This document shows, one piece after another, positions 1 to 64,000 of a stretch of 64,000 nucleotides of DNA. This DNA is from Levilactobacillus angrenensis (GTDB lineage Bacteria; Bacillota; Bacilli; Lactobacillales; Lactobacillaceae), in the NCBI RefSeq assembly GCF_003946085.1, contig NZ_RHOB01000004.1, positions 62,001 to 126,000 on the forward strand, given 5' to 3'. Numbering within the stretch: position 1 is the stretch's first letter; each line of letters opens with the position of its first letter. The notes under the pieces were generated by a model. The model ran no database searches. It saw only the letters and a list, made by a program, of their open reading frames with translations, and was not told the origin of the DNA. The position numbers were made by a program, and so were the translations under genes.

Positions 1-166
1 CCAAGTGGGAAACGGCCATGGCACTGGCCACGTCGCCGCCCTGATGCCCACCGATGCCATCCGCGATAATGGCCAAGTGTTGCCCGGCTAAATTCGTGAA
101 AACATCGACATAGTCCTCGTTGTCATTGCGCTGTTTACCAATGGACGTGCGGTATGCCACTTTCAT
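1..166 (-). CDS. stp: PP2C-type serine/threonine protein phosphatase Stp/PrpC, N-terminal part
   Basis: The reading frame starts at ATG 166 and runs off the left edge, so only about 55 residues are visible. They contain the PP2C N-terminal signature: an RxxNEDY segment near residue 15 followed by a metal-binding 'ADGIGGHQGG' stretch. In Gram-positive bacteria this family dephosphorylates targets of the PASTA-domain kinase PrkC/Stk. It follows rsmB by 12 bp on the same strand, matching the usual fmt-rsmB-stp-prkC order, so it is probably cotranscribed. The assignment is firm although the metal-binding C-terminal half lies outside the window. Confidence 0.9.
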   Translation of the reverse strand, partial: MKVAYRTSIGKQRNDNEDYVDVFTNLAGQHLAIIADGIGGHQGGDVASAMAVSHL

Positions 167-178
167 GACGACTCACCC

Positions 179-1522
179 CTACTTTTTCTTCCGAAAGGCA
201 CTGACGAAGAACCCATCTGAATCGAAATCATCCGGATAGATGTTCAGCGTGTCCGTGGTCCGGTCAGCCTTCACGTCTAAGGCCGTTTGGACCCGCATGG
301 ACTCAAAGTCGGGATGGGCGGCCAAGAACTTGGCGGCCACGTCCGCGTTTTCCGTGTCCAAAATGGTGCAGGTACTGTAGACCAGGATGCCATTCGGCTT
401 TAATTTTTCACTCACTGCATCCAAAATACCCAGTTGAACCCGTTGTAACTGCTGGATATCTTGGGCAGTCTTTTCATAACGAATTTCTGGTTTCCGGCGA
501 ATCAGGCCTAACCCAGAGCACGGTGCATCGACTAAGATCCGGTCAAATTGCTTCTTCGGGAACTTGTCGTTGATCTTGCGGGCGTCTAACGCCACGGCGT
601 CGACCCGGTCGGCCACGTGCAAGCGTTCGGCGTTGGCTTCGATCAGGTTGACCTTCTTAGGATGCAAATCTAAGGCCGTAACTTTCCCTCCAGAATGGGC
701 ATCGAGTAAGGCCGCAATCTGGGTAGTCTTGCCACCAGGGGCTGCACAGGCGTCTAAGACCTGGTCACCTGGCCGGACCTGTAAGGCCTCGACTGGCAAC
801 ATGGCACTCTCGTCTTGAATCGTCAGCTCGCCGGTCTCAAAGACGTTGCTTTGGTTGGCGGCTTTGTCATCTAGCCGAAAGGCGTTGGCCGCAACCACAC
901 TCGGCGTCACGGTGTAGCCTTGATCCGTCAGGGATTGGGCGACTTCTTCCTTAGTGGCCACCGCCGTGTTGACCCGCACGGACTGCGCGGCCGGTTGGTT
1001 GATGGTCTCTAAAATGCTAACGGCTTTGTCGTCGCCGACTTGCTTTTGAATCGCCGTTACCAGCCATTCCGGCACGGAATACTGCAGGCTCAACCGCTTG
1101 GTAGCATCTTGAATCTGGCTGATGTCGGGTAAGCCTTGCCGGTCAATGGCGTGCAGCACACCGGTAATAAAGCGCCGAATGCCTTCGTGGCCCCGGTCCT
1201 TGGCCAATTGAATGGCTTCATTAAAGATGGCCCGCTTGGGTACCCGGTCCAAATAAAGTTCTTGGTACAAGGCCACCAGCAAGGTCATTTTGACCCACGG
1301 CAGGACCTTTTGGTTGGGCTTGATGAAGCCAGCTAAGTAGTACTCCAGCGTCAATTGATGTTGGATGGTCCCGTAGACCAAGTTGGTCACAAAACGCCGA
1401 TCCACGTCACTTAAGTTGTGACTTTCTAATGTCTGTTCCAGTTGTAAATTTGAGTAAGCCCCGTTTGCGACTCGGGTCAGTGCCTCGACCGCTAAAGCCC
1501 GCGGTGTTGTGTTTTTTGTCAT
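179..1522 (-). CDS. rsmB: 16S rRNA (cytosine-967-C5)-methyltransferase RsmB
   Basis: This 447-residue protein has an N-terminal NusB-like RNA-binding domain (about 1-140) and a C-terminal Rossmann methyltransferase domain. The SAM-binding 'DACAAPGGKTTQIA' motif, the 'DAPCSGLG' motif IV and the 'YSTCTI' motif VI with the catalytic cysteine are all present. These are diagnostic of the RsmB/Sun family of RNA m5C methyltransferases that modify C967 of 16S rRNA. Its ATG overlaps the fmt stop codon by one base, indicating translational coupling. Length is normal for the family. Cytoplasmic. Confidence 0.95.
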   Translation of the reverse strand: MTKNTTPRALAVEALTRVANGAYSNLQLEQTLESHNLSDVDRRFVTNLVYGTIQHQLTLEYYLAGFIKPNQKVLPWVKMTLLVALYQELYLDRVPKRAIFNEAIQLAKDRGHEGIRRFITGVLHAIDRQGLPDISQIQDATKRLSLQYSVPEWLVTAIQKQVGDDKAVSILETINQPAAQSVRVNTAVATKEEVAQSLTDQGYTVTPSVVAANAFRLDDKAANQSNVFETGELTIQDESAMLPVEALQVRPGDQVLDACAAPGGKTTQIAALLDAHSGGKVTALDLHPKKVNLIEANAERLHVADRVDAVALDARKINDKFPKKQFDRILVDAPCSGLGLIRRKPEIRYEKTAQDIQQLQRVQLGILDAVSEKLKPNGILVYSTCTILDTENADVAAKFLAAHPDFESMRVQTALDVKADRTTDTLNIYPDDFDSDGFFVSAFRKKK

Positions 1523-2466
1523 TATTCAGCCACCTGTTCGCCAATTGTCAATGCGTCACTCGTCCCGTTCAGAAAGTCCGTGATGCTTAATTTGGGCTTG
1601 CCTGCCGGTTGAATCTCGTCTAACCCTAATACGCCGTGTTCGCCGGTCGCAATCGCCAAGTGGTGCTTGTCATGGCTGACCAGAGCCCCTGGCTGCAGGT
1701 CGGTCGTCTGATCTAAGACCGTGACCTGCCACAGCTTGGTGCGCACGCCATTCAGGTAAATGTGGGCGATGGGGGCTGGCCGCAATGCGCGGACCTTGCA
1801 GTCGATGAGGTGAGCACTGAGATTCAAGTCAATGCGTTCTTCATCGGACTTGATCGTCGGTGAGAAGGTCACCAAGTCCTCGTCTTGTGGGACTGGCGTG
1901 ATCTCTCCCGCCAACAGTTTAGGCAACGTCTCTAACAAGAGGTCGCGGCCCAAGTCGCTGAGCTTGTCAAACATCGTGCCCACATCATCTTGGTCCGTAA
2001 TGGGAATGGCTCGTTGGGCTAGGACATCCCCGGCATCCATCTTCTTTTCCATGAACATGATGGATACCCCGGTCTCCTTGTCGCCGTTCATGATGGCGTA
2101 ATGCACGGGTGCACCACCACGGTACTTTGGCAGTAAGGAAGCGTGGACGTTAACGGCCGCCACCTTGGCTGCCTTGAGCAGCTTGGTCGGCAAAAATTGC
2201 CCAAAGGCCGCCGTAACGATGAGGTCCGGTGCCAATTCAATCGCCCGAGCCATTTCTGGACTACCCGAAATTTTTTGTGGTTGGAGCACTTCGATATCGT
2301 GGGCCACCGCTACTTCCTTAACGGGCGACGCGGTCAACACGTGCTTGCGCCCCACCCGGCGATCCGGTTGGGTCACTACGGCTAAAACATCGTAGCCGTG
2401 GTCGATTAAACTACTGAGGATGGGCGCCGAAAATTTCGGCGTGCCCATAAAGATTACTGAAGTCAT
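1522..2466 (-). CDS. fmt: Methionyl-tRNA formyltransferase
   Basis: The product transfers a formyl group from 10-formyl-THF to Met-tRNAfMet for initiation. The N-terminal formyltransferase domain carries 'FMGTPKFSAPIL' and the family 'HASLLPKYRGGAP' signature around residue 110, with a C-terminal OB-like domain. An upstream in-frame ATG at 2478 exists, but the ATG at 2466 gives the usual family start (MTSVIFMGTP) and is preferred. The Shine-Dalgarno is weak for both. The gene lies between priA (138 bp upstream) and rsmB (1-bp overlap). In many genomes def sits beside fmt; it is absent here. Confidence 0.94.
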   Translation of the reverse strand: MTSVIFMGTPKFSAPILSSLIDHGYDVLAVVTQPDRRVGRKHVLTASPVKEVAVAHDIEVLQPQKISGSPEMARAIELAPDLIVTAAFGQFLPTKLLKAAKVAAVNVHASLLPKYRGGAPVHYAIMNGDKETGVSIMFMEKKMDAGDVLAQRAIPITDQDDVGTMFDKLSDLGRDLLLETLPKLLAGEITPVPQDEDLVTFSPTIKSDEERIDLNLSAHLIDCKVRALRPAPIAHIYLNGVRTKLWQVTVLDQTTDLQPGALVSHDKHHLAIATGEHGVLGLDEIQPAGKPKLSITDFLNGTSDALTIGEQVAE

Positions 2467-2615
2467 GTACTGCACCATACTTTCTGATAATTTTACTGAT
2501 TATTGGTTCAATTTAAAGCAGAATCTTGCGGTCCGTCTTACCGTTACAGGAAATTCTCGGCTACTTTAGCAGTTATCAGCCACAACACCAGTGACCGTCA
2601 GGAACAATCCTACTC

Positions 2616-5033
2616 CTACATAAAGTTCATCGGTTCAGGGTCGATGGTGATGGTCAGGCCGTGGCGGGCCGGAATTTGGGCCGCCTGGCGGATCTTTTCC
2701 AAGACCGGCTTGAGTTGCGGCTCTTGCTTGTATTTAATCACAACTTGATAATAATACTTCCGCTTGACCCGCGCAATCGCCTTGGGCGTCGGCCCTAAAA
2801 TAATGGCGTTGTCGCTCAGGCCCTTTTGAAGCTGACCCACGATCTGATACATCGCCTTAGCCGCCTTGGCCTCGTCTTCATGACTAGCCGTCAGCTGCAC
2901 AGCGAAGTAATACGGCGGATAGTTGCCTTGATGGCGCATGTGCATTTCCGTCACGAAGAAGCGCTCATAGTCTTGTTGCTGCGCCAGTTCGATGGCGTAA
3001 TGGTCCGGGTTGAAGGTCTGGATAAAGACTTCACCCGGCTTTTGCGCCCGCCCGGCCCGACCACTGACCTGCGTCAAGAGCTGGAAGGTCCGCTCACTAG
3101 CGCGGAAATCGGGCAACCCCAGCGCAGTATCGGCGTTCAAGACCCCGACCAGCGTTACGTTGGGAAAGTCCAACCCCTTGGCGATCATCTGAGTCCCCAG
3201 CAAGATATCGGCTTGGTGCTGACCAAATTGCCGCAGGATTTTTTCGTGAGCGCCCTTACGCCGCGTCGAGTCGACGTCCATGCGTAAAATACGGGCCGTC
3301 GGAAATTCCTTTTGCAGGGCTGTTTCCACCTTTTGCGTTCCGGTGCCGTAGTAGCGAATCTTGCGACTGTGGCAGTTGGGGCAGATGTGGGGAATGGCTT
3401 CTTCGTGGCCGCAGTAGTGGCATTTCATGGTGTGCGTATCCATATGCAACGTCAAGGAGATGTCACAGTTGGGACACTTCAGCACAAACCCACAGTCCCG
3501 GCACATGACAAACGACGAGTACCCCCGCCGGTTGAGCATCAAGACCATCTGTTCTTGCCGGTCTAACCGTGTCTGAATCGCGTTGATCAATGGCTGGGAG
3601 AAGTCGCCGTCACTGCGTTGCTTGACCTCTTCGCGCATGTCAACGATGTGGACCGTTGGTAGCGGATGATCGTTGACCCGCTTAGCCAAGACCAGCCGCG
3701 TGTACAAGCCCTTAGCCGCTCGTGCGCGCGTTTCTAGTGACGGCGTGGCACTGCCAAGCACGACGGGACAATGGTTGTAGCGTCCCCGCCACAAGGCCAC
3801 GTCGCGGGCATGGTAACGCGGATTTTCATCTTGTTTATAACTACTTTCATGTTCCTCATCCATGATGATGATGCCAAGGTTGCGGACGGGAGCAAAGACT
3901 GCCGACCGTGCGCCCACGACCACGGTTGCTTCCCCGCGGTCGATGCGGCGCCACTCGTCGTACTGTTCGCCCTTGGACAAGCCACTGTGGAGCACGGCGA
4001 CTCGGTGACCAAAGCGGGCCTTGACCCGGTTGACCATCTGCGGCGTCAGCGCGATTTCTGGCACCAACATCAAGGCGGTCCGTTGCTGTTGCAAGGCGAC
4101 CGCGATGCTTTGCAGGTAGACCTCGGTCTTCCCACTACCGGTGACTCCTTCGACCAAGAAATTCTCGGTCCGTTGCGCATCCACGGCACTGGTGATCGCC
4201 GTCACGGCCGCTTGTTGTTCAGCGTTGAGCTGGAGCGGCTGGGTCGGCTTGACTGGTTGATGGAACGGATCGCGGTAAACTTCCAGCGGCTGTTTGACCA
4301 GCCAGCCTTTATCCGCCGCAGTCGAAATGACCGCCGTACTGACATCAGCGGCGTGGCTAACTTGGCTTTGGGCTACCAATTTATCCGGGGTCATCGTCTG
4401 CAAATACGCCAGTAACTCGGCTTGCTTCGGCGCCTTTTTAGCCACCGTTGCCTGAATCTCTTGTAGCTTAGCGACTGGCAACGCCGGCTTGATGCCCGTC
4501 GTGGTCTTGGCGGCCGCCTTGCTGGTCACCTGGTAAACCACTTCGACCTTACCGGCACGCTGGAGGCGCAATAGCCCGGCCAGCGTGGGAGCATCTAATT
4601 TACTGGTATCAAAATCTCGCGGCGCCCCGTCTGGAAAATACGCCTGCATCTCGGCCGGGGACAAGGGTTCGGTCGGCTGAATCTGCCGTTCCGTTTGGGC
4701 CTTCAATAAGTTGGGCAACATGGTCTGAATACAGGTGATGCGAAAGGCGTAGGTCGTGTCCGCCAGCCACTTCGCTAGCTGTTGAAGCTCGTCATCCAGC
4801 ACGGGGGCGAGGTCTAAGACGGCCTGAATCGGTTTTAATTGGCCATCGAAGGTCGTGACATCACTGAGGCCAACCACGACGCCTGACACCACGCGATGAC
4901 CGCGACCAAACGGTACCGTGACCCGCATCCCCAGCTGCACTTGATGTTCCAATTCAGCTGGAATGGCGTAGGAATAAGGTTCATTCGTCTGCATGGTTGG
5001 CACGTCGACAATAATTTGGCCAATCTGGGCCAT
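2616..5033 (-). CDS. priA: Primosomal protein N' (replication restart helicase PriA)
   Basis: An 805-residue superfamily 2 helicase that reloads the replisome at stalled forks. The N-terminal 3'-end-binding domain is followed by the Walker A motif 'GVTGSGKTEVY', the Walker B 'MDEEHE' and two CxxC pairs forming zinc sites (CRDCG, CPNC, CHYCG, CPNC) inserted in the helicase core. The final third carries the helicase C lobe and the C-terminal domain. The start at 5033 is preceded by a GGTG-rich Shine-Dalgarno. It lies 11 bp after coaBC, the conserved coaBC-priA order of Firmicutes. Confidence 0.96.
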   Translation of the reverse strand: MAQIGQIIVDVPTMQTNEPYSYAIPAELEHQVQLGMRVTVPFGRGHRVVSGVVVGLSDVTTFDGQLKPIQAVLDLAPVLDDELQQLAKWLADTTYAFRITCIQTMLPNLLKAQTERQIQPTEPLSPAEMQAYFPDGAPRDFDTSKLDAPTLAGLLRLQRAGKVEVVYQVTSKAAAKTTTGIKPALPVAKLQEIQATVAKKAPKQAELLAYLQTMTPDKLVAQSQVSHAADVSTAVISTAADKGWLVKQPLEVYRDPFHQPVKPTQPLQLNAEQQAAVTAITSAVDAQRTENFLVEGVTGSGKTEVYLQSIAVALQQQRTALMLVPEIALTPQMVNRVKARFGHRVAVLHSGLSKGEQYDEWRRIDRGEATVVVGARSAVFAPVRNLGIIIMDEEHESSYKQDENPRYHARDVALWRGRYNHCPVVLGSATPSLETRARAAKGLYTRLVLAKRVNDHPLPTVHIVDMREEVKQRSDGDFSQPLINAIQTRLDRQEQMVLMLNRRGYSSFVMCRDCGFVLKCPNCDISLTLHMDTHTMKCHYCGHEEAIPHICPNCHSRKIRYYGTGTQKVETALQKEFPTARILRMDVDSTRRKGAHEKILRQFGQHQADILLGTQMIAKGLDFPNVTLVGVLNADTALGLPDFRASERTFQLLTQVSGRAGRAQKPGEVFIQTFNPDHYAIELAQQQDYERFFVTEMHMRHQGNYPPYYFAVQLTASHEDEAKAAKAMYQIVGQLQKGLSDNAIILGPTPKAIARVKRKYYYQVVIKYKQEPQLKPVLEKIRQAAQIPARHGLTITIDPEPMNFM

Positions 5034-5044
5034 GGTGGTTCACC

Positions 5045-6256
5045 TCACTTTTCTGCGAATAATTGCGCGACCCGGTCGACTAACGCCCGGGCAATCACGA
5101 CTTTACTGGTTTTAGGCGTCTGGTCCGTCACGCCATCTGGCATGATAAAGGTGACCTGGTTGTCATCACCGTTAAAACCGATATCGGCCCGGGAGACGTC
5201 GTTGGCGGCCAACAGGTCTAGTGACTTGCTTTGCAGCTTTTTCTGACCGTTAGCCAGCAAATTTTGCGTTTCCGCGGCAAAGCCGACCGTCACCTGGCCT
5301 GGCTGTTTGATTGCCGCCACTTGTTTTAAGATATCTGGGGTTTTCTTGAGTTTTAAAATAAATTCATCATTATCGGCCGTCTTCTTGATTTTTTGGTCGG
5401 CCGTAACTTCCGGTTGGAAATCGGCTACGGCCGCGGCCATGATTAAGGCATCGGCTTTCGGAAACGCCGCCAAGACCGCTTGAGCCAGGTCCGTGGTACT
5501 TTGAATCGGCACCACGGTGACGCCGGCTGGCGGAGTGAGCTTGGTGGGCGCCGTGATCAGCGTCACGGTGGCACCGGCTTGTTGGGCAGCGGCCGCAACG
5601 GCATAACCCATCTTGCCAGACGAGTCGTTGGTCAAGAAACGCACGGGGTCGAGCCGTTCCCGTGTGCCTCCAGCCGTAACGATGACCCGTTTGCCCACTA
5701 ACGTTTGGGGAGCAAAGAGACCCAGGTGGCTGACTTGGTCCACAATTTCTGCCGGCTCTAAGAAGCGCCCTTGGCCCGAATAGCCTTCCGCTAATTGGCC
5801 AGTCGCCGGAGTCAACACGTGGGTCCCGTCGGTCGTTAACAATTGCACGTTCCGCTGGGTCGCTGGGGCTTGCCACATGTGACTGTTCATGGCGGGCACC
5901 ACGACCTTAGGCGCTGCCGTGGCTAACCAGGTGGCACTGGCGGCGTCATTGGCCAAACCATTAGCCAGTTGCGCCATCAAGTTGGCCGAGGCCGGCGCCG
6001 CGATTGCCAGGTCAGTCCAGTCGGCCAGCTCCACGTGGGCAATCTGCCCTTGGGCCTGCCACCAACTGTCGTCCGTCAGGACCGGGGCCTTCGTCAGCGC
6101 CGCAAACGTCGCCGCGGTCACAAATTGGGCCGCCCCGGCAGTCAACACGATGCGCACTTGTGCCCCGGCGTGTTCCAGTTGGCGGGCCAGCAAGGCGGCC
6201 TTATACGCCGCCACGCTGCCACCCACCGTTAACGTGATGTGTTTGTCTTCAAACAT
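5045..6256 (-). CDS. coaBC: Bifunctional phosphopantothenoylcysteine decarboxylase / phosphopantothenate-cysteine ligase
   Basis: Residues 1 to about 180 form the flavin-dependent CoaC decarboxylase domain, with the catalytic-type His74, the 'PASAN' FMN motif and 'PAMNSHMW' (Asn124). Residues 185-403 form the CoaB ligase domain ('VTAGGTRERLDPVRFLTN', 'AAAVADF'). Together they make 4'-phosphopantetheine for coenzyme A. Odd point: where E. coli Dfp has its catalytic Cys158 in an ACG motif, this protein reads 'LAEGYSGQGR', with Glu157 at that position. Either lactobacillar enzymes use a different acid or the register differs. The 403-residue length is normal. Confidence 0.94.
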   Translation of the reverse strand: MFEDKHITLTVGGSVAAYKAALLARQLEHAGAQVRIVLTAGAAQFVTAATFAALTKAPVLTDDSWWQAQGQIAHVELADWTDLAIAAPASANLMAQLANGLANDAASATWLATAAPKVVVPAMNSHMWQAPATQRNVQLLTTDGTHVLTPATGQLAEGYSGQGRFLEPAEIVDQVSHLGLFAPQTLVGKRVIVTAGGTRERLDPVRFLTNDSSGKMGYAVAAAAQQAGATVTLITAPTKLTPPAGVTVVPIQSTTDLAQAVLAAFPKADALIMAAAVADFQPEVTADQKIKKTADNDEFILKLKKTPDILKQVAAIKQPGQVTVGFAAETQNLLANGQKKLQSKSLDLLAANDVSRADIGFNGDDNQVTFIMPDGVTDQTPKTSKVVIARALVDRVAQLFAEK

Positions 6257-6292
6257 TGCCTTTCCTCCAATTCACCTTACCGCGTCCTTGAT

Positions 6293-6326
6293 AAAAAAGG
6301 CCAGATTACCCAACGGCAACCTGGTC
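6293..6326 (-). terminator. Rho-independent terminator after rpoZ
   Basis: On the minus strand a 12-bp imperfect stem (GACCAGGTTGCC with GGTAATCTGGCC, loop GTTG) is followed by six T. It separates gmk-rpoZ from coaBC, so the downstream genes either have their own promoter or rely on readthrough. Confidence 0.75.
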
Positions 6327-6344
6327 TTTCCTGAACCACCCAAC

Positions 6345-6560
6345 TTAGGCGTCCAGATCCTTTTCGTCCGGATCGATCATTAAGGCACCGGCAGCGATTT
6401 CTTCCAATGCCCGACCAATCGTCTTGGGCGACTTGTAATCGGTCAAGAGTGGCTTCGCACCGGCGTCTAATTCATGCGCCCGCTTGCTAGCCAACATAAT
6501 CAAAGAGTAACGGGAATCAACTTGTGCTAATAAATCATCAACTGAGGGATAAAGTAACAT
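6345..6560 (-). CDS. rpoZ: DNA-directed RNA polymerase omega subunit
   Basis: A 71-residue omega subunit, showing the typical '[28 protein letters not shown]' N-terminal helix with the SRY and KRA(H)xL residues that latch the beta-prime subunit. It supports RNA polymerase assembly. The acidic C-terminal tail (DPDEKDLDA) is common in lactobacilli. It begins 3 bp after gmk, so the two genes are cotranscribed as in other Firmicutes. Confidence 0.95.
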
Positions 6561-6563
6561 CTT

Positions 6564-7178
6564 TTATTCGTCTCCAATCATTTGTTCGTAATCCGGCATG
6601 ACCCGGGTCACCCGTAAACGTTCACTGCGGATAATCATTTGGATGCGGTCAACAGCCTTGCCGACCTCGTCGTTCACCACGGCATAGTCGTAGTTACGCA
6701 TCATCCGAATCTCACCAACAGCCTTCTTGATACGTTTGTTAATGACGTCCATGGCATCTGTGCCCCGACCGATCAGACGGTGCTTCAATTCCATCAAGTC
6801 CGGTGGTGTTAAGAAGACAAACACAGCGTCGGGGCAGTTAGCCCGGACCTGCATGGCCCCATTGACTTCAATTTCCAAGAAAACATCTTTTCCCTGATCA
6901 AGGGTCTCATTTACATATTTTAACGGGGTACCGTAGTAGTTGTCAACATACTTGGCATACTCCAGCATTTCCCCATTACGAATGTTCTCTTCAAATTCTT
7001 CCTTCGAGACAAAGTAATAGTCGACCCCATTGACTTCGCCTTCCCGCGGTTTCCGGGTGGTCATTGAAATGGAGTACGAAAAGTCGGTCGCCCCCGTTTC
7101 AAACAGCGCCTTACGAACCGTTCCCTTACCAACTCCGGAAGGACCCGAGAGCACAATGAGCATTCCACGTTTAGCCAT
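6564..7178 (-). CDS. gmk: Guanylate kinase
   Basis: A 204-residue cytosolic kinase that converts GMP and ATP to GDP and ADP. The P-loop '[10 protein letters not shown]' is at residues 11-20, followed by the GMP-binding '[23 protein letters not shown]' type region and the lid 'LIGRGTD'. Length and motifs are normal. It heads the gmk-rpoZ unit and is preceded by a candidate promoter at 7305-7334. In several lactobacilli recN stands directly upstream of gmk; here two unrelated genes lie between them. Confidence 0.96.
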
Positions 7179-7304
7179 CGTTTAAAAATCCCTTCATCAC
7201 AAAATTTAATTAATCCGCCAGCCCCCAAATGGGTTGACGGTTAGCACCAGATTGCTTGGCGCAAACTATAATCTATAGGTTACTATATTACCACTATTCA
7301 GCGA

Positions 7305-7334
7305 TAAATACTGCATATCCGGCCTATTTGTCAA
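7305..7334 (-). promoter_or_regulatory. Candidate promoter of gmk-rpoZ
   Basis: On the minus strand a perfect -35 TTGACA (7329-7334) and a -10-like TATTTA (7305-7310) are separated by 18 bp. This is about 130 bp upstream of the gmk start. The -35 is strong and the -10 moderate. A second AT-rich -10-like sequence lies closer to the gene, so the exact start is uncertain. Confidence 0.45.
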
Positions 7335-7484
7335 AAAAAACCGCCAATTGCGGGTCAGAACTGATTTAGCGAAGCCACTGAGTATTTTGGGGCCAGTGAA
7401 CCGGAAATCGTCGGCTTTCTTTGGGTGAAAGTCAGGCTGGCCGGGGATGTTCCCCTATCGGCCAAAACAATCGAACAAAAAGGC

Positions 7485-7513
7485 TTGCAATCTCAAACAA
7501 ACGTTCGTATAAT
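7485..7513 (+). promoter_or_regulatory. Sigma-70-type promoter overlapped by a LexA-like box
   Basis: TTGCAA (7485-7490) and a perfect TATAAT (7508-7513) are exactly 17 bp apart. The spacer is almost filled by a LexA-type operator, so repressor bound there would block RNA polymerase directly. It drives the small gene starting at 7546. Confidence 0.8.
7494..7507 (+). promoter_or_regulatory. LexA/DinR-like SOS box 1
   Basis: CAAACAAACGTTCG is the reverse complement of CGAACGTTTGTTTG, fitting the Gram-positive SOS box CGAAC-N4-GTTYG. It abuts the -10 element of the promoter. Confidence 0.75.
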
Positions 7514-7520
7514 AAAAATA

Positions 7521-7534
7521 CAAACAAACGTTCG
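7521..7534 (+). promoter_or_regulatory. LexA/DinR-like SOS box 2
   Basis: This is an exact 14-bp copy of box 1 located 27 bp downstream, just before the Shine-Dalgarno. Two identical operators about 2.5 helical turns apart suggest cooperative repression. Confidence 0.75.
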
Positions 7535-7545
7535 AGGTGATCAGC

Positions 7546-7872
7546 ATGCAAAATTCAATCGCAAAAAGCGTTACCCTGTCTGATCGGGTAGCCACCCTGT
7601 CCCAGGAACTCTTCAGTCCGTTACCGGTCATTGATGGCCAAGTCGTTTACGCTCAGATGCCTGACTTCCAGTTAGCCCTCTTCATCCAGCAAGCCATGGA
7701 CCGCCACTACTTGGTCCGGCTCCAGTTCAAAGCGGCCCCAGACGTCGCCCCCGCAACCGTCATTGGCCAGTTAAAAGAAGACGCCGCTGGTCACCTCATT
7801 TTAAAACAAACCAAACAGCTCGCTACCATTGTGACCCCCGCGCTATTGCGGTCGATTCAACGCGTAAAGTAA
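7546..7872 (+). CDS. Small SOS-regulated protein, possibly YolD-like
   Basis: A 108-residue protein without transmembrane segments. ATG 7546 is chosen because GAGGTG just upstream serves as its Shine-Dalgarno; a GTG at 7537 lies inside that site. I do not recognise it with certainty. Its layout, a helical N-terminal half and a beta-rich C-terminal half (VIGQLKEDAAGHLILK...LLRSIQRVK), resembles YolD-like proteins. Those often sit with umuC-type polymerases in LexA regulons. Two LexA-like boxes in and after its promoter strongly suggest DNA-damage induction. It is a monocistronic plus-strand gene facing the adhesin gene. Confidence 0.75.
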   Translation: MQNSIAKSVTLSDRVATLSQELFSPLPVIDGQVVYAQMPDFQLALFIQQAMDRHYLVRLQFKAAPDVAPATVIGQLKEDAAGHLILKQTKQLATIVTPALLRSIQRVK

Positions 7873-7875
7873 ACC

Positions 7876-7923
7876 AAACGACCATGATAGGATTCTTGCG
7901 TTCTACCATGGTCGTTTTTTTTT
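7876..7923. terminator. Bidirectional terminator between the SOS gene and the adhesin gene
   Basis: A long stem (AACGACCATG... pairing with ...CATGGTCGTT) is followed by eight T on the plus strand. The convergent arrangement lets it serve the plus-strand SOS gene and, more weakly, the minus-strand adhesin gene. Confidence 0.85.
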
Positions 7924-7933
7924 GACCTAATTT

Positions 7934-10000
7934 TTAGTTTTTCCGGGTACGGCGGTATTGCCAGATGCTTAGACTACTGCCAAGCAATAAGAGTCCCCCG
8001 ATTGCGACGTAGATAGTCTTAGCTTCATTGGTCTTAGGTAGAAGTCGGTCGGCCATGCTGCGGTGGTGTTGGGTTGGGGTGTTGCTAGTACTCCCACCAG
8101 CGTTCAAATCGTCAGAAGATTCATTATTGGTTGGACTGAAACTAGTCTTATCTGCGTGACTTCCCTTATTATCAGTGGCGCTTGTGGAACTACTTGATGT
8201 CATTGAGTAGACATTACCGCTGTCAGTATCTGAAGAGGCACTACTCGATTGTGTACTCTCCGATGAAGAGCTCAGAGATCTACTGGATCTACTGGAACTA
8301 CTGGTACTACTCGAGCTACTTGAATCACTTATGCTGCCAGAGCTATTACTATCAACAATCGAGCTGGAAGTTGTCAGATTATCACTGCTCCCCGAGCTGC
8401 TATCAGAACCGCTCTCTGGTTCATCTCGTTGTTCAACTGAAACAGCAGCAGTATCAGTTCCTTGTGTATCAGCAATAGTGAACGAAATTGGTGTTTGATC
8501 CAATTTATATCCATTCGGCGCTTGTTCCTCAACAAACTCATAGTTTCCTGGTGCCAGCCCCGTAACCGTCAGTGTCCCATCAGCCCCAGTCGTGTACGCT
8601 TCAGATTCAACCGGTGAGCCAGCATTATAGTCAGTCCATCCTGATCCATACGCTAATTGATACTGCGCACCCGGTAACTTTTCCGGAGACTGACTATCTA
8701 GTTTCGTCAACTTTACCGACCCTTTAGTATCTACCTGACTAACCGATTGCTGTGCAGTGGTATTGTTAGAACTGATTGTAAACTGGATTGGTGTGGAATT
8801 GATTTGATAGCCACTAGGAGCCTTAGTCTCGATGAACTGATAGGTCCCCTCGGGTAAGCCATAATCATTGAGAATCCCGTTGCCATCAGACGTACTGGTG
8901 GTTGTTAATTGTGTTTGGTAATCCTCAAATAATTTAGTAGTATCATTTTGCTTTTGCAGTTTGTATTCGGCTCCATTCAGCTGCGTACCATCAACTGCTG
9001 TTTTAGTCAACTTAACATCACCAATGTAGGTGCCATTAATATCCGCAGAACCACCCCACTGAATATTCTTATGTGCATCTCCCGCTATCGTCGGATCATC
9101 TGGATTAGTTCCCGAGCCTGGGTCTGTTCCCGCACTACCAGTTTCACCATCCTCAGCCACCAAATTAACACTATTACTGAGAAAGCCACTGGTTGTCCCA
9201 CTGAAATGATCAACATCTACCTTTGTATAGTAACTCAGCGTTATCTTACCAGTTACTTTGGTAAATGTGATGGTTAACTTGGAGCCATCAACCTGAACTG
9301 TAGGATTCAAGGTGTCCCCAGTTGTATCATCTGTGGCTTTAAGCCCACCAGCATAGGATTGATAGGCTCCCAAGGTATCAGTTAAAGTTACTGTTCCCAT
9401 ACTCTTAGCGGCTGGATTAAAAACAATCTGCCAGACCGCCTGTTTAGGTATACCATTCGCATCAAAGTCATCTTTTTGAATCCAACCGTTTTTGGCAATA
9501 ACGTAATCATTATTGCCAGAACTCGTATCATCCGCTGTTCCTGTAACTTGAAATGTCAGGCTTCCTTGACGATAAACATTGGCATTCGCTAGTTCATCAT
9601 TAAAGGTAATTGTTGCCGTATGGCCGGAATCTGCCTCTAAATCAAAATGACCAACTGTGATTTGATTTTGATCACCCGTTTTAACATCAAAACCGACCGC
9701 ACCATGACTCGCCGAATCAGGTAGGGTCACTGTCGCGGTGTCTTTATCAGCAATTTTAGTACCGTCAGTGACCGTCCAAGAATATGTCAGTCTATAATTT
9801 TGACCCGACTTTAGCGGCTCCCCCGTGTCCGTAATATCTGTAAAAGTATTATTCCCTGTCTCTTCTTCAATTTTGCTAGGCACATCTAATCCCGTCACAT
9901 GATTATCAATACTAGCTGCACTAGCTCTACTTGACCCTCCCCACAAAATCAGAAATCCTACAACCAAACTCAGTAGTCCTAACCCTATCCGTTTTAGCAT
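7934..10000 (-). CDS. LPXTG cell-wall-anchored adhesin with SpaA-like domains
   Basis: A 688-residue surface protein. A signal peptide (about 1-29, ending ASA) leads to an adhesin-like A region (about 30-300) with Ig-like MSCRAMM features (TVTLPDS, TATITFNDELAN, W-IVFNPA). Two SpaA/prealbumin-type repeats follow, beginning 'VKLTKTAVDGTQLNGAEY' and 'VKLTKLDSQSPEKLPGAQY' with typical 'EGTYQFIETKAPSGY' ends. Next come a Ser-rich linker (about 530-640) and a sorting signal LPKTN (654-658) with hydrophobic tail and RRTRKN. It is probably anchored by the housekeeping sortase and used in adhesion. No sortase gene is adjacent. Its AT-richer codons and place between gmk and recN suggest acquired DNA. 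Confidence 0.9.
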   Translation of the reverse strand: MLKRIGLGLLSLVVGFLILWGGSSRASAASIDNHVTGLDVPSKIEEETGNNTFTDITDTGEPLKSGQNYRLTYSWTVTDGTKIADKDTATVTLPDSASHGAVGFDVKTGDQNQITVGHFDLEADSGHTATITFNDELANANVYRQGSLTFQVTGTADDTSSGNNDYVIAKNGWIQKDDFDANGIPKQAVWQIVFNPAAKSMGTVTLTDTLGAYQSYAGGLKATDDTTGDTLNPTVQVDGSKLTITFTKVTGKITLSYYTKVDVDHFSGTTSGFLSNSVNLVAEDGETGSAGTDPGSGTNPDDPTIAGDAHKNIQWGGSADINGTYIGDVKLTKTAVDGTQLNGAEYKLQKQNDTTKLFEDYQTQLTTTSTSDGNGILNDYGLPEGTYQFIETKAPSGYQINSTPIQFTISSNNTTAQQSVSQVDTKGSVKLTKLDSQSPEKLPGAQYQLAYGSGWTDYNAGSPVESEAYTTGADGTLTVTGLAPGNYEFVEEQAPNGYKLDQTPISFTIADTQGTDTAAVSVEQRDEPESGSDSSSGSSDNLTTSSSIVDSNSSGSISDSSSSSSTSSSSRSSRSLSSSSESTQSSSASSDTDSGNVYSMTSSSSTSATDNKGSHADKTSFSPTNNESSDDLNAGGSTSNTPTQHHRSMADRLLPKTNEAKTIYVAIGGLLLLGSSLSIWQYRRTRKN

Positions 10001-10036
10001 CTCTCACACCTCATTCAACTTGTTACATTCACATTA

Positions 10037-10042
10037 AGTATA
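10037..10042 (-). promoter_or_regulatory. Candidate -10 element of the adhesin gene
   Basis: TATACT on the minus strand lies 37 bp upstream of the adhesin ATG within a very AT-rich stretch. I see no convincing -35 hexamer at 16-18 bp, so the promoter may be weak or activator-dependent. The Shine-Dalgarno GAGGTG precedes the ATG. Confidence 0.4.
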
Positions 10043-10121
10043 ACGCAATTAACGAATAAAATCGTATGGAATTTGTTAATTGACTAAATAAATTCGTGAA
10101 ATAAATTTGGCGTAAACAAGC

Positions 10122-10161
10122 AAAGAGTCCATCAACCCAAGTTTGGCCGATGGACTCTTTT
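10122..10161. terminator. Stem-loop between recN and the adhesin gene
   Basis: AAAGAGTCCATC and GATGGACTCTTT form a perfect 12-bp stem with a 16-nt loop, 5 bp past the recN stop codon. The following T run on the minus strand is short, so termination of recN may be partial. Confidence 0.65.
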
Positions 10162-10165
10162 CAAA

Positions 10166-11881
10166 TTATTTCTGTTTCTTCGCATGCTTTTCCTTAACCT
10201 CATCAGCCAACCCCAGCAACTCATTGGCGTGTTCCAATGCCAATTTCGTGACTTGGGTGCCGGCTGACATACGAGCGATTTCGCTCACGCGGTCCTTTTC
10301 ACTCAACCGCGTCAGCTTGGTCTCGGTCCGTTCGCCCACGATTTCCTTAGCAATGAAGTAGTGGTGATCGGCCATCGCGGCAACCTGGGGCAAATGCGTG
10401 ATACATAACACTTGCGAGGCCCGGGCGATGCCACTGATCTTTTCAGCAATCGCCTGAGCGACCCGGCCGCTGACCCCGGTATCCACTTCGTCAAAGATGA
10501 TCGACGTGATGCCTTGTGACTCGGAGAAAATCGTCTTCAGCGCCAGCATGATCCGTGACAATTCCCCACCGGAGGCAATCTTCGCTAACGGCCGCATGGC
10601 TTCACCCGGGTTAGTTCGCAGGTAAAATTCCACGTGGTCCAAACCAGTGCTCAAAATCGGTTGGGACTTGGAACGGGTAAAATGCACAGCAAAAACCGTC
10701 TTATCCATGTACAGGTCGGCCAGCTCGCCGTGAATAGCCGCCTCGAGCTTTTCGGCTGCTTGTTGGCGGGCCTTACTGAGTTGTTCGCCCAGCTTCAACA
10801 ACGTCGTCCGCTGGGTCGCCACTTGACCCTCCAAGTCGTCAGCTGTCTCGTCGGTGGCTTGCATTTGCTTCAATTCGGCCGCAATCTTGTCGAAATACTT
10901 CAAGACCTGCGCTTCGGAATCGCCATACTTGCGTTTTAACTGGTTGATGACGTCTAAACGCCGCTCGATTTCGTCTAACCGGCCTTCGTCCCATTCCAAT
11001 AAATCTAGCTGAGAGGAGACATCCCCCACCGCGTCGCTCAACGCGTAGTAGGCCGTTTCCAAGCTACTGGCAATCTGCTTGAAGGCTGGGTCGAAATCTG
11101 CAATACCTTGCATCGCCTGCATGGCACCACTGATCTGGTCGGTCGCCCCGGGGGCGGTGTCTTCTCCCGTCAGTGTGACCTGAACCAGCTGCAGGGCGTC
11201 ATTGATTTTTTGGAAATTATCCAACCGGTCGCGTTCCGCTACCAGGCTATCTTCCTCGCCAGGTTCCAGTTGGGCCGACTCGATTTCGTTGACCTGAAAT
11301 TTGAGCATATCCAGGTGCTGGGCCCATTCCTTTTCATTGGCCCGCTTATTTTCCAACGTCGCCCGCAACTGGGTGTATTGCGCATAGACCGCCTGGTAAC
11401 GCTGCCGCAACTTGGCCACCGTGGCGCCGGCAAACTCGTCCAGCATCCCCAGGTGCTTTTCTGGCTGCATCAACTCTTGATGCTCGTTTTGCCCGTGAAT
11501 ATCCACGGCCGTTTCCCCGATGCGCTTGAGCGTGTTGGTATTGACCAGCATCCCATTGACCCGACAAGTGTTGCGACCATTTTGATGAATCTCGCGCTGC
11601 AAAATCACGCTCCCATCATCGTGGTCGATACCCAGGTCGTCGAGGACCTGATACGTGGTGCCACCCTCAGGAAACACAAAACTCCCTTGGATGATGGCTT
11701 TATCGGTGCCGGTCCGGACAAAGCTGGCCGACCCGCGACCACCCGCTAACAGCCCCACGGCATCGATGATAATCGATTTCCCGGCACCCGTTTCCCCAGT
11801 GAGAACGGTCATGCCATTTTTAAATGCCACGTCGAGTTGGTCGATGATGGCAAAATTTTTAATAGACAGCTCTTGTAACAC
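10166..11881 (-). CDS. recN: DNA repair protein RecN
   Basis: A 571-residue SMC-like ATPase for double-strand break repair. The N-terminal Walker A 'GETGAGKSIII' and the C-terminal ABC signature 'ASGGELSRIMLALK' with Walker B 'IIFDEVDTGVSG' flank a central coiled coil (about 150-380), as in the family. It acts on the nucleoid at breaks. It lies 76 bp downstream of argR, a common pairing in lactobacilli, but a terminator-like hairpin stands between them. No LexA-type box is visible near its start. Confidence 0.96.
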   Translation of the reverse strand: MLQELSIKNFAIIDQLDVAFKNGMTVLTGETGAGKSIIIDAVGLLAGGRGSASFVRTGTDKAIIQGSFVFPEGGTTYQVLDDLGIDHDDGSVILQREIHQNGRNTCRVNGMLVNTNTLKRIGETAVDIHGQNEHQELMQPEKHLGMLDEFAGATVAKLRQRYQAVYAQYTQLRATLENKRANEKEWAQHLDMLKFQVNEIESAQLEPGEEDSLVAERDRLDNFQKINDALQLVQVTLTGEDTAPGATDQISGAMQAMQGIADFDPAFKQIASSLETAYYALSDAVGDVSSQLDLLEWDEGRLDEIERRLDVINQLKRKYGDSEAQVLKYFDKIAAELKQMQATDETADDLEGQVATQRTTLLKLGEQLSKARQQAAEKLEAAIHGELADLYMDKTVFAVHFTRSKSQPILSTGLDHVEFYLRTNPGEAMRPLAKIASGGELSRIMLALKTIFSESQGITSIIFDEVDTGVSGRVAQAIAEKISGIARASQVLCITHLPQVAAMADHHYFIAKEIVGERTETKLTRLSEKDRVSEIARMSAGTQVTKLALEHANELLGLADEVKEKHAKKQK

Positions 11882-11894
11882 GTTGTGACCCCCT

Positions 11895-11950
11895 AAAAAT
11901 AAAAGACCACTGCTGCTTCGTCAGCTTTTGCTGGTCGTCAGTCGTGGTCT
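11895..11950 (-). terminator. Terminator-like hairpin between argR and recN
   Basis: On the minus strand AGACCAC (11944-11950) pairs with GTGGTCT (11904-11910) around an internal stem, followed by TTTATTTTT. It lies just 8 bp past the argR stop and could attenuate transcription into recN. Confidence 0.55.
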
Positions 11951-11957
11951 GGTCTAC

Positions 11958-12413
11958 CTAATCCGCAAGCATGCGGTCAATCGTCTTTTCTAATTGTAAG
12001 GCACCCTGATGAGAAACACAAACGGTCAAGACGGAACTGTCGTCACCCACCGTGCCAAAGACAAATTCATACCGCATCTGGTCTAACAGTGACGCAATCA
12101 CCGGACCGTTTCCGGGCAGGACCTTTAGAATCGTAAATTGGTCTTGGACCGCAAAGGATATGTACGCATTTTGTAAGGTACGTTGTAACTTCTTTTGGGT
12201 GTCGATCTTTTTTTGCACGGGAAGACTGTAGCGGTAACCCCCAGATTCTGCCGGAAGTTTGACCAGTTGCATCTCCTTGATATCCCGCGAAATGGTTGCT
12301 TGCGTCACGTGGATACCATCTTCTTCTAATAGCCGGACAAAGTCCTCTTGTCGTTCAATTTCTCGTGATGTCAGTAATCGCTTGAGCAATTGTTGGCGTT
12401 CCTGCTTCTTCAT
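11958..12413 (-). CDS. argR: Arginine repressor ArgR/AhrC
   Basis: A 151-residue transcription factor with an N-terminal winged helix ('TSREIERQEDFVRLLEEDGIHVTQATISRDI') and a C-terminal oligomerisation/arginine-binding domain containing the 'GTVGDDSSVLTV' motif. It forms arginine-responsive hexamers that control arginine metabolism genes. The position upstream of recN and downstream of tlyA is the classical Firmicutes arrangement, also called ahrC. Lactobacilli often have two ArgR paralogues, and this one corresponds to the recN-linked copy. Confidence 0.94.
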   Translation of the reverse strand: MKKQERQQLLKRLLTSREIERQEDFVRLLEEDGIHVTQATISRDIKEMQLVKLPAESGGYRYSLPVQKKIDTQKKLQRTLQNAYISFAVQDQFTILKVLPGNGPVIASLLDQMRYEFVFGTVGDDSSVLTVCVSHQGALQLEKTIDRMLAD

Positions 12414-12424
12414 ACCTAGCCCCC

Positions 12425-12460
12425 CTTATGTGATAAAAATGCATAATCTTATCATATACC
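12425..12460 (-). promoter_or_regulatory. Possible argR promoter with ARG-box-like palindrome
   Basis: Upstream of argR the minus strand shows TATGATAAGATTATGCATTTTTATCACATAA. The central TATGCATTTTTATCACA portion resembles the AT-rich ARG box (TNTGNATWWWWATNCANA) but is one base short. Autoregulation is plausible, not shown. Confidence 0.35.
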
Positions 12461-12505
12461 AGACCTAAGTATTTGGAAAGTAAATTCTCATAAATTTCTC
12501 ATAAT

Positions 12506-13321
12506 CTATTGTTTTAAGCCTTTGTAGGCAGCGTCGATGGTGTCAGCCACTGAGACCGAACTTGCACAAACTGCATGTTTATCAACCGAGCGTAAGTGCA
12601 CGAGGAACTCAATGTTGCCTTCGCCCCCACGAATCGGCGAGAAATCAAGTCCTAACACGCTGTACCCGGTTGCCACGGCAAAGTCGATGATCATCTGAAC
12701 CACGCGGGTATGGACGTCGCGGTCACGCACGATGCCGTGACTCCCCACGTCTTCACGGTCCGCCTCAAATTGGGGTTTGATCAGCGCAACCACGTCACCG
12801 TTTAACGCCAAAATAGCCTTCAATGGCGGCAAGATCATTTTCAGGGAAATAAAGGACACGTCGATCGACGCGAACGTGGGTTGACCCTTGGTGAAGTCAG
12901 CTAACTTACTGTACCGGAAATTGGTGTGCTCCATGACGATGACCCGCGGGTCTTGCCGGAGTTTCCACACCAACTGGTTGCTCCCCACATCGAGGGCGTA
13001 GCTGAGCTTGGCGCCGTTTTGTAACATCACGTCGGTGAAGCCCCCGGTCGATGACCCAATGTCTAAGACGACCCGGTCGGTCACGTCGATGTCAAAGGAC
13101 TTCAGGGCTTTGGCTAACTTAAAGCCACCGCGGGACACGTAGGGTAAGGGATGGCCCTTTAAATGTAGTTCCGTATCAATGGGAATCAAGGACCCCGGCT
13201 TATCCAGGCGTTCCTCGTTCGTTCCCAGAATCTCCCCGGCCATTACGGCCCGTTTGGCATCATCCAGGGATGTGTATAAGCCCTGTTCGACTAGTAAATC
13301 TGCGACCCGTTTCTTCTTCAT
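12506..13321 (-). CDS. tlyA: TlyA-family rRNA (cytidine-2'-O)-methyltransferase
   Basis: A 271-residue protein with an N-terminal S4 RNA-binding domain ('KKRVADLLVEQGLYTSLDDAKRAVMAGEI') and a C-terminal FtsJ/RrmJ-like methyltransferase domain. The SAM-binding 'DIGSSTGGFTDVMLQNGA' motif and the 'LIKPQFEADRED' motif are present. The family was once called hemolysin, but TlyA methylates rRNA. It begins one base after the ispA stop region and precedes argR, so it is part of the xseAB-ispA-tlyA operon. Confidence 0.93.
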   Translation of the reverse strand: MKKKRVADLLVEQGLYTSLDDAKRAVMAGEILGTNEERLDKPGSLIPIDTELHLKGHPLPYVSRGGFKLAKALKSFDIDVTDRVVLDIGSSTGGFTDVMLQNGAKLSYALDVGSNQLVWKLRQDPRVIVMEHTNFRYSKLADFTKGQPTFASIDVSFISLKMILPPLKAILALNGDVVALIKPQFEADREDVGSHGIVRDRDVHTRVVQMIIDFAVATGYSVLGLDFSPIRGGEGNIEFLVHLRSVDKHAVCASSVSVADTIDAAYKGLKQ

Positions 13322-14224
13322 CTACTTCACCCGTTTCGTATCAAAATAACTAAAGAACGCGGCCAACAAATCGGTATCCACCGCCGTTGGCACCGTCTGC
13401 AGGGCGGCTTGGCCCTGAGCAATCGTCTTGATCAAGGCCTGATTGGCCCCCGCCAAGCCCAATTTGCCTGGATAGGTGTTCTTGGCCTCACCGGCATCCT
13501 TTTGAGTCGCCTTGCCGAGCTCGGCTGGCGTACTAACAACGTCCAAGATGTCATCGTAAATCTGAAAGGCCAGCCCAAAGGCGTCCGCAAACTGGATGTA
13601 GGATGACCACTGCGCTTGCGGGGTTCCAGCCAAAATCAATCCGGCTTGCACAGCGTAGTGCAGAAGTGCCCCGGTCTTTTCGCGGTGCAAGACCCGCAAC
13701 CGGTCCATCGGCAAATCCACGTGCTCATTTTGAATGTCCTTGGCTTGCCCGGCCACCATTCCGTGGGGACCCGCAGCGACGGCCAAGGCTTGCACCAATG
13801 CCGCCTGGGTTGAAACTGGCAGTGCGGTGGCCGTCAGCCATTGAAAGGCCAGCGTCAACAGCCCATCGCCAGCCAGCGTCGCCATTCCAGCCCCAAACTT
13901 CATGTGGTTAGTCGGCTCGCCCCGGCGCAAGGCATCGTTATCCATGGCAGGCAAGTCATCGTGAATCAAGGAATACGTGTGCAACAACTCCAGTGCCATG
14001 ACCGGTCGCCAGTCGCGATCGGCAGTAAACGTCGCGCCGAGAGTTTGCATCGTCGCGACCGTCAACAGTGGCCGTAACCGTTTACCGCCCGCCAAAACGG
14101 AATAGCTCATGGCTTCGGCTAAGCGGTCATCCCCACTGTCAGCAGCGATGGCGTCCGCCAGCGGCGCATTTAGCCGCGGGACCCAGGTCGTTTCAAATGT
14201 TTGGAGCCGCGAATCAATCGGCAT
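13322..14224 (-). CDS. ispA: Polyprenyl (farnesyl/geranyl) diphosphate synthase
   Basis: A trans-prenyltransferase condensing IPP with allylic diphosphates. The first aspartate-rich motif 'DDLPAMD' and the second 'YDDILD' are intact, with 'GGKRLRPLL' for IPP binding. A small residue ahead of the first motif fits a short-chain (C15) product. An in-frame start at 14251 is possible, but ATG 14224 has the Shine-Dalgarno AAGGGGG at good spacing and gives a normal 300-residue protein. It overlaps xseB by 11 bp, so it is translationally coupled. Confidence 0.93.
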
Positions 14225-14462
14225 CCCCATTGCCCCCTTGTGGCGTTTCAAAGGCGACTTCTTGGTCAGAATCTTTCATCATGGTCGTCAACGTCTTTTC
14301 AGCATCCTGTAAGGTGGCTTGCAGGCTCTTGCTCAACGCCACCCCTTTTTGAAATTGGTCCAGGGCCTGTTCCAAGGGAATGTCACCTTGTTCCAGTTGG
14401 GACACGATGGTTTCCAAGGTCGTTAAATTCTCTTCAAAAGTTGGTTGTTTTTCATCACTCAT
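14214..14462 (-). CDS. xseB: Exodeoxyribonuclease VII small subunit
   Basis: An 82-residue protein with the helical XseB fold: '[37 protein letters not shown]'. It associates with XseA to form the processive single-strand exonuclease VII. Its ATG overlaps the xseA stop region by 8 bp, and its end overlaps ispA. Length is normal. Confidence 0.95.
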
Positions 14463-15807
14463 GGTTATCCTCCGTTGCTGGTGTGATTGTCTGAATCTGG
14501 GCCTCAGCCGTCCCGTCGCTCAAGTGAATCGTGGCGGTGGCAGGCTTCAAATCGGCCACACTCTTGACTACATGGTCGTTTTGCGTCACGTAACTATAGC
14601 CGCGACCCATGATCTTTAGCGGACTCAAGTAGTCCAGGCCGTTGATCAATTGGGCCACATGTTCTTGCTTCGTCGTCAAGTAGCGTTTGGCTTCGGTATT
14701 CAACCGCGCCGTGGCCTGACTGACGGTCAATTGGTCACGGTGCACCCGTTCTAATGGTGACTGACCGCGCAGACCTTGACGAGCCAATTGGAACCGTTGT
14801 TCGCGTTGACGCAATTGGTTTTGCATGGTTTGTCCCAAGGCCTGTTGGGCGCGGTCCAGCCGCTGCACGTACGTTTCGTACAAGCGCTGAGGTTGCCGGA
14901 ACACGTAGGCCGTCATTAATTTGTTCAGCCGTTCTTGTTGGAAATTGATGCGGTTGTTCATCGCATTGTACAGCCGCGTGCGTTGCTGGCTGAGCTTGAG
15001 TAATTCCTCACTCAAGACCGGCACTGCCAGTTCGGCCGCCGCAGTCGGTGTCGCTGCCCGAACATCAGCCACCAAATCGGCAATCGTTGTATCGGTTTCG
15101 TGGCCGACCGACGAAATGATGGGCAGACGACTGGCCGCAATGGCGCGGGCCACGCTCTCTTCATTGAACGGCCACAAGTCTTCGATCGACCCACCACCCC
15201 GACCAATGATCAGGGTGTCAAACGAACCGTTGGCGTTGGCCCGTTGAATCTGCCGCACGATGTCAGGCGCCGCCGCTTCCCCCTGCACGACCGCCGGATA
15301 TAGCACGATTTGTGCAATGGGATAGCGCCGCCGAGTGGTCGTAATGATATCGCGAATCACGGCCCCACTGGGACTGGTCACAACGGCGATGCGCTTCGGA
15401 AAGCGTGGTAAGGGGCGCTTGGGGGCCGTAAATAATCCCTCGTCAGCCAATTTTTGCTTCAGCTGCTCGTAGGCTTGATACAACTGCCCGACGCCATCTG
15501 GTTCCATGCGCTCCACGTAGATTTGATAATTACCGGTCGGTTCATACAGCGAAATCCGGCCAGTCACCAGCACCTTCATCCCGGTCTCTGGCGTGAATTT
15601 TAACTTCTCAAAGGCCGACTTGAACATGATTGCGCTGATTTTGGCGTGGTCGTCCTTTAAGCTGAAATACTGATGAGCGTGTGGCCGTAGCCGAAAGTTA
15701 GAGATTTCTCCCGTTAGATAGACTTTCCCCAGGTACGGGTCCACGTCGAATTTGCGCTTCAAATATTGGGTCAGCGCTGTGACCGTTAAATAATCAGTTT
15801 GTGCCAC
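14455..15807 (-). CDS. xseA: Exodeoxyribonuclease VII large subunit
   Basis: The catalytic subunit of exonuclease VII. An N-terminal OB fold (about 10-100) is followed by the nuclease domain ('[13 protein letters not shown]', '[18 protein letters not shown]', '[13 protein letters not shown]') and a long C-terminal coiled coil. The open frame extends to 15834, but GTG 15807 is preferred. It gives the family start [16 protein letters not shown], and a GGAG Shine-Dalgarno stands 8 bases upstream. It overlaps the 3' end of folD by 14 bp. Confidence 0.94.
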
Positions 15808-16660
15808 GTTCCTCACTCCACTCACAAAGGTCAACCGTCTGTTGCATCAGGGTCGCAATCGTCATCGGCCCCACGCCACCAGGTACTGGCGTAATCGCGC
15901 CGGCCCGTTTAACAACGCCATCAAAATCCACGTCGCCGGTCAACTTGCCGTTTTCGTCTCGATCCATGCCGACGTCGATCACGATGGCGCCGGGCTTGAC
16001 GTCTGTTTCTTTAATTAAATGGGTGACGCCGGTCGCCACGACCAACACGTCGGCTTGTTGGGTCAACGCACTCAAGTCCTTAGTGTACACGTGGGCGACA
16101 CTGACCGTCATGTCGGCGTTCAACAGCATCGACGCCATCGGCCGCCCCACGATCATACTACGGCCTACGACCACCGCGTGTTTGCCCCGCAAGTGCGTAT
16201 GCAACGAGTCGAGCATGGTCATGATGCCCCGAGGCGTGCAGGAAACGGGATGATGACCCGGTAAATTGGCAAATAACTTGCCGACGTTCAACGGGTGAAA
16301 CCCATCCACATCCTTGGCGGGGTCGATGTGGGCCACCACGGCTTGTTCATCCAAGCCAGTTGGCAGCGGTGACTGAACCAAGATACCGTGAATCGCCGGG
16401 TCTTGATTGTATTCTGTTACGACTTGTAACAGATCTGCTTGCGAAATCGTTGCGGGAAGCTGCCGTACGACTGAGTTGATGCCCAGTTGGCCGGCCTTCT
16501 TGTGCTTGTTACGCACATAAATGGCGCTGGCGGGATCCTCGCCCACGATAATGACTGCTAATCCGGGCACGATGCCCCGTTGCGCTAAGCTTGCCACCCG
16601 ATCCTTAGTTTGGGCGTTGAGGTCCTTGGCCAGTTGTTTACCGTCGATAATGGTCGTCAT
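15794..16660 (-). CDS. folD: Bifunctional methylenetetrahydrofolate dehydrogenase/cyclohydrolase
   Basis: A 288-residue enzyme interconverting 5,10-methylene-THF, 5,10-methenyl-THF and 10-formyl-THF, feeding formate units to Fmt and purine synthesis. It shows 'YVRNKHKKAG' with the catalytic Lys, 'GILVQSPLP', 'VVGRSMIVGRPMA' for NADP and 'ITPVPGGVGPMT' near the end. Length is normal. It is the first gene of the folD-xseA-xseB-ispA-tlyA unit, about 300 bp from nusB. Confidence 0.96.
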   Translation of the reverse strand: MTTIIDGKQLAKDLNAQTKDRVASLAQRGIVPGLAVIIVGEDPASAIYVRNKHKKAGQLGINSVVRQLPATISQADLLQVVTEYNQDPAIHGILVQSPLPTGLDEQAVVAHIDPAKDVDGFHPLNVGKLFANLPGHHPVSCTPRGIMTMLDSLHTHLRGKHAVVVGRSMIVGRPMASMLLNADMTVSVAHVYTKDLSALTQQADVLVVATGVTHLIKETDVKPGAIVIDVGMDRDENGKLTGDVDFDGVVKRAGAITPVPGGVGPMTIATLMQQTVDLCEWSEERGTN

Positions 16661-16917
16661 GAAGTACTTCCTCCCGTAAATTTCAAGTTATCTTCCATTT
16701 TAGCATAGTTGACTTGAAAACGGGACTGCATCACGCCGCAAAATGAACCGTAAGCTACCCGTTAAATGGTTTAACTTTTTGACAGCAAATGCGGTCTTAC
16801 GAGCCAGAGAAAATGCTGAGACCCGCTTTCGAGCGATGAGATCAGTTGCCGGCAGCGGGACAGTGAAAATTAACCGCCCACCGTCCGTCAAATAGGGATC
16901 ATCAGCCCCGGAACAAC
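16661..16917. other. Non-coding gap between folD and nusB with a possible repeat relic
   Basis: No convincing gene is present; the 63-residue minus-strand frame here has no Shine-Dalgarno or recognisable features. Around 16785-16900 the sequence weakly resembles the structured repeat family. It contains CGCCCACCGTCCGTCAAATAGG, which is close to that family's conserved left arm, and a GAGCCAGAGAAA...GAGACCCGCTTTCGAG stretch. This could be an eroded copy. Confidence 0.35.
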
Positions 16918-16949
16918 AAAAAAGACTGGCCGCTAGCTAGCAGTCAGTC
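16918..16949 (-). terminator. Rho-independent terminator after nusB
   Basis: On the minus strand the imperfect hairpin GACTGACTGCTAG/CTAGCGGCCAGTC is followed by six T. It closes the pepP-efp-asp23-nusB run before folD. Confidence 0.75.
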
Positions 16950-16958
16950 GATTTGTGA

Positions 16959-17387
16959 CTAGGATTGTGAATCCAAAGGGTCGTCCAACGTGTGCGCAAG
17001 CACCCCGTTGATGAACCGACGAGAACGGTCATCACTGAAGTTCTTGGCTAATTCCAAGGCTTCGTTGACCGCAACTCTGTTCGGCACGTCTTCCACGTAG
17101 TCAATTTCATAAAAAGCGATCCGCATGATCACCAAGTCAGTCTTGGCGATCCGCTTGAGTTGCCAGCCAGTGCTCAGGTACTGGTCGATTTTAGCATCCA
17201 AGTCAGCTTGGTGGGCTAAAACGCCAGTTACCAATGTCTGGAGGTACTCAGGCACCGGAACGGTTTGGTCGGGGTCATCCGTCAGGACACGTTGGTACAA
17301 CGCATCGTGATCGGCATCAGGATTGGCATTCAGTGCAAACAGCATTTGAAATGCCCGTTCCCGAATTTGATGTCGTGTAAGTGTCAC
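16959..17387 (-). CDS. nusB: Transcription antitermination/ribosome biogenesis factor NusB
   Basis: A 142-residue all-helical protein with the family pattern: 'TRHQIRERAFQMLFALNAN' at the N-terminus and 'YEIDYVEDVPNRVAVNEALELAKNFSDDRSRRFINGVL' at the C-terminus. It binds boxA RNA with NusE (S10) to promote rRNA antitermination. It overlaps the upstream Asp23/Gls24 gene by 4 bp, the standard yqhY-nusB pairing. Confidence 0.96.
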   Translation of the reverse strand: MTLTRHQIRERAFQMLFALNANPDADHDALYQRVLTDDPDQTVPVPEYLQTLVTGVLAHQADLDAKIDQYLSTGWQLKRIAKTDLVIMRIAFYEIDYVEDVPNRVAVNEALELAKNFSDDRSRRFINGVLAHTLDDPLDSQS

Positions 17388-17827
17388 TTTTGGTCACTGT
17401 CTCCTTCATCGCTCTGGTCAAACAGGTTATCAGGGTCGACCTGTTGCGCCGTCTTTTCGGGAATGACACCCTCAACGTGGACGTTAACTTCACGCAACTT
17501 GAGGTCTGTCATGAACAACAATTGTTGCTTCACGTTATCTTGAATGGCCAAGGCAACCTTAGGTACCGCTACCCCGTAGTTCAAGTAAACGTAAACGTCA
17601 ACTGCTAATTCGTCGCCGTCAAAGACCAGCTTCACGCCCTTACCATGTTGTTCCTTACGACCCAACAGTTCGGTGACGCTATTCGCTAAAGAACCCCGCA
17701 TCCGAGCGACGCCTTCGGTTTGGCTAGCCGCAATGCCGACGATGATTTCGAGGACTTGCGGTGCCACTTCGATTTTGCCCAAAGCAGGTTCCTTGGATTC
17801 TAAAATAATATTAGTATCTTCTGCCAT
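17384..17827 (-). CDS. Asp23/Gls24 family envelope stress response protein (YqhY-like)
   Basis: A 147-residue protein with the Asp23 domain: 'KIEVAPQVLEIIVGIAASQTEGVARMRGS' and 'VYVYLNYGVAVPKVALAIQDNVKQQLLFMT'. YqhY-type members link to fatty-acid metabolism and envelope homeostasis in Gram-positives, though the biochemical role is unclear. It lies between efp and nusB and overlaps nusB by 4 bp. No membrane anchor is present. Confidence 0.92.
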   Translation of the reverse strand: MAEDTNIILESKEPALGKIEVAPQVLEIIVGIAASQTEGVARMRGSLANSVTELLGRKEQHGKGVKLVFDGDELAVDVYVYLNYGVAVPKVALAIQDNVKQQLLFMTDLKLREVNVHVEGVIPEKTAQQVDPDNLFDQSDEGDSDQK

Positions 17828-17866
17828 TCGTTGACCCTCCCTTACTGATTCAATGGATCGTAAAAC

Positions 17867-18427
17867 CTAGGCGCGAGAAATGTAAGTCCCATCGGTTGAG
17901 TTGATGGAGAGCTTGTCGCCTTCGTTAACGAAGAATGGCACTTGAACAACTAAACCAGTGTTCATCGTAGCTGGCTTGGAACCACCAGAAGCGGTGTTGC
18001 CCTTGATGCCAGGTTCCGTTGCAACAACTTCCAAGACGACCGTGTTTGGCACTTCGATACCGAGAACTTCGGAACCGTATTGAACCAAGTCCACGTTCAT
18101 GTTTTCTTGTAAGTAAGGCAATTGATCCTTGATCTGTTCGCCAGGCACTTCGATTTGTTCGAAGTTGTCGGTGTCCATGAAGACCCGGTTGTCACCGTCT
18201 TCGTACAGGTATTGCATGGAACGCGTTTGGATATCAGCTTGTTCCATCTTAGCACCGGCACGGAAAGTCTTTTCTTGAACGGCACCCGTCCGTAAGTTCT
18301 TCAGCTTTGAACGAACGAAAGCGCCACCCTTACCAGGCTTAACGTGTTGGAATTCAATGATGCGCCAGATTGCGTGATCGACTTCAATTGTTAAACCATT
18401 TTTAAAATCAGCAGTAGAAATTGCCAT
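17867..18427 (-). CDS. efp: Elongation factor P
   Basis: A 186-residue three-domain factor that relieves ribosome stalling at polyproline. The KOW-like N-domain contains the '[17 protein letters not shown]' loop whose lysine enters the peptidyl-transferase centre. OB domains follow, ending 'YISRA'. Length is normal. The start has a strong AGGAGG site. It stands 76 bp downstream of pepP, a common pairing. Confidence 0.97.
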
Positions 18428-18503
18428 AATGTGTTAGCCTCCTAAAATATGTCCTCTTTATAATATCAATTCTTACCCATAAAAAGCAAGATTGGCGTGC
18501 CAC

Positions 18504-19568
18504 TTACAAAATAATTAAATTTCGTGGCACGGTCGTCAGGACCTCGTGACCCGCGTCGGTGACCAATAAATCGTCTTCGATGCGGATGCCCCCCTTGCCC
18601 GTGAAATAGACACCGGGTTCAACAGTAATGACTTCGTTGGCCGTTAAAACGTCCGGCCATCCCCGGCCAATGTTGGGACCTTCATGGATATCTAAGCCAA
18701 TCCCGTGGCCGGTCCCGTGAATAAATGCCGGGCCGTACCCGTGATCAGTCAAGTATTGCCGCCCAATGACGTCGAGCGCATCACCGGTGACGCCGGGACG
18801 CACCGCCGCCATGATTTTTTCTTGCGCCGTTTGGACTGCGTGATAGGCCGCCGTTAATTCGGTCCCAGGATCGCCCAACGCGACAGTTCGCGTCAGATCC
18901 GAGGTGTAGCCATCGACGTAAAAGCCACAGTCAATGGTGACCAATTCGCCGGTCGCCAACACCTTATCACTGGCCTGCCCATGTGGCCAAGCCGAACGCA
19001 CGCCACTAGCCACGATGGTGCCAAAACTTGGTCCCGTCGCGCCGTGGTCTTGCATCCAACGTTCCAACCATTGCGCTGCTTGGCGTTCCGTCATGCCGGC
19101 GTGCAACACCTCTAGTAAGGCGAGAACGCCTTCACTGGTCAGCGCTGTTGCTCGACGAATGGCGGCCACTTCAGCCGGTTCTTTGACTTGACGCAGGGTG
19201 TCGACGACATTGGGCAATGGCACGATGTCCGTCATTAAATGCTCGTCTAACCACTCAAATTCAGCCAAGGTTAAACTATCTTCAATTCCCAGTACCGTGG
19301 CACCAGCGGCCTCTAAGGCATCATCTACGGCTTGTAAGTAGTCGCGGGTGATGTTCTTCGGCACTGCCGGCATCGTGCTGGCCAGTTCCGCTTCGTAACG
19401 CGCGTCCGTGATGAACACCGCGTCCGTTTGCGTAACCAACAGGTACCCGTCGCCGGGTTCGACACTGGTTCCCACCAGGTAACGTTGATTACTGGGGGAG
19501 GAAACTAAAAAACTATCAATACTCAGTCCTGCAAACTCGGCCTGCAGGCGTTCGATTCTAGTCGTCAT
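18504..19568 (-). CDS. pepP: Xaa-Pro dipeptidase/aminopeptidase (M24B)
   Basis: A 354-residue creatinase-fold metallopeptidase releasing residues from X-Pro peptides. An N-terminal creatinase-like domain (1-125) precedes the pita-bread catalytic domain. Metal ligands are visible in 'DCGFYVDGYTSDLTRT', 'HGTGHGIGLDIHE', 'TVEPGVYF' and 'RIEDDLLV'. Cytoplasmic, presumably recycling proline peptides. It precedes efp as in many lactobacilli. Confidence 0.93.
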   Translation of the reverse strand: MTTRIERLQAEFAGLSIDSFLVSSPSNQRYLVGTSVEPGDGYLLVTQTDAVFITDARYEAELASTMPAVPKNITRDYLQAVDDALEAAGATVLGIEDSLTLAEFEWLDEHLMTDIVPLPNVVDTLRQVKEPAEVAAIRRATALTSEGVLALLEVLHAGMTERQAAQWLERWMQDHGATGPSFGTIVASGVRSAWPHGQASDKVLATGELVTIDCGFYVDGYTSDLTRTVALGDPGTELTAAYHAVQTAQEKIMAAVRPGVTGDALDVIGRQYLTDHGYGPAFIHGTGHGIGLDIHEGPNIGRGWPDVLTANEVITVEPGVYFTGKGGIRIEDDLLVTDAGHEVLTTVPRNLIIL

Positions 19569-19597
19569 TTAACCTCAGCCTCCTTGAAAATTGGAAG

Positions 19598-19641
19598 AAA
19601 AAAGAAGAACTCAAAGCGAATTGGTCTCGCCTCAAGCTCTT
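19598..19641 (-). terminator. Terminator after rpmA
   Basis: Downstream of rpmA the minus strand has a wobble-rich hairpin (GAGCTTGAGGCG with CGCTTTGAGTTC) followed by CTTTTTT. A second small stem (ACGAGG/CCTCGT) lies just before it. Confidence 0.75.
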
Positions 19642-19666
19642 CAGTCGTTACGAGGAAAACCTCGTG

Positions 19667-19966
19667 TTATTTAGCTGCTTCTTCTGCAACTGGGTATACG
19701 GATACTTGGCGCTTGTCACGGCCCAGACGTTCGAATTTAACGACGCCAGCAGCCTTAGCAAACAACGTATCGTCACCACCGCGGCCTACGTTCAAGCCTG
19801 GGTAGATGTGCGTCCCACGTTGGCGGTAAAGGATAGAACCAGTGGTAACCGTCGAACCATCAGCAGCCTTCGTCCCAAGACGACGACCAGCAGAGTCACG
19901 ACCGTTAGCAGTGGACCCACCACCTTTATGGTGAGAGAAGAATTGTAAGTTCATGTTCATCAGCAT
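19667..19966 (-). CDS. rpmA: 50S ribosomal protein L27 (with cleavable N-terminal extension)
   Basis: A 99-residue L27 precursor. The N-terminal '[20 protein letters not shown]' carries the Firmicutes extension ending LQFF, which Prp removes so that the mature N-terminus can reach the peptidyl-transferase centre. An in-frame GTG at 19975 is rejected because it lies within the GGAGGTG Shine-Dalgarno of ATG 19966. It follows prp and rplU in one operon. Confidence 0.96.
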
Positions 19967-19984
19967 AAGTTTCACCTCCGCAAT

Positions 19985-20323
19985 TTAGTCTTTGATTTCA
20001 GCGAATTCAACAAAATCCGCGTAATTTGTGGCGACATCTCTTAACCCATCCGCAAAACTCTGGAGGAGTGTTTGTCCCTTAAGTTCGGTCGATGCTTCCA
20101 GCTTTGGTGGTAGGTGAACTTCCAGAAAGCCCCCTGCCTGATCACGATTTTCGACGGACACCGGAATCTCAGCGACCCGTTGTAAACCGTTAACCGTCGT
20201 GATCGCAAGCACCGAAACCGCAGCGCAAACAATGTCTTGACCATACTCACCTGAGTCAGCGTGGCCAGTGATTTGAAATGAGTTGATTCGCTTCGCACCA
20301 TAGTGGATTGTCGCGTGAATCAT
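19985..20323 (-). CDS. prp: Ribosomal-processing cysteine protease Prp
   Basis: A 112-residue protease that trims the N-terminal extension of L27. The catalytic dyad is visible as His21 ('GHADSG') and Cys33 ('DIVCAAVS'), matching the family's invariant residues. It lies between rplU and rpmA, the diagnostic context for Prp (formerly YsxB). Cytoplasmic and essential in organisms with the extended L27. Confidence 0.95.
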   Translation of the reverse strand: MIHATIHYGAKRINSFQITGHADSGEYGQDIVCAAVSVLAITTVNGLQRVAEIPVSVENRDQAGGFLEVHLPPKLEASTELKGQTLLQSFADGLRDVATNYADFVEFAEIKD

Positions 20324-20350
20324 CGAGATCGCCTCTCTTATTCGTTAGGC

Positions 20351-20659
20351 TTAAGCGTTGATAGCATCAACGACAACCTTAGTGTATGGTTGACGGTGAC
20401 CCTTCTTCGTGTGTTGGCCCTTCTTGGCCTTGTACTTGAAAGTAACAACCTTCTTTTCCAGACCCTGCTTTTCAACAGTTCCAGTTACGGTTGCACCAGC
20501 AACAGTTGGCGTCCCAATCTTAGGCGTGTCGCCACCGACAAAGACAACTTGGTCAAAAGTAACCTTTTCACCAGCTTCAACGTTCAACTTTTCGACGTAA
20601 ACAGCTTGGCCTGCTTCGACCTTGTACTGCTTGCCGCCAGTTACGATAATTGCGTACAT
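20351..20659 (-). CDS. rplU: 50S ribosomal protein L21
   Basis: A 102-residue L21 with '[25 protein letters not shown]' and the C-terminal '[22 protein letters not shown]' rRNA-binding tail. It is the first gene of rplU-prp-rpmA, with a very strong AAGGAGGTG Shine-Dalgarno. A structured leader and a near-consensus promoter precede it. Confidence 0.98.
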
Positions 20660-20664
20660 GTATG

Positions 20665-20776
20665 TGCACCTCCTTCATATAATTAGACTTAGACTCGCCG
20701 AAAACGAGTGCTCCGCAAGCGGAAAACTTAAAACTCGTCCCGAGCGGTTGCAGCTGTGGAAGTCCACAAATACAAC
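20665..20776 (-). ncRNA. L21-type ribosomal protein leader
   Basis: About 110 nt separate the predicted transcription start and the rplU ATG. The stretch folds into successive hairpins on the minus strand: TGTGGA/TCCACA, CTCG.../CGAG, CCGC-TT-GCGG, and ACTCG/CGAGT just before the Shine-Dalgarno. This placement and layout fit the Firmicutes L21 leader, which is thought to let ribosomal protein control its own operon. A covariance-model hit would be needed to confirm. Confidence 0.6.
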
Positions 20777-20782
20777 ATGAAA

Positions 20783-20811
20783 ATTGTACTTGATGGGGCC
20801 CCTCGTGTCAA
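20783..20811 (-). promoter_or_regulatory. Promoter of rplU-prp-rpmA
   Basis: Consensus TTGACA (20806-20811) and TACAAT (20783-20788) with exactly 17 bp between them. The -35 hexamer overlaps the stop codon of the upstream tetR gene, leaving no spacer between the two units. Confidence 0.85.
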
Positions 20812-21479
20812 GCTTTTTCTGCATTCACGGGAGAATCAATGCCGACCGGGGCGAACCAAGTCGCCAGGGGCGTGGTTTCCGGCGCCAATAGCTGACAAAA
20901 AGTTCGTGCCAAAAATTCCGGTCGGTACCGCCGATTATCATTCAACCAGTGGTGCACCAGCCCGGTAAAGGCCGTGGCCAAGTACGCTGCTTGAATATCG
21001 ACTGGCGGTTCATCCCCCGCCGGCGCCGGTAACTGCCGGCCATAAGCGAGCAGTTCGCGCTCAAAGCGTTGCAGGAGCCGCGGTTGAAATTGTGTGAATT
21101 GCGGGTGGAGCAAGACCAACAGGATTTGGTGGTGCTCATCCACGTAGCGCAAGGCTGGTCCCAGTGCAAAGCCATTGGTGGGGTCTCCTTGCGGTGTGAT
21201 CGTCGTCGTTTTGGCAGTCGCAAACCACTCATCGATAACTTGTTGTTCGGTCTGTTCTAAAAAATCCAACTTGTCTTTGTAATGCAGATAAAAGGTTCCC
21301 CGAGTAATCTGCGCTTTTTGCGTCAGTTTCTGGACAGAAATTTGTTTCAATGATTGCTGCTGTAACAAGGTACTAAGCGCCTGTCGCAGGCGTTCATTGG
21401 TCCGCACGACGCGTGGGTCTTTTTGACTGATAGGTCTCGCTCCTTCCCTGCTAGAAAGGGGCTGTGCCAACGTGTACAC
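20808..21479 (-). CDS. TetR/AcrR family transcriptional regulator
   Basis: An N-terminal TetR helix-turn-helix ('SLKQISVQKLTQKAQITRGTFYLHYKDKLDFLE') precedes a helical ligand/dimerisation domain of about 130 residues with a C-terminal Pro/Ala tail. The ligand is unknown, and no adjacent transporter identifies its target. The start is unclear. GTG 21479 gives 223 residues, including 16 poorly conserved leading ones. The best Shine-Dalgarno (GAAGGAGC, 21440s) points to an ATC codon at 21429-21431, which would be a rare initiator. A GTGTACAC palindrome (21472-21479) may be its own operator. Confidence 0.88.
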   Translation of the reverse strand: MYTLAQPLSSREGARPISQKDPRVVRTNERLRQALSTLLQQQSLKQISVQKLTQKAQITRGTFYLHYKDKLDFLEQTEQQVIDEWFATAKTTTITPQGDPTNGFALGPALRYVDEHHQILLVLLHPQFTQFQPRLLQRFERELLAYGRQLPAPAGDEPPVDIQAAYLATAFTGLVHHWLNDNRRYRPEFLARTFCQLLAPETTPLATWFAPVGIDSPVNAEKA

Positions 21480-21570
21480 AGTCCCTTAGTTTCACCATTT
21501 CTACGCTATTCCAAAATCTTTTTATGCTTAAATTGATCACGCCAGTTGCCTGCGGTACTGCAGATCTTGA

Positions 21571-21803
21571 TTGCCGCCTTACCGTTGCGCAAAATCTAGG
21601 CTGGAACGCTGGGGGAGGACGGCCCGAGCTGTAACCAGCTGTGTCGACGCAGTTAGCTGACGTTTCACAGTCAGGTTACTGCGTGGGCGACTTGGAAGAC
21701 TTGCGCATTTGGCAAGGCTTGCCAAGCGAGGTGGAAGCCCGTCTTTTGGCTGGAACCGTCCCCCACAGCAGGTGGAAGCTCTGGCAGCCGCAGGCACTGG
21801 CTT
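21571..21803 (+). repeat. Structured intergenic repeat, partial copy A (hybrid)
   Basis: The left part (GCCGCCTTACCGTTGCGCAA...GGAACGCTGGGGG) matches the left arm of the type II copies at 32.6 and 24.8 kb. The right part, from CAGCTGTGTCGACG through GCGACTTGGAAGAC to CCCACAGCAGGTGGAA, matches the second module of the 55.6-55.8 kb copy. It therefore looks like a recombinant or eroded member. It fills the gap between tetR and the dUTPase-like gene; the 72-residue frame inside it is not considered real. Confidence 0.7.
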
Positions 21804-21808
21804 AGTCG

Positions 21809-22351
21809 TTAGTAATTATGCGCCTGGCGATCTAAGTTGACTTGACGTTTGGCTTCGTAGGCGGCTTGGATTTGATCTTGGCTGAAGCCGAAATCAACGA
21901 AGCCCCACTTCAGGAACAACCGCCAAGCATGCCGGAAGTCCTCTTGCCGGTGGGCAAAGTGACTGTTGAACAGCATCCGTTTTAAAATTAAATACTGCTG
22001 ATCCAAGTCCTTGGCTGGGCGGCTATTGGCCAACGTGGTCAAGTCCTCTTCCGTCAACATGATCAGATGCGTCCAGGTCTTCTTAGCCGATACCAAGAAG
22101 AAGAAATCCATGGCATCCGTGTATTCCGTCAATAAAGTCTCTGCCGGCGTTTGCCCGGCATCTGCCTTGCCACGGTGGGTCTTCCAAACCTTGAACCACT
22201 CCGAGGTGTTGGCCACCTCAGCGAGTTCAACGTCTAAAGCCACGTAGGCATTTTCAATCTGGGACTTCCGGGACATTTCAATATCGCGGTCGCGGGTAAT
22301 CTGCTCGTCTAGTGCAATCGATTGTTGAACTAACTTTGCTAACTCTAACAC
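21809..22351 (-). CDS. Dimeric dUTPase-like (all-alpha NTP pyrophosphatase) protein
   Basis: A 180-residue helical protein. It has the signature of dimeric dUTPases of the MazG superfamily: ExxE at Glu42/Glu45 in 'VELAEVANTSEWFKVWK' and ExxD at Glu76/Asp79 in 'EYTDAMDFFF'. These residues bind Mg in known members. A likely role is hydrolysis of dUTP or another non-canonical nucleotide, limiting uracil in DNA. It is the last gene of a tight three-gene run with two proteins I do not recognise. Confidence 0.75.
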   Translation of the reverse strand: MLELAKLVQQSIALDEQITRDRDIEMSRKSQIENAYVALDVELAEVANTSEWFKVWKTHRGKADAGQTPAETLLTEYTDAMDFFFLVSAKKTWTHLIMLTEEDLTTLANSRPAKDLDQQYLILKRMLFNSHFAHRQEDFRHAWRLFLKWGFVDFGFSQDQIQAAYEAKRQVNLDRQAHNY

Positions 22352-22361
22352 GTGCTACCTC

Positions 22362-23303
22362 CTAGCCGAAAATCAGGGGATCGGACTTGATTTCGAGGTC
22401 CGTTAAGTTTTCTAAGTACCAGTCACGCATGAAAGGATACTTCAGTAAGACGTCGAACCAAGAAACTTTTTGGTCGTCGTCGTGGACCGTCAAGACCCAC
22501 TCTGGTTGCCCTTCCAATTGGTTGTTGAAGATATCGACCACGACACCTTTGTCCAAGGCAATCTCTGCCCCGTTGCCGTTCACACCGTTGGTCAGCATGT
22601 AGTCTTCCTTGGCGGCCATCACAAATAAGCGATCGACGACGCCAGCTGGTAAATCAGCGGCCCGTACGGCATAATTTTGCCGGTTAGCTGCGTCCAGCAA
22701 GTTAAAGTCCACAGAGTAGCCGTAATCTTCTTTTAAGTAGCGGGCAAAGTCCACCAAGATCTGGACGGACGTCTTGACCGTTTCGGCCGGCACCGTATCG
22801 TGGAGGTCGATGATAAATAATTGCGTCAACGCATGGCTGTTAAACCGGAACATTTTGCGTTCCAGGTTCAAGTAAAACAGCGACTGGCCCGTTGCCCGTT
22901 CGCGGTAGTAGACGCCACCATTTTCAGACGTTTCGACCCGGAAGTTAAAAGTCCCCCGGTCACCCAATGGTGTTAATTGTTGGGTTAATTCTTCGTGGTG
23001 GTCCCGTGACTGTAAGATCACGTTTTTCCCTTGATCGTGCAATTCAAGCATCCGTGACATGAATAACAGGTAGTAGTCGGCATTGCTGTATTGGTGCGGG
23101 AAGGTCACGTAGTCCGAATCAAGCTTAAAGTCGGCCAATTCCGTTGCGGCGGCCACTAACTCATCTGGATCCGTGGTCTTGATCAATTGGTCCATCAGCT
23201 TCGTGAACCGTAGACCCGTTTCCAGGCCGTCCTTAATGGCGTCATTATAATTTAATAACCGGCCACTAGTCGTCAAAGTCGAGGGGTCATTTTCGTTAAT
23301 CAT
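22362..23303 (-). CDS. Uncharacterised protein, middle gene of dUTPase-like operon
   Basis: I do not recognise this 313-residue soluble protein. ATG 23303 is chosen because a GAGGTGG Shine-Dalgarno stands 8 bases upstream, within the end of the preceding gene. It has no signal peptide, membrane segment or nucleotide-binding loop that I can see. Features are an aromatic-rich centre ('FPHQYSNADYYLLFMSRML') and an acidic C-terminal region ('EWVLTVHDDDQKVSWFDVLLKYPFMRDWY'). It overlaps its upstream neighbour by 8 bp and ends 10 bp before the dUTPase-like gene, so the three are almost certainly coexpressed. Confidence 0.8.
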   Translation of the reverse strand: MINENDPSTLTTSGRLLNYNDAIKDGLETGLRFTKLMDQLIKTTDPDELVAAATELADFKLDSDYVTFPHQYSNADYYLLFMSRMLELHDQGKNVILQSRDHHEELTQQLTPLGDRGTFNFRVETSENGGVYYRERATGQSLFYLNLERKMFRFNSHALTQLFIIDLHDTVPAETVKTSVQILVDFARYLKEDYGYSVDFNLLDAANRQNYAVRAADLPAGVVDRLFVMAAKEDYMLTNGVNGNGAEIALDKGVVVDIFNNQLEGQPEWVLTVHDDDQKVSWFDVLLKYPFMRDWYLENLTDLEIKSDPLIFG

Positions 23304-24174
23304 TCTTTGCCACCTCGCCCTCACTCTTGCCTAACAAACTGTTCAAGTAGTCCGCATACAGACTCGCATTGTGTGCTTCAAAATGTTCGAAGTCATCAAA
23401 GGAATCGCGAATACTTTGCTTTTCGTAATTCAAAATCGTGTCTTCTTTCGACAGCACTAAAATCTTATCGTCATTTTCTTTAATGGTCTTGTGGGCGTTC
23501 AAGGCTTGTTCGTCTTCATCAGCCAGTTTGGTCAACTGGTCAATGATATTTTGCCGTTCGTCCTTGAGCTTACCGGAGTCCCAAGGCATACTGCTCTTGG
23601 AACTATTTTCCTTCAGCTGTTCGCGCAAGTCGGCCTTCTGGTTATCCCGCGTGGTTTGTGCATCGACCAGGCGTTGTAATTGTTCGCTTTGACCGGAAAT
23701 AGATTCAATCTGCGCGGTATTCAGCCGTTGGCCATGGGCCTCTAAGGCAAAGGAGTCCTTGAGCTTTTGGTATTCCTTTTCGTCGAACTTAAACTGAACG
23801 TTGATGACGTCTAAGTCGCCGAATAAACGCCGGTCCCACCAGTTCCCAAAGTAAATGTGGAACAGTCCCGTGGTGTATTCTTCGTAGTAGAAAAACGGGT
23901 AGATGTGGCCTAAATAATCAATCAATTTGTCACTTAAATAGTGGCTGATTTCTGGGTGAATGTTGTCGACCAATTCGGCCAGATGATTAACGGTCCGCGT
24001 CGAACGGGTCTTCTTAACTTCTTGTGTGTAACGTACTTGGTCCAACAGTTCATAGACCTGGCGATCATCGCCGTGCTGAACCGCCGCCTGTAAGGTGCTT
24101 AAGTAATCGAGCTTGTTGGCGATTGCCTGTGTTAAGGTATCGGCGGCACTAGCTTGTTGTTCTTGATTTTCCAT
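23296..24174 (-). CDS. Uncharacterised coiled-coil protein, first gene of dUTPase-like operon
   Basis: A 292-residue soluble protein that I do not recognise. The N-terminal half is globular with a striking aromatic block ('HIYPFFYYEEYTTGLFHIYFGNWWDRRLFGDL', residues about 89-120). The C-terminal half (about 130-285) is charged and heptad-like, predicted coiled coil. No catalytic motif is visible. Its stop overlaps the next start by 8 bp. The neighbourhood (glnA downstream, repeats upstream) gives no functional clue beyond the cotranscribed dUTPase-like gene. Confidence 0.8.
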   Translation of the reverse strand: MENQEQQASAADTLTQAIANKLDYLSTLQAAVQHGDDRQVYELLDQVRYTQEVKKTRSTRTVNHLAELVDNIHPEISHYLSDKLIDYLGHIYPFFYYEEYTTGLFHIYFGNWWDRRLFGDLDVINVQFKFDEKEYQKLKDSFALEAHGQRLNTAQIESISGQSEQLQRLVDAQTTRDNQKADLREQLKENSSKSSMPWDSGKLKDERQNIIDQLTKLADEDEQALNAHKTIKENDDKILVLSKEDTILNYEKQSIRDSFDDFEHFEAHNASLYADYLNSLLGKSEGEVAKND

Positions 24175-24340
24175 GGATTATCCCTCATTATTCTGATGTT
24201 CCCTAGCGCTTGCCGTGAACATTTGGTTATATCTTCATGTTACCAAAAAATCTGTGAGAAAAAAGCAGTTTGCCCGAAGTTTTAGGGGAAATGCAGGAAT
24301 TTTTCCTTATCGCCCGGTTTTCTGTCTGCAAATCTGATGG

Positions 24341-24425
24341 GTGACACTGGCCGCCTTGCCGTTCGCTGAATGTGGGTTGAAGCGCTGAGACGCCGGGCCG
24401 AGCCATAGAACGGTCTCGGGACTCT
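24341..24425 (+). repeat. Structured intergenic repeat, truncated type II copy
   Basis: CTGGCCGCCTTGCCGTTCGC...GGGTTGAAGCGCTGAGACGCCGGGCCGAGCC...CGGTCTCGGG matches the first 80 bp of the copy at 32638-32841. It then stops. A complete copy in the opposite orientation lies 240 bp away, so the two form a large inverted pair. Confidence 0.75.
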
Positions 24426-24660
24426 CACGGCCATGATGACGCGTGCCACAACAATCAGTTCAAATTCAGCTGTCAGTGACTATTTCAACGGAACTCCCTA
24501 CAAATCAGCCTGCAGCGCAAACGTTTCAGTTACCAGGTAATTCCTCATCTTGCAACGAATTTAGACGTTGGCCTGCCCGCGGTCACAGCAGCAAGTAACG
24601 GTAACGCCAATCATTTCGGCTGGCGCAGTCACTTGCTGGTTAACTCTATGTTTATGACTA
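24426..24660. other. Non-coding spacer between inverted repeat copies
   Basis: No gene, promoter or terminator that I can support lies here. The stretch separates a truncated plus-oriented and a complete minus-oriented copy of the structured repeat, upstream of the 24174 gene and downstream of glnA. Confidence 0.5.
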
Positions 24661-24868
24661 CCGCTACCGTAGCCGATAGTTCGCTAGAGATGAGTTCAGC
24701 CGTGGGCGTTTTCTAAGTGGCACGACCCTAGCCACTTAGAAAACTGGCAACTTGGAGACGTGACCCATCGGCTCCAAGTTGCCGGTCGAGACCGCTCTTT
24801 GGCTCGGCCCGACGCCCACCGCGTTCCAACTCATCTCTAGCGAACGGCAAGGCGGCCAGCTCTCACTG
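24661..24868 (-). repeat. Structured intergenic repeat, complete type II copy (inverted)
   Basis: Read on the minus strand it aligns along its whole length with the 32638-32841 copy. The outer arms GTTCGCTAGAGATGAGTT and AACTCATCTCTAGCGAAC pair perfectly. Inner stems include AACTTGGAG/CTCCAAGTT and GTTTTCTAAGTGGC/GCCACTTAGAAAAC. Base differences from the other copy are compensated on the opposite strand of each stem. Confidence 0.85.
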
Positions 24869-24902
24869 TGTTGTCATCCCCAGCCAACTAGTCCTGCGTG
24901 CC

Positions 24903-24937
24903 AAAAAGAGAGCCCGGACCGACAGTCCTGAGCTCTC
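24903..24937 (-). terminator. Terminator after glnA
   Basis: GAGAGCTCAGGAC pairs with GTCCGGGCTCTC around TGTCG, followed by TTTTT on the minus strand. It ends the glnR-glnA operon. Confidence 0.9.
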
Positions 24938-24961
24938 CCATGATTTTCAGTTAACCTGAGT

Positions 24962-26302
24962 TTAGTACAGTTCCAGGTATTGTTCCCGTTCCCATTCAGA
25001 AACTTGGGTCCGGTAAGAATTGTATTCCAGGTTCTTGGCTTCAATAAAGCTTTGATACAAGTGATGACCCATGGCACCACGCATCACGTCATCAGCGGCC
25101 AAGTCCTTCAACGCGTTGTGCAACGTGTCTGGCAGATTGGTGATGTGGTTTTCTTGCCGTTCTTCGGCATCCATGCGGTAGATGTTGCGGTCAATGGCCT
25201 CACGCGGCGCCAATTTGTTCCGCAAGCCATCCAAGCCGGCTTCCAAGACAGCCGCAATGGCCAGGTATGGGTTAGCCGCTGGGTCAACGCTCCGCAGTTC
25301 CAGTCGGGTGGACAAGCCACGAGAATTTGGTACCCGGATCAGTGGTGACCGGTTAGAACCGGACCAAGCCACGTAAACAGGGGCTTCGTAGCCAGGAACT
25401 AAGCGCTTGTAACTGTTAACGATTGGGTTGCAGATCGCGGTGAAGCTCCGGGCATGTTTCAACAGGCCGCCCAGGAAGTGGAAAGCATCTTCGGACAATT
25501 CCATGTCACCGTTCTTGTCAAAGAAGGCATTGCCTTGGTCGTGGAACAAGGACATGTTCAAATGCATCCCGGAACCGTTGATACCGGCCAAAGGCTTTGG
25601 CATAAACGTGGCATACAAGCCGTACTTGCGGGCAATCGTCTTGACCACCAGCTTAAAGGTTTGGATGTTGTCAGCCGCAGCTAAGGCATCGGCGTACTTG
25701 AAGTCGATTTCATGTTGGCCGGGCGCAACCTCGTGGTGAGCAGCTTCCACGTCAAAGCCCATTTCTTCCAGCGTCAAGACGATTTCACGCCGGCAGTTTT
25801 CACCCAAGTCCATTGGGGCCATATCGAAGTAGCTCCCCTTGTCGTTGAGTTCCGTAGTTGGCTTGCCGTTTTCATCCATCTTAAACAGGAAGAATTCGGG
25901 TTCTGGTCCAATGTTGAAGTCCGTGAAACCAGCCTTACGCATGTCGCCTAAGACCCGGATCAAGTTGTTCCGTGGGTCACCTTCAAATGGCTTACCATCA
26001 GTCGTGTAGACCTCACAAATGACGCGGGCAATCTTGCCTCGTTCCGTACTCCACGGGAAAATCATCCAAGTGGAGAGGTCGGGGTACAAGTACATGTCAC
26101 TTTCTTCAATCCGGACGAAGCCGTCGATCGAAGAACCATCAAACATCAATTTGTTATCGAGTAACTTGCCGAGTTGGCTAATAGGTACTTCCACGTTCTT
26201 AATGGTGCCAAATAAATCGGTGAACATTAACCGCAAGAACTTTACGTTTTCGTCCTTGGCCATCTGACGGATCTCATCCTTGGAATATTCCGGTTTTGCC
26301 AT
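24962..26302 (-). CDS. glnA: Glutamine synthetase, type I
   Basis: A 446-residue GSI-alpha enzyme making glutamine from glutamate, ammonia and ATP; it assembles as a dodecamer. The beta-grasp N-domain is followed by '[20 protein letters not shown]' (latch and Mg ligands), 'GPEPEFF', '[19 protein letters not shown]' and '[13 protein letters not shown]'. There is no adenylylation-site Tyr insert, as expected for the Firmicutes type, which is feedback-controlled with GlnR. It follows glnR by 42 bp in the classic dicistronic operon. Confidence 0.97.
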
Positions 26303-26344
26303 GAAAATCGCTCCCTGCTATTTTTTTAAAATCCCATACCTGTC

Positions 26345-26725
26345 TTAAAGGGGTCGTTGCATCCCCGGCGCCGGGTGTCCCAGCCCGCCTTGACGAATGA
26401 ATTCATCTTGCAAAATGCGTCGCACGTCTTCATCCGTCAGTGGCTTTTGCTGAGCCGCGGCCTTCGCCTGAGCTACCTGTTGTTGCTGATCATAAATGGC
26501 TTTGATACCCGCCACATTGACCCCGTCAGCCAGATAATCCTTGATCTCCAAGAGCCGGTCGACGTCGTTTAACGAATACATCCGCCGGTTCCCTTCGTTG
26601 CGTTCGGGAAAGACCAACTGCTGGGCCTCGTAGTAGCGAATCTGGCGCGCCGTTAGACTGGTGAGCTTCATGACCGTTCCGATCGGTAAAACCGCTAGTG
26701 AACGGCGTAATTCTTTTTCCTTCAT
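26345..26725 (-). CDS. glnR: Nitrogen-responsive MerR-family repressor GlnR
   Basis: A 126-residue winged-helix regulator. The N-terminal MerR-type domain is 'MKEKELRRSLAVLPIGTVMKLTSLTARQIRYYEAQQLVFPERNEGNRRMY', and the Gln/Ala-rich C-terminal tail senses feedback-inhibited glutamine synthetase. It represses glnRA and ammonium uptake genes under nitrogen excess. ATG 26725 matches the family start better than the GTG three bases upstream. A perfect GlnR operator lies 65 bp upstream. Confidence 0.96.
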   Translation of the reverse strand: MKEKELRRSLAVLPIGTVMKLTSLTARQIRYYEAQQLVFPERNEGNRRMYSLNDVDRLLEIKDYLADGVNVAGIKAIYDQQQQVAQAKAAAQQKPLTDEDVRRILQDEFIRQGGLGHPAPGMQRPL

Positions 26726-26754
26726 CACTACTGGCCCCCTTCAACTATAACGCT

Positions 26755-26782
26755 ATCATACCACCCTGAAAGCGGTAGTCAA
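26755..26782 (-). promoter_or_regulatory. Promoter of glnRA
   Basis: TTGACT (26777-26782) and TATGAT (26755-26760) with 16 bp between them, on the minus strand. The start is about 25 bp upstream of glnR. Confidence 0.75.
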
Positions 26783-26789
26783 GCATTCA

Positions 26790-26806
26790 TGTCAGATAAT
26801 CTAACA
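26790..26806 (-). promoter_or_regulatory. GlnR operator
   Basis: TGTTAGATTATCTGACA exactly fits TGTNA-N7-TNACA. It lies 7 bp upstream of the -35 hexamer, the usual place for GlnR autoregulation of glnRA. Confidence 0.88.
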
Positions 26807-26834
26807 TCGGCGTCAAGCTTTAACTATTCCTTAA

Positions 26835-27764
26835 TTAATTGTGAGAACTAAGTCCCGCCCAGGCAGCCACTTGCGCCTGAATCTGCGTGTACGTTTCCGG
26901 GTGTTGGACCAGGTCATACCAGGTCGCCGTCGTCTGGTTACGGAACCAGGTCAGTTGGCGTTTGGCGTAGTGCCGGGAGTCTTGTTTGACCTGTTCGATG
27001 GCTGCCGGATATTGGGTGGGCTGGTCGATTACCGGCAAGAGTTCTCGGTAACCAATGCCCGTGGCCGCTGGCAATTGCGTTCCGCCCTGTTGTGCTAGCC
27101 ACCGGACCTCGTTGAGCAACCCGGCATCCACCATTTGGTCGACTCGCTGATTGATCCGTTGGTAGAGTAGCTGGCGGTCGGTATTCAATGCCAGGTACAG
27201 CTCGTCATATTGGGGGCCGCCGTTGTCCTGATGGGAAAATAGCTGACCCGTCACCTGAATGACCTCTAGGGCCCGGACAGTCCGCCGCACGTTAGTCGGG
27301 GGAATCTTCCCTGCCGCTACCGGGTCCAGTTGCTGGAGGCGTTTCCAGAGGGCTTGTGGCCCCTGAGCTTGGGCCTCGGCACGTAACTGTTCGCGAATTG
27401 TCGGGTCACCAGGCGCGGCCGCCCCTAATTTCAAACCGTCAAACAGCGCTTGCAGATAGAACCCAGTCCCACCAGCAATGATGGGCAAATGCCCGCGGCC
27501 GGTGATCTCTCGAATCAGCCGCTGGGATTCCGCCACAAACTGGGCCACCGTGAACTGCTGATCAACGTCACAAATATCAATCAAGTGATGGGTCGCGGCG
27601 GCCTGTTCAGCCGGCGTAGCTTTAGCGGTCCCAATATCGAGATGGCGATAAACTTGCATCGAGTCTCCCGAAATAATTTCGCCGTCAAAGGCCTGGGCCA
27701 GTCGAATGGCCAATGCGGTTTTACCGACCGCGGTCGGGCCGACGACTGCTAAAACTTTTGTCAT
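26835..27764 (-). CDS. miaA: tRNA dimethylallyltransferase
   Basis: A 309-residue enzyme adding dimethylallyl to A37 of UNN-reading tRNAs. The P-loop 'GPTAVGKTALAIRLA' is at residues 9-23, with 'ISGDSMQVYRHLDIGTAK' (catalytic Asp) and 'GGTGFYLQALFDGL' following. The C-terminal 'DSRHYAKRQLTWFRNQ' is diagnostic. Its start overlaps the glpQ stop by 4 bp. It precedes the glnR promoter region in the order seen in many Firmicutes (miaA near glnRA). Confidence 0.96.
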   Translation of the reverse strand: MTKVLAVVGPTAVGKTALAIRLAQAFDGEIISGDSMQVYRHLDIGTAKATPAEQAAATHHLIDICDVDQQFTVAQFVAESQRLIREITGRGHLPIIAGGTGFYLQALFDGLKLGAAAPGDPTIREQLRAEAQAQGPQALWKRLQQLDPVAAGKIPPTNVRRTVRALEVIQVTGQLFSHQDNGGPQYDELYLALNTDRQLLYQRINQRVDQMVDAGLLNEVRWLAQQGGTQLPAATGIGYRELLPVIDQPTQYPAAIEQVKQDSRHYAKRQLTWFRNQTTATWYDLVQHPETYTQIQAQVAAWAGLSSHN

Positions 27765-28516
27765 TGTTCGTTGCCTCCCTGAATTTTCGTTCGTAACGCC
27801 ACCGCACGCGCTGGATAATCGGTAATCAATCCAGCGAAATGGTGCCGTAGACAGTACGCCATGTCGGCGGGACTATTGACGGTCCACGGCCGGAGCTGTA
27901 CGTGTGGTAACCAGAAGCGGTGCGCCTTGACCCAGCGAATGTCTGGATGCAAACCGCCGACCAGGTGTTGCCGTTGCATGCGACGCGCTTGGCGCCCAGC
28001 CGTCTTGAATAGCTTGGCGTACTCCGCTTGCGGGTACAGGCTCCGTAAGGTCATGATCGACTGCGCCCGAAAGCTCGAGAAGACCAGTCGAAACGGCACC
28101 GGTTGCTGGGTAAAATAATCCGCCAAGGCCTGTTCGATCCCCTCGTAATGAATCTTATTGGTCTTGAGTTCCAGGTTAAAGACGCCAGTGAAGTTGTCTT
28201 GAATCAATAACTGAATGACCTCATCTAACGTCGGTACCTTGGTCCCAGCAAATTCACTGCCAAAATGGCTGCCGGCATCCAGTCGTTTCAATTCCGCCAG
28301 AGTGTGGTCTTGCACCAGCCCCGTGCCGTTCGTGGTCCGGTCGACCTTCTCATCATGCATAATGACCAGTTGCTGGTCCTGTGAAAATTGGACATCCGTT
28401 TCAATCCCGTCGGCGCCAGCATCTAGTGCTGCTTGAAACGCCAACAAGGTATTTTCCGGGCGCGTCCCCTTGCTACCCCGGTGGGCAATAATCTGTGTGG
28501 ATTGTCTCTTAAACAC
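27761..28516 (-). CDS. glpQ: Glycerophosphodiester phosphodiesterase
   Basis: A 251-residue GDPD-fold protein without a signal peptide, hence cytoplasmic. 'IAHRGSKGTRPENTLLAF' carries the catalytic His and Arg. 'GADGIETDVQFSQDQQLVIMHDEKVDRTTNG' holds the metal ligands (ExD) and second His. It splits glycerophosphodiesters to glycerol-3-phosphate. It starts with GTG and is translationally coupled to miaA. Confidence 0.93.
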   Translation of the reverse strand: MFKRQSTQIIAHRGSKGTRPENTLLAFQAALDAGADGIETDVQFSQDQQLVIMHDEKVDRTTNGTGLVQDHTLAELKRLDAGSHFGSEFAGTKVPTLDEVIQLLIQDNFTGVFNLELKTNKIHYEGIEQALADYFTQQPVPFRLVFSSFRAQSIMTLRSLYPQAEYAKLFKTAGRQARRMQRQHLVGGLHPDIRWVKAHRFWLPHVQLRPWTVNSPADMAYCLRHHFAGLITDYPARAVALRTKIQGGNEQ

Positions 28517-28711
28517 GAATCCCCATTCCTTTCACGTTCAGACTTCTGTAGTAAGGGTACCACAGAACGGCTCCCCTGCTACGTAAAATTGGTGAGAAAA
28601 TATTTCTGGACGACCCGCACAGTCATCAGGTAAATTGCTAGCAATTTCCGCCCAAAACAAGCATAATGGAAGCGGATAACTTAAAATCTTACATGATGGG
28701 AGTCGAATACG

Positions 28712-28888
28712 ATGAAGCACTTTACGAAAGGTTTCTTATTTGGCGTTGTTGCTACCGCTAGCGCCGTTGCGGGTGCCGTCTTTTCTTTCAAGAAGAAGGT
28801 CGTCCAACCGATCGAAGACCAAGAAGCACGGTTTGAAGAAAACCGGAAACGGGCTAACCGCAAGAGCCACGCTGCCCACCACGGCTAA
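28712..28888 (+). CDS. DUF3042 family small membrane-associated protein
   Basis: A 58-residue protein too short for many gene finders. An N-terminal hydrophobic Gly/Ala helix (about 5-25, FTKGFLFGVVATASAVAGAV) is followed by 'FKKKVVQPIEDQEARFEENRKRANRKS', the DUF3042 signature. The family is confined to lactic acid bacteria and relatives and has no known function. A strong terminator follows directly, supporting expression as a single gene. Confidence 0.88.
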   Translation: MKHFTKGFLFGVVATASAVAGAVFSFKKKVVQPIEDQEARFEENRKRANRKSHAAHHG

Positions 28889-28909
28889 ATCACCTCTGAC
28901 TAACACCCA

Positions 28910-28943
28910 GCGACCAGGACTTTACTGTCTTGGTCGCTTTTTT
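28910..28943 (+). terminator. Terminator after the DUF3042 gene
   Basis: GCGACCAGGAC and GTCTTGGTCGC form an 11-bp stem with loop TTTACT, followed by TTTTTT. Confidence 0.92.
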
Positions 28944-29000
28944 GGTTTAAGTCGATTGTCACTGGCCTCGTAGCCAAAACGTGCATCAACAGGCAACCGA

Positions 29001-29260
29001 TGGTGCAAAAAAAATAGTCGTTTACAGCTTCGTAGTTTGAGCTGGCCCCCTACCGTCCGCCAACTATGGGTTGGAACGCGGTGGGCGGACCGGACCGAGC
29101 CTGAAAAGCGGTCTCGGCCTCGCTTTGAGCCGGAAACCCGCCTCTCAGGCTGAAGGTGTTCCCCAGAGCAGGCGGAACCCTGGCTGACGCAGGCCCTGGT
29201 TTCACTAATTTTAGTGGACAAAACACCGTCGGCTCCGGGAGCCAAGGTATTAATTCAGCT
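29001..29260 (+). repeat. Structured intergenic repeat, copy D
   Basis: It shares AGTCGTTTACAGCTTCGTAG, GTCCGCCAACTATGGGTT, GGAACGCGGTGGGCGGACCG, the CCGAG/CTCGG hairpin and the end module GGCTGACGCAGG...CACTAATTTTAGTG...GACAAAACACCGTC with the other copies. It ends in AAGGTATTAATTCAGC like the 38.7-39.1 kb copy. The middle is recombinant: the outer stem's 3' arm is replaced by the second module. It lies between convergent genes. Confidence 0.8.
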
Positions 29261-29267
29261 TCCTAAC

Positions 29268-29306
29268 AAAAAATGAGCCTGGGAGGCTTGTCCCGGCTCA
29301 TTTTTT
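29268..29306. terminator. Terminator of the rhodanese-like gene
   Basis: A symmetric stem AAAAAATGAGCC/GGCTCATTTTTT, with T runs on both strands, lies 15 bp past the stop of the minus-strand gene. It may also back up the plus-strand unit. Confidence 0.88.
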
Positions 29307-29320
29307 AATTGCTGACCAAT

Positions 29321-29731
29321 TTAATTGGACTTTTTCGTCTTGCCTTGCCAACGCGCATATCCCGTCTTCAAGATCGAGATATCCTCGTAGCCTTCCTTAC
29401 CTAAGACCAATGCTGCCCGCGTACTGAGGGCCTTTCCTTGGTCGTACAGGTAAACTGGTAAGTCTGAGCGGATACCCGTGTGGTAGGTCTTAAACGTGGA
29501 ATATGGGATGTTACGTGCCCCTAAGATGTGGCCCGCATCAAAGTCCTTCTTTTCCCGCAAGTCAATGACCTGCGCCTTACGCATGCCTGCTTGGAAGGTC
29601 TCCTCGTCAATGACGGTAGAAACCTGATTCCGCCGAATCACGGTGATGAGCTGCCATGCGGCCCACGCGATGATCAAGACTAGCAAAATGATGGTGTAGA
29701 CCGTCATTCCTGAAATTGCTGCAATTACCAA
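29321..29731 (-). CDS. Membrane-anchored rhodanese-like protein lacking the catalytic Cys
   Basis: A 136-residue protein. One N-terminal transmembrane helix (about 8-32) anchors a cytoplasmic rhodanese domain ('VIDLREKKDFDAGHILGARNIPYSTF'). In the active-site loop, where sulfurtransferases have Cys, it reads 'YLYDQGKALSTRAA', with Asp97 at that place, so it is probably not a sulfurtransferase. It resembles YqhL-type proteins placed next to glucokinase in many Firmicutes. It starts with TTG and lies 29 bp after glk. Confidence 0.85.
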   Translation of the reverse strand: MVIAAISGMTVYTIILLVLIIAWAAWQLITVIRRNQVSTVIDEETFQAGMRKAQVIDLREKKDFDAGHILGARNIPYSTFKTYHTGIRSDLPVYLYDQGKALSTRAALVLGKEGYEDISILKTGYARWQGKTKKSN

Positions 29732-29760
29732 ACTAAATCGTCCTTCCTAAACCACAAGTT

Positions 29761-30732
29761 CTAGTTACTCTTTTGGAAACGCAAAGCTAATGAAGCGGCA
29801 CCAATGACCCCGGCATCGTTCCCTAATTGGGCTAAGCGCAACTTAGTGGAGTCACGAACGGCCGGGAAGGCATTTTCTTGGAAATACCGCGTCGTTGGTT
29901 GTAATAATGTATTACCGGCGTTGGAAACCCCACCACCGATGATGATGTTGGCTGGGTTCAAAATGTTGGCCACGTTGGCCAAAGCTAATCCCAGGTAGAA
30001 GGTCACGCGATCGACCACTTGGTTGGCTAAGATATCGCCATTGTCAGCTAAGTAGAAGACCATCTTGGACGTCACACTTTCTTGGTTATCTTCCATTTCC
30101 TTCAAACGAGACGTGCCCATGAAGTCCTTGGCCATGTCCTTAGCCACGTGAACGACCCCGGTTGCAGAAGCGTATTGTTCCAAGCATCCGCGTTTGCCAC
30201 AAGTACATAAGTACCCGTTAGGTTGCACCGTGACGTGGCCCAATTCGCCAGCGCCACCATTGATACCGTGCAACAGATGGCCGCCAGCGATCACACCGCC
30301 ACCAACACCGGTTCCCAACGTAACGAAGACGACATCGCTGTCCTTTTCGCCGGCACCCTTCCAGTATTCACCGAGGGACGCCACGTTGGCATCGTTATCT
30401 AAGATAAATTGGAGGCCCAGACCTGCTTGAATCTGGTCACGTACCTGTTGGCGCTTCTTCCAGTTCAAGTTGAAGGCGCCAATGACCGTGCCGTTTTCAA
30501 TGTCGACAGAGCCAGGTGTCCCCATCCCGATACCTAAGAAGTCATCTTTACTGAATTCTGAATTCGTAATGTGTTGACTGATCGAATCAATAATATTTGG
30601 CACAATGTGACTACCTTCATCGGTAATATCCGTTGGAATGCTCCACTTCGTCAGAATATCCCCTGCCAGTGAGAGAAAAGCCATTTTCGTGGTCGTCCCA
30701 CCTAAATCGATTCCAATTAAATTCCGTGCCAT
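29761..30732 (-). CDS. glk: ROK-family glucokinase
   Basis: A 323-residue sugar kinase phosphorylating glucose at C6. The N-terminal ATP motif 'GIDLGGTTTKMAF', the catalytic 'DNDANVASLGE' and the ROK zinc motif 'CTCGKRGCLEQYAS' are present. ATG 30732 is preferred over the TTG at 30750, since GGAGGT lies between them at suitable spacing. It starts 4 bp after yqgQ, matching the rhomboid-yqgQ-glk order of Bacillus and lactobacilli. Cytoplasmic. Confidence 0.95.
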   Translation of the reverse strand: MARNLIGIDLGGTTTKMAFLSLAGDILTKWSIPTDITDEGSHIVPNIIDSISQHITNSEFSKDDFLGIGMGTPGSVDIENGTVIGAFNLNWKKRQQVRDQIQAGLGLQFILDNDANVASLGEYWKGAGEKDSDVVFVTLGTGVGGGVIAGGHLLHGINGGAGELGHVTVQPNGYLCTCGKRGCLEQYASATGVVHVAKDMAKDFMGTSRLKEMEDNQESVTSKMVFYLADNGDILANQVVDRVTFYLGLALANVANILNPANIIIGGGVSNAGNTLLQPTTRYFQENAFPAVRDSTKLRLAQLGNDAGVIGAASLALRFQKSN

Positions 30733-30736
30733 AACG

Positions 30737-30967
30737 CTAAATACCTCCAATGGATTGGTGATTATTTTTTGCTCGTTGTTCCTCTAACCGGTGCTCATGT
30801 GTCAAAACAATCTTGGCCTGGGCAAACGTCGAATCGTCCACGACTCGTGCTTGTCGGAGGTGGTCCAATTCTAGTGCCATGACCTCGATGTCAAATAGGC
30901 GTCTGCCGATGTACACATAAATACCAAACTTTTTAAGTAGCTGCTGAACATCATATAACGTTTTCAT
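30737..30967 (-). CDS. YqgQ family protein (DUF910)
   Basis: A 76-residue helical protein 'MKTLYDVQQLLKKFGIYVYIGRRLFDIEVMALEL' typical of the YqgQ family, function unknown. ATG 30967 has GGAGGTTGT upstream; a longer frame to 30994 lacks support. It is sandwiched between the rhomboid protease and glk genes, its conserved location. Confidence 0.9.
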   Translation of the reverse strand: MKTLYDVQQLLKKFGIYVYIGRRLFDIEVMALELDHLRQARVVDDSTFAQAKIVLTHEHRLEEQRAKNNHQSIGGI

Positions 30968-31009
30968 TGTGCCACAACCTCCATGAAATTGCACGAGACT
31001 TTTCGTGGT

Positions 31010-31690
31010 TTACTGCGCCATACCGTGCAAATACAACCAGACCAATCCACCAATTAGGACAATGGTCGCTACCACTCTTTTAATTGGGCTAACTTTACCA
31101 ATTCGCGGAACACCGACTGTATACGCTACCAGAAATCCGGCTGCTAACCCGCCCAAATGCCCGGCCAAATCGATACCGGGTGTAAACAGATCAAAGGCGA
31201 TGTTCATCACGACAAAGGCTAAGAAGGTCCGCGCCAACTGCCGAATCACCGGATTTTGCCAGAAAGATTCGCCTAACATCATGAAGGCACCAAACAACCC
31301 AAAAATCGCGGTGCTGGCTCCGGCCGACAGACTATTGGAAAAACAAAACGACGCAATATTTCCACCGACGCCGGCGACCAAAAACATCGCCAAGAAGCGG
31401 GTGTGCCCAAAGGCGGCTTCAATCTGCATCCCGACGAAGTACAGGGTCACCATGTTCATCAGAATATGGGTGAACCCAATGTGTAAGAACATTGGCGTGA
31501 ACAGGCGCCACCACTCCCCCTGTTGAATCAGCGGGTTGAGCTTGGCCCCAAAGGTGATCAACACGTTCACACTGGTACTACCACCGGCTAACGTCATGGC
31601 CAAAAAGACAAGCACCATGATCACGATGAGCCCGACCGTCATAAAGGGGGTCTGGTCCAATCGCCGTAGCCGGTATTTAAAATTCGTCAC
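31010..31690 (-). CDS. Rhomboid family intramembrane serine protease
   Basis: A 226-residue protein with six or seven hydrophobic helices. The catalytic dyad is visible: Ser126 in 'AGASTAIFGLFGAF' (GxSx motif) and His178 in 'AGHLGGLAAG'. 'HILMNM' supplies the conserved His/Asn of the oxyanion region. It cleaves transmembrane substrates, unknown here. It has a GTG start and lacks the TPR domain of Bacillus GluP. It lies between fthC and yqgQ. Confidence 0.93.
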   Translation of the reverse strand: MTNFKYRLRRLDQTPFMTVGLIVIMVLVFLAMTLAGGSTSVNVLITFGAKLNPLIQQGEWWRLFTPMFLHIGFTHILMNMVTLYFVGMQIEAAFGHTRFLAMFLVAGVGGNIASFCFSNSLSAGASTAIFGLFGAFMMLGESFWQNPVIRQLARTFLAFVVMNIAFDLFTPGIDLAGHLGGLAAGFLVAYTVGVPRIGKVSPIKRVVATIVLIGGLVWLYLHGMAQ

Positions 31691-31705
31691 CGCAAGGCTT
31701 CCTTT

Positions 31706-32257
31706 CTATTCGGTGGGTGCCATTAACACGGCATCCAATAAGACATCAAAGGGTTCGACCGACCAGCTTGGCTCACGCGTCTGCTGAGCAGGTAGCGCCA
31801 AGGCCACCTTGAAGCCAGTCGTTTGGGGTAAATAACGGTCGTAGTAGCCGCCGCCAAAGCCCAGACGTTCACCCGTAGTCGCAAAGACCAGGCCGGGCAC
31901 GACAATTAAATCAAACGCTGCTGGTTCGATAATCGCACCATTGACCAGTTCCTGCAAGCCAAACGAACTAGTCGCAAAAGTCGTCTGCCCATCTACCACG
32001 TGAAACGCCATTTGACGGTGCGGTAAAGTGGCCGGCACTGCGATGACTTTACCATCAGCGTGAGCGCGGTCAATGATAGGCTGTGTCGCCAATTCAAAAC
32101 CGCCACTGATGGTCGTGGCGACATGCTTGGCGTTCTGCCAGGCTGGTAAGGCAAAGAGCTGTTGATACAGATCCGCCGATGCTCGTTGCCGTAAATCCGC
32201 GGGCATGGCGTTCAAGGCCTGAATCGTTTGCTGCCGAATTGCTGCTTTCGTTGGCAT
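31706..32257 (-). CDS. 5-formyltetrahydrofolate cyclo-ligase
   Basis: A 183-residue enzyme converting 5-formyl-THF to 5,10-methenyl-THF with ATP. It has the N-terminal 'KAAIRQQTIQALNAMP' type region and the C-terminal signature 'DLIVVPGLVFATTGERLGFGGGYYDRYL' with the glycine/tyrosine nucleotide loop. Family names include fthC and ygfA. It stands 15 bp before the rhomboid gene and just after rpmG. Confidence 0.93.
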   Translation of the reverse strand: MPTKAAIRQQTIQALNAMPADLRQRASADLYQQLFALPAWQNAKHVATTISGGFELATQPIIDRAHADGKVIAVPATLPHRQMAFHVVDGQTTFATSSFGLQELVNGAIIEPAAFDLIVVPGLVFATTGERLGFGGGYYDRYLPQTTGFKVALALPAQQTREPSWSVEPFDVLLDAVLMAPTE

Positions 32258-32285
32258 AATTTACCCCCTCGGTCGATTTTTTCAA

Positions 32286-32318
32286 CAAAAAAAGGTGCGG
32301 ACTCTCGCCCGTACCTTA
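32286..32318 (-). terminator. Terminator after rpmG
   Basis: AAGGTACGGGCG and CGCACCTT form a hairpin followed by seven T on the minus strand, directly overlapping the rpmG stop. It separates rpmG from fthC. Confidence 0.85.
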
Positions 32319-32465
32319 CTTAGTTTCACGATGCAAAGTTACTTTCCGTTCGCGCGGGCAGTACTTCTTAAATTCAACCCGGTCCGGGTTATTACGCCGG
32401 TTCTTGCTGGATAAGTAGTTGCGTTCGTGGCATTCCGTACATTCTAAAGTGATGTGTACACGCAT
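32316..32465 (-). CDS. rpmG: 50S ribosomal protein L33
   Basis: A 49-residue L33. '[49 protein letters not shown]' type sequence starts at ATG 32465 behind GGGAGGTTA. Only one CxxC pair plus a single Cys (CPRE) is present, so it is a partly zinc-binding or C-minus-like form. The longer open frame to 32531 is not supported. Confidence 0.95.
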
Positions 32466-32637
32466 TGTGGGTAACCTCCCAACTTGTTTAGAATTACAGG
32501 CTAGAGCCCTTAACTCGTAATATATTACCATTAATCAGCGGCAATTACCAGGGATATTACCAAATATGTTAAGGAAAAATACTTAACAGCTGATTTTTGC
32601 CGGTAAAATTAGTGGTTTCTGGCAAGGCTAGTGTGTA

Positions 32638-32841
32638 CTGGCCGCCTTGCCGTTCGCTAGAGATGGGTTGGAACGCTGAGGGCGTCGGCCCGAGCCATAG
32701 AGCGGTCTCGGACCTCACCTTGGAGCCGATAAATCGCGTCTCCAAGGTGCCAGTTTTCTAAGCGCCATGAACCCCGCCGCTAAGAAAACTCCCACAGCTG
32801 AACTCATCTCTAGCAAACTATCGGCTACGGTAGCGCTTGTC
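32638..32841 (+). repeat. Structured intergenic repeat, complete type II copy C
   Basis: Outer arms GTTCGCTAGAGATGGGTT (32652-32669) and AACTCATCTCTAGCAAAC (32801-32818) pair with two wobble/mismatch positions. Inside are CCGAG/CTCGG, ACCTTGGAG/CTCCAAGGT (32717-32725, 32740-32748) and GTTTTCTAAGCG/CGCTAAGAAAAC (32753-32764, 32778-32789). It lies between pbp and rpmG, and open frames across it have no gene features. Confidence 0.85.
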
Positions 32842-33091
32842 AAAATGACGTACTTCACCAAACAACGGCTATTAGTGACCACCGCTATCCTTAAAGCGGT
32901 CGGCTTAAACACCACGGTTACCACAAGCCGCCTGACAACAATGCGTACCTCATTTAGTCATGGAGAATTCCCATCATTCTTCATTATCAGCGCCTCGCGT
33001 CATCAGATACCAGAGGCAATCCACCGTCACAATCAAGCACCAATCTCGGCGGAGCAGCCGGTCTCAACGATGATCACCCTCCTGTAGTCAC
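32842..33091. other. Non-coding stretch downstream of repeat C
   Basis: About 250 bp up to the PBP terminator with no supportable gene. A 106-residue plus-strand frame crosses it and the repeat, but has no Shine-Dalgarno, promoter or recognisable protein features. Confidence 0.5.
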
Positions 33092-33134
33092 AAAAATAGC
33101 CGTCGCAACCCCGTAGCGGCCACAACGACTATTT
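33092..33134 (-). terminator. Terminator after the PBP gene
   Basis: AAATAGTCGTTG...CGACGGCTATTTTT forms a long imperfect hairpin with T run on the minus strand, 20 bp past the stop codon. Confidence 0.75.
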
Positions 33135-33154
33135 CTATCCAGAACAACCCCGGA

Positions 33155-35266
33155 TTAACCGTTGGTGTTCTGTGCGGCCCCAGACTTCGTTGCCTTAGTT
33201 GGGTTCGTCAACGTTGAGGTCGATTGAACCGAGCTCCAGTAAGCGGAATAAATCTGTTTAGCCAGCTTCATGTTGTTATCTTCAGCGCTCGTACCTAAGT
33301 TTGGCATTGCTAAGGCCACGACCACTTGCGGATCGTTAGACGGCGCGTATGAGGCCAAACTCAAGGTCACAGTTTCGCTCCCCTTGTAGTAGGTTTGCGC
33401 AGTCCCCGTCTTGCCGGAGATACCTGGTGAGATGGAAGCCAGTTCGGCCCCCGTCTTATAGGTGTTAGTCCCGTGAACCACGTCGTAGAGACCTTCAGTG
33501 ACTAGTTTCTTTTCGGCCGCTGTCATGTCGATACGGTTCAAGATCTTTGGCGTGACTGTTGATTTCACAGCGCCAAGAGACCCGTCTGACTTGGTTCCAC
33601 GGATAGATTCAACCACGTGTGGTGCGATCCGTGTCCCGCCATTGGCAATCGTGGACATGTATTGGGCCACCTGCAAGACCGTGTAGGCATCGTAGTTCCC
33701 AAAGGACAGGTCCAAGGCGTTCCCAATGTGGGCCTTACTGCTGGACCCACGTAACCCGGTACTTTCGCCAGGTAAATCAATTCCGGTGGCGACCCCCAAC
33801 CCAAATTGGTTGAAGTAGCCCCGTTCCTTAGCGAAAATGCTGGTTCCCATGGTCAGTGCTGCCCCAGAGACGTAGTTAAAGTTGGCTTCTTTCATCGCCA
33901 ACTGCATCATGTAGGAGTTAGAAGAAACTTCCAGCGCAGTTGAGGCGTTGACGGCCATGTCAGCACCACCGTTGGCGTTAAACCAGGAAGCCTTTTTGAC
34001 CCCACCGACCGTGATCGGTTTATCGGTCAAGGTGTTGTTCGTTGGCGTGATGACGCCATCCATCAATGCCCCAGAAACCATGGCCCCCTTGACGACAGAC
34101 CCCATAACGATGTCACTATTCATGGCACCTAAAGCGTTCGTGGTGATCTTACCCGTTGACGGATTGCGGTCGACCCCGGCCATCCCGATGATTCCCCCAG
34201 TCTTGGGGTTCATCACGATAGCGTAGGTCCCAGTGGAGACGCCCCCCGCACCGGATTCGGCGGAGTGCACCAGCGACTGGAGTTTCTTTTGGAACGTGGA
34301 GTTGATGGTCAGTTGGAGGTTATCCCCTTTAGACCCACCATACTTCTTTACTTCCTTGGTCACTGTCGACCCAGAAACTTCGACTTGCTTTTCGGCCTTG
34401 GTCCCTCGCAGAACAGATTCATACTCCTGTTCCAGGTAAGACTGACCCACACTGTCGTTTCGAGAGTACCCTTGTGCCAAGAGTTCGTTGACCTTGTCAC
34501 TAGGCAACCCCGTCTTTTCAGATGAGACCGTCCCGATGATCGACTTGATCGACGACCCGTTCGGATAGTTCCGTGACCAGCTCGTCCCTACTTGAACCCC
34601 GGGCATTTCGGACAAATGCTCACCAATTTCCGCAATTTCCTTACTGGAAACTCCGGAATCCTTGATGTAGGTGGTGGATAACGAGTAAGCCCCGCTCATC
34701 TTGGCAAAAATGGCTGCCGCGTTCTGTTGGGTCTTGGTCAGCTTGAACGACGAATCATTTTCCAAATAAGACAATGCCTTGTTGTAAAGCTGCGTCGTTG
34801 ACAGACCTTTGGTGCCGGACAGCTTGGCTTCCACTGCTTTCAACCGATTCGCATCGGTCAAGTAGTAGTCGATAGACTGCCGTGGTGTCAGAGAACTGGT
34901 TGAGACGGTTAAGTACTTACCAAGCTTATTCGCGATATCATACATGCTAGTGGATAGCACGCTGACGCCTTTGGTATAGGTGATGGCTTGGTGGGCCTTG
35001 TTGCCGACCAGAACCTTACCATTGGAGTCGTAAACCATCCCCCGTTGCACGTTGGTGGTTTCAATCGTGGTATCAGTCGAATTGACCTCGGCTTTGAATT
35101 GCGACCCATACATTACCTGCAAATACGCCAACTGACCAATCAGCGCTGCAAATAACAGGGCAACAATAATGAAAAGAAAATTCAACCGGAACGGAATCTG
35201 TGACTTGATGGGACCGCCACTAGATCGCTGATTTCGGTTGCTAACGCGATTATAAAAATTCTTCAC
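33155..35266 (-). CDS. Class B penicillin-binding protein (PBP2B-like transpeptidase)
   Basis: A 703-residue bitopic peptidoglycan transpeptidase. One transmembrane helix (about 28-50) leads to the PBP dimerisation domain (about 60-310) and the transpeptidase domain. Catalytic motifs are complete: SVVK with Ser390 and Lys393, SSN at 446-448, and KTG at 617-619 ('SGKTGTAQT'). There are no clear PASTA repeats; the C-terminal tail is Ser/Thr/Lys-rich. It acts at the cytoplasmic membrane in cell-wall synthesis; whether in division or elongation cannot be decided from sequence. It is divergent from the YfhO-type gene. Confidence 0.93.
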   Translation of the reverse strand: MKNFYNRVSNRNQRSSGGPIKSQIPFRLNFLFIIVALLFAALIGQLAYLQVMYGSQFKAEVNSTDTTIETTNVQRGMVYDSNGKVLVGNKAHQAITYTKGVSVLSTSMYDIANKLGKYLTVSTSSLTPRQSIDYYLTDANRLKAVEAKLSGTKGLSTTQLYNKALSYLENDSSFKLTKTQQNAAAIFAKMSGAYSLSTTYIKDSGVSSKEIAEIGEHLSEMPGVQVGTSWSRNYPNGSSIKSIIGTVSSEKTGLPSDKVNELLAQGYSRNDSVGQSYLEQEYESVLRGTKAEKQVEVSGSTVTKEVKKYGGSKGDNLQLTINSTFQKKLQSLVHSAESGAGGVSTGTYAIVMNPKTGGIIGMAGVDRNPSTGKITTNALGAMNSDIVMGSVVKGAMVSGALMDGVITPTNNTLTDKPITVGGVKKASWFNANGGADMAVNASTALEVSSNSYMMQLAMKEANFNYVSGAALTMGTSIFAKERGYFNQFGLGVATGIDLPGESTGLRGSSSKAHIGNALDLSFGNYDAYTVLQVAQYMSTIANGGTRIAPHVVESIRGTKSDGSLGAVKSTVTPKILNRIDMTAAEKKLVTEGLYDVVHGTNTYKTGAELASISPGISGKTGTAQTYYKGSETVTLSLASYAPSNDPQVVVALAMPNLGTSAEDNNMKLAKQIYSAYWSSVQSTSTLTNPTKATKSGAAQNTNG

Positions 35267-35537
35267 AATCTCTGCTCCTTGTTGTACAGCTACTATTTTA
35301 CCAAATTTCGTTGCCGGTCACTATCCCGCTTCCGAAATTTAAACAATCTATGCTATTCTAGAGACCGGAATAAAATGACGCTCACTTGGTATTCTAGCAT
35401 ACTGTGATTCGACGCCAAACGGCCTGCTCCCCATTTTACCAAAAATAAATAAAATATGGGGCTTTTCGACCGAATTCCCGTGAGTTCCGCCAGTAAGTTG
35501 CCGTGAGTGTCTTGCTTTTCTGATCAATCGGCTGCCA

Positions 35538-35813
35538 GCTAAAGATGAATCTCAACTAGAAACATTGTCACCACACACACCTCATAACGTAAAAATTTGT
35601 CGTTTACAGCTTCGGCGTTCAAGCTGGCCGCCTACCGTCCGCCAACTATGGGTTGGAACGCGGTGGGCGGACCGGAAGACCGCTCCTCAGGCTGGAGGTG
35701 TTCCCCATAGCAGGCGGAATCTCTGGCTGACGCAGGCTCCTGGTTTCGCTAATTTTAGCGGACAGAACACTGTCGGTCCAGGGACTATCGCGTTAATGCT
35801 ACTTTCTTTAGTC
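35538..35813 (+). repeat. Structured intergenic repeat, copy E
   Basis: It starts GCTAAAGATGAAT, then AACTAGAAACATTGTCACCA, GTCGTTTACAGCTTCG and the conserved left arm GTCCGCCAACTATGGGTT. Here the arm can only pair locally with GGGCGGAC. The second module follows (CCGCTCCTCAGGCTGGAGG, CCCATAGCAGGCGG), then CGCTAATTTTAGCG and GACAGAACACTGTC. The CACTA/TAGTG stem of other copies is CGCTA/TAGCG here, a paired change. It occupies the divergent pbp/yfhO intergenic region. Confidence 0.82.
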
Positions 35814-36004
35814 TCCAGGTTGATAACCGCTCAGGCAGTCAAAGTTAGTTGAGTTCTGAATTATCTTTAAAAATGTTTTACCAACCCACCCTCGCGACCA
35901 CAATATAGTATGATGGTAGGTAGCCGCTGAAGTTCGCCACGGCCGCCAGCATTTTGCAATTTTTAAAATCAACTTTAAACTTTTGAAAGATTGAGGTGGC
36001 TTCC
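35814..36004 (+). promoter_or_regulatory. Upstream region of the YfhO-type gene
   Basis: AT-rich leader with TATAGT and TATGAT as -10-like sequences around 35906-35915, but no convincing -35. The Shine-Dalgarno GAGGTGG directly precedes the start. The pbp gene's promoter must lie on the other side (35267-35400); I see only a TAAAAT -10-like element there. Confidence 0.35.
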
Positions 36005-38638
36005 TTGCAAAAAAAGAAACAGCGTCGGGCCCTCACCCGGCGACAGTTAACCTTACTCGGGGCGTTTTTGACCCCCTTCTTGCTGATGACGATTTACTTT
36101 ATCTACCGGCAAATGGCACCGTTTGGGTCCAATAGCCTGCTGACCGTCGATTTAGGCCAGCAGTATATCGACTTCTTTGCGTACCTGCGTCGCGCCATCC
36201 TGCACGACCCCAGCAGCATCGTTTATTCCTTCGCTAATGGCCTGGGCGGCGAAATGCTGGGAACTTGGGCCTACTACCTATTGAGCCCGCTCAACTGGCT
36301 GCTCTTGCTCTGTCCGGGGGCCAGTCTCACCACCGGCGTCTTCTTGCTGACCGTTATCAAATACGGGTTAGCCGGACTGGCCTTTGCCTGGTTGCTTGAC
36401 AAAACAACTCGTCAAACTGGCTTCAAAGCGGTGACCTTTGCTACGGCCTATGCTTTGATGGGCTGGTCGATCGCCAACCAACTCAATATCATGTGGCTAG
36501 ACGCCGCTTACCTACTGCCGCTAATCTTCTACGGGCTATACCTCCTGATGCACACGGGCAAATGGCGGACCTACGTGGTCTGGTTGACTCTAATGCTGAT
36601 TATCAACTACTACATGGCCTACATGATCTGTCTCTTTATGATTTTAGCCTTCATTTGGCTAGCCGTTGATCGGTTCACCAACTGGCGGCATTTCTGGGGT
36701 CAGACCGTAAAATTCGCCGCCACCTCCGCCGTGAGTGGCTTACTGGCGGCCGGCGTGCTCTTGCCAACTTGGTGGTCGCTGGCTCAAAGCAAGGCTCAGT
36801 ACACGGTCACCACGTTCAAATGGAAATTCGAGTTCTTTCCACCAAAGATGATTGCCAAGTTCTTCATGGGCGCCTTCAACTTCGATCAAATGCCTAATGG
36901 GACGGCCAACCTGTTCATTGGGGCCATTGCCTTACTCGGTAGCCTCTTCTTCTTTGGTGACCACCGAATTTGCTTGCGTAGCCGCATCACCGCGGGAATT
37001 ATCACCGGATTTTTGGCCTTGTCACTTTGTGTTCAACCTTTAGACTTGTTGTGGCACGCGGGCCAATTTCCCGTCTGGTACCCCTACCGTTTTTCTTTCG
37101 TCGTCAGCTTCTGGCTGATTTGGTTAGCCGCGCAAACGTTGACCGACGATTTTGAACCCGGTTGGCTGGCCATCGCCGTGGTCACGATTATCATCGCGCT
37201 GGGCGCGGCCTACGTGGCGCTCAACCTCAAGTCGTTTAAATTTCTGCAACTGAACCTCGTCTTGCTGGGCATCTTCTTTGTCGTCTTGGCACTAGGCCTG
37301 ACAACGCTGCCCGTCAAGCATCACTGGATCTACCCGCTGGCCTTCTTCGTGATTGGCGTCACGGAAGTCTCGGCCAACGCCTTCGTCTCGTTAAACAACA
37401 TTAGCTACGTTTCTCAAGGCGAGTACGGCAACTACACCAATGAGCTCCAGCGGCTGGTCAATCGCGTGCAGAAGCGCGATGACGGGGCTTATCGGATTGG
37501 TAAGACCTTCCTGCGCACCAAGGGCGATGCCTTTCAAACCGGTTACGCCGGCGGGGGCGTCTTCTCCTCGGTACTGCCCAAGGCCACACCCGCATTTTAC
37601 GGCCACATTGGGAGTCCGGACGGCGACGGCTTCGTCGAATACAGCAACGGAACGCTGGTCACCGACTCGCTGTTAAATATGAAATACTACTTCCAGCAAA
37701 AGCAGCTATCCGGTGCGCTGAGTGGCACCAGCATGTTGCCGGCCTCGACGAACAAGGCTGACTTGGCCAGCTACCAAGCCGTCGGTCAGGACCAATGGGC
37801 CACCACCTACCGGAATCAATACGCCCTGCCAATGGGCTACGCAGCTAGCTCTCAGATTTTGACGTTAAAGAACAAGACGGCAGATCCCGCACAGTATCAG
37901 GCCAACTGGTTAGCCGTGCTCACGGGCAAAGCCACGGACCGCAGTCTGTACACGGCCAAGAACTTTGACCAGGTCACGTTCCAAAACATTGCCCAACAAA
38001 CCAAGATCACGGGCGCGGTCCTTCAACGGAAGAACCTGTTGAAGCCGGCCAAAATCACGCTGACCTTTACACCAACGACCAACGATGCGTACTACCTGAC
38101 CTTTGGCTCGACGGTCAATCCGGACAACGCCACCTTTATTTTAAATGGTAAGACGTTGGACCAGTACAAGACCTACCGCAACACTATCATGGTCAGTGCC
38201 GCCGACCACGCCAAGGGTAAGCAACAGAAGCTAACGATTCAGCTCAAGAAGGGCTCATTGTGGCTGGAAAACTTCACGCTGTATCAGCTGAATACCGCTA
38301 AGTTCCAACAAGCAGTCACTCAGCTCAAGCAACAGCCGTGGCAGTTGACCAAGCACAGTAGTCGCTACTTCAGCGGCACCATCACCAATCGCCACGCCAA
38401 TCAGGTGCTCAATACCTCGATTCCATACTCAACTGGCTGGCACGCCACCGTCAACGGCAAATCGGCTAAGACTTACAAGACCGTCGGCATGTTCACGGCC
38501 ATTAAGCTACCTCAAGGCAAGAGTACCGTGACCCTGTCCTACTGGCCACCCCTGCTCAACGCCGGCCTCTTGATCAGCGGTCTGACCCTCATCGGCTTGA
38601 CCGGTGGTTGGTGGGTCATTCACCGGCGCCGTTCTTAA
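36005..38638 (+). CDS. YfhO family polytopic membrane protein
   Basis: An 877-residue integral membrane protein, about a dozen helices in residues 20-460. A large extracytoplasmic beta-rich region follows (about 465-840) and a final helix ends in 'VIHRRRS'. Family hallmarks are 'LLTVDLGQQYIDFFAYLRR', 'SFANGLGGEMLGTWAYYLLSPLNWL' and 'YPYRFSFV'. Characterised YfhO/CsbB-type proteins act as glycosyltransferases that decorate lipoteichoic acid or other surface polymers. A TTG start at 36005 fits the Shine-Dalgarno best; the GTG at 35996 lies within it. Monocistronic. Confidence 0.9.
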   Translation: MQKKKQRRALTRRQLTLLGAFLTPFLLMTIYFIYRQMAPFGSNSLLTVDLGQQYIDFFAYLRRAILHDPSSIVYSFANGLGGEMLGTWAYYLLSPLNWLLLLCPGASLTTGVFLLTVIKYGLAGLAFAWLLDKTTRQTGFKAVTFATAYALMGWSIANQLNIMWLDAAYLLPLIFYGLYLLMHTGKWRTYVVWLTLMLIINYYMAYMICLFMILAFIWLAVDRFTNWRHFWGQTVKFAATSAVSGLLAAGVLLPTWWSLAQSKAQYTVTTFKWKFEFFPPKMIAKFFMGAFNFDQMPNGTANLFIGAIALLGSLFFFGDHRICLRSRITAGIITGFLALSLCVQPLDLLWHAGQFPVWYPYRFSFVVSFWLIWLAAQTLTDDFEPGWLAIAVVTIIIALGAAYVALNLKSFKFLQLNLVLLGIFFVVLALGLTTLPVKHHWIYPLAFFVIGVTEVSANAFVSLNNISYVSQGEYGNYTNELQRLVNRVQKRDDGAYRIGKTFLRTKGDAFQTGYAGGGVFSSVLPKATPAFYGHIGSPDGDGFVEYSNGTLVTDSLLNMKYYFQQKQLSGALSGTSMLPASTNKADLASYQAVGQDQWATTYRNQYALPMGYAASSQILTLKNKTADPAQYQANWLAVLTGKATDRSLYTAKNFDQVTFQNIAQQTKITGAVLQRKNLLKPAKITLTFTPTTNDAYYLTFGSTVNPDNATFILNGKTLDQYKTYRNTIMVSAADHAKGKQQKLTIQLKKGSLWLENFTLYQLNTAKFQQAVTQLKQQPWQLTKHSSRYFSGTITNRHANQVLNTSIPYSTGWHATVNGKSAKTYKTVGMFTAIKLPQGKSTVTLSYWPPLLNAGLLISGLTLIGLTGGWWVIHRRRS

Positions 38639-38649
38639 TTGCAACAAAC

Positions 38650-38697
38650 AAAACCACTGCAGCCTCACATGATGAGGTTGCGGTGGTTTTGTTTTAC
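38650..38697 (+). terminator. Terminator after the YfhO-type gene
   Basis: AAACCACTGCAGCCTCA and TGAGGTTGCGGTGGTTTT form an 18-bp stem with loop CATGA, followed by GTTTT. It lies 13 bp past the stop. Confidence 0.9.
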
Positions 38698-38703
38698 ACA
38701 TTA

Positions 38704-39138
38704 TCTGAAGGGTGAAAGATGAATATCAACTAGAAATGTTGTCACCATGCGACTGATGCCATTAAAATTAGTCGTTTACAGCTTCGTAGCGAAGAATGGC
38801 CGCCTACCGTCCGCCAACTATGGGTTGGAACGCGGTGGGCGGACCGACCGAGCCTGAGAAACGGTCTCGGCCTCGCTTTGAGCCGAAATCCCACGTCTCA
38901 AAGACGCCAGCTGCCTAAGCGGCATGAATCGCGCCGCTAAGGCAACTCCCACGGCTGAACCCATATTTGGCGGACTCTCGGCTACTAAGGTATGTACTAG
39001 CAACAGTCGGCTTAGCCCCAGATGGTGATTGATTTAGCGACTGATCTCTAACACAATTGTTGCTGACGCAGGCTCCTGGTTTCACTAGTCTTAGTGAACA
39101 GAACGTCGTCACTCCGGAGGGCAAGGTATTAATTCAGC
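38704..39138 (+). repeat. Structured intergenic repeat, long type I copy F
   Basis: Starts with the inverted-end sequence CTGAAGGGTGAAAG. The outer arms GTCCGCCAACTATGGGTT (38809-38826) and AACCCATATTTGGCGGAC (38958-38975) pair with one mismatch. Inner stems are CCGAG/CTCGG, CTTTGAG/CTCAAAG (38876-38882, 38897-38903) and GCCTAAGCGGC/GCCGCTAAGGC (38913-38923, 38933-38943). The right part carries GCTGACGCAGGCTCCTGG and CACTAGTCTTAGTG and ends AAGGTATTAATTCAGC. It lies between convergent genes. Confidence 0.88.
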
Positions 39139-39194
39139 GATCAATTATCAATAGCTCCGCCAAGTATGAGCTAGATTACTATCGGCCAACAGCA

Positions 39195-39228
39195 GAAAAA
39201 AACCACCAACCAACGCGGTCAGTGGTTG
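39195..39228 (-). terminator. Terminator after the HesB-like gene
   Basis: On the minus strand AACCAC and GTGGTT pair around a T/G-rich loop, followed by TTTTT, 12 bp past the stop codon. Confidence 0.65.
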
Positions 39229-39239
39229 ACGGTGAACTG

Positions 39240-39548
39240 TTATTTATCCAGTTCACCGTTGTCATCATAAATGTATACTGGGCCGTCAGTTTTGGCATCG
39301 TAATCGATTGTCAGGTCGTAGCCGACGAAGAACCATTGGTCACCTTCCGTAATGTAATAAGTGACGTCGTCTTTCTTTTCTGCGACGATTGGGTGACGGG
39401 GATGGTCGTCCGGCGTCATGCCCAATGAGAATCCTTCATGCACAGGCGTCTTGCCGTAAACCTTGCCAAAGAAACGGACACCATGACCGGCCATACCCAT
39501 GCCTTCACGGAACCATTTACTTGCTGCATCAGTAACATTAATTTTCAT
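39240..39548 (-). CDS. HesB/IscA-like (YneR) family protein without cysteines
   Basis: A 102-residue protein with the HesB-like fold signature of lactic acid bacteria: 'MKINVTDAASKWFREGMGMAGHGVRFFGKVYGKTPVHEGFSLGM'. Canonical IscA/HesB proteins use three cysteines to carry Fe-S clusters. This protein has no cysteine at all, so an Fe-S role is unlikely. The actual function is unknown. A single gene, with its own Shine-Dalgarno (GAGGAG). Confidence 0.85.
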   Translation of the reverse strand: MKINVTDAASKWFREGMGMAGHGVRFFGKVYGKTPVHEGFSLGMTPDDHPRHPIVAEKKDDVTYYITEGDQWFFVGYDLTIDYDAKTDGPVYIYDDNGELDK

Positions 39549-39694
39549 TTTGTAAGACTCCTCTTTGACAGTCTATGAATCCGTTTTCATAACCATTTAT
39601 ACCACGCCAAGTAGGGTCTTGGCAAGTATCATTTCACTAACTACATGATACACAATTAAATTGTTGCCCGCAAATTAACTGCTCAAAAGTAAGT

Positions 39695-39725
39695 AAAAAG
39701 GCGCCCTGACCGCAGTCAGCGCACC
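39695..39725 (-). terminator. Terminator after greA
   Basis: GGTGCGCTGAC and GTCAGGGCGCC form an 11-bp stem with loop TGCG, followed by TTTTT on the minus strand. Confidence 0.9.
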
Positions 39726-39770
39726 CTTGACCCATCAACAATTTTTCAGTTGACCGGTAAAACTTTTTTC

Positions 39771-40247
39771 TTAGTCGACTGCCAAAATCTTAACAGTCAT
39801 GTCGCCACCTGGCGTATCAAACGTGACTTCTTCACCATTTCGGTGACCTAACAGGCCCTTGGCGATTGGTGAATCGTTGGAAATTTTTCCAGACATCGGA
39901 TCAGCTTCGGCAGCACCCACGATGGTGTATTCTTCCGGTTCTTCATCTGGTAATTCCTTGAAGGTGACCTTCTTACCTACCGTGATTTCGTCCTTGTCAG
40001 AGCCATCGTTGTCGATGATCTGTGCGTATTGCAGCATCCGTTCAACGGTGCTGATCCGCGTTTCGAGCATACTTTGTTCATCCTTGGCTGATTCGTATTC
40101 TGAGTTTTCAGAAAGGTCACCGTAAGACCGCGCAATCTTGATCCGGTCGATAACCTTTGGCCGTTGAACCATCTTTAAATCTTCCAGTTCGGCTTCGAGC
40201 TTCTCCTTACCTTCTTCAGTCATTGGATACATTTTATCTTGTGCCAC
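39771..40247 (-). CDS. greA: Transcription elongation factor GreA
   Basis: A 158-residue cleavage factor that rescues backtracked RNA polymerase. The N-terminal coiled coil '[50 protein letters not shown]' has the acidic tip pair (D,E) that enters the secondary channel. A FKBP-like C-domain follows. GTG 40247 is the preferred start: it has AAAGGGG upstream and gives the exact family length, while the open frame extends to 40292. It lies downstream of udk and mltG. Confidence 0.95.
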
Positions 40248-40312
40248 ATTGGCCACCCCTTTAACGTATTTTTGTGATTGTGGAAAGACCACAACTTAAA
40301 TTTAATTTGATA

Positions 40313-40340
40313 GAAAAGGCTAGCCTTTTACCAGCTAACC
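40313..40340 (-). terminator. Terminator after udk
   Basis: GGTTAGC and GCTAGCC pair with loop TGGTAAAAG, followed by TTTTCT. It stands between udk and greA, so greA may be partly independent. Confidence 0.75.
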
Positions 40341-40349
40341 TGTCCTATT

Positions 40350-41033
40350 CTATATGGTTGTATCTGGATTGTCAAAAACTTGGTCATTGCCACTGGCTTC
40401 GAGAATCGCCCGAATCTTGGTAACCAAGAGGTCGATGGCAACTTGGTTCTCGCCACCTTCAGGCACAATCAGGTCAGCGTAACGCTTCGTAGGTTCAACA
40501 AATTGATGGTAAGTTGGCTTAACCGTTGCCAAATATTGTTGGATAACGGATTCCAACGACCGCCCGCGTTCGTTCATATCCCGCTGGATTCGGCGAATGA
40601 TTCGGATATCATCATCGGTATCGACGAAGACTTTGATGTCCATCAAGTCCCGCAACCGTTCATCATCCAAGATTAAGATGCCTTCCAAAATGATGACGTC
40701 GCGTGGTTCCTGGTGAATCGTTTCCTTGCTTCGCGTGGACAAGGTGTAATCATAGACGGGTTTTTCAATTGGTTCGTAGTTCAACAACTGCTTGAGTTGT
40801 GAGATCAACAAGTCGGTGTCAAAGGCCAACGGGTGGTCGTAGTTCACGGCGGCCCGTTCCTCCATCGTCATGTCGTCTTGGTTATTGTAATACGAATCTT
40901 GTTGCAAAATCATGATTGAGTGACCAATCAATTGATTGAAGATTGCCCGACTAACCGTTGTTTTCCCGCTACCGGAACCCCCGGTAACCCCAATGATAAT
41001 CGGTCGTTTTTTGTTTGCCAACACTGTCGCCAT
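40350..41033 (-). CDS. udk: Uridine kinase
   Basis: A 227-residue enzyme phosphorylating uridine and cytidine. The P-loop '[17 protein letters not shown]' is at residues 15-31. The substrate segment '[29 protein letters not shown]' and 'VILEGILIL' follow. The ATG at 41033 is very close to its AAAGGA site; the GTG at 41024 has better spacing and gives a start closer to homologues. It follows mltG by 3 bp, matching the mltG-udk-greA order of lactobacilli. Confidence 0.94.
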
Positions 41034-41036
41034 CCT

Positions 41037-42170
41037 TTATTTATTATCGCTCGCTAATGAACTGGTTTTTTCTTGATGCTGTGCGTAAGTCTGTGAGAAG
41101 TAAACCTTCCCTGTCTTGGTATTTGCAATGAAGTAGTAGTACCCCTTACTACGATCCTTCGGGTGGAGAACCGAGTGGATCGAAGAAGTGCTAGGATTGG
41201 CAAACGGTCCGGGACCATACCCCGTGTGGATATACAGATTGTACGGCGACTTGACCTTCAAATCTTTGTAGGTCAGCGTCGACTTGGTGGTCTTCAACGC
41301 ATATTGCACGGCAATATCCGATTGTAAGGCCATCCCCGCTTTAATGCGGTTCAAGAAGACCCCAGCAATCTTATCGCGGTCCGTTTGGGTGACCCCTTCA
41401 CGTTCCACTAAGGAAGCCAGCGTCAACGTCTCTTGGACCGTCAATTTTTGCTTCTTGATCGTCGCGTAACTGCTTTGCAAGTTCTGATCCATCTTAGCCA
41501 CCATTTCGGTAATCAATTGTTTCAGGGTCATCTTCTTGCCCGCTTGATACGTCGCGGGGGCTAAGTACCCCTCTAAGCGGTACCGCACGTTTTTCGCCTG
41601 CTTGGCCGAGCTCAATAATTTCGGATACTTGGCAGCCAACTGATTGAAGAAGGCCTTATCCGTAATCAAGCTCATGAATTCCTTTTTGGTGAAGTCCGTT
41701 TGAATCGGGATTTCCGCGGCCAATTGGTCGATGGTCTCCCCTTCACGCACTAACACCTTGCCCGCCGTACTCTGGATGGGTTCTGCCGAGCCACCCTTTT
41801 GCAATTGCCGGGCAATTTGCTTTAACGTCATAGACGGTTTCAACTGGTAATAGCCCGCCTGAAAGTTCGTGAACTTATTCGACTTGACGTAGTAGTTAAA
41901 GACCATACCGCTCTTAACCACTTTCTTGTCTTGAAGGATTTCCCCAATCTTATTGGAGGTTGCCCCCATTGGAACGTGAACCTGAACCACGTCGTCATCA
42001 CTGGCGTTCAGCGGCTGCAGCGCCGTTTGAAAATAGTGATAGCCGAAGAACCCAATAACGATAGCCAGGATCACCAGCAAGCTGACCACACCAATCATGA
42101 TGCGGCGGCCAAACGACCGTTTTTTCCCCGACTCTTGCCGCGACGGGGTAGGATTTGTGCCATTATCCAA
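41037..42170 (-). CDS. mltG: Endolytic murein transglycosylase MltG
   Basis: A 377-residue single-pass membrane protein. The N-terminal cytoplasmic basic segment (to about 22) precedes a transmembrane helix (about 25-48). A LysM-like region (about 55-110) and the YceG lytic domain follow. The catalytic Glu lies in 'LASLVEREGVTQTDRD', supported by 'MALQSDIAVQYAL' and 'SPYNLYIHTGYGPGPFANPS'. It cuts nascent glycan strands. The start is TTG 42170 with GGAGGAAA upstream. Confidence 0.93.
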   Translation of the reverse strand: MDNGTNPTPSRQESGKKRSFGRRIMIGVVSLLVILAIVIGFFGYHYFQTALQPLNASDDDVVQVHVPMGATSNKIGEILQDKKVVKSGMVFNYYVKSNKFTNFQAGYYQLKPSMTLKQIARQLQKGGSAEPIQSTAGKVLVREGETIDQLAAEIPIQTDFTKKEFMSLITDKAFFNQLAAKYPKLLSSAKQAKNVRYRLEGYLAPATYQAGKKMTLKQLITEMVAKMDQNLQSSYATIKKQKLTVQETLTLASLVEREGVTQTDRDKIAGVFLNRIKAGMALQSDIAVQYALKTTKSTLTYKDLKVKSPYNLYIHTGYGPGPFANPSTSSIHSVLHPKDRSKGYYYFIANTKTGKVYFSQTYAQHQEKTSSLASDNK

Positions 42171-42271
42171 CTTATTTCCTCCGTTCTAATGCCATAGTCT
42201 TCTCTATTATACAGAAATTCCGGGCGAGCGGAAACCAGAAATGGGGATTTGGGAAAAATGTAATAAATAGA

Positions 42272-42385
42272 GTGTGGCGAAGGGCGGTTAGCTGGCGAGC
42301 ATTAACGTCGCTAAGTTATGAACCCTGGGCTAGGGGGTTCATGACTTAGCGGGGTTAAGCGCAACCCGCTGCCCGGTAGCCACAC
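42272..42385 (+). repeat. Nested stem-loop, possible distant member of the structured repeat family
   Basis: GTGTGGC (42272-42278) pairs with GCCACAC (42379-42385). Inside, CGCTAAGTTATGAACCC (42309-42325) pairs with GGGTTCATGACTTAGCG (42335-42351) with only one G-T pair. The inner stem shares the CTAAG-type sequence and ATGAA(C)CC motif with the fourth hairpin of the repeat family. It lies between mltG and pheT and codes for nothing evident. Confidence 0.6.
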
Positions 42386-42455
42386 GTTTCAGAGGCTGCC
42401 AACTTCCAACCACCCTAGTCACCGACAGCTTACGCCCCTAATAAATTCACCTAAC

Positions 42456-42499
42456 AAAAAGCACGCTCACTTCCCCACCGGAAACGTAAACGTGCTTTC
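42456..42499 (-). terminator. Terminator after pheT
   Basis: AAAGCACG and CGTGCTTT enclose an extra TTTACG.../...TGAG stem, followed by TTTTTG on the minus strand. It lies about 105 bp past the pheT stop and ends the pheST operon. Confidence 0.75.
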
Positions 42500-42602
42500 A
42501 ATTAGCTTAGCCATTCCAAAACTGAAACGTGCTCGCCGGCGTCACTACGTAGATTGGACTGACACCAGCAGTTGCTTTCCCCAGTTTCCGGTGCAAGCCG
42601 AC

Positions 42603-45011
42603 CTAGCGAATCTCAGCACCAAGGTCGTCTTGCAGGCGCTTTTCAACCTTTTCAAAGGCCTGGGTCACGGCGTCATCGACCAACGTGGCGTGCTTGTCTT
42701 GGTACGTCAGCGTGTAAGCCAAGGACTTCTTGCCCTTCGGTACCTTCACACCATCGTAGACGTCAAACAGCTTGACGGATTGTAGGAAGGCGCCACCGCG
42801 CTTTTCAATCAAGGCCACGATTTGTTCGTTGGTGATCTCATCATCGACCAGCATCGCCACGTCACGGGTGATGGCTGGGTAACGCGAAATCACGTCGTAT
42901 TGATTTTCTTGCTTAGGCATATCAATGATGGCCTGCAGGTTCAGTTCAAAGACGTAGGTTGCGCCAATCTTGAACTGCTTGGCAATCGTTGGGTGAACTT
43001 GGCCCATGAACCCAATGCGGTGGCCGTGAACCAAGATGTCTGCGGTCCGACCTGGGTGCATTTCTGGCAAGTCATGGTTGGCCACGTAGGTCACATCCCC
43101 ATTGACCGCCATATCCTTCAGGTAGGCTTCCACGATTCCCTTAACTTGGTAGAAGTCGACGGGTTGGGCGGGTAGATCCCAGGCCGTTGGCAACAACGTC
43201 CCCGTAATCGCCCCAGCGATGTATTCTTGTTCGCTTGGCCGGTCGACACCGTCTTCACGGTAGAAGACCCGTCCTTGTTCGTACAAGGCCACGTCCTTCA
43301 CCTTGCGGGCACTGTTGTAGGCAATGTCGTCCAGCAGGCCCGTGATGACGTTCATCCGCAAGACCGCGTGATCGCTACTCATTGGCCAAGCCAACTTAGT
43401 CGTTTCACTGGGTTGCATCAAGAACATCTTAGCCTTGTCTTCAGTCGTCAACGCGTAGGAAATGGCTTGGTTCAGGCCCAGGCCTTCCAGTGAGTGACGC
43501 GTTGCCCGCATTAATTTTTGGGCAGGCGTCAGTTCACCCATGGTCATCCGTCCCGTTGGCAAGGTGGCTGGTAAGTCATCGTAGCCGTAGATCCGGGCGA
43601 TTTCTTCCAGCAAATCAGCAGGAATGTGGATGTCGTTGCGCCGGACTGGGACCGTCACGGTCAATTTCTCACCCTCAGCAGCAACGTCACAGCCCAATGT
43701 AGTCAGGATGTGGGTCACTTGGTCTTGGGACAATTCCGTTCCCAAGACGGCGTTGATGTGACTCATGGTAATGTCGATGACAGCGGGTTCGGGTTCATTG
43801 TCCGTTGCGACGACCGTGCCGGCTTGAACCTCACCACTGGCCAGGTTCGTCATCATCTCTGCGGCGGCGTCTAAGGCTTCTTGGACCCCAGCTTGGTTCA
43901 CACCCCGTTCAAAGCGTTGGGAAGCGTCCGTGTGCAAATTATGGCGTTGTGCAGCCTTTCTGATGTGGTCATGTTCAAAGACAGCGGCTTCGATGGCAAC
44001 GGTAACTGTTCCGTCAGCGATCGCGGTGTCTAACCCGCCCATGACCCCGGCCAAAGCGATTGGCTTCTGGTCGTCAGCGATCACGATGTCGTGGTCGTCT
44101 AAGTCATGTTCGCCTTCGTCTAAGGTGGTTAATTTTTCACCAGCCTTCGCGGTCCGGACGTAAACGTCTTGGCCGCTGAACTTGTCATAGTCGAAAGCGT
44201 GCAGTGGTTGACCGTATTTCAACATGATGTAGTTGGTGATATCCACAACATTGTTGATTGGCCGGTAGCCGGCATTCCACAGCCGAATCTGTAGCCACAT
44301 GGGACTGGGCGCTAATTTGACTTGCTTGACCAAACGCATCCGGTATTGTGGAGCCAATTCGGCATCGGCATGGACCGTCAGCTGATCCGCAATGGCTGCC
44401 CCCGTTTCTTGAACGGCAGGTTGGTCAAATTTAACGGGCAAATCGTAAATAGCTGACAAGTCATGTAACGTCCCATACAGACTCAACATGTCCCCGCGGT
44501 TGGGCGTAACGTCCAAATCAATCAGACTGTCATTCATGCCCAGGTAATCGTAAACAGCGTCGCCAGGCGTGGCATCGGCTGGCATCACGTAAATCCCATC
44601 GGCGTATTTTTTAGGAACCACGTCTTCTGGAAAACCAATTTCTTGTAAGGCACAGATCATCCCGGCAGACGGCACACCGCGCATCTTAGACTTCTTGATC
44701 TTAACGTTGTCGGCGATGCGTGACCCTGGTAAGGCCACGATGACCTTTTGATCCTTGGCGATGTTCGGGGCCCCACACACGATTTGTAAGGGGTCGTCTT
44801 CACCGACGTCCACTTGGCAAATGTGCAAATGATCGGAGTCCGGGTGCGCTTCGACAGACAAGACGTGGCCGACCACAATTTTCTTGAGGCCGTCGCTAGG
44901 CTTGATGACGTCATCAACTTCGACGGAAGTCCGTTCGATTTTTTCCGCCAAATCAGCTGGTTTGACGTTTAAATCCAAATATTCTTTAATCCAATTGTAT
45001 GAAATCTTCAT
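42603..45011 (-). CDS. pheT: Phenylalanine-tRNA ligase beta subunit
   Basis: An 802-residue beta chain of the alpha2beta2 PheRS. In order: an EMAP-type tRNA-binding domain (about 40-150, 'VVGHVLSVEAHPDSDHLHICQVD'), the B3/B4 editing domain (about 210-390), B5, the class II core-like domain and the C-terminal ferredoxin-fold anticodon-binding domain ('YPAITRDVAMLVDDEITNEQIVALI'). Length is typical. It follows pheS by 9 bp behind the Phe T-box. Confidence 0.97.
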   Translation of the reverse strand: MKISYNWIKEYLDLNVKPADLAEKIERTSVEVDDVIKPSDGLKKIVVGHVLSVEAHPDSDHLHICQVDVGEDDPLQIVCGAPNIAKDQKVIVALPGSRIADNVKIKKSKMRGVPSAGMICALQEIGFPEDVVPKKYADGIYVMPADATPGDAVYDYLGMNDSLIDLDVTPNRGDMLSLYGTLHDLSAIYDLPVKFDQPAVQETGAAIADQLTVHADAELAPQYRMRLVKQVKLAPSPMWLQIRLWNAGYRPINNVVDITNYIMLKYGQPLHAFDYDKFSGQDVYVRTAKAGEKLTTLDEGEHDLDDHDIVIADDQKPIALAGVMGGLDTAIADGTVTVAIEAAVFEHDHIRKAAQRHNLHTDASQRFERGVNQAGVQEALDAAAEMMTNLASGEVQAGTVVATDNEPEPAVIDITMSHINAVLGTELSQDQVTHILTTLGCDVAAEGEKLTVTVPVRRNDIHIPADLLEEIARIYGYDDLPATLPTGRMTMGELTPAQKLMRATRHSLEGLGLNQAISYALTTEDKAKMFLMQPSETTKLAWPMSSDHAVLRMNVITGLLDDIAYNSARKVKDVALYEQGRVFYREDGVDRPSEQEYIAGAITGTLLPTAWDLPAQPVDFYQVKGIVEAYLKDMAVNGDVTYVANHDLPEMHPGRTADILVHGHRIGFMGQVHPTIAKQFKIGATYVFELNLQAIIDMPKQENQYDVISRYPAITRDVAMLVDDEITNEQIVALIEKRGGAFLQSVKLFDVYDGVKVPKGKKSLAYTLTYQDKHATLVDDAVTQAFEKVEKRLQDDLGAEIR

Positions 45012-45020
45012 GGTTGGCGG

Positions 45021-46067
45021 TTATCCTTTCTTCGTGAATTGCTTGAGGAAGCGAACATCATTTAAGTAGAAGTTCCGGATGTCATCGACGCCGTACTTCA
45101 ACATGGCGAACCGGTCAGGCCCGACCCCAAAGGCAAAGCCGCCGTAAACGTCGGGATCTACGCCCGCCATCTTCAAGACGTTCGGGTGCACCATCCCGGC
45201 ACCTAAGACTTCGATCCAGCCGGTGTTCTTGCAGACCTTGCAGCCCTTACCACCACAGTTAAAGCAGGTGATATCGGCTTCAACGGAAGGCTCCGTGAAT
45301 GGGAAGTAGCTGGGCCGCAACCGCACGTCGAACTTGTCGCCGAACAGTTCGTGAGCCAAGACTTGTAGCGTCCCCTTCAAGTCGGCCATGGTGATATGCT
45401 TGTCGATGACTAACCCTTCCACCTGATGGAATTGGTGGGAGTGCGTGGGGTCATCGGTATCACGCCGGTAAACCACACCGGGGGAGATCATCTTCAGTGG
45501 TCCCTTGGTGAAGTCATGGGTCTCTAACGTCCGCGCCTGCATCGGTGAGGTCTGCGTCCGCATCAAGATTTCCTTGGTGATGTAAAAGGTATCTTGCATG
45601 TCCCGGGCGGGGTGGTTCTTTGGCAGGTTCATCATTTCAAAGTTGTACTTGTCTTCTTCAACTTCGGGACCGCTCAAGACCTGGTAGCCCATCCCCAAGA
45701 ACAGGTCTTCAATCTGGTCGATGATCTGTTGGATCACGTGGGGTTCACCCTTGGCGACCGGCGTGCCGGGTAACGTCACGTCAATGGCTTCGTTGGCCAG
45801 CTTGGCGTTCAACACGGCATTTTCCAGTTCCTCGCGCCGCTTAGCCAAAGCCGCGGTCAAATCATCGCGAATCTCATTGGCAAACGCCCCGACCTTGGGC
45901 CGTTCTTCGGCGTCTAAGTCGCGCATCCCCCGTAAAACCTCGGTGATGGGACCCTTTTTCCCTAACAATGACACCCGAACTTGGTTGACGTCCTTGAGGT
46001 CAGCAGATTTTTTAATTTCCGCCAGACCGCGGTCGTGCAGTTCGGTTAATTTATCTTTTAAAGACAT
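45021..46067 (-). CDS. pheS: Phenylalanine-tRNA ligase alpha subunit
   Basis: A 348-residue catalytic subunit. An N-terminal coiled coil (1-90) leads into the class II aminoacyl-tRNA synthetase core. Motif 2 is in '[10 protein letters not shown]...[21 protein letters not shown]', and motif 3 in '[22 protein letters not shown]'. A '[17 protein letters not shown]' segment, common in Gram-positive PheS, is present. Expression is controlled by the upstream T-box. Confidence 0.97.
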
Positions 46068-46099
46068 ACGTCATCCTCCATTTTCTATTTTGACAACAC

Positions 46100-46364
46100 T
46101 TGGGCAAACAAAAAAGCCCCGCCCCATAACTAGGGACGAAGCTTCGCGGTACCACCCTGATTCAGCTAAAAGTCGAGACTTCTAGCCACACTCAGAAATG
46201 ATAACGGTCATTCACCGGAAAATCATTCATCGCTTTCACGAATCCCGATTACAACTCAAGAACTGAATTCACCCAGTAATTTGAAGTTTGCTTCCAGTCT
46301 AGGCAAACTCTTCCTGACAAATTGCACCGGCTACTGCTTTTCTATCATCGTTTTTAACTATTAC
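46100..46364 (-). ncRNA. T-box leader (tRNA-Phe-sensing riboswitch) of pheST
   Basis: The minus-strand leader contains the T-box core AGGGTGGTACCGCG (RNA about 46158-46145), which pairs with the uncharged tRNA end. A TTC Phe codon in GGGTGAATTCAG (about 46275-46264) is positioned as specifier. The terminator stem GCTTCGTCCC/GGGGCGGGGC with TTTTTT (46112-46143) precedes pheS. Starvation for charged tRNA-Phe should favour antitermination. The distance from the predicted promoter is about 265 nt, normal for the class. Confidence 0.92.
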
Positions 46365-46370
46365 TTTCAT

Positions 46371-46399
46371 AGCCTAGCGGATTTCTCAGCGCCTGTCAA
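46371..46399 (-). promoter_or_regulatory. Promoter of the pheST T-box transcript
   Basis: Consensus TTGACA (46394-46399) and TAGGCT (46371-46376) with a 17-bp spacer. The -35 element abuts the stop codon of the upstream hxlR-type gene (46400). Confidence 0.78.
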
Positions 46400-46768
46400 C
46401 TACTTCTGGTTGACTTCGGTGGGACAATACCACTTATCCGACCACGCGTGGACGGCGGCCATGATGTCTTTGAATTCTTGGCCCTTTTCCGTCAATTCGT
46501 ATTCGATCAACGCATTGTCGGGGAACGTCCGACGTACGATCACGCCGTTTAATTCCAGTTCCTTCAACCGTTCGACCAATACCCGGTCACTGCACCGGGG
46601 AATGTTGTGGGCTAAGTCGCGGAACCGTTGTGGACCCTCTTGTAAGAGTACATCGATGATTAAGCCGTTCCACTTCTTACCCAGAAACGAAAAGGTCTGT
46701 TCGAATCGGGGGCAAAGTTCAAAATCCACCGTTGATTCGTCTTGGGCCTTTGGTGACATCATTTGCAT
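46400..46768 (-). CDS. HxlR family winged-helix transcriptional regulator
   Basis: A 122-residue regulator. The HxlR domain shows 'FELCPRFEQTFSFLGKKWNGLIIDVLLQEGPQRFRDLAHNIPRCSDRVLVERLKELELNGVI', including the conserved N-terminal Cys used by some members as a thiol sensor. ATG 46768 has GGGAGGC upstream; a frame to 46789 is less likely. The target is unknown. It is followed directly by the pheST promoter and preceded by the HD-domain gene. Confidence 0.9.
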   Translation of the reverse strand: MQMMSPKAQDESTVDFELCPRFEQTFSFLGKKWNGLIIDVLLQEGPQRFRDLAHNIPRCSDRVLVERLKELELNGVIVRRTFPDNALIEYELTEKGQEFKDIMAAVHAWSDKWYCPTEVNQK

Positions 46769-46801
46769 GTTATCTTGCCTCCCATCCATGTTTCACTGAA
46801 A

Positions 46802-47299
46802 CTAGGCGTTAGGCGTTACTTTGTTCATGAGGGCTTCGACTCGCTTACGGGCAGGCCCACAAAACTCGTGGACTGCTTCATAATCATCGACCAGAGAAAC
46901 AATAGCACTTTCCCGGTATTTCGGCATAGCGAGCGTTGCGCCCCACATGTGCTTCAAGATAATATCCTTTTCCATCGGGCTTAAGTCGGTCAGCTTCTCA
47001 GCATTGCGCAAAGCGACCCGTGGATGGATAAACGCGTGCGAACCCAAATTGAACTTCGTCGTCCGCCAATCATAATAAAACAAATCATGTAACAACCCAC
47101 CCCGCGCAGTGGCCCGGGTATTCAAACCAAGTTTCTTCGCAATCAAATAACTGTTGTAAGACACTGAAATGCAGTGCGTCAATCGGTCGGAATGATGGTG
47201 CTGGGTGTAATTCGCCAGGCGTTGGACCGGCTCCTTGGCCAACAAATCAGAAACTAAAGCAAGGTACTCGGGGTCATCACGCCAAGTCAGTTTGGTCAT
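46802..47299 (-). CDS. HD-domain phosphohydrolase-like protein
   Basis: A 165-residue soluble protein with an HD-type metal site: His in 'HSDRLTHCISVSYNSYLIAKKLGLN' and the HD pair in 'ARGGLLHDLFYYDW', plus Asp in 'VSLVDDYEA'. Members hydrolyse nucleotides or related phosphoesters, but the substrate is not predictable. ATG 47299 is chosen because AAGGAAG precedes it; the open frame extends to 47317. It stands 33 bp upstream of the hxlR-type gene. Confidence 0.85.
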   Translation of the reverse strand: MTKLTWRDDPEYLALVSDLLAKEPVQRLANYTQHHHSDRLTHCISVSYNSYLIAKKLGLNTRATARGGLLHDLFYYDWRTTKFNLGSHAFIHPRVALRNAEKLTDLSPMEKDIILKHMWGATLAMPKYRESAIVSLVDDYEAVHEFCGPARKRVEALMNKVTPNA

Positions 47300-47465
47300 A
47301 GAATGCTTCCTTTTCATTTATAGAATTATGATGTTCAGTCATCTTATCCCTATATGATACTTGGTTTTGGCCAAATTGCAACCATCTTGCTTGATTTTTC
47401 AGTGGGTTTACCATTTCTTTAGCTTTTCTCGCCGTTCCCGGGGTGCGTCGTTGACCGCTACGTAG

Positions 47466-47665
47466 GTTATGCTGGCCGCCTATCTAGCAAACTCTCGGCC
47501 ACCTAAGTTCACGCCAGTAACCAGTGACTTAGCCCTAGTTAGCAATCCATTGGGCGCTTAATTTCTAAATTAACTGAAGGTTGAAAGTAGCACTAACGCG
47601 GCAATTCCCGGAACGACAGTGTTCTGTCCACTGAAATTAGTGAAACCAGGAGCCTGCGTCAGCCA
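47466..47665 (-). repeat. Structured intergenic repeat, composite remnant H
   Basis: 47466-47540 looks like a deleted core: CTGGCCGCC runs straight into TAGCAAACTCTCGGCCACC. 47572-47665 is an end module in reverse orientation: AACTGAAGGTTGAAAG, GACAGTGTTCTGTC, CCACTGAAATTAGTGAA, CCAGGAGCCTGCGTCAGCC. That is the reverse complement of the right ends of the copies at 35.8 and 55.8 kb. It ends 27 bp from the stop of the methyltransferase gene. Confidence 0.75.
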
Positions 47666-47692
47666 AGCCTCAAACTATTCTAGGGAGGGCTG

Positions 47693-48463
47693 CTAGCCCA
47701 CCAGCCGAAACATCACGACGCCGGCCGCCACTGCGACGTTCAGCGATTCAGCTTGCCCCTTGATGGGGATATAGAGGTTGCGGGTGGTCATCTGCTGCAG
47801 GTCGGGGGCCATACCGTTACCCTCGTTACCCATGACGATGGCCCCGGCCGTCAATGGCGGCACATCGCGGTAGCTCTTAGCGTTGCGGTCGAGATTCGTG
47901 CCATAGACTGGCAAGTGCCGCGCCGTGAACGCACTGATCCAGTCGTGGAGGTCGGCTTCGACCAGCTGAATGTGAAATTGACTCCCCTGCATCGACCGTA
48001 AGACCTTTGGCAAGAAACGACTCGCGGTCCCTTTACCAAAGACCACCCCCGTTAACCCAGCGGCATCGGCTGTCCGCACCATGGTCCCGATATTGCCGGG
48101 GTCTTGAACGTAATCCAAGAACAGCCAGACCCCTTCAGCCGTTTGCGGGTCGCCCGCGGTATCCTTAGGCAACGGAACCGTGGCGAAAATGCCTTGTGGC
48201 GTGCCGGTATCCCCAATAGTTTGCGCGATACTGTCGGTCAGTTCGTAGGTGGTGACCCCCGCTGGCAGCTCGGCGGCGTGCTCGGCCAATTGGTCGGCAG
48301 TCCCCATGATAGCCGTTAAGTCATGGTGGGCCTTAATGGCTTCTTGGACTAAATGCCACCCTTCTAATAGGTAAGTTTGCGTTGCCTTGCGTCCCTTCTT
48401 AGTGGTCAGTGCCCGCCACTGTTTGACTTTTTTATTTTGTCCCGACGTAATTTTTTCTGTCAC
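47693..48463 (-). CDS. TrmH/SpoU family RNA 2'-O-methyltransferase
   Basis: A 256-residue protein with an N-terminal L30e-like substrate-binding domain ('VKQWRALTTKKGRKATQTYLLEGWHLVQEA') and a C-terminal SPOUT knot. The three SpoU motifs are visible: 'DYVQDPGNIGTMVRTADAAG', 'IVMGNEGNGM' and 'IPIKGQAESLNVAVAAGVVMF'. It probably methylates rRNA ribose (YsgA/RlmB-like); the exact site is not predictable. It is divergent from acyP. Confidence 0.93.
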   Translation of the reverse strand: MTEKITSGQNKKVKQWRALTTKKGRKATQTYLLEGWHLVQEAIKAHHDLTAIMGTADQLAEHAAELPAGVTTYELTDSIAQTIGDTGTPQGIFATVPLPKDTAGDPQTAEGVWLFLDYVQDPGNIGTMVRTADAAGLTGVVFGKGTASRFLPKVLRSMQGSQFHIQLVEADLHDWISAFTARHLPVYGTNLDRNAKSYRDVPPLTAGAIVMGNEGNGMAPDLQQMTTRNLYIPIKGQAESLNVAVAAGVVMFRLVG

Positions 48464-48574
48464 GGTAAATTTACTCCCATCTGAATTCTTTTCCTAATTC
48501 TACCATATCCCTAGGCAGCACCGGCGACTCGCGGTATGATTAAGGTGAATTTTTTCGTGAAAGGAGGCCTGGGG

Positions 48575-48847
48575 ATGCAGACACAAAAAATTTTGGTCAG
48601 CGGTCAAGTTCAGGGGGTGGGCTTTCGCTGGTCAACCAGTAAGCTTGCCCACCAATTAGGGGTGACGGGAACGGTCCAAAATCTCCCCACTGGCCAAGTC
48701 GCCATCGTGGCCAGCGCTGCGGCTACCGTGCTCAGCGACTTCACTCACCAACTTCGGGGCGGTTTGGCCCCCTGGATTCAAGTCACGGACCTAACAATCA
48801 CCGACGTACCCACCCAACAATTCAGTGACTTTCGGATTATTATTTGA
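48575..48847 (+). CDS. acyP: Acylphosphatase
   Basis: A 90-residue enzyme hydrolysing acyl phosphates. The phosphate loop '[10 protein letters not shown]' contains Arg18, and Asn36 in 'VQNLPTGQV' completes the active site. ATG 48575 is preferred, behind GAAAGGAGG; the open frame begins at 48536. It is divergent from the SpoU gene and followed by yidC, the usual lactobacillar trio. Confidence 0.94.
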
Positions 48848-48872
48848 AAAAGCCCGCCAAATCAAGTAAGAT
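48844..48872 (+). promoter_or_regulatory. Candidate promoter of yidC
   Basis: TTGAAA (48844-48849) and TAAGAT (48867-48872) with 17 bp between. The -35 hexamer overlaps the acyP stop codon. A leader of about 70 nt with a small GGCG.../...CGCTG stem precedes yidC. Confidence 0.65.
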
Positions 48873-48950
48873 GTTTGATGTTAACGGCGATTTTGCCGCT
48901 GGGGGCGTCCGCGCTCTACACGTTTAATTAAAAGGGGTTCAAAATAGAAT

Positions 48951-49865
48951 ATGAAAATCTCCAAGAAATTTTCGGTTACCGCGGCCCTCGCGGCACTGGC
49001 ACTGGTCCTCAGTGGCTGTGTCCAGACCAAAAACGGTAAACCCTATGGCTTCGTGTACGACTACCTAGCTGTACCCGGGCAACACGTCATGGACTGGCTG
49101 GCCCACATCTTTGGCGGCAGCTATGGTTGGGCCATCATCGTTTTGACGGTGATCGTCCGGATGGTCTTACTGCCAGTCATGGTCAAGCAAATGCGTAACG
49201 CCACGATTCAACAGGAAAAGATCTCCATGATCCGCCCACAGATGACCGCGTTGCAAAAACAACAAAAGGCCGCAACGACCCAAGAAGAACAACAAGCTGC
49301 GAGTCAAGCCATGATGGCGCTGTACCGCAACAACGGCATCAGCATGACCGGTGGGATTGGGTGTCTGCCATTATTGATTCAAATGCCTATCTTCGCCGCC
49401 CTGTATGCCGCGATTCGTTATTCACCTGAGCTCTCCAAAGCGGTCTTCATGAACATTCCGTTGGGGAAAGCCAGCTGGATTCTGGCACTGCTCTCCTTCC
49501 TGTCCTACCTGTTACAAGGATACTTATCCCTGCTAGGCATGCCGGAAGAACAAAAGAAACAAATGCGCTTCACCCTGCTGCTCTCACCCGTGATGATTCT
49601 GTTCTTCACGATGAGTTCTCCAGCCGGATTAGGGTTGTACTTCTTTGTCGGTGGACTGTTCGCCTGCCTGCAAACGTTGATCATCAACTTCTACCGGCCA
49701 CGGATTCGCCGTGAGATCCAAGAAAAAATGAAAGATCAACCGGCACCCGCTGCCCCTGTCGTTCCGAAGAAAGTCGTAACGCCTGCTGCCAAGCAAGCTA
49801 CGGCCAAGAAGGTCAGTCAGAAGAATCGGAATCGAAACGCTGGTAAGCAACAACATCACAAATAA
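48951..49865 (+). CDS. yidC: Membrane protein insertase YidC/OxaA
   Basis: A 304-residue insertase. A lipoprotein signal peptide with lipobox LSGC (Cys about 23) is followed by the YidC core of five transmembrane helices: 'GWAIIVLTVIVRMVLLPVMVKQM' with the conserved Arg, the helical hairpin about 90-120, 'GCLPLLIQMPIFAALY' and so on. The Lys/Asn-rich tail (KKVSQKNRNRNAGKQQHHK) is typical of the ribosome-binding YidC2 type. A monocistronic gene with a terminator 100 bp downstream. Confidence 0.96.
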   Translation: MKISKKFSVTAALAALALVLSGCVQTKNGKPYGFVYDYLAVPGQHVMDWLAHIFGGSYGWAIIVLTVIVRMVLLPVMVKQMRNATIQQEKISMIRPQMTALQKQQKAATTQEEQQAASQAMMALYRNNGISMTGGIGCLPLLIQMPIFAALYAAIRYSPELSKAVFMNIPLGKASWILALLSFLSYLLQGYLSLLGMPEEQKKQMRFTLLLSPVMILFFTMSSPAGLGLYFFVGGLFACLQTLIINFYRPRIRREIQEKMKDQPAPAAPVVPKKVVTPAAKQATAKKVSQKNRNRNAGKQQHHK

Positions 49866-49962
49866 TTACGCACTGACAAATAAACTTCGATGATTGGACA
49901 TTCGTGTCGCCCACAATCGTCTGTATCTCATTAGGATTCCTAGATTGAAGTGACAATAGTAA

Positions 49963-50006
49963 AGAGATGGTCCGCCTCAAGACTGAGGATTGGACCATCT
50001 CTTTTT
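49963..50006 (+). terminator. Terminator after yidC
   Basis: GAGATGGTCC and GGACCATCTC form a 10-bp perfect stem with an inner CCTCA/TGAGG stem, followed by TTTTT. Confidence 0.92.
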
Positions 50007-50102
50007 AATCTAGAAAGTTTTAACTTTTCCCAAATGCCTGCGTACTAGTATATATACCCCGCATCCCTGCCAAGAAGTGGCCGTTAGAGATGATCTGCTT
50101 GA

Positions 50103-50290
50103 TTACTTAACAAAAAGGCCCCCATCTTCTAAAACATAGTGGCTACTATACAGCGGCAGTATTTCACTCGAAATATTATGGTCCACTTCGATAACGGTCA
50201 AATCTGGAACTTGTAATATTGTTCTATGAATATCCGCTGCTGTTTTTGGATCAAGCGAGGCAGTTCCTTCATCCGTTTTCATTTCACCTG
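50103..50290 (-). pseudogene. Remnant of an ABC transporter ATPase (C-terminal fragment)
   Basis: Translation of the minus strand gives 'DEGTASLDPKTAADIHRTIL' and 'TVIEVDHNISSEILPLYSSH', then '...LEDGGLFVK' and a stop at 50103. These are the Walker B/D-loop and H-switch regions of an exporter-type ABC ATPase. Just upstream a 'MDKPDIVQVK' stretch lies in another frame, and the Walker A part is missing. It is therefore a truncated, frameshifted relic. It is more AT-rich than its neighbours, suggesting foreign origin. Confidence 0.75.
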
Positions 50291-50391
50291 CACGATATCT
50301 GGTTTATCCATAGTAAAAACCTCACCAATTTATTTGATGAGGTAATCATATCGTGTTGTGACCATCAATCATAGACGATTAGTTATTAGGC

Positions 50392-50560
50392 GCTTACCTA
50401 AAGGATGTCGCCAATAAAAACTATAAGGCCACGAAATGGGCCTACTACTATGGTTCCAAGCTGCATGTCGTCATGGGTAATGATGGCTACTTCATCGATT
50501 AGGAGCTAACGCCAGCCGCAATAGATGACTATAAAAGTCACAATCGCTAGTTTAATACGG
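50392..50560 (+). pseudogene. Transposase remnant
   Basis: The plus strand encodes 'KATKWAYYYGSKLHVVMGND' and then 'GYFID', interrupted by a TAG stop and continuing 'ELTPAAIDD'. This is the conserved 'YYG-KLH...LTPA--DD' block of DDE transposases, closest by eye to IS982- or IS5-like enzymes. Only about 55 codons are recognisable, with an internal stop and no terminal inverted repeats. It marks an old insertion next to the ABC remnant. Confidence 0.65.
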
Positions 50561-50701
50561 CCCGCGATTCGGTACTTACTTTTTTCGAAACCATTGCATT
50601 CCTCACTGTCTGCTAGTTGGCATTAGCAAGAAACATTCTCACGCGATTGAGACAGCCACGCAAACCTGGTAAGCGACTCCCCTGACATGGTCCACTTGGC
50701 G

Positions 50702-51106
50702 CTAATCCACCATCAAGTTCTGCCGCACGCCACTGGGGACTGCGGCCCGTTCGGCCCTTTCCCAGGTCTCGACATTTTGCCCTTTAGTGGTGATCTTCAG
50801 AAATTTATTAGGCTTCAACCGCCACTGCGCATCGAAGGTCAACGTGCGGGCCTCCCCCTTGGCATTGTACGTTAGCAGCTGGTACACGTACTCGTCCTCA
50901 CCGCCACCCCCGATGTAGTGACGCACCGGCTTAGCGTTGGTCGAGGCGTAAACGGTTTCCGTCTTGACTAGTGGGTTGACGTTGTCAGCGGCCATCGCCC
51001 ACTCACTGTGCTTATTCTTGGTCACACCGGGCAAAATGACAGATCCGACGACACCCAAAACGGCTAAACCAGCCACGACCGCGATTAACTTACTTAAAAT
51101 TTTCAT
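50702..51106 (-). CDS. YxeA family (DUF1093) secreted or membrane-anchored protein
   Basis: A 134-residue protein with an N-terminal hydrophobic segment (about 6-26) serving as signal or anchor. The YxeA domain carries 'VRHYIGGGGEDEYVYQLLTYNAKGEARTLTFDAQWRLKPNKFLKI' and ends in 'VETWERAERAAVPSGVRQNL'. The family has an OB-like fold and no assigned function. It is probably extracytoplasmic. It stands alone between decayed DNA and the two-component system, with no clear partner. Confidence 0.88.
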   Translation of the reverse strand: MKILSKLIAVVAGLAVLGVVGSVILPGVTKNKHSEWAMAADNVNPLVKTETVYASTNAKPVRHYIGGGGEDEYVYQLLTYNAKGEARTLTFDAQWRLKPNKFLKITTKGQNVETWERAERAAVPSGVRQNLMVD

Positions 51107-51275
51107 CTTAAAAGATCCCCCTATGTTGGTTAGTTACTCATGTAATTAACTAGTTACCATAGAATACTGAACTTTCGCGGCGTTGTCAATCCACATTTCT
51201 TAAGGTTTGTTAAAACACAAAAAAACTGAGTGGGTTACTGTGACAACCGTAAGCTGGACGATTATTTCAGGGCCT

Positions 51276-51311
51276 AAAAAAGGACTGCTTCGCCACTAGG
51301 CCGCAGTCCTT
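51276..51311 (-). terminator. Terminator after the histidine kinase gene
   Basis: AAGGACTGC and GCAGTCCTT form a 9-bp stem with a GGCCTAGTGGCG-type inner part, followed by TTTTTT on the minus strand, 8 bp past the stop. Confidence 0.88.
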
Positions 51312-51319
51312 CAAAATTT

Positions 51320-52984
51320 TTATGATTTTGGCGTTTCATCCGTTGGTTGGTCCGTCGTTGACGTATCCGCCAGCAGTTCTGACTTGATTCCTGGCACATC
51401 ATTAGCTGCTTGGGCCTGTTCCTTCTTTTCCGTCAAGATCTGGGCGTCTTTGTCCGACAAAATCGGCAGGGAGATGCGGAAGACGGAGCCTTGCCCCAGC
51501 GCACTTTCAATGGTGATGCGCCCATGGTAAGCCTCAATCAGCCGCTTGGCAATGGCTAAACCTAGCCCGTTGCCTCCCTTGGTGCGAGAACGCGCCTTAT
51601 CGACTCGGTAGAAGCGGTTAAAGACGCGGTCACGGTTCTCCTGCGAGATACCTTCCCCAAAGTCTTGGACGGCCACTTCTAGACTGCGAGAATCGCTCTC
51701 GTAGCTCATGTGGACTTCCTTGCGCGTCTGCGAATACTTGACGGCGTTGTCCATCAAGATGATCAGGATCTGTTCCAGGTGATTCCGATAGATTTGGGCT
51801 TGCACTGGCCGTTGGACGTCATCATCCAGGATAAAGACGTAATCTGGATGAATCATCTTGAAGTTATCAAACACCTGCTCGACCACCTCACTGACGTCCG
51901 AGACTTCATTGGGATAGTTGACCTCAATCTGCTCGGCTCGCTGCAGATCCAACATTTCTTGGACCAAACTCTTCATGCGCTTAGTTTCTTGGAGTGACGC
52001 CTTGATCGACTCATTCAGCACCTCAGGGTCGTCCTTGCCCCAACGGTCCAGCATTTCCATGTGGCCCTGGATAATGGCCACGGGTGTCCGCAATTCATGG
52101 GAGACATCTTCCACGAACTGTTGCTGCTGATCCATGTAGCGCTGCGTCGTGTCTAACATGTCGTTAAACAGGCCGCCCAAGTCACTGAGTTCATCTTGAT
52201 GGTGCATTTCCGGCACCCGGCGATCCGTCTTGGGGTCCTCGCGCATAGCGTGGATGGTGTCCCGAATGGCTTCGACCGGCCGCAACAGGAAGGTCGCCAG
52301 GCTATAACTCAACACAGCGGCGGCCAAGACCGCCATCATGCCGAGGACCAGGTCAATCTGTAACAGCTTGACCTGGGTGGCGCGATAGTCGCGGAGATTG
52401 TCCGTGACCTGCACATAACCTAAAATCGTATCGCCCTGCTTGGCCCGAATCGGCGCGATGCCAACCAGGTTTTTGCGATTGTTGATTTTTCTGGTCGAGA
52501 TGCGCTGCTTCTTTGATTTCTGAAACTTCAAAGGACTTTGCCGCGTCGCAAACAGCGGCTGGCCTTTTCGATCATAGACCGTGACGGTTTGACTGTCGCG
52601 GGCCAGACTAGTGAGCACCGCATTGTTGTATGGGCCCGTGGGCTTCTTAGTCTCTGACAAGACCGTCCGGGGCCGCAACAGCTGATTGACCTGAGCGCCC
52701 GTCAACGGTTGCTTTTGGGTATTGAGCTTTTCGACCACCACGTTCATCGTATCCGCGACGTGGGTCTTTTCCTGGCGCATCAACACCGTCATGAAGCTGT
52801 TAAAAATCAGCAACACGATGACCGCAAAGATGACCAGCACCCCAAAAGCCGTTGACAAGGCCCATTCCCATTTTAACGAGAAGCGAAACCCGGGCTTTTT
52901 AGCTTGGTCATCCGCCGCAGCCGCTACTGATGGTTCAGGGACAGCTGGTTTTTCAGGAATCTTTGGTTCTTCTGGCGATTTCAC
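51320..52984 (-). CDS. Sensor histidine kinase (ArlS/CsrS-like)
   Basis: A 554-residue membrane kinase. A Pro/Glu-rich cytoplasmic N-terminus leads to TM1 (about 42-68), an extracytoplasmic sensor (70-205), TM2 (about 208-234), HAMP (235-287) and HisKA with His296 in 'DVSHELRTP'. HATPase_c follows, with N box 'LMDNAVKYS', 'DFGEGIS' and 'GNGLGLAI'. The C-terminal tail is Gln/Thr-rich. The GTG start overlaps the response regulator stop (GTGA), so the pair is coupled. The signal is unknown; ArlS-like kinases report envelope or adhesion-related cues. Confidence 0.92.
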   Translation of the reverse strand: MKSPEEPKIPEKPAVPEPSVAAAADDQAKKPGFRFSLKWEWALSTAFGVLVIFAVIVLLIFNSFMTVLMRQEKTHVADTMNVVVEKLNTQKQPLTGAQVNQLLRPRTVLSETKKPTGPYNNAVLTSLARDSQTVTVYDRKGQPLFATRQSPLKFQKSKKQRISTRKINNRKNLVGIAPIRAKQGDTILGYVQVTDNLRDYRATQVKLLQIDLVLGMMAVLAAAVLSYSLATFLLRPVEAIRDTIHAMREDPKTDRRVPEMHHQDELSDLGGLFNDMLDTTQRYMDQQQQFVEDVSHELRTPVAIIQGHMEMLDRWGKDDPEVLNESIKASLQETKRMKSLVQEMLDLQRAEQIEVNYPNEVSDVSEVVEQVFDNFKMIHPDYVFILDDDVQRPVQAQIYRNHLEQILIILMDNAVKYSQTRKEVHMSYESDSRSLEVAVQDFGEGISQENRDRVFNRFYRVDKARSRTKGGNGLGLAIAKRLIEAYHGRITIESALGQGSVFRISLPILSDKDAQILTEKKEQAQAANDVPGIKSELLADTSTTDQPTDETPKS

Positions 52985-53667
52985 GAACGCATCACGTACC
53001 CTGTCCCCCGAACCGTTTGGATGTAGCTCTTCTGGCCGGCGACGTCAATTTTATTACGCAGATAACGGACATACACATCGACCACGTTGGTCTCAACTTC
53101 GGACTCATAGCCCCAAACCTTGGTTAACAGGACGTCACGGGCTAAGACCACGTTGATATTTTCCATCAAAGCCAGGAGTAATTCGTATTCCCGCTTAGTC
53201 AGGTTGATGACCTCATCGCCACGCCGCACGATCCGGTTTTCCTTTTCAATCGTCAAGTCCTTGAACTTCACGGTCGTTTGCTTGGTGTTCTTCTGTTCGC
53301 CTTCCAAGTGAATCCGGCGTAACAGCGCCCGGACCCGCGCCAACAATTCTTCGATGGCAAATGGCTTGACGATGTAGTCATCGGCCCCGTGGTCTAACCC
53401 GGAGACGCGGTCGATGACGGAATCACGCGCCGTCATCATGATAATAGGCGTGCTCTTGACTTCGCGAACCCGTCGTGCCACTTCGATACCATTTAATTCT
53501 GGTAACATCAAGTCAAGCAAAATCACATCAAAATCTTGCGACAAAGCTGCTTCTAGCCCGGTCCGCCCATTAAATTGGACGTTGGTCTCATAGCCCTCAT
53601 GCTTCAGTTCTAGTTCCACGAAGCGGGCAAGATTTTTTTCATCTTCAATAATTAAAATTCGACTCAT
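52981..53667 (-). CDS. OmpR-family response regulator (ArlR/CsrR-like)
   Basis: A 228-residue regulator. The receiver domain has phosphoacceptor Asp52 ('VILLDLMLPELNG') and Lys101 ('YIVKPF'), and a C-terminal winged helix follows ('LTKREYELLLALMENINVVLARDVLLTKVWG...VDVYVRYLRNKI'). It controls transcription when phosphorylated by the downstream kinase. Overall similarity by eye is to ArlR/CsrR. A TATGAT-containing region about 85 bp upstream is a weak promoter candidate. Confidence 0.93.
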   Translation of the reverse strand: MSRILIIEDEKNLARFVELELKHEGYETNVQFNGRTGLEAALSQDFDVILLDLMLPELNGIEVARRVREVKSTPIIMMTARDSVIDRVSGLDHGADDYIVKPFAIEELLARVRALLRRIHLEGEQKNTKQTTVKFKDLTIEKENRIVRRGDEVINLTKREYELLLALMENINVVLARDVLLTKVWGYESEVETNVVDVYVRYLRNKIDVAGQKSYIQTVRGTGYVMRS

Positions 53668-54001
53668 TACACTTTAACTCCTCTGGCTAATTCACGGCAG
53701 CCCCTCAAGTTAAATCCATACCAGGAGTGGCCGTCCGATATTCATTTCAACATTTAATTTTATCATATTTCCTCATAATTGTATGCAAAACGACGTGGCT
53801 TCTCACATTTAGTTTTATCTTAACCTTCTAAACCGGGAAAAAATCCTTCACTTGTAAAGGTCAACCGGTTGCATTCGATAGTTAATTTTGCTTATGAAAG
53901 CGGTTATGTCGTTTGCTTCACATTATTAAACGGCTTACACTAATAGCAGATAGGCGCCGTATTGCTATTAGTTGTGTGCCTTGATTAAATCTTAAGAATT
54001 T
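53668..54001. other. Divergent intergenic region upstream of the response regulator and adhP
   Basis: No gene is seen. It is AT-rich compared with the rest and should hold two promoters. TGAAAGCGGTTATG at 53895-53908 matches 12 of 14 positions of the catabolite-responsive element TGWAANCGNTNWCA, but lies about 175 bp from adhP. Its use is unproven. Confidence 0.4.
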
Positions 54002-54019
54002 TTGTGCAAACTTTCACTT
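54002..54019 (+). promoter_or_regulatory. Rex-like operator upstream of adhP
   Basis: TTGTGCAAACTTTCACTT matches the redox repressor site TTGTG-N8-CACAA except for the last two bases. It ends within the -35 hexamer of the adhP promoter, where a repressor would block initiation. NADH-responsive control of an alcohol dehydrogenase by Rex is a known pattern in Firmicutes. Confidence 0.45.
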
Positions 54020-54045
54020 GAAACTGACAACTTTTGCAGTATACT
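54018..54045 (+). promoter_or_regulatory. Promoter of adhP
   Basis: TTGAAA (54018-54023) and TATACT (54040-54045) with 16 bp between, about 37 bp upstream of the ATG. The Shine-Dalgarno is AGAGGG. Confidence 0.72.
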
Positions 54046-54081
54046 GGGTCTTGTAGATAAAAAGAAAGAGGGATTGTTTTC

Positions 54082-55098
54082 ATGAAAGCAGCAGTTATTC
54101 GCGATTCAGTTGATGGTTACGTAGATATCAAGGATGTCACCCTTCGTCCAATTACACACGGTGAAGCCTTAGTTAAAATGGAATATTGTGGTCTGTGCCA
54201 CACCGATTTGCACGTGGCTGCCGGTGACTTCGGTAAGCAACCAGGCCGGATCATTGGTCATGAAGGTGTCGGTAAGGTTATCCAAGTTGCTGACGACGTT
54301 AAAAACTTAAAGATTGGCGATCGCGTTTCTATCGCTTGGTTCTTCAAGGGCTGTGGCCACTGTGAATACTGCTTGACTGGACGCGAAACTCTTTGCCGTA
54401 ACGTCAAGAACTCCGGGTTCACGGTTGATGGCGCGATGGCTGAAGAATGCATCGTGGACGCCAACTACGCCGTTAAAGTGCCCGATGGTTTGGATCCTGT
54501 AGAAGCAACCTCTTTGACTTGTGCCGGTGTTACCATGTACAAGGCACTGAAGGTCGGCGAAACGAAGCCTGGCCAATGGGTCGAAGTTGTTGGTGCCGGT
54601 GGTTTAGGTAACTTAGCCATTCAATACGCCCACAACGTCTTCGGTGCCCACGTCGTTGCCGTTGATGGTAACCCTGACAAGTTAGCTGCTGCTAAGGCTA
54701 ACGGTGCTGAAGTGCTGATCAACCGGCATGACGGCGACGTCGCTGAACAAATCCAAGAAAAAGTCGGCGGCGTGGACAATGCCCAAGTCACTGCCGTTAA
54801 CAAGGATGCCTTCACCCAATCCGTTAACGCCTTGAAGCCAGATGGCAAGTTGGTTGCTGTTGCCTTACCACAAGGTGACATGGAATTGAACATTGCCAAG
54901 ACTGTCTTGGATGGTATCTCTGTCCGTGGTTCCTTAGTTGGAACGCGGCAAGACTTAGCCGAAACCTTCCAATTCGGTGCTGAAGGTAAGGTTCACCCAA
55001 TCGTTCAAACCCGTCGTCTGGACGAAGTTAACGATATTATCGATGAAATGAAGAACAACCAAATCGTCGGCCGGATGGTCGTTGATTTCACGAAATAA
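54082..55098 (+). CDS. adhP: Zinc-dependent alcohol dehydrogenase (AdhP type)
   Basis: A 338-residue medium-chain dehydrogenase reducing acetaldehyde to ethanol with NADH or the reverse. Catalytic zinc ligands are in 'CGLCHTDLH' and 'GHEGVGKV'. Four structural-zinc cysteines lie in '[17 protein letters not shown]', and the Rossmann motif is '[13 protein letters not shown]'. Its frequent preferred codons (for example GGT, GAA, AAG) suggest strong expression. It has its own promoter and terminator. In heterofermenters such an enzyme would help regenerate NAD. Confidence 0.94.
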
Positions 55099-55126
55099 GC
55101 CAAGCTTAGCTTAATGTTTGGTCAAA

Positions 55127-55170
55127 AGAGGTTCCTGGTTCGCCATTGTGCGGCCGGGAGCCTCTTTTTT
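55127..55170 (+). terminator. Terminator after adhP
   Basis: AGAGGTTCCTGG and CCGGGAGCCTCT form a 12-bp stem with one wobble, followed by TTTTTT, 28 bp past the stop. Confidence 0.92.
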
Positions 55171-55253
55171 CTTGTCGCCATAGTAGACGAAACCCTCTGG
55201 TCGACACTGGTTGCTGATTTTGCTAATTTCAATGGATAAAACATTGTCATACC

Positions 55254-55900
55254 AACTGAAGGTTGAAAGATAAAAATCAGCTAGAAACATTATCACCACG
55301 CGACTCGTGATGTAAAAATTAGTCGTTTACAACAACCCTAGTGAGAACTGGCCGCCTACCGTCCGCCAACTATGGGTTGGAACGCGGTGGACGGACCGGA
55401 CCGAGCCTGAGAAGCGGTCTCGGCCTCGCTTTGAGCCGAATAACACGTCTCAAAGACGCCAGTTGTCTAAGCGGCATGAACCCGCGCCGCTAAGACAACT
55501 CCCACGGCTGAACCCATATTTGGCGGACTCTCGGCTACAAGTGTGCTTACCAGTAAAAGTCGGCCTAACCCCAGGCAGCAGCTGATTTAGCAACCAGTCT
55601 TTGACTAACACAATGGTGTTAATAATCGCTAACCCGCTGGAGGCAGCCAGAGATGGAGCCAGCTGTGTCGACGGTGTTGGCTGAGGTTCTTTCTCAGCCT
55701 ACAGCGTGGGACGACTTGGAAGACTGGCGGGTTGTGCCAGGCTTCAAAGCGAACCGGAAGACCGCTCCTCAGGCTGGAGGTGTTCCCCATAGCAGGCGGA
55801 ATCTCTGGCTGACGTAGGCTCCTGTTTTCGCTAACTTTAGTGGACAGAACACAATATTGTTCCGAGAATTGCCACGTTAGCACTACTTTCAACCTTTAGA
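55254..55900 (+). repeat. Structured intergenic repeat, longest copy G with inverted ends
   Basis: The ends AACTGAAGGTTGAAAG (55254-55269) and CTTTCAACCTTTAGA (55886-55900) are inverted. The first module holds the outer arms (55361-55378 with 55511-55528), CCGAG/CTCGG, CTTTGAG/CTCAAAG and GTCTAAGCGGC/GCCGCTAAGAC (55465-55475, 55486-55496). The second module (about 55640-55830) matches the copies at 21.6 and 35.7 kb. The end module has CGCTAACTTTAGTG. At 55205-55253 an eroded second end module abuts it. No plausible protein is encoded. It lies between convergent genes. Confidence 0.88.
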
Positions 55901-55908
55901 TACCGAGA

Positions 55909-56550
55909 CTAAACGTGACCAGGTCCATACAACAGGCGTAACGCCGCCAAATCAGCCGACGATAGCCACTCTTGTTCGTGATCACGAGCGGTCATCACCG
56001 ACGTCTTGGCGGTACTGTGGGCCAACCCCACCGCGTGACCAATTTCATGGATGGCTACCGACAGTCGTGGCCGCAACTCTGGATGCGCTAAGTTCACGCC
56101 CGCCCGTGCCTGATTAACTGTTCCTTGCCTCGTCTGGATGACGTGTGGCCCCCCCTTCCCTAGCTCAGTGAAATCAGACCGCTGCGTACCAGCATCACGG
56201 TAGGTAAAAAAGGTGAGACTATTTTGTCCAGCTCGCGCCATCCCCGGCTGCAGCTGGACGATTCCCGTTCGATTAAACACCGTCACGGCTTCCTCAAATA
56301 ATGCGCGAAACTCGGTGGCCTCCGCATTAGCGAAATGATAATAGTAAACAGGCTGTAACGGGTGCGCCAACGCGATTGGTTCCAGCGGTGTTTGCCCGTG
56401 GGGGCTGGCAACTCGGGTAGCCAACTGATTGACCAGCCCGTCCTGCCGTAAAGTCGTCGCAATCAGAGTTCCCCCGCCTAACCACAAACCGGTGAGCAAA
56501 ACCACCAAGCCGCTTAACCACCACCAATGTGTTCTTTTCAACGCCACCAT
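55909..56550 (-). CDS. Matrixin-type zinc metalloprotease 1
   Basis: A 213-residue protein with an N-terminal hydrophobic segment (about 12-34) as signal or anchor and an extracytoplasmic protease domain. The metzincin zinc motif is complete: His168, Glu169, His172 and His178 in 'VAIHEIGHAVGLAHS', followed by 'SVM' as Met-turn. The substrate is unknown. The AGGAGG site lies so close to ATG 56550 that the GTG or TTG at codons 2 or 4 may be the true start. It is paralogous to, and 120 bp downstream of, the next gene. Confidence 0.9.
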   Translation of the reverse strand: MVALKRTHWWWLSGLVVLLTGLWLGGGTLIATTLRQDGLVNQLATRVASPHGQTPLEPIALAHPLQPVYYYHFANAEATEFRALFEEAVTVFNRTGIVQLQPGMARAGQNSLTFFTYRDAGTQRSDFTELGKGGPHVIQTRQGTVNQARAGVNLAHPELRPRLSVAIHEIGHAVGLAHSTAKTSVMTARDHEQEWLSSADLAALRLLYGPGHV

Positions 56551-56669
56551 TCCTCCTTAATCTTCTGAAGAACAGTGTAACGGATTTGAATTGCGTTGAC
56601 GACTAATCTGCAAAAGATTGGTCACATTTCACCGGATTTTCGACGAAATGTGCGTTAGCCGGTGAAGCT

Positions 56670-57326
56670 TCAATCGTAAAGTGTATGGAGAGCCTTGAGA
56701 TCACCATGGGATAGCGTTGTCTTGCCCTGATCGATAGGATACATCACGGAACGGTGACTCGAACTGTGGTCTAACCCCAAGGCGTGCCCAACTTCGTGAA
56801 TAGCCACCGATAATTTTACACCTTGCGGATACTGGAGATTGACCCCCGCACGGGCATGATTGGCCGTGTAGCCTTGAAACCCACTGACTTCTTCAATCTC
56901 TGGGCCACCTTTCCCCAGTTCCAGGTATTCGGACTTATCTGCGGGCATCACCTTGTGATAACCGAAAATCGCAATGGCGTTTTGCCGTTCGGTAGCATCA
57001 CCAGCCACCAGATTGACGATTCCCGTATCATTGTAAACGGCGATAGCGGCTTCAAAAGTCTGCACCACCTTATCCGGCAAATTACCAGAGAAGCGATAAT
57101 AGTATGTTTTCTTGAGCGTTTGCGGTTTGACGATGGATTCAACTGGGGTCGTAACGGATTTTTCCTGACGCCCCACCAATGGCAATTGGACCGTTAGCTG
57201 GTTCGTGGCTTGAACGGCCATTGTCTGTGACATTGCAACTATTTTGGGCAGGGTCCCTTGGAGGCTCGGTAGTAAGAACCAGCCGCCGATGATGACTACC
57301 AGCAAGAGGCCCAATCGTTTGCGCAT
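56670..57326 (-). CDS. Matrixin-type zinc metalloprotease 2
   Basis: A 218-residue paralogue of the preceding gene: signal or anchor helix (about 5-20), a variable linker and a protease domain with 'RAGVNLQYPQGVKLSVAIHEVGHALGLDHSS'. His177, Glu178, His181 and His187 bind zinc, and 'SVMYP' forms the Met-turn. 'YYYRFSG', 'NDTGIVNLV' and 'ELGKGGPEI' are shared with the first copy, so a tandem duplication is likely. A perfect palindrome lies 76 bp upstream. Confidence 0.9.
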   Translation of the reverse strand: MRKRLGLLLVVIIGGWFLLPSLQGTLPKIVAMSQTMAVQATNQLTVQLPLVGRQEKSVTTPVESIVKPQTLKKTYYYRFSGNLPDKVVQTFEAAIAVYNDTGIVNLVAGDATERQNAIAIFGYHKVMPADKSEYLELGKGGPEIEEVSGFQGYTANHARAGVNLQYPQGVKLSVAIHEVGHALGLDHSSSHRSVMYPIDQGKTTLSHGDLKALHTLYD

Positions 57327-57401
57327 GCTCTCGGCTCCTATTCAAAATGATTACTGCTAGTCTACCGGTTATTCACAAACTATGCCACAAAATCCGGTAA
57401 T

Positions 57402-57418
57402 TTTGGGATAATCCCAAA
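57402..57418. promoter_or_regulatory. Perfect palindrome upstream of the matrixin genes
   Basis: TTTGGGATAATCCCAAA is a 17-bp palindrome around a central A. It lies upstream of a -10-like TAGACT (57359-57364, minus strand) and of the 57326 start. The place and symmetry suggest a binding site for a dimeric regulator; which one is unknown. Confidence 0.5.
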
Positions 57419-57583
57419 GCTTTCTTAAACTATCGGTGTAGATTAACTAATTATTTAATCAATCTTTCATCTTAAAACCCTGTTATAAGAGAATTTATAT
57501 TTGAATCGGTGGATTTTCTCTCATAATTTCATCAATTGTTAGTCAACATCATTTGCTTGTGCATTTTCGTAAAGAAACCCAGC

Positions 57584-57611
57584 AAAAAAGCCCATGACGA
57601 TTGCCACAGGC
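57584..57611 (-). terminator. Terminator after the small membrane peptide gene
   Basis: GCCTGTG and CATGGGC pair (two G-T pairs) with loop GCAATCGT, followed by TTTTTT on the minus strand, 12 bp past the stop at 57624. Confidence 0.75.
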
Positions 57612-57623
57612 CGTGTTTACTAT

Positions 57624-57782
57624 TCATCTAAACCCATTTTGCTCAACCACCAGTGCTGGCACCCGGGTATCCAAACTCGAACGCGTGGCCCGTGCCGTCG
57701 CCGTGTCGTACAGCGCTACGCCATCGACCAACAGTGCCAGGCAAACGATGACCAGCAAAAAATCTCGACTTAACTGTTTCAT
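57624..57782 (-). CDS. Small single-pass membrane peptide
   Basis: A 52-residue frame from ATG 57782, with GAAGGG 6 bases upstream. Residues about 6-24 (RDFLLVIVCLALLVDGVALY) form one hydrophobic helix. The rest (TATARATRSSLDTRVPALVVEQNGFR) is probably outside or forms a short tail. I do not recognise it. A Shine-Dalgarno, a membrane helix and a terminator just after the stop together favour a real gene. Longer overlapping frames extending to 57821 or 57840 are not supported. Confidence 0.55.
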   Translation of the reverse strand: MKQLSRDFLLVIVCLALLVDGVALYDTATARATRSSLDTRVPALVVEQNGFR

Positions 57783-57865
57783 GATCATCCCTTCGATCAC
57801 CACGCAGTATACCGCAGTCACGCGGGCAGTGCGGTGCCAACCATCAGGTAGGTTAAGTCAGCGAA

Positions 57866-58678
57866 TCACGCCAAAACTTGCTCAGTGATGGTCCGCAAGA
57901 CCCCATCTGCTTGGTTATCGTAGGCGGTGACTCCCGCCGCAACGGCTTGGATGGCCGGCGCCGCATTGCGCATGGCCCAGCCCTGTCCCGCGTATTTTAA
58001 CAGTGCCGCATCATTGTCGCCATCGCCAAAGGCCATGATTTCGGCCGCAGACAGCGAGAAGCGTTGCGCCAACCATTTGACCGCGGGCAGCTTACCCACG
58101 CTCGCAGCGACCACGTCAATGACGCCATAGCCACTGTCATGGGCGTGCAACCGGCCACCGAAATACGTATTCAACTGAGCCGTCAATTCGGCTGCCTGGT
58201 CTGGCAGCGTGGAAATGCTGATCTTTTTGATTTTATCCGTTACCGTTCGTAAATCGGCGACCTGCTGGAGATTGTCATAGTAAGCGCTAGCCGCATCCAG
58301 CAATGGCTGTGGGGCACCCAGTTCCGTGTACGACCCTGTCGCCCCGGTCATGATAATGTAGGCCTGACGCAAGAAGGCCTGCTGGCGGTCAACCGTGACG
58401 AACTGCGTCACGTCGGCTGCACTCAGACTGCCGTCAAAGATCAACTGGTCTTGCTGGTAAATGGATGCACCATTTTCTGCCACCAAGATAAGATTATCGG
58501 TCAGGTCCGCAGCAAATAGATCACGCAAATGGCCGTATTCATTGCCAGAGGCCAGTACCAACGTGATCTGACGTGCTTGCAGGTCGCGTAACACCTGCCG
58601 AAAGAGCGGCCGGTTATAGCTTTGGTCATCATGGAGCAACGTCCCATTTAGATCCGTCGCAATTAATTTAATCGTCAC
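57866..58678 (-). CDS. Cof-type HAD-superfamily phosphatase
   Basis: A 270-residue HAD hydrolase of the Cof (IIB cap) type. Motif I reads 'IATDLNGTLLHDD': Asp9 is the nucleophile, but the usual second Asp is Asn11. Motif II Ser/Thr is in 'LVLASGNEY', Lys in 'VGKLPAVKWLAQRF' and motif IV 'AFGDGDNDAALLKYAG'. Such enzymes dephosphorylate sugar phosphates or cofactors, and the substrate here is unknown. The Asn may lower activity or change specificity. It stands alone, with its own upstream gap. Confidence 0.9.
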   Translation of the reverse strand: MTIKLIATDLNGTLLHDDQSYNRPLFRQVLRDLQARQITLVLASGNEYGHLRDLFAADLTDNLILVAENGASIYQQDQLIFDGSLSAADVTQFVTVDRQQAFLRQAYIIMTGATGSYTELGAPQPLLDAASAYYDNLQQVADLRTVTDKIKKISISTLPDQAAELTAQLNTYFGGRLHAHDSGYGVIDVVAASVGKLPAVKWLAQRFSLSAAEIMAFGDGDNDAALLKYAGQGWAMRNAAPAIQAVAAGVTAYDNQADGVLRTITEQVLA

Positions 58679-58737
58679 AATGTCACCCCTTAAATTGTGT
58701 GTGCGTTCATTATACGTGAAAAGTCGCGTTAATCGTC

Positions 58738-58775
58738 AAAAAAACTCCCAGAAGCCGCGGACTTCATGGGAGTTT
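58738..58775 (-). terminator. Terminator after rpmF
   Basis: AAACTCCCATGAAG and CTTCTGGGAGTTT form a long stem with loop TCCGCGG, followed by TTTT on the minus strand. It closes the yqeH-to-rpmF cluster. Confidence 0.88.
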
Positions 58776-58792
58776 CATTTGACTAATTAAAA

Positions 58793-58981
58793 TTAGTTGT
58801 TTGCGTTCTTAACCGCAACGACCTGACGGCCATCGTAGAAACCACAACTTGGGCAAACCATGTGGGCCTTACGCAACTCGCCACAGTTAGGGCAAGGAGT
58901 TAAGTTCAGGGAAGCCAACTTGATGTGACCCCGACGCATACGCTTTTTCGTCTTAGACGTTTTCCGTGCTGGTACAGCCAA
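58793..58981 (-). CDS. rpmF: 50S ribosomal protein L32
   Basis: A 62-residue L32 with 'AVPARKTSKTKKRMRRGH' and a zinc ribbon formed by CPNC and CPSC. A TTG start at 58981 follows AGGAGGTGT at ideal spacing and gives the family N-terminus; the open frame extends to 59014 without support. It lies after yceD, the near-universal pair. Confidence 0.95.
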   Translation of the reverse strand: MAVPARKTSKTKKRMRRGHIKLASLNLTPCPNCGELRKAHMVCPSCGFYDGRQVVAVKNANN

Positions 58982-59047
58982 AGAAAACACCTCCTTTAAA
59001 TAAATTATATCCACTAGTGAAAAAATTTTTAAGGCTTACAAAGGCGA

Positions 59048-59599
59048 TTATTGATCATCCTGATCAGGGAAGAAATCTTTTAACTTTGCAAGACGTGGAT
59101 CAACTGATTGATTTTCCTTCTCCACCTTTTCCAGGTCAGCCTCGGCAACGACTTCCCAGTCATCACCAGTCGGCATCTTTTCGCCCTGTTCTTCGGCTTG
59201 CGAAAGAATGTGCATCGGAATTTGTAAAATAATGTTATCGCCAACGGCCTTATCGAAATCGATTTGGTCATCTTTGACTACCATCACAACGTCGGTCTTC
59301 TCAAACCGTTGTGTTGCGGCGGCGTCAGCAACATAAAATTCCGTCATTTTGAAATCTACGGGTAAGTCTACCGGCGCTAATGACCGACTAGACGGGACCG
59401 TTAAGTCCGCGGTTACCTGTGCATCAACGACAACGTCACCGTCCACCACGGAAACCATTCCCTGGGCATGAACGGGGCTTAAATCCAAGACGTCATCGCC
59501 ATAGCGTTCCATCAAGTCCGCCTTCAAATCCAACGTTTCGTCAAACGAAAGCGGCTCATTCCGGTAATTCTTGCGGAGCTCGGTCAACGACCATTTCAT
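59048..59599 (-). CDS. YceD family protein (DUF177), linked to 23S rRNA/L32 assembly
   Basis: A 183-residue acidic protein of the DUF177 family: 'MKWSLTELRKNYRNEPLSFDETLDLKADL', '...PVDLPVDFKMTEFYV' and 'DDQIDFDKAVGDNIILQIPMHILS'. The short acidic C-terminus 'KLKDFFPDQDDQ' is typical. Family members act in 23S rRNA accumulation and are coupled to rpmF. It lies 66 bp upstream of rpmF and 73 bp downstream of tmcAL. Confidence 0.92.
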   Translation of the reverse strand: MKWSLTELRKNYRNEPLSFDETLDLKADLMERYGDDVLDLSPVHAQGMVSVVDGDVVVDAQVTADLTVPSSRSLAPVDLPVDFKMTEFYVADAAATQRFEKTDVVMVVKDDQIDFDKAVGDNIILQIPMHILSQAEEQGEKMPTGDDWEVVAEADLEKVEKENQSVDPRLAKLKDFFPDQDDQ

Positions 59600-59672
59600 C
59601 GCAATCCCTCCAATGCAACGTGATAAATTATACCTGTCAAAAAATGTGATGTCAAGGTAATTTCCTTGATAG

Positions 59673-60821
59673 TCATTCAGAATCGTCTTTTTTTACTGGA
59701 ATTCGGCCATAATCCTGGTCGATTCCGGTCAAAAGTGTGCGTAACGCGCCGGCTCGGTCGTCCAATTCGCCGGGACCTTTTTGCCAATCCCGGTCAGCAC
59801 GGCTGACTAACGGCAACGTCACTTGCTTTTTGATTTGGTGCAAATAGGCCTGACCGGCAGCCGAGTACCCCAACACGCGCAAATATTGCGGTGCCACCAG
59901 CATTTCAGCTGGCTTCGCCTGAAGCAAGATATCCGCGGCCTGCCGTTGTAATCGGGTGTAGGTGTAACGCTTGGTCTTAACGTCGTGCATGAACCCAGCA
60001 AAGGTCGTGTTGGCCAATGCCGCCCGCTTCAACCGATACTCGACGCCTTCCGTGATCTGGTACAGCTGGCGCAAGTCGGCAACATCGCTGCTGACCAACT
60101 GATAGCGCAGCCAGGGCCAAAAATCCGGCCAGCTCGTTAATTGTGCTTGCTGTAATCGGCGTAAGGTGCTCGCAGGCACCACCGTCGCCACGGCGGCCCA
60201 GTCACCAGCTAAGGCGGCTGAACGAATCGCCGTGGCACTAGCAAAGGCCGTTTGCGTGGCTATCGTGGGATCATTGTGCTGACTCCCCCGTCGTGCCAAG
60301 GGCAACAACGTCAACGGATTACCCGCGCGCTGATTAGCGAGGGCGTAGAAGAAACCCAAGATATCATTGGCCGCATTTAGCGTAATACCCGTTTGCTCCC
60401 GGAGATACCCCTGAAAGAGCGACGCGTATGTCTGGTCAAACCGTTTGAAGGTCGCCGGATCCGTGGGTAAATGCGCCATTAAGCGCTGGTAGTCCATGTC
60501 TGGGTGTTCGGTCCCGAACGCCAGCCAACGGCACTGTAAGGCCGCTAAGAGCCCCACACCACCGGCTGCAAACAAATGCGCTGGCTGCAAGGCACTGGCC
60601 GTCGATAATTCCACGACCAGATCAACGCCGCCGGCCAAAGCGGCTGCCGTACGTTGCCATTTGTCCATCAAAGCCGGTTCACCGCGTTGGACCCAGTTGC
60701 CGCTCATAGCAGCCACGACCACATCGGCCCCCGTTTGCTGGCGCGCTTGGTCGACCTGATAGGCGTGGCCATTATGAAATGGGTTATATTCCGCAATAAT
60801 CCCGACTGCCTGTAATGCCAT
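59673..60821 (-). CDS. tmcAL: tRNA(Met) cytidine acetate ligase TmcAL
   Basis: A 382-residue nucleotidyltransferase-fold ligase forming N4-acetylcytidine at the wobble position of elongator tRNA-Met from acetate and ATP. The HxGH-type site is in 'IIAEYNPFHNGHAYQ', followed by 'MSGNWVQRGEPALMDKWQR'. The C-terminal part carries 'DVKTKRYTYTRLQRQAADILL'. The former names are ylbM and yqeM-neighbour nucleotidyltransferase. It begins 2 bp after the methyltransferase gene. Confidence 0.93.
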   Translation of the reverse strand: MALQAVGIIAEYNPFHNGHAYQVDQARQQTGADVVVAAMSGNWVQRGEPALMDKWQRTAAALAGGVDLVVELSTASALQPAHLFAAGGVGLLAALQCRWLAFGTEHPDMDYQRLMAHLPTDPATFKRFDQTYASLFQGYLREQTGITLNAANDILGFFYALANQRAGNPLTLLPLARRGSQHNDPTIATQTAFASATAIRSAALAGDWAAVATVVPASTLRRLQQAQLTSWPDFWPWLRYQLVSSDVADLRQLYQITEGVEYRLKRAALANTTFAGFMHDVKTKRYTYTRLQRQAADILLQAKPAEMLVAPQYLRVLGYSAAGQAYLHQIKKQVTLPLVSRADRDWQKGPGELDDRAGALRTLLTGIDQDYGRIPVKKDDSE

Positions 60822-60823
60822 GT

Positions 60824-61567
60824 CTACGCCTCCCGTGTCACCTCAAAGAACCACCGGGTCGTATCCGGTGCCACTTCTTGTTCACCGAAATCCGCGCTGA
60901 CCCGTTGGACCGTCAGACCAGCCGCTGCTAACGCCCGTTGGTAATCAGCCAGCGGGTACGTCCGCTCATGGTGCAGCTCGGTCACCTTGCGATACTCACC
61001 GGTCTCCGCGTTTTCCGTGAAGAAGGTCAAGTCGTGTTCGGCTGCGTGTTCTTCGTCTTCGATGCCATAGCTGGTCCACACGAACGCTCGGGTCTCGTCA
61101 ACGTAATTGTACATGTACCCGGGGTAAACGTCATCCGTTTGGTGCGGCGTAATCACGTCGAAGAGAAATTTTCCGCCGACAGCCAAGTGGTCATGCACTT
61201 GGGTAAAGGCTTGTGTCACCGCATCTAGGTCCGTCAGATAGCAAAATGAGTCGGCAAAACACGTCACCGTTTGGTATTCGCCAATCGCGCTGAGGTCCAA
61301 CATGTTGCCCGCCATCAACGGCATCGTCACATCGGCTTCTTCCGCGTGTTTGGCAGCTAACGCCAACATCTCTTCACTCAGGTCCAAGCCACTGACCTGA
61401 TAGCCGTGTTGGGCCAACAAGACGCCTAAGCGGCCACTACCACAAGCGAGATCGAGTAATTCGCCGCTGGTTGGCGCCACACGTTTAGCGACAAAATCCA
61501 GCCACTGGTCGTACATGGCTGGATCAAAAAGTTCGTCGTAAAGCTCTGCAAAGGATTGATAGATCAT
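60824..61567 (-). CDS. YqeM-like SAM-dependent methyltransferase
   Basis: A 247-residue class I methyltransferase. The SAM motif 'LLDLACGSGRLGVLLAQHGYQVSGLDLSEEML' is near residue 35-70, followed by 'YQTVTCFADSFCYL' and 'VGGKFLFDVITP'. The substrate is unknown. It overlaps the rsfS stop by 4 bp and is conserved in the rsfS-yqeM-tmcAL order of Firmicutes. Confidence 0.92.
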   Translation of the reverse strand: MIYQSFAELYDELFDPAMYDQWLDFVAKRVAPTSGELLDLACGSGRLGVLLAQHGYQVSGLDLSEEMLALAAKHAEEADVTMPLMAGNMLDLSAIGEYQTVTCFADSFCYLTDLDAVTQAFTQVHDHLAVGGKFLFDVITPHQTDDVYPGYMYNYVDETRAFVWTSYGIEDEEHAAEHDLTFFTENAETGEYRKVTELHHERTYPLADYQRALAAAGLTVQRVSADFGEQEVAPDTTRWFFEVTREA

Positions 61568-61920
61568 GCTTCAACCCATTGGCCCAGATCAACTTCTGGG
61601 GCGTCTGACCAGAGCTTTTCTAAGTTGTAATGGCTGCGTTGGTCCTTTTGGAAGACGTGGACGACCACGTCACCCAAGTCGATCAAGATCCATTCAGCGC
61701 TGTTCTTACCTTCAACGTCGCGAATCGCCACGTCATGAACGTTCATTTGGTCAACAATTTCGTCGGCGATAGCTTGCACTTGACGGTTAGAGTTGGCTTC
61801 CATAATCAAGAAGTAGTCGGCCATTAAGCTGACCTTGGTCATATCTAAGGCGACCATACCTTCTGCACGCTTGTTTTCCGCAGCCTTAACTGCGACTTCT
61901 AAAATTGCTTTGCTTTCCAT
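61564..61920 (-). CDS. rsfS: Ribosomal silencing factor RsfS
   Basis: A 118-residue factor that binds L14 and blocks 30S-50S joining in stationary or starved cells. It shows 'ESKAILEVAVKAAENKRAEGMVALDMTKVSLMADYFLI' and 'EWILIDLGDVVVHVF'. ATG 61920 has AGAGGAG upstream; a frame to 61935 is less likely. It lies between yqeK and yqeM, as usual. Confidence 0.95.
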   Translation of the reverse strand: MESKAILEVAVKAAENKRAEGMVALDMTKVSLMADYFLIMEANSNRQVQAIADEIVDQMNVHDVAIRDVEGKNSAEWILIDLGDVVVHVFQKDQRSHYNLEKLWSDAPEVDLGQWVEA

Positions 61921-61931
61921 AGTTTCTCCTC

Positions 61932-62537
61932 TCAAACGTTTGGATATTGTGGCACCCAGGCATTGTAGGTGTCAATGGACTTGGGGTAGACCGGCTTGCC
62001 GTTTTCTACCAAATACTGCAGCGTATGCTTGGCTTGAAACGCCACGCTTTTGGCCAAGTCCGTTTTCGCCAATTGCCGGGCTTCATCGACGCCGGGAAAG
62101 TCCCGTTGCGGTTCGATATAGTCGGCCATGTAGACGATTTGTTCCAGGGGTGACATGTAAATAGCCCCCGTGGTGTGGTGCCGCACCGCATTCAAAATAT
62201 CTTCATCGTAAATGCCTAGCTCATGCTTGATCAGCTCGGCACCCACGACCCCATGCCAAATGGCATTGCCGTAATCCAGCAAAATCGGGTCTAAGTGATA
62301 CTGCTTAATTGCCGCGATGAAGTCCGCGTCCGGGCGTTGCTTGGCGTAGTCATGAACTAGACCGGCAATGCTGGCCTTTTCCAAGTCCACATCATTGCGC
62401 TTCGCGAGATCAATCGCCGTTTGTTCCACCCGTTGGACGTGTTTAAACCGTTTGGGCTTCAACTGCTGGCTGATTCGGGCTAACAAATCGGCCCGCGTCC
62501 CAGCAAAAATATTTTCAGTATAGGTTAGCTCAGTCAC
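61932..62537 (-). CDS. yqeK: YqeK-type HD-domain bis(5'-nucleosyl)-tetraphosphatase (symmetrical)
   Basis: A 201-residue HD hydrolase that degrades Ap4A to ADP in characterised relatives. Metal ligands are visible in 'HVQRVEQTAIDLA', 'AGLVHDYAK', 'HGVVGAEL' and 'VRHHTTG'. A GTG start overlaps the nadD stop by 8 bp. It also has 'YMADYIEPQRDFPGVDEAR', diagnostic of YqeK. Confidence 0.94.
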   Translation of the reverse strand: MTELTYTENIFAGTRADLLARISQQLKPKRFKHVQRVEQTAIDLAKRNDVDLEKASIAGLVHDYAKQRPDADFIAAIKQYHLDPILLDYGNAIWHGVVGAELIKHELGIYDEDILNAVRHHTTGAIYMSPLEQIVYMADYIEPQRDFPGVDEARQLAKTDLAKSVAFQAKHTLQYLVENGKPVYPKSIDTYNAWVPQYPNV

Positions 62538-63162
62538 GATATAATAGATGCTCCTTAATATAAAGATCGACCATGGTCGGCACCAAATAGCGCACGGACT
62601 GGCCGCGACGCACTTGGTCCCTGATCATCGTGGAACTAATACCAATCTGCGGCACGTCGACCCACAAAACGGGGTACGGCGATTCGCGATTAAATCCTTG
62701 ACGACAGACACCCACGAACTGAACCAATTTGACCAGCTCGTCGATGCGGTACCATTTCGGTAAATAAGCGACCATGTCGCCACCGATAATGAAGTAGTAC
62801 TGATTCTCCGGGTGCGCTTGGGTCAGCTGCAACATGGTGTCGTAGCTGTAACTCCGACCCCCACGGTTGACTTCCGTTAATTCCAAGTCAAACCGCGGAT
62901 TGTCCTTGATGGCCGCTTTGACCATCGCCACGCGGTCCTTGGCAGGAATCGTCAACTTCCGGTCCACATGTGGCGGCTCAGCATCAGGCATGAACAAGAC
63001 CTTGTCCAGACCCAATTGTGTCGCCACCTGATCAGCGATGACCAAATGTCCCAAATGAGGCGGATTGAACGTCCCACCTAAAATACCGATACGCCGTTTC
63101 TTAGCGGTCGCCGCTAATTGGGTCGCCACCTGTGTACTCGTTCGCTCTAGGATCTTCACCAC
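62530..63162 (-). CDS. nadD: Nicotinate-nucleotide adenylyltransferase
   Basis: A 210-residue enzyme joining NaMN and ATP to deamido-NAD. The HxGH motif sits in 'GILGGTFNPPHLGHLVIADQV' (from about residue 28), and the C-terminal 'ISSTMIRDQVRRG' matches the ISSTxIR signature. The extra 22 residues before it suggest the true start could be internal, but GTG 63162 has GGAGGTC upstream. It is followed by yqeK. Confidence 0.95.
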   Translation of the reverse strand: MVKILERTSTQVATQLAATAKKRRIGILGGTFNPPHLGHLVIADQVATQLGLDKVLFMPDAEPPHVDRKLTIPAKDRVAMVKAAIKDNPRFDLELTEVNRGGRSYSYDTMLQLTQAHPENQYYFIIGGDMVAYLPKWYRIDELVKLVQFVGVCRQGFNRESPYPVLWVDVPQIGISSTMIRDQVRRGQSVRYLVPTMVDLYIKEHLLYRD

Positions 63163-63177
63163 GACTGCCAGACCTCC

Positions 63178-63486
63178 CTACATGTTTTCCACGATTGGTG
63201 AAATCTTTTGGTTTTCTGCTTCAGTTGCCACCCGGTATAAGACCAACACGCGGCCAATGGTTTGCACTACTTGAATGTCCGTATGGTCTTCAATGAAGGC
63301 TTTGGTCTCATCAACGGAAACGTCGGCACTCTGTTGCAGATTGATTTTGATTAATTCTCGATACTCCAAGGCACCGGTCAGTTGCTCTAACCAGGCCTGG
63401 GTCAACCCATTTTTACCCACGGAAAAGAGTGGGCGCATGGCATGGGCGTGGGCCCGTAAATAACGTTTTTGTTTTCCTCGTAGCAA
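63178..63486 (-). CDS. yhbY: YhbY/CRM-domain RNA-binding protein
   Basis: A 102-residue protein consisting of one CRM domain: 'LRGKQKRYLRAHAHAMRPLFSVGKNGLTQAWLEQLTGALEYRELIKINL'. It binds pre-50S particles and assists assembly. A TTG start at 63486 follows GGAGGAC. It lies between yqeH and nadD. Confidence 0.94.
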   Translation of the reverse strand: MLRGKQKRYLRAHAHAMRPLFSVGKNGLTQAWLEQLTGALEYRELIKINLQQSADVSVDETKAFIEDHTDIQVVQTIGRVLVLYRVATEAENQKISPIVENM

Positions 63487-63504
63487 GTTGTTGTCCTCCA
63501 GTTT

Positions 63505-64000
63505 TTAAATCATTGCACGGCGAATCAAGACGCCGACACCCGCGGGTGCCCAGCCAGTCACGTTGACGCCAGCCGGAACGGTAATCCAGCCTAAGCCTTC
63601 AAAGACCAGGTCGCTCTTGACCGTGGTCTTGAATTCATGCGCCACCAGTGGTGGGAAGTCATCCTTCGTGTCTGCGTGCGGCGGGGTCAACAGTTGGCCC
63701 AATTGCCGCGCGTAAAAGTCATCGGCATTCTCCAGCTTGGTGCGGTGAATGTATAAGTTGTTTTCAAAATAAGCCGTGAACCCATTCTTCGGGCCCTTGG
63801 TGTAGTCAAACCGGGCAATTCCGCCCAAGAACAACGTCTGTTGATCATTGAGTTGGTAGTTCTTCGGTTTGATTGGCTTTTGCGGCGTCACAATCTTCAG
63901 GTCTTTGCCATCCAAGTAGTGCGCCATCTGTTGGTTTTGAATAATCCCAGGAGTGTCGACCAATACGTGGTCATCATCCAACGGTAATTCAATCTTATCC
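63505..64000 (-). CDS. yqeH: Ribosome biogenesis GTPase YqeH, C-terminal part
   Basis: About 165 C-terminal residues are visible; the frame runs off the right edge. It includes the G3 motif 'VDTPGI' of the circularly permuted GTPase and the following C-terminal treble-clef-associated region ('GWAPAGVGVLIRR'). YqeH supports 30S subunit maturation. It leads the yqeH-yhbY-nadD-yqeK-rsfS cluster. Confidence 0.9.
   Translation of the reverse strand, partial: DKIELPLDDDHVLVDTPGIIQNQQMAHYLDGKDLKIVTPQKPIKPKNYQLNDQQTLFLGGIARFDYTKGPKNGFTAYFENNLYIHRTKLENADDFYARQLGQLLTPPHADTKDDFPPLVAHEFKTTVKSDLVFEGLGWITVPAGVNVTGWAPAGVGVLIRRAMI

Follow-up and report, generated by a model that had tools for sequence, protein, structure and literature searches.

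MITEs with a folded, probably RNA-level cargo in Levilactobacillus angrenensis and related bacteria

Our analysis indicates that a family of dispersed intergenic repeats in Levilactobacillus angrenensis consists of MITEs, a reading that sequence comparison all but settles as far as mobility is concerned. The window, that is, the whole 64,000-nucleotide stretch analysed, corresponds to G000:C34:62001-126000 of a 2.80-Mb draft genome in 62 contigs. The full element measures about 640 bp, ends in terminal inverted repeats of 14 bp, contains no gene, and carries two inverted copies of one unit of about 180 nt. Taken as a whole, the explanation that we find probable is a MITE carrying a folded RNA that is partly kept by the host. 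More tentatively, and less likely than not, the units could represent a new class of branched RNA of about 180 nt that was spread among lactic acid bacteria by IS4-type MITEs and kept by hosts at hundreds of loci per genome after mobility was lost. If true, a mobile element would have given rise to RNA devices throughout the genome, each under selection for its fold.

Anatomy and abundance of the element

A single profile, built from 18 L. angrenensis copies, matched all nine loci for which the initial annotation had proposed one architecture, an outer stem enclosing three hairpins (window coordinates equal C34 coordinates minus 62000). The loci do form one repeat family, but the whole architecture is not present in all nine. 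It is complete at 24.67-24.86, 32.64-32.83, 38.80-38.99, and 55.35-55.54 kb, with units of the B type at 21.61-21.79 and 55.64-55.82 kb, while the loci at 24.3, 29.0, 35.5, and 47.5 kb are truncated or are deletion derivatives. The copy at 38704-39138, under which the family had been listed, is internally deleted and has no right inverted repeat that we could see; the full form lies at 55256-55899 and belongs to a set of 18 full or near-full L. angrenensis copies that can be aligned over about 640 bp. Its ends are CTRAAGGTTGAAAG in inverted orientation. Two features had gone unnoticed: the second half repeats the same unit in inverted form, and inverted repeats bound the element. The features of the window are as follows.

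55249..55255, no strand: left target duplication ATACCAA, imperfect (6/7), from the end-pair test
55256..55899, plus: full-length MITE with two inverted structured units, aligned with 17 other L. angrenensis copies
55256..55269, plus: left terminal inverted repeat CTGAAGGTTGAAAG, exact pattern match
55349..55538, minus: structured unit A, with the minus strand constrained, i.e., outward to the left (covariance model R2, 164.4 bits)
55539..55634, no strand: variable linker between units A and B (18.7% off consensus in 59 L. angrenensis rows)
55635..55818, plus: structured unit B, the inverted homologue of A, with the plus strand constrained, i.e., outward to the right (model R1, 205.9 bits)
55886..55899, minus: right terminal inverted repeat CTAAAGGTTGAAAG, which reads CTTTCAACCTTTAG on the plus strand, exact pattern match
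55900..55906, no strand: right target duplication ATACCGA, imperfect (6/7), from the end-pair test
38646..38694, no strand: terminator-like hairpin behind yfhO, adjoining the insertion (inverted repeat, 91% over 22 nt, then a T run)
38705..39138, plus: copy with a left inverted repeat (one mismatch) and a complete unit A but lacking the right inverted repeat and most of unit B (sequence and profile)
38797..38985, minus: the complete unit A of that copy, with the minus strand constrained (R2, 161.8 bits)
32639..32828, minus: solitary unit of an older subfamily, also in L. brevis CD0817, where it is partly deleted (R2, 147.9 bits, and alignment)
24669..24858, plus: right unit of an old doublet, with an orthologue in L. 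brevis CD0817 (R2, 140.7 bits, minus strand)
24347..24425, minus: truncated left unit of the 24.3-24.9 kb doublet (R2, 37.9 bits over 24348-24480)
21607..21794, plus: unit of the B type that follows the 5' arm of a unit of the A type (R1, 136.7 bits)
28972..29268, plus: deletion derivative that joins 5' A to 3' B (pieces 27-189 and 499-639 of the profile)
35541..35808, plus: deletion derivative with the same kind of junction as 28972-29268 (profile pieces 14-147 and 495-636)
47484..47686, no strand: fragments including an outer arm, with an exact inverted repeat at 47574-47587 (profile and pattern match)

The relationship between the two halves was evident from cross-matches of the covariance models. 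Model R1, built from B, reached as much as 59 bits (E 6e-13) on the opposite strand of block A, compared with an echo level of roughly 18-35 bits on the reverse of its own block. In the other direction, R2 scored 25.8 bits on block B of L. angrenensis, which is not above the echoes; in other genomes the best units scored 50-57 bits, and here too the match was to the opposite strand. Furthermore, when A was aligned with reversed B, the stems came in the same order and shared motifs. From these matches and this alignment we conclude that one unit, doubled in inverted orientation, makes the element a doublet.

Many L. angrenensis copies are deletion derivatives. Similar junctions recur, running from about profile position 145-189 to 487-502, at 28972-29268 and 35541-35808 in the window and at C34:13952-14283 and C23:42017-42289. 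One derivative (L063:13954-14279) has kept both inverted repeats and a 9-bp duplication, and short forms may therefore move too. As had been claimed, no copy appears to encode a protein: the longest open stretches in the 18 copies span 74-108 codons, within the range of shuffled sequences (66-119), and the core lengths of 21 Levilactobacillus copies represent all three frames.

The element is abundant. Probing the L. angrenensis genome with one copy returned at least 40 matches (all 40 positive among the best 40 of 234 candidates), and in 577 kb sampled from contigs C34, C23, and C1 we counted 63 elements that make up 3.3% of the bases. Extrapolated from this sample, the genome would hold about 300 elements. 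At about 3% of the sampled sequence, this is a heavy element load for a bacterium.

Ends, insertion sites, and the presumed transposase

Several lines of evidence point to transposition. The exact 14-bp end occurred 83 times in L. angrenensis and 324 times in G350, one of two genomes from another genus (the second being G342) that we examined closely; the reversed-pattern control gave 0 in both. Perfect target duplications flanked 14 of 26 inverted-repeat pairs from L. angrenensis and relatives (five of 7 bp, seven of 8 bp, and two of 9 bp), against 0.2, 0.5, and 0 expected for these lengths after shuffling partners. Empty sites were found as well. The place of the 55256-55899 copy is a 99-bp gap with no profile match in L. 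brevis CD0817, and upstream of yfhO, where the 35541-35808 copy sits, L. suantsaiihabitans has 21 bp instead of about 350 bp. The YfhO protein encoded between two element copies is 95% identical to the versions of both species, which marks the genome as a Levilactobacillus. In G350, sixteen elements of about 320 bp contain a single unit and have a mean identity of 85%; 9 of the 16 have perfect 7-9 bp duplications, and the low divergence of their ends follows from having chosen them by exact ends. Among the 100 of 324 G350 ends listed, distances of about 320 bp are frequent.

Exact ends were also present in four of six further Levilactobacillus genomes. They were not found in L. brevis CD0817 (G030; genome described in PMC6534642) or in G014, though both genomes hold units, and the 27 doublets inspected in G342 showed no target duplications above chance. 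We read these copies, which lack exact ends or target duplications, as old.

A candidate for the mover came from another Levilactobacillus, in which an intact 1559-bp element (L315) has ends identical to those of the MITE and a perfect 8-bp duplication, CTGATTAA. Its transposase matches NF049925 (E 7.6e-141), with a DDE_5 domain and a YREK motif, Y-2-R-3-E-6-K, that reads YARRWQIEGYFKVAK; 64 and 114 nt lie beside the open reading frame (ORF). The ISPepr1 row in PMC2266710 gives lengths of 1500-1600 bp, ends of the form YT-AA-YTT---A (5'-CT), duplications of 7-8 bp, and AT-rich targets. The length of L315 (1559 bp), its 8-bp duplication, the CT end, and the AT-rich targets agree with that row, and CTAAAGGTTGAAAG matches the fixed positions of the ISPepr1 end given there except the seventh, which is G rather than Y (PMC2266710). 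The MITE is very probably mobilised by a transposase acting in trans, an IS4-family enzyme that resembles the ISPepr1 type.

L315, the sole intact partner that we found with identical ends, belongs to a species other than L. angrenensis. In the L. angrenensis genome, a transposase fragment (G000:C30:2076-2522, L319) beside a perfect MITE end was the one trace of the mover that we saw; as a draft, this genome could hide more transposase copies. A survey of 30 genomes with NF049925 gave matches in 13, of which 4 were over the cut-off, with three full-length open copies. Decayed transposases lie near the same exact end in L. angrenensis (C30), G350, G297, G005, G016, and G029, and in G350 two ends 1052 bp apart surround a broken IS4-family transposase. 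Distant relatives of L315 (60-80% identity) occur in 33 plasmid records; the MITE itself had no match in the plasmids or phages searched. Two full-length relatives of the transposase (L316, L317) have a variant inverted repeat, CTGAAACTTGAAAG, and a second set of MITEs with that end could exist. L. brevis CD0817 has fourteen equal weak matches to the IS4 model, a 440-aa open frame in 14 places, which is probably a different multi-copy insertion sequence.

Other places were considered for an autonomous copy and set aside. A 3.9-kb end pair at C61 encloses what look like ordinary genes. No transposase was obvious by eye among the longest open stretches of 24 wider end-like pairs (3.1 Mb of loci), and at C1:97073 an end that has no unit beside it resembles a remnant. 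Two G342 regions bounded by distant units contain ordinary-looking genes and one TnpB-like ORF, the 389-aa frame at L204:772-1941, which resembles TnpB by its motif. Three long G350 pairs hold a possible surface protein (SlpA below the cut-off), a transporter-like protein judged by eye, and the broken IS4 transposase; with 100 of the 324 ends listed, further long pairs may exist.

The arrangement is also reminiscent of REPINs, for which the mover would be a Y1 tyrosine transposase associated with REPs and able to recognise the folded strand. G342 indeed has inverted doublets of a folded repeat along with solitary units, and Y1 transposases occur in 23 of 34 Levilactobacillus genomes. Yet Y1_Tnp gave 0 matches in L. 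angrenensis, G342, and G297 and only a 34-residue fragment in G350, and what we found instead were inverted repeats, target duplications, and an IS4-type partner. Although a Y1 gene could have been lost from L. angrenensis or fall into a gap of the assembly, we regard the REPIN reading as extremely unlikely.

A conserved fold and its constrained strand

The unit is predicted to form a branched structure with a closing or inner stem and three hairpins. The stem variants on which the annotation had relied are present, namely GCCTAAG/CTAAGGC at 38.9 kb, GTCTAAG/CTAAGAC at 55.5 kb, and TTCTAAG/CTAAGAA at 32.8 kb, as well as CTTTGAG/CTCAAAG versus CTTGGAG/CTCCAAG. Across alignments of 20 and 21 sequences from eleven Levilactobacillus genomes, L. 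angrenensis included, changes on both sides with pairing kept were seen at 21 of 51 and 26 of 58 pairs (G010b, at a contig end, was left out of the multi-species core and G030b, with a rearranged third hairpin, out of alignment A1). We evaluated covariation with a home-made stand-in for R-scape, in which column changes were re-dealt on a FastTree tree in 40 simulations. Above this null, 10/51, 11/58, and 30/58 pairs were significant in three alignments, as opposed to 0/14797, 0/15591, and 0/13368 of the other column pairs, so that the proposal of covarying stems stands by this phylogenetic measure.

The G342 units gave a similar picture. Among 108 model matches, in an alignment that is fitted to the model and includes one echo of the reverse strand as well as matches truncated where a stretch ends, 96.4% of pair cells were standard and 48/58 pairs had double changes; slid controls gave 33-46% and 13-19 pairs. 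The nearest-copy and tree-null tests for G342 used the 103 of 108 matches with at least 150 letters, and three poorly supported pairs were left out of the nearest-copy and wobble counts. Between nearest copies, 4685 pairs included 457 that had changed on both sides and still paired, 144 that had changed on one side and still paired, and 103 that were broken.

Wobble pairs indicate which strand is constrained. Considering pairs predicted on both strands in Levilactobacillus, the plus strand of unit A has 23 A.C versus 4 G.T, and the plus strand of unit B has 39 G.T versus 2 A.C. Other pair sets gave the same direction, A.C:G.T ranging between 32:26 and 44:4 in unit A and G.T:A.C between 43:11 and 56:2 in unit B, and the weakest asymmetry (A.C 32 vs. 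G.T 26) came from the plus-strand-only set of unit A. Because unit A is inverted, the two counts agree that the constrained strand reads from the linker outward. The same strand stands out in G342 (G.T vs. A.C of 37:9 in left, 44:6 in right, and 73:14 in solitary units) and in G350 (65 vs. 6, with the structure predicted on that strand). Summed over outward strands, G.T:A.C is 62:6 in Levilactobacillus, 154:29 in G342, and 65:6 in G350, counts in which copies are not independent of one another, so that p-values give no more than a rough guide.

It could be argued that compensatory pairs arise without function, through hairpin-templated (quasi-palindrome) repair in an ordinary MITE. Such repair can alter both arms of a stem in one event and could be the source of some of the double changes. 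Repair of palindromes at the DNA level, however, does not predict a preference for G.T over A.C on one strand (62:6, 154:29, 65:6), and unpaired motifs of the unit are conserved as well; we consider this explanation quite improbable. Strand-specific single-stranded DNA would predict the asymmetry, since it also tolerates G.T, and is an alternative to RNA on this point. On balance, the pattern of substitutions argues that the unit is likely to be under selection at the RNA level; transcription itself is predicted. The annotation had left the repeat as a structured RNA, a mobile element, or both, and the evidence supports both, on the RNA side through covariation and the one-strand wobble asymmetry.

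Retention of the units and what they may do

Whether the fold matters only while the element moves, or also after insertion, bears directly on its function. In the young L. angrenensis family (134 matches reduced to 88 that were distinct with at least 120 aligned positions, and then to 59 with at least 85% identity), units A and B diverge from the consensus by 4.3% and 6.7%, compared with 14-19% in the linker and flanks. Private changes amount to 0.84% and 0.89% in the units and 1.3-1.5% in the linker and flanks. This deficit of private changes in units, only about 40%, means that single young copies may be under weak selection. Divergence in G350 is 9.8% for the unit and 28% for the linker.

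In G342, the outer flanks are no longer common to copies (4/106) and the inverted repeats are gone, with one end (at most one mismatch) in 500 kb. An orthologous comparison was available for the unit at 24669-24858, which shares 157 of 183 sites with its L. brevis CD0817 counterpart, compared with 121 of 210 in the linker. For this single copy, whose structure was predicted from the same two sequences, 58 of 65 stem pairs are unchanged, 5 have changes on both sides, 2 have a change on one side that leaves them paired, and 0 are broken; 14 of 53 unpaired sites differ. In addition, a 20-kb synteny test showed that several species have a copy at some sites whereas G342 alone has one at others, and thus copies both come and stay.

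The fold may serve transposition only, with the transposase or a host factor binding the unit as RNA or single-stranded DNA and old copies descending from well-folded sources. The unit lies near the inverted repeat and almost abuts it in the G350 copy L286 (about 17852 and 17860), young families are more conserved in units than in linkers, and private changes are only moderately rarer in units. Yet no unit was found in the autonomous insertion sequence (IS) with the same ends, R1 having no match inside the IS loci, and the structure is intact in G342 copies without inverted repeats and in the one orthologous copy. We therefore view a role in transposition alone as rather unlikely and lean toward a function that is kept in place in old copies. 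The series from fresh copies in G350 to old copies without inverted repeats in G342 offers a natural setting in which to ask when selfish DNA becomes useful RNA.

The family is widespread. DNA-level matches occur in 28 of 35 Levilactobacillus genomes, and model R1 matches 79 of 397 genomes and 9 of 40 genera of the family; in the order, 14 of 345 genomes match, two of them outside the family and weak. G342 has 108 model matches in 500 kb, where adjacent units are arranged as -+ in 28 cases, -- in 3, and +- in 2 (one of the latter being a reverse-strand echo).

Genomic context differed between the two best-sampled genomes, for which gene calls came from a greedy ORF list rather than from annotation. 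L. angrenensis elements (57 of the 63, the other 6 overlapping an ORF) are rare between divergent genes (4/57 vs. a background of 66/293), and in tandem gene pairs 13 follow the profile direction and 24 oppose it. Of the 63 elements, 25 have a terminator-like site no more than 110 bp away, compared with 18% of 900 random intergenic points. For G342, where 25 of 28 doublets and 43 of 52 solitary units could be counted, doublets do not avoid divergent genes (9/25; background 47/204), and solitary units in tandem pairs have no clear orientation (17 sense, 10 antisense). Because G342 units are not consistently oriented relative to genes, they are unlikely to act strictly as 3'-UTR elements, and we claim no fixed regulatory role. 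Each unit might alternatively be an independent gene for a trans-acting small RNA, as the strong fold, the many copies, and the inconsistent cis context in G342 could suggest. We judge this improbable, as no conserved promoter-like hexamer precedes the G342 units (no promoter-like peak upstream of 102 of 108) and linkers are variable.

We therefore return to a MITE with a folded RNA cargo. Under this model, an IS4-family transposase of the ISPepr1 type would recognise the 14-bp end CTRAAGGTTGAAAG and move the MITE in trans, and insertion would duplicate 7-9 bp of an AT-rich, mostly intergenic target. The cargo, absent from the IS, would be one RNA unit of about 180 nt in the 320-bp form or two inverted units in the 640-bp form, the constrained strand of each running from the linker to the near element end. 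Transcription that crosses the element would make the unit RNA, whose compact fold may be retained because it benefits the cell or shields the transcript; in this way, old copies would outlive their inverted repeats. We infer the action of the transposase on these ends, the transcription of units, and the use of the fold after insertion, and any single molecular role, such as transcript ending or insulation, is doubtful. Because the MITE, its likely transposase, and the RNA are linked in food-associated, easily grown bacteria, both movement and RNA function are directly testable.

Our searches are consistent with the view that the family had no name. A relaxed Rfam search (release 15) of 38640-39200 returned three matches, all far below gathering scores, and when 19 loci of other genomes were searched up to E 1, none of the matches fell on a unit. 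The literature that we searched by title and abstract start does not describe the repeat family, and no named MITE matched it. At the gathering threshold, the only Rfam match in the window is a ribosomal protein L21 leader (RF00559, 20681-20759, minus strand). Near but outside a unit of another genome, L103:758-855 matches rli23 above the cut-off (68.9 bits).

The HEARO and omega RNAs of IscB-TnpB elements are likewise structured RNAs at the end of a mobile element, but those elements are not known to have inverted repeats or to duplicate their targets, and our unit gave no Rfam match. BOX, RUP, and Correia repeats are non-autonomous intergenic repeats of bacteria whose folds are shorter and simpler than the unit described here. 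The MRSC-65-2 motif is also a structured repeat with many copies per genome that is thought to be selfish, but as described in PMC11109978 it is a single long stem and our unit is branched, a distinction drawn from description rather than from sequence. REPINs and their RAYT transposases share with our element the inverted folded doublets, the many copies per genome, the largely intergenic location, and the compensatory changes (PMC3116915 for REPINs as inverted doublets with such changes). The REPs in PMC3733652 measure 20-40 bp, however, whereas our units measure about 180 nt with several helices, and L. angrenensis has no Y1 transposase match. The closest likeness is in the shell of ISPepr1-type IS4 MITEs, with 14-bp inverted repeats and a 5'-CT end, 7-9 bp AT-rich duplications, no ORF, and a 1559-bp IS with identical ends. 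The difference is in the interior, which is not an IS remnant but one or two folded units with an apparent RNA-level constraint. MITEs are usually viewed as empty shells of insertion sequences; in this case, the shell seems to bear an elaborate RNA that has no counterpart in its presumed mover.
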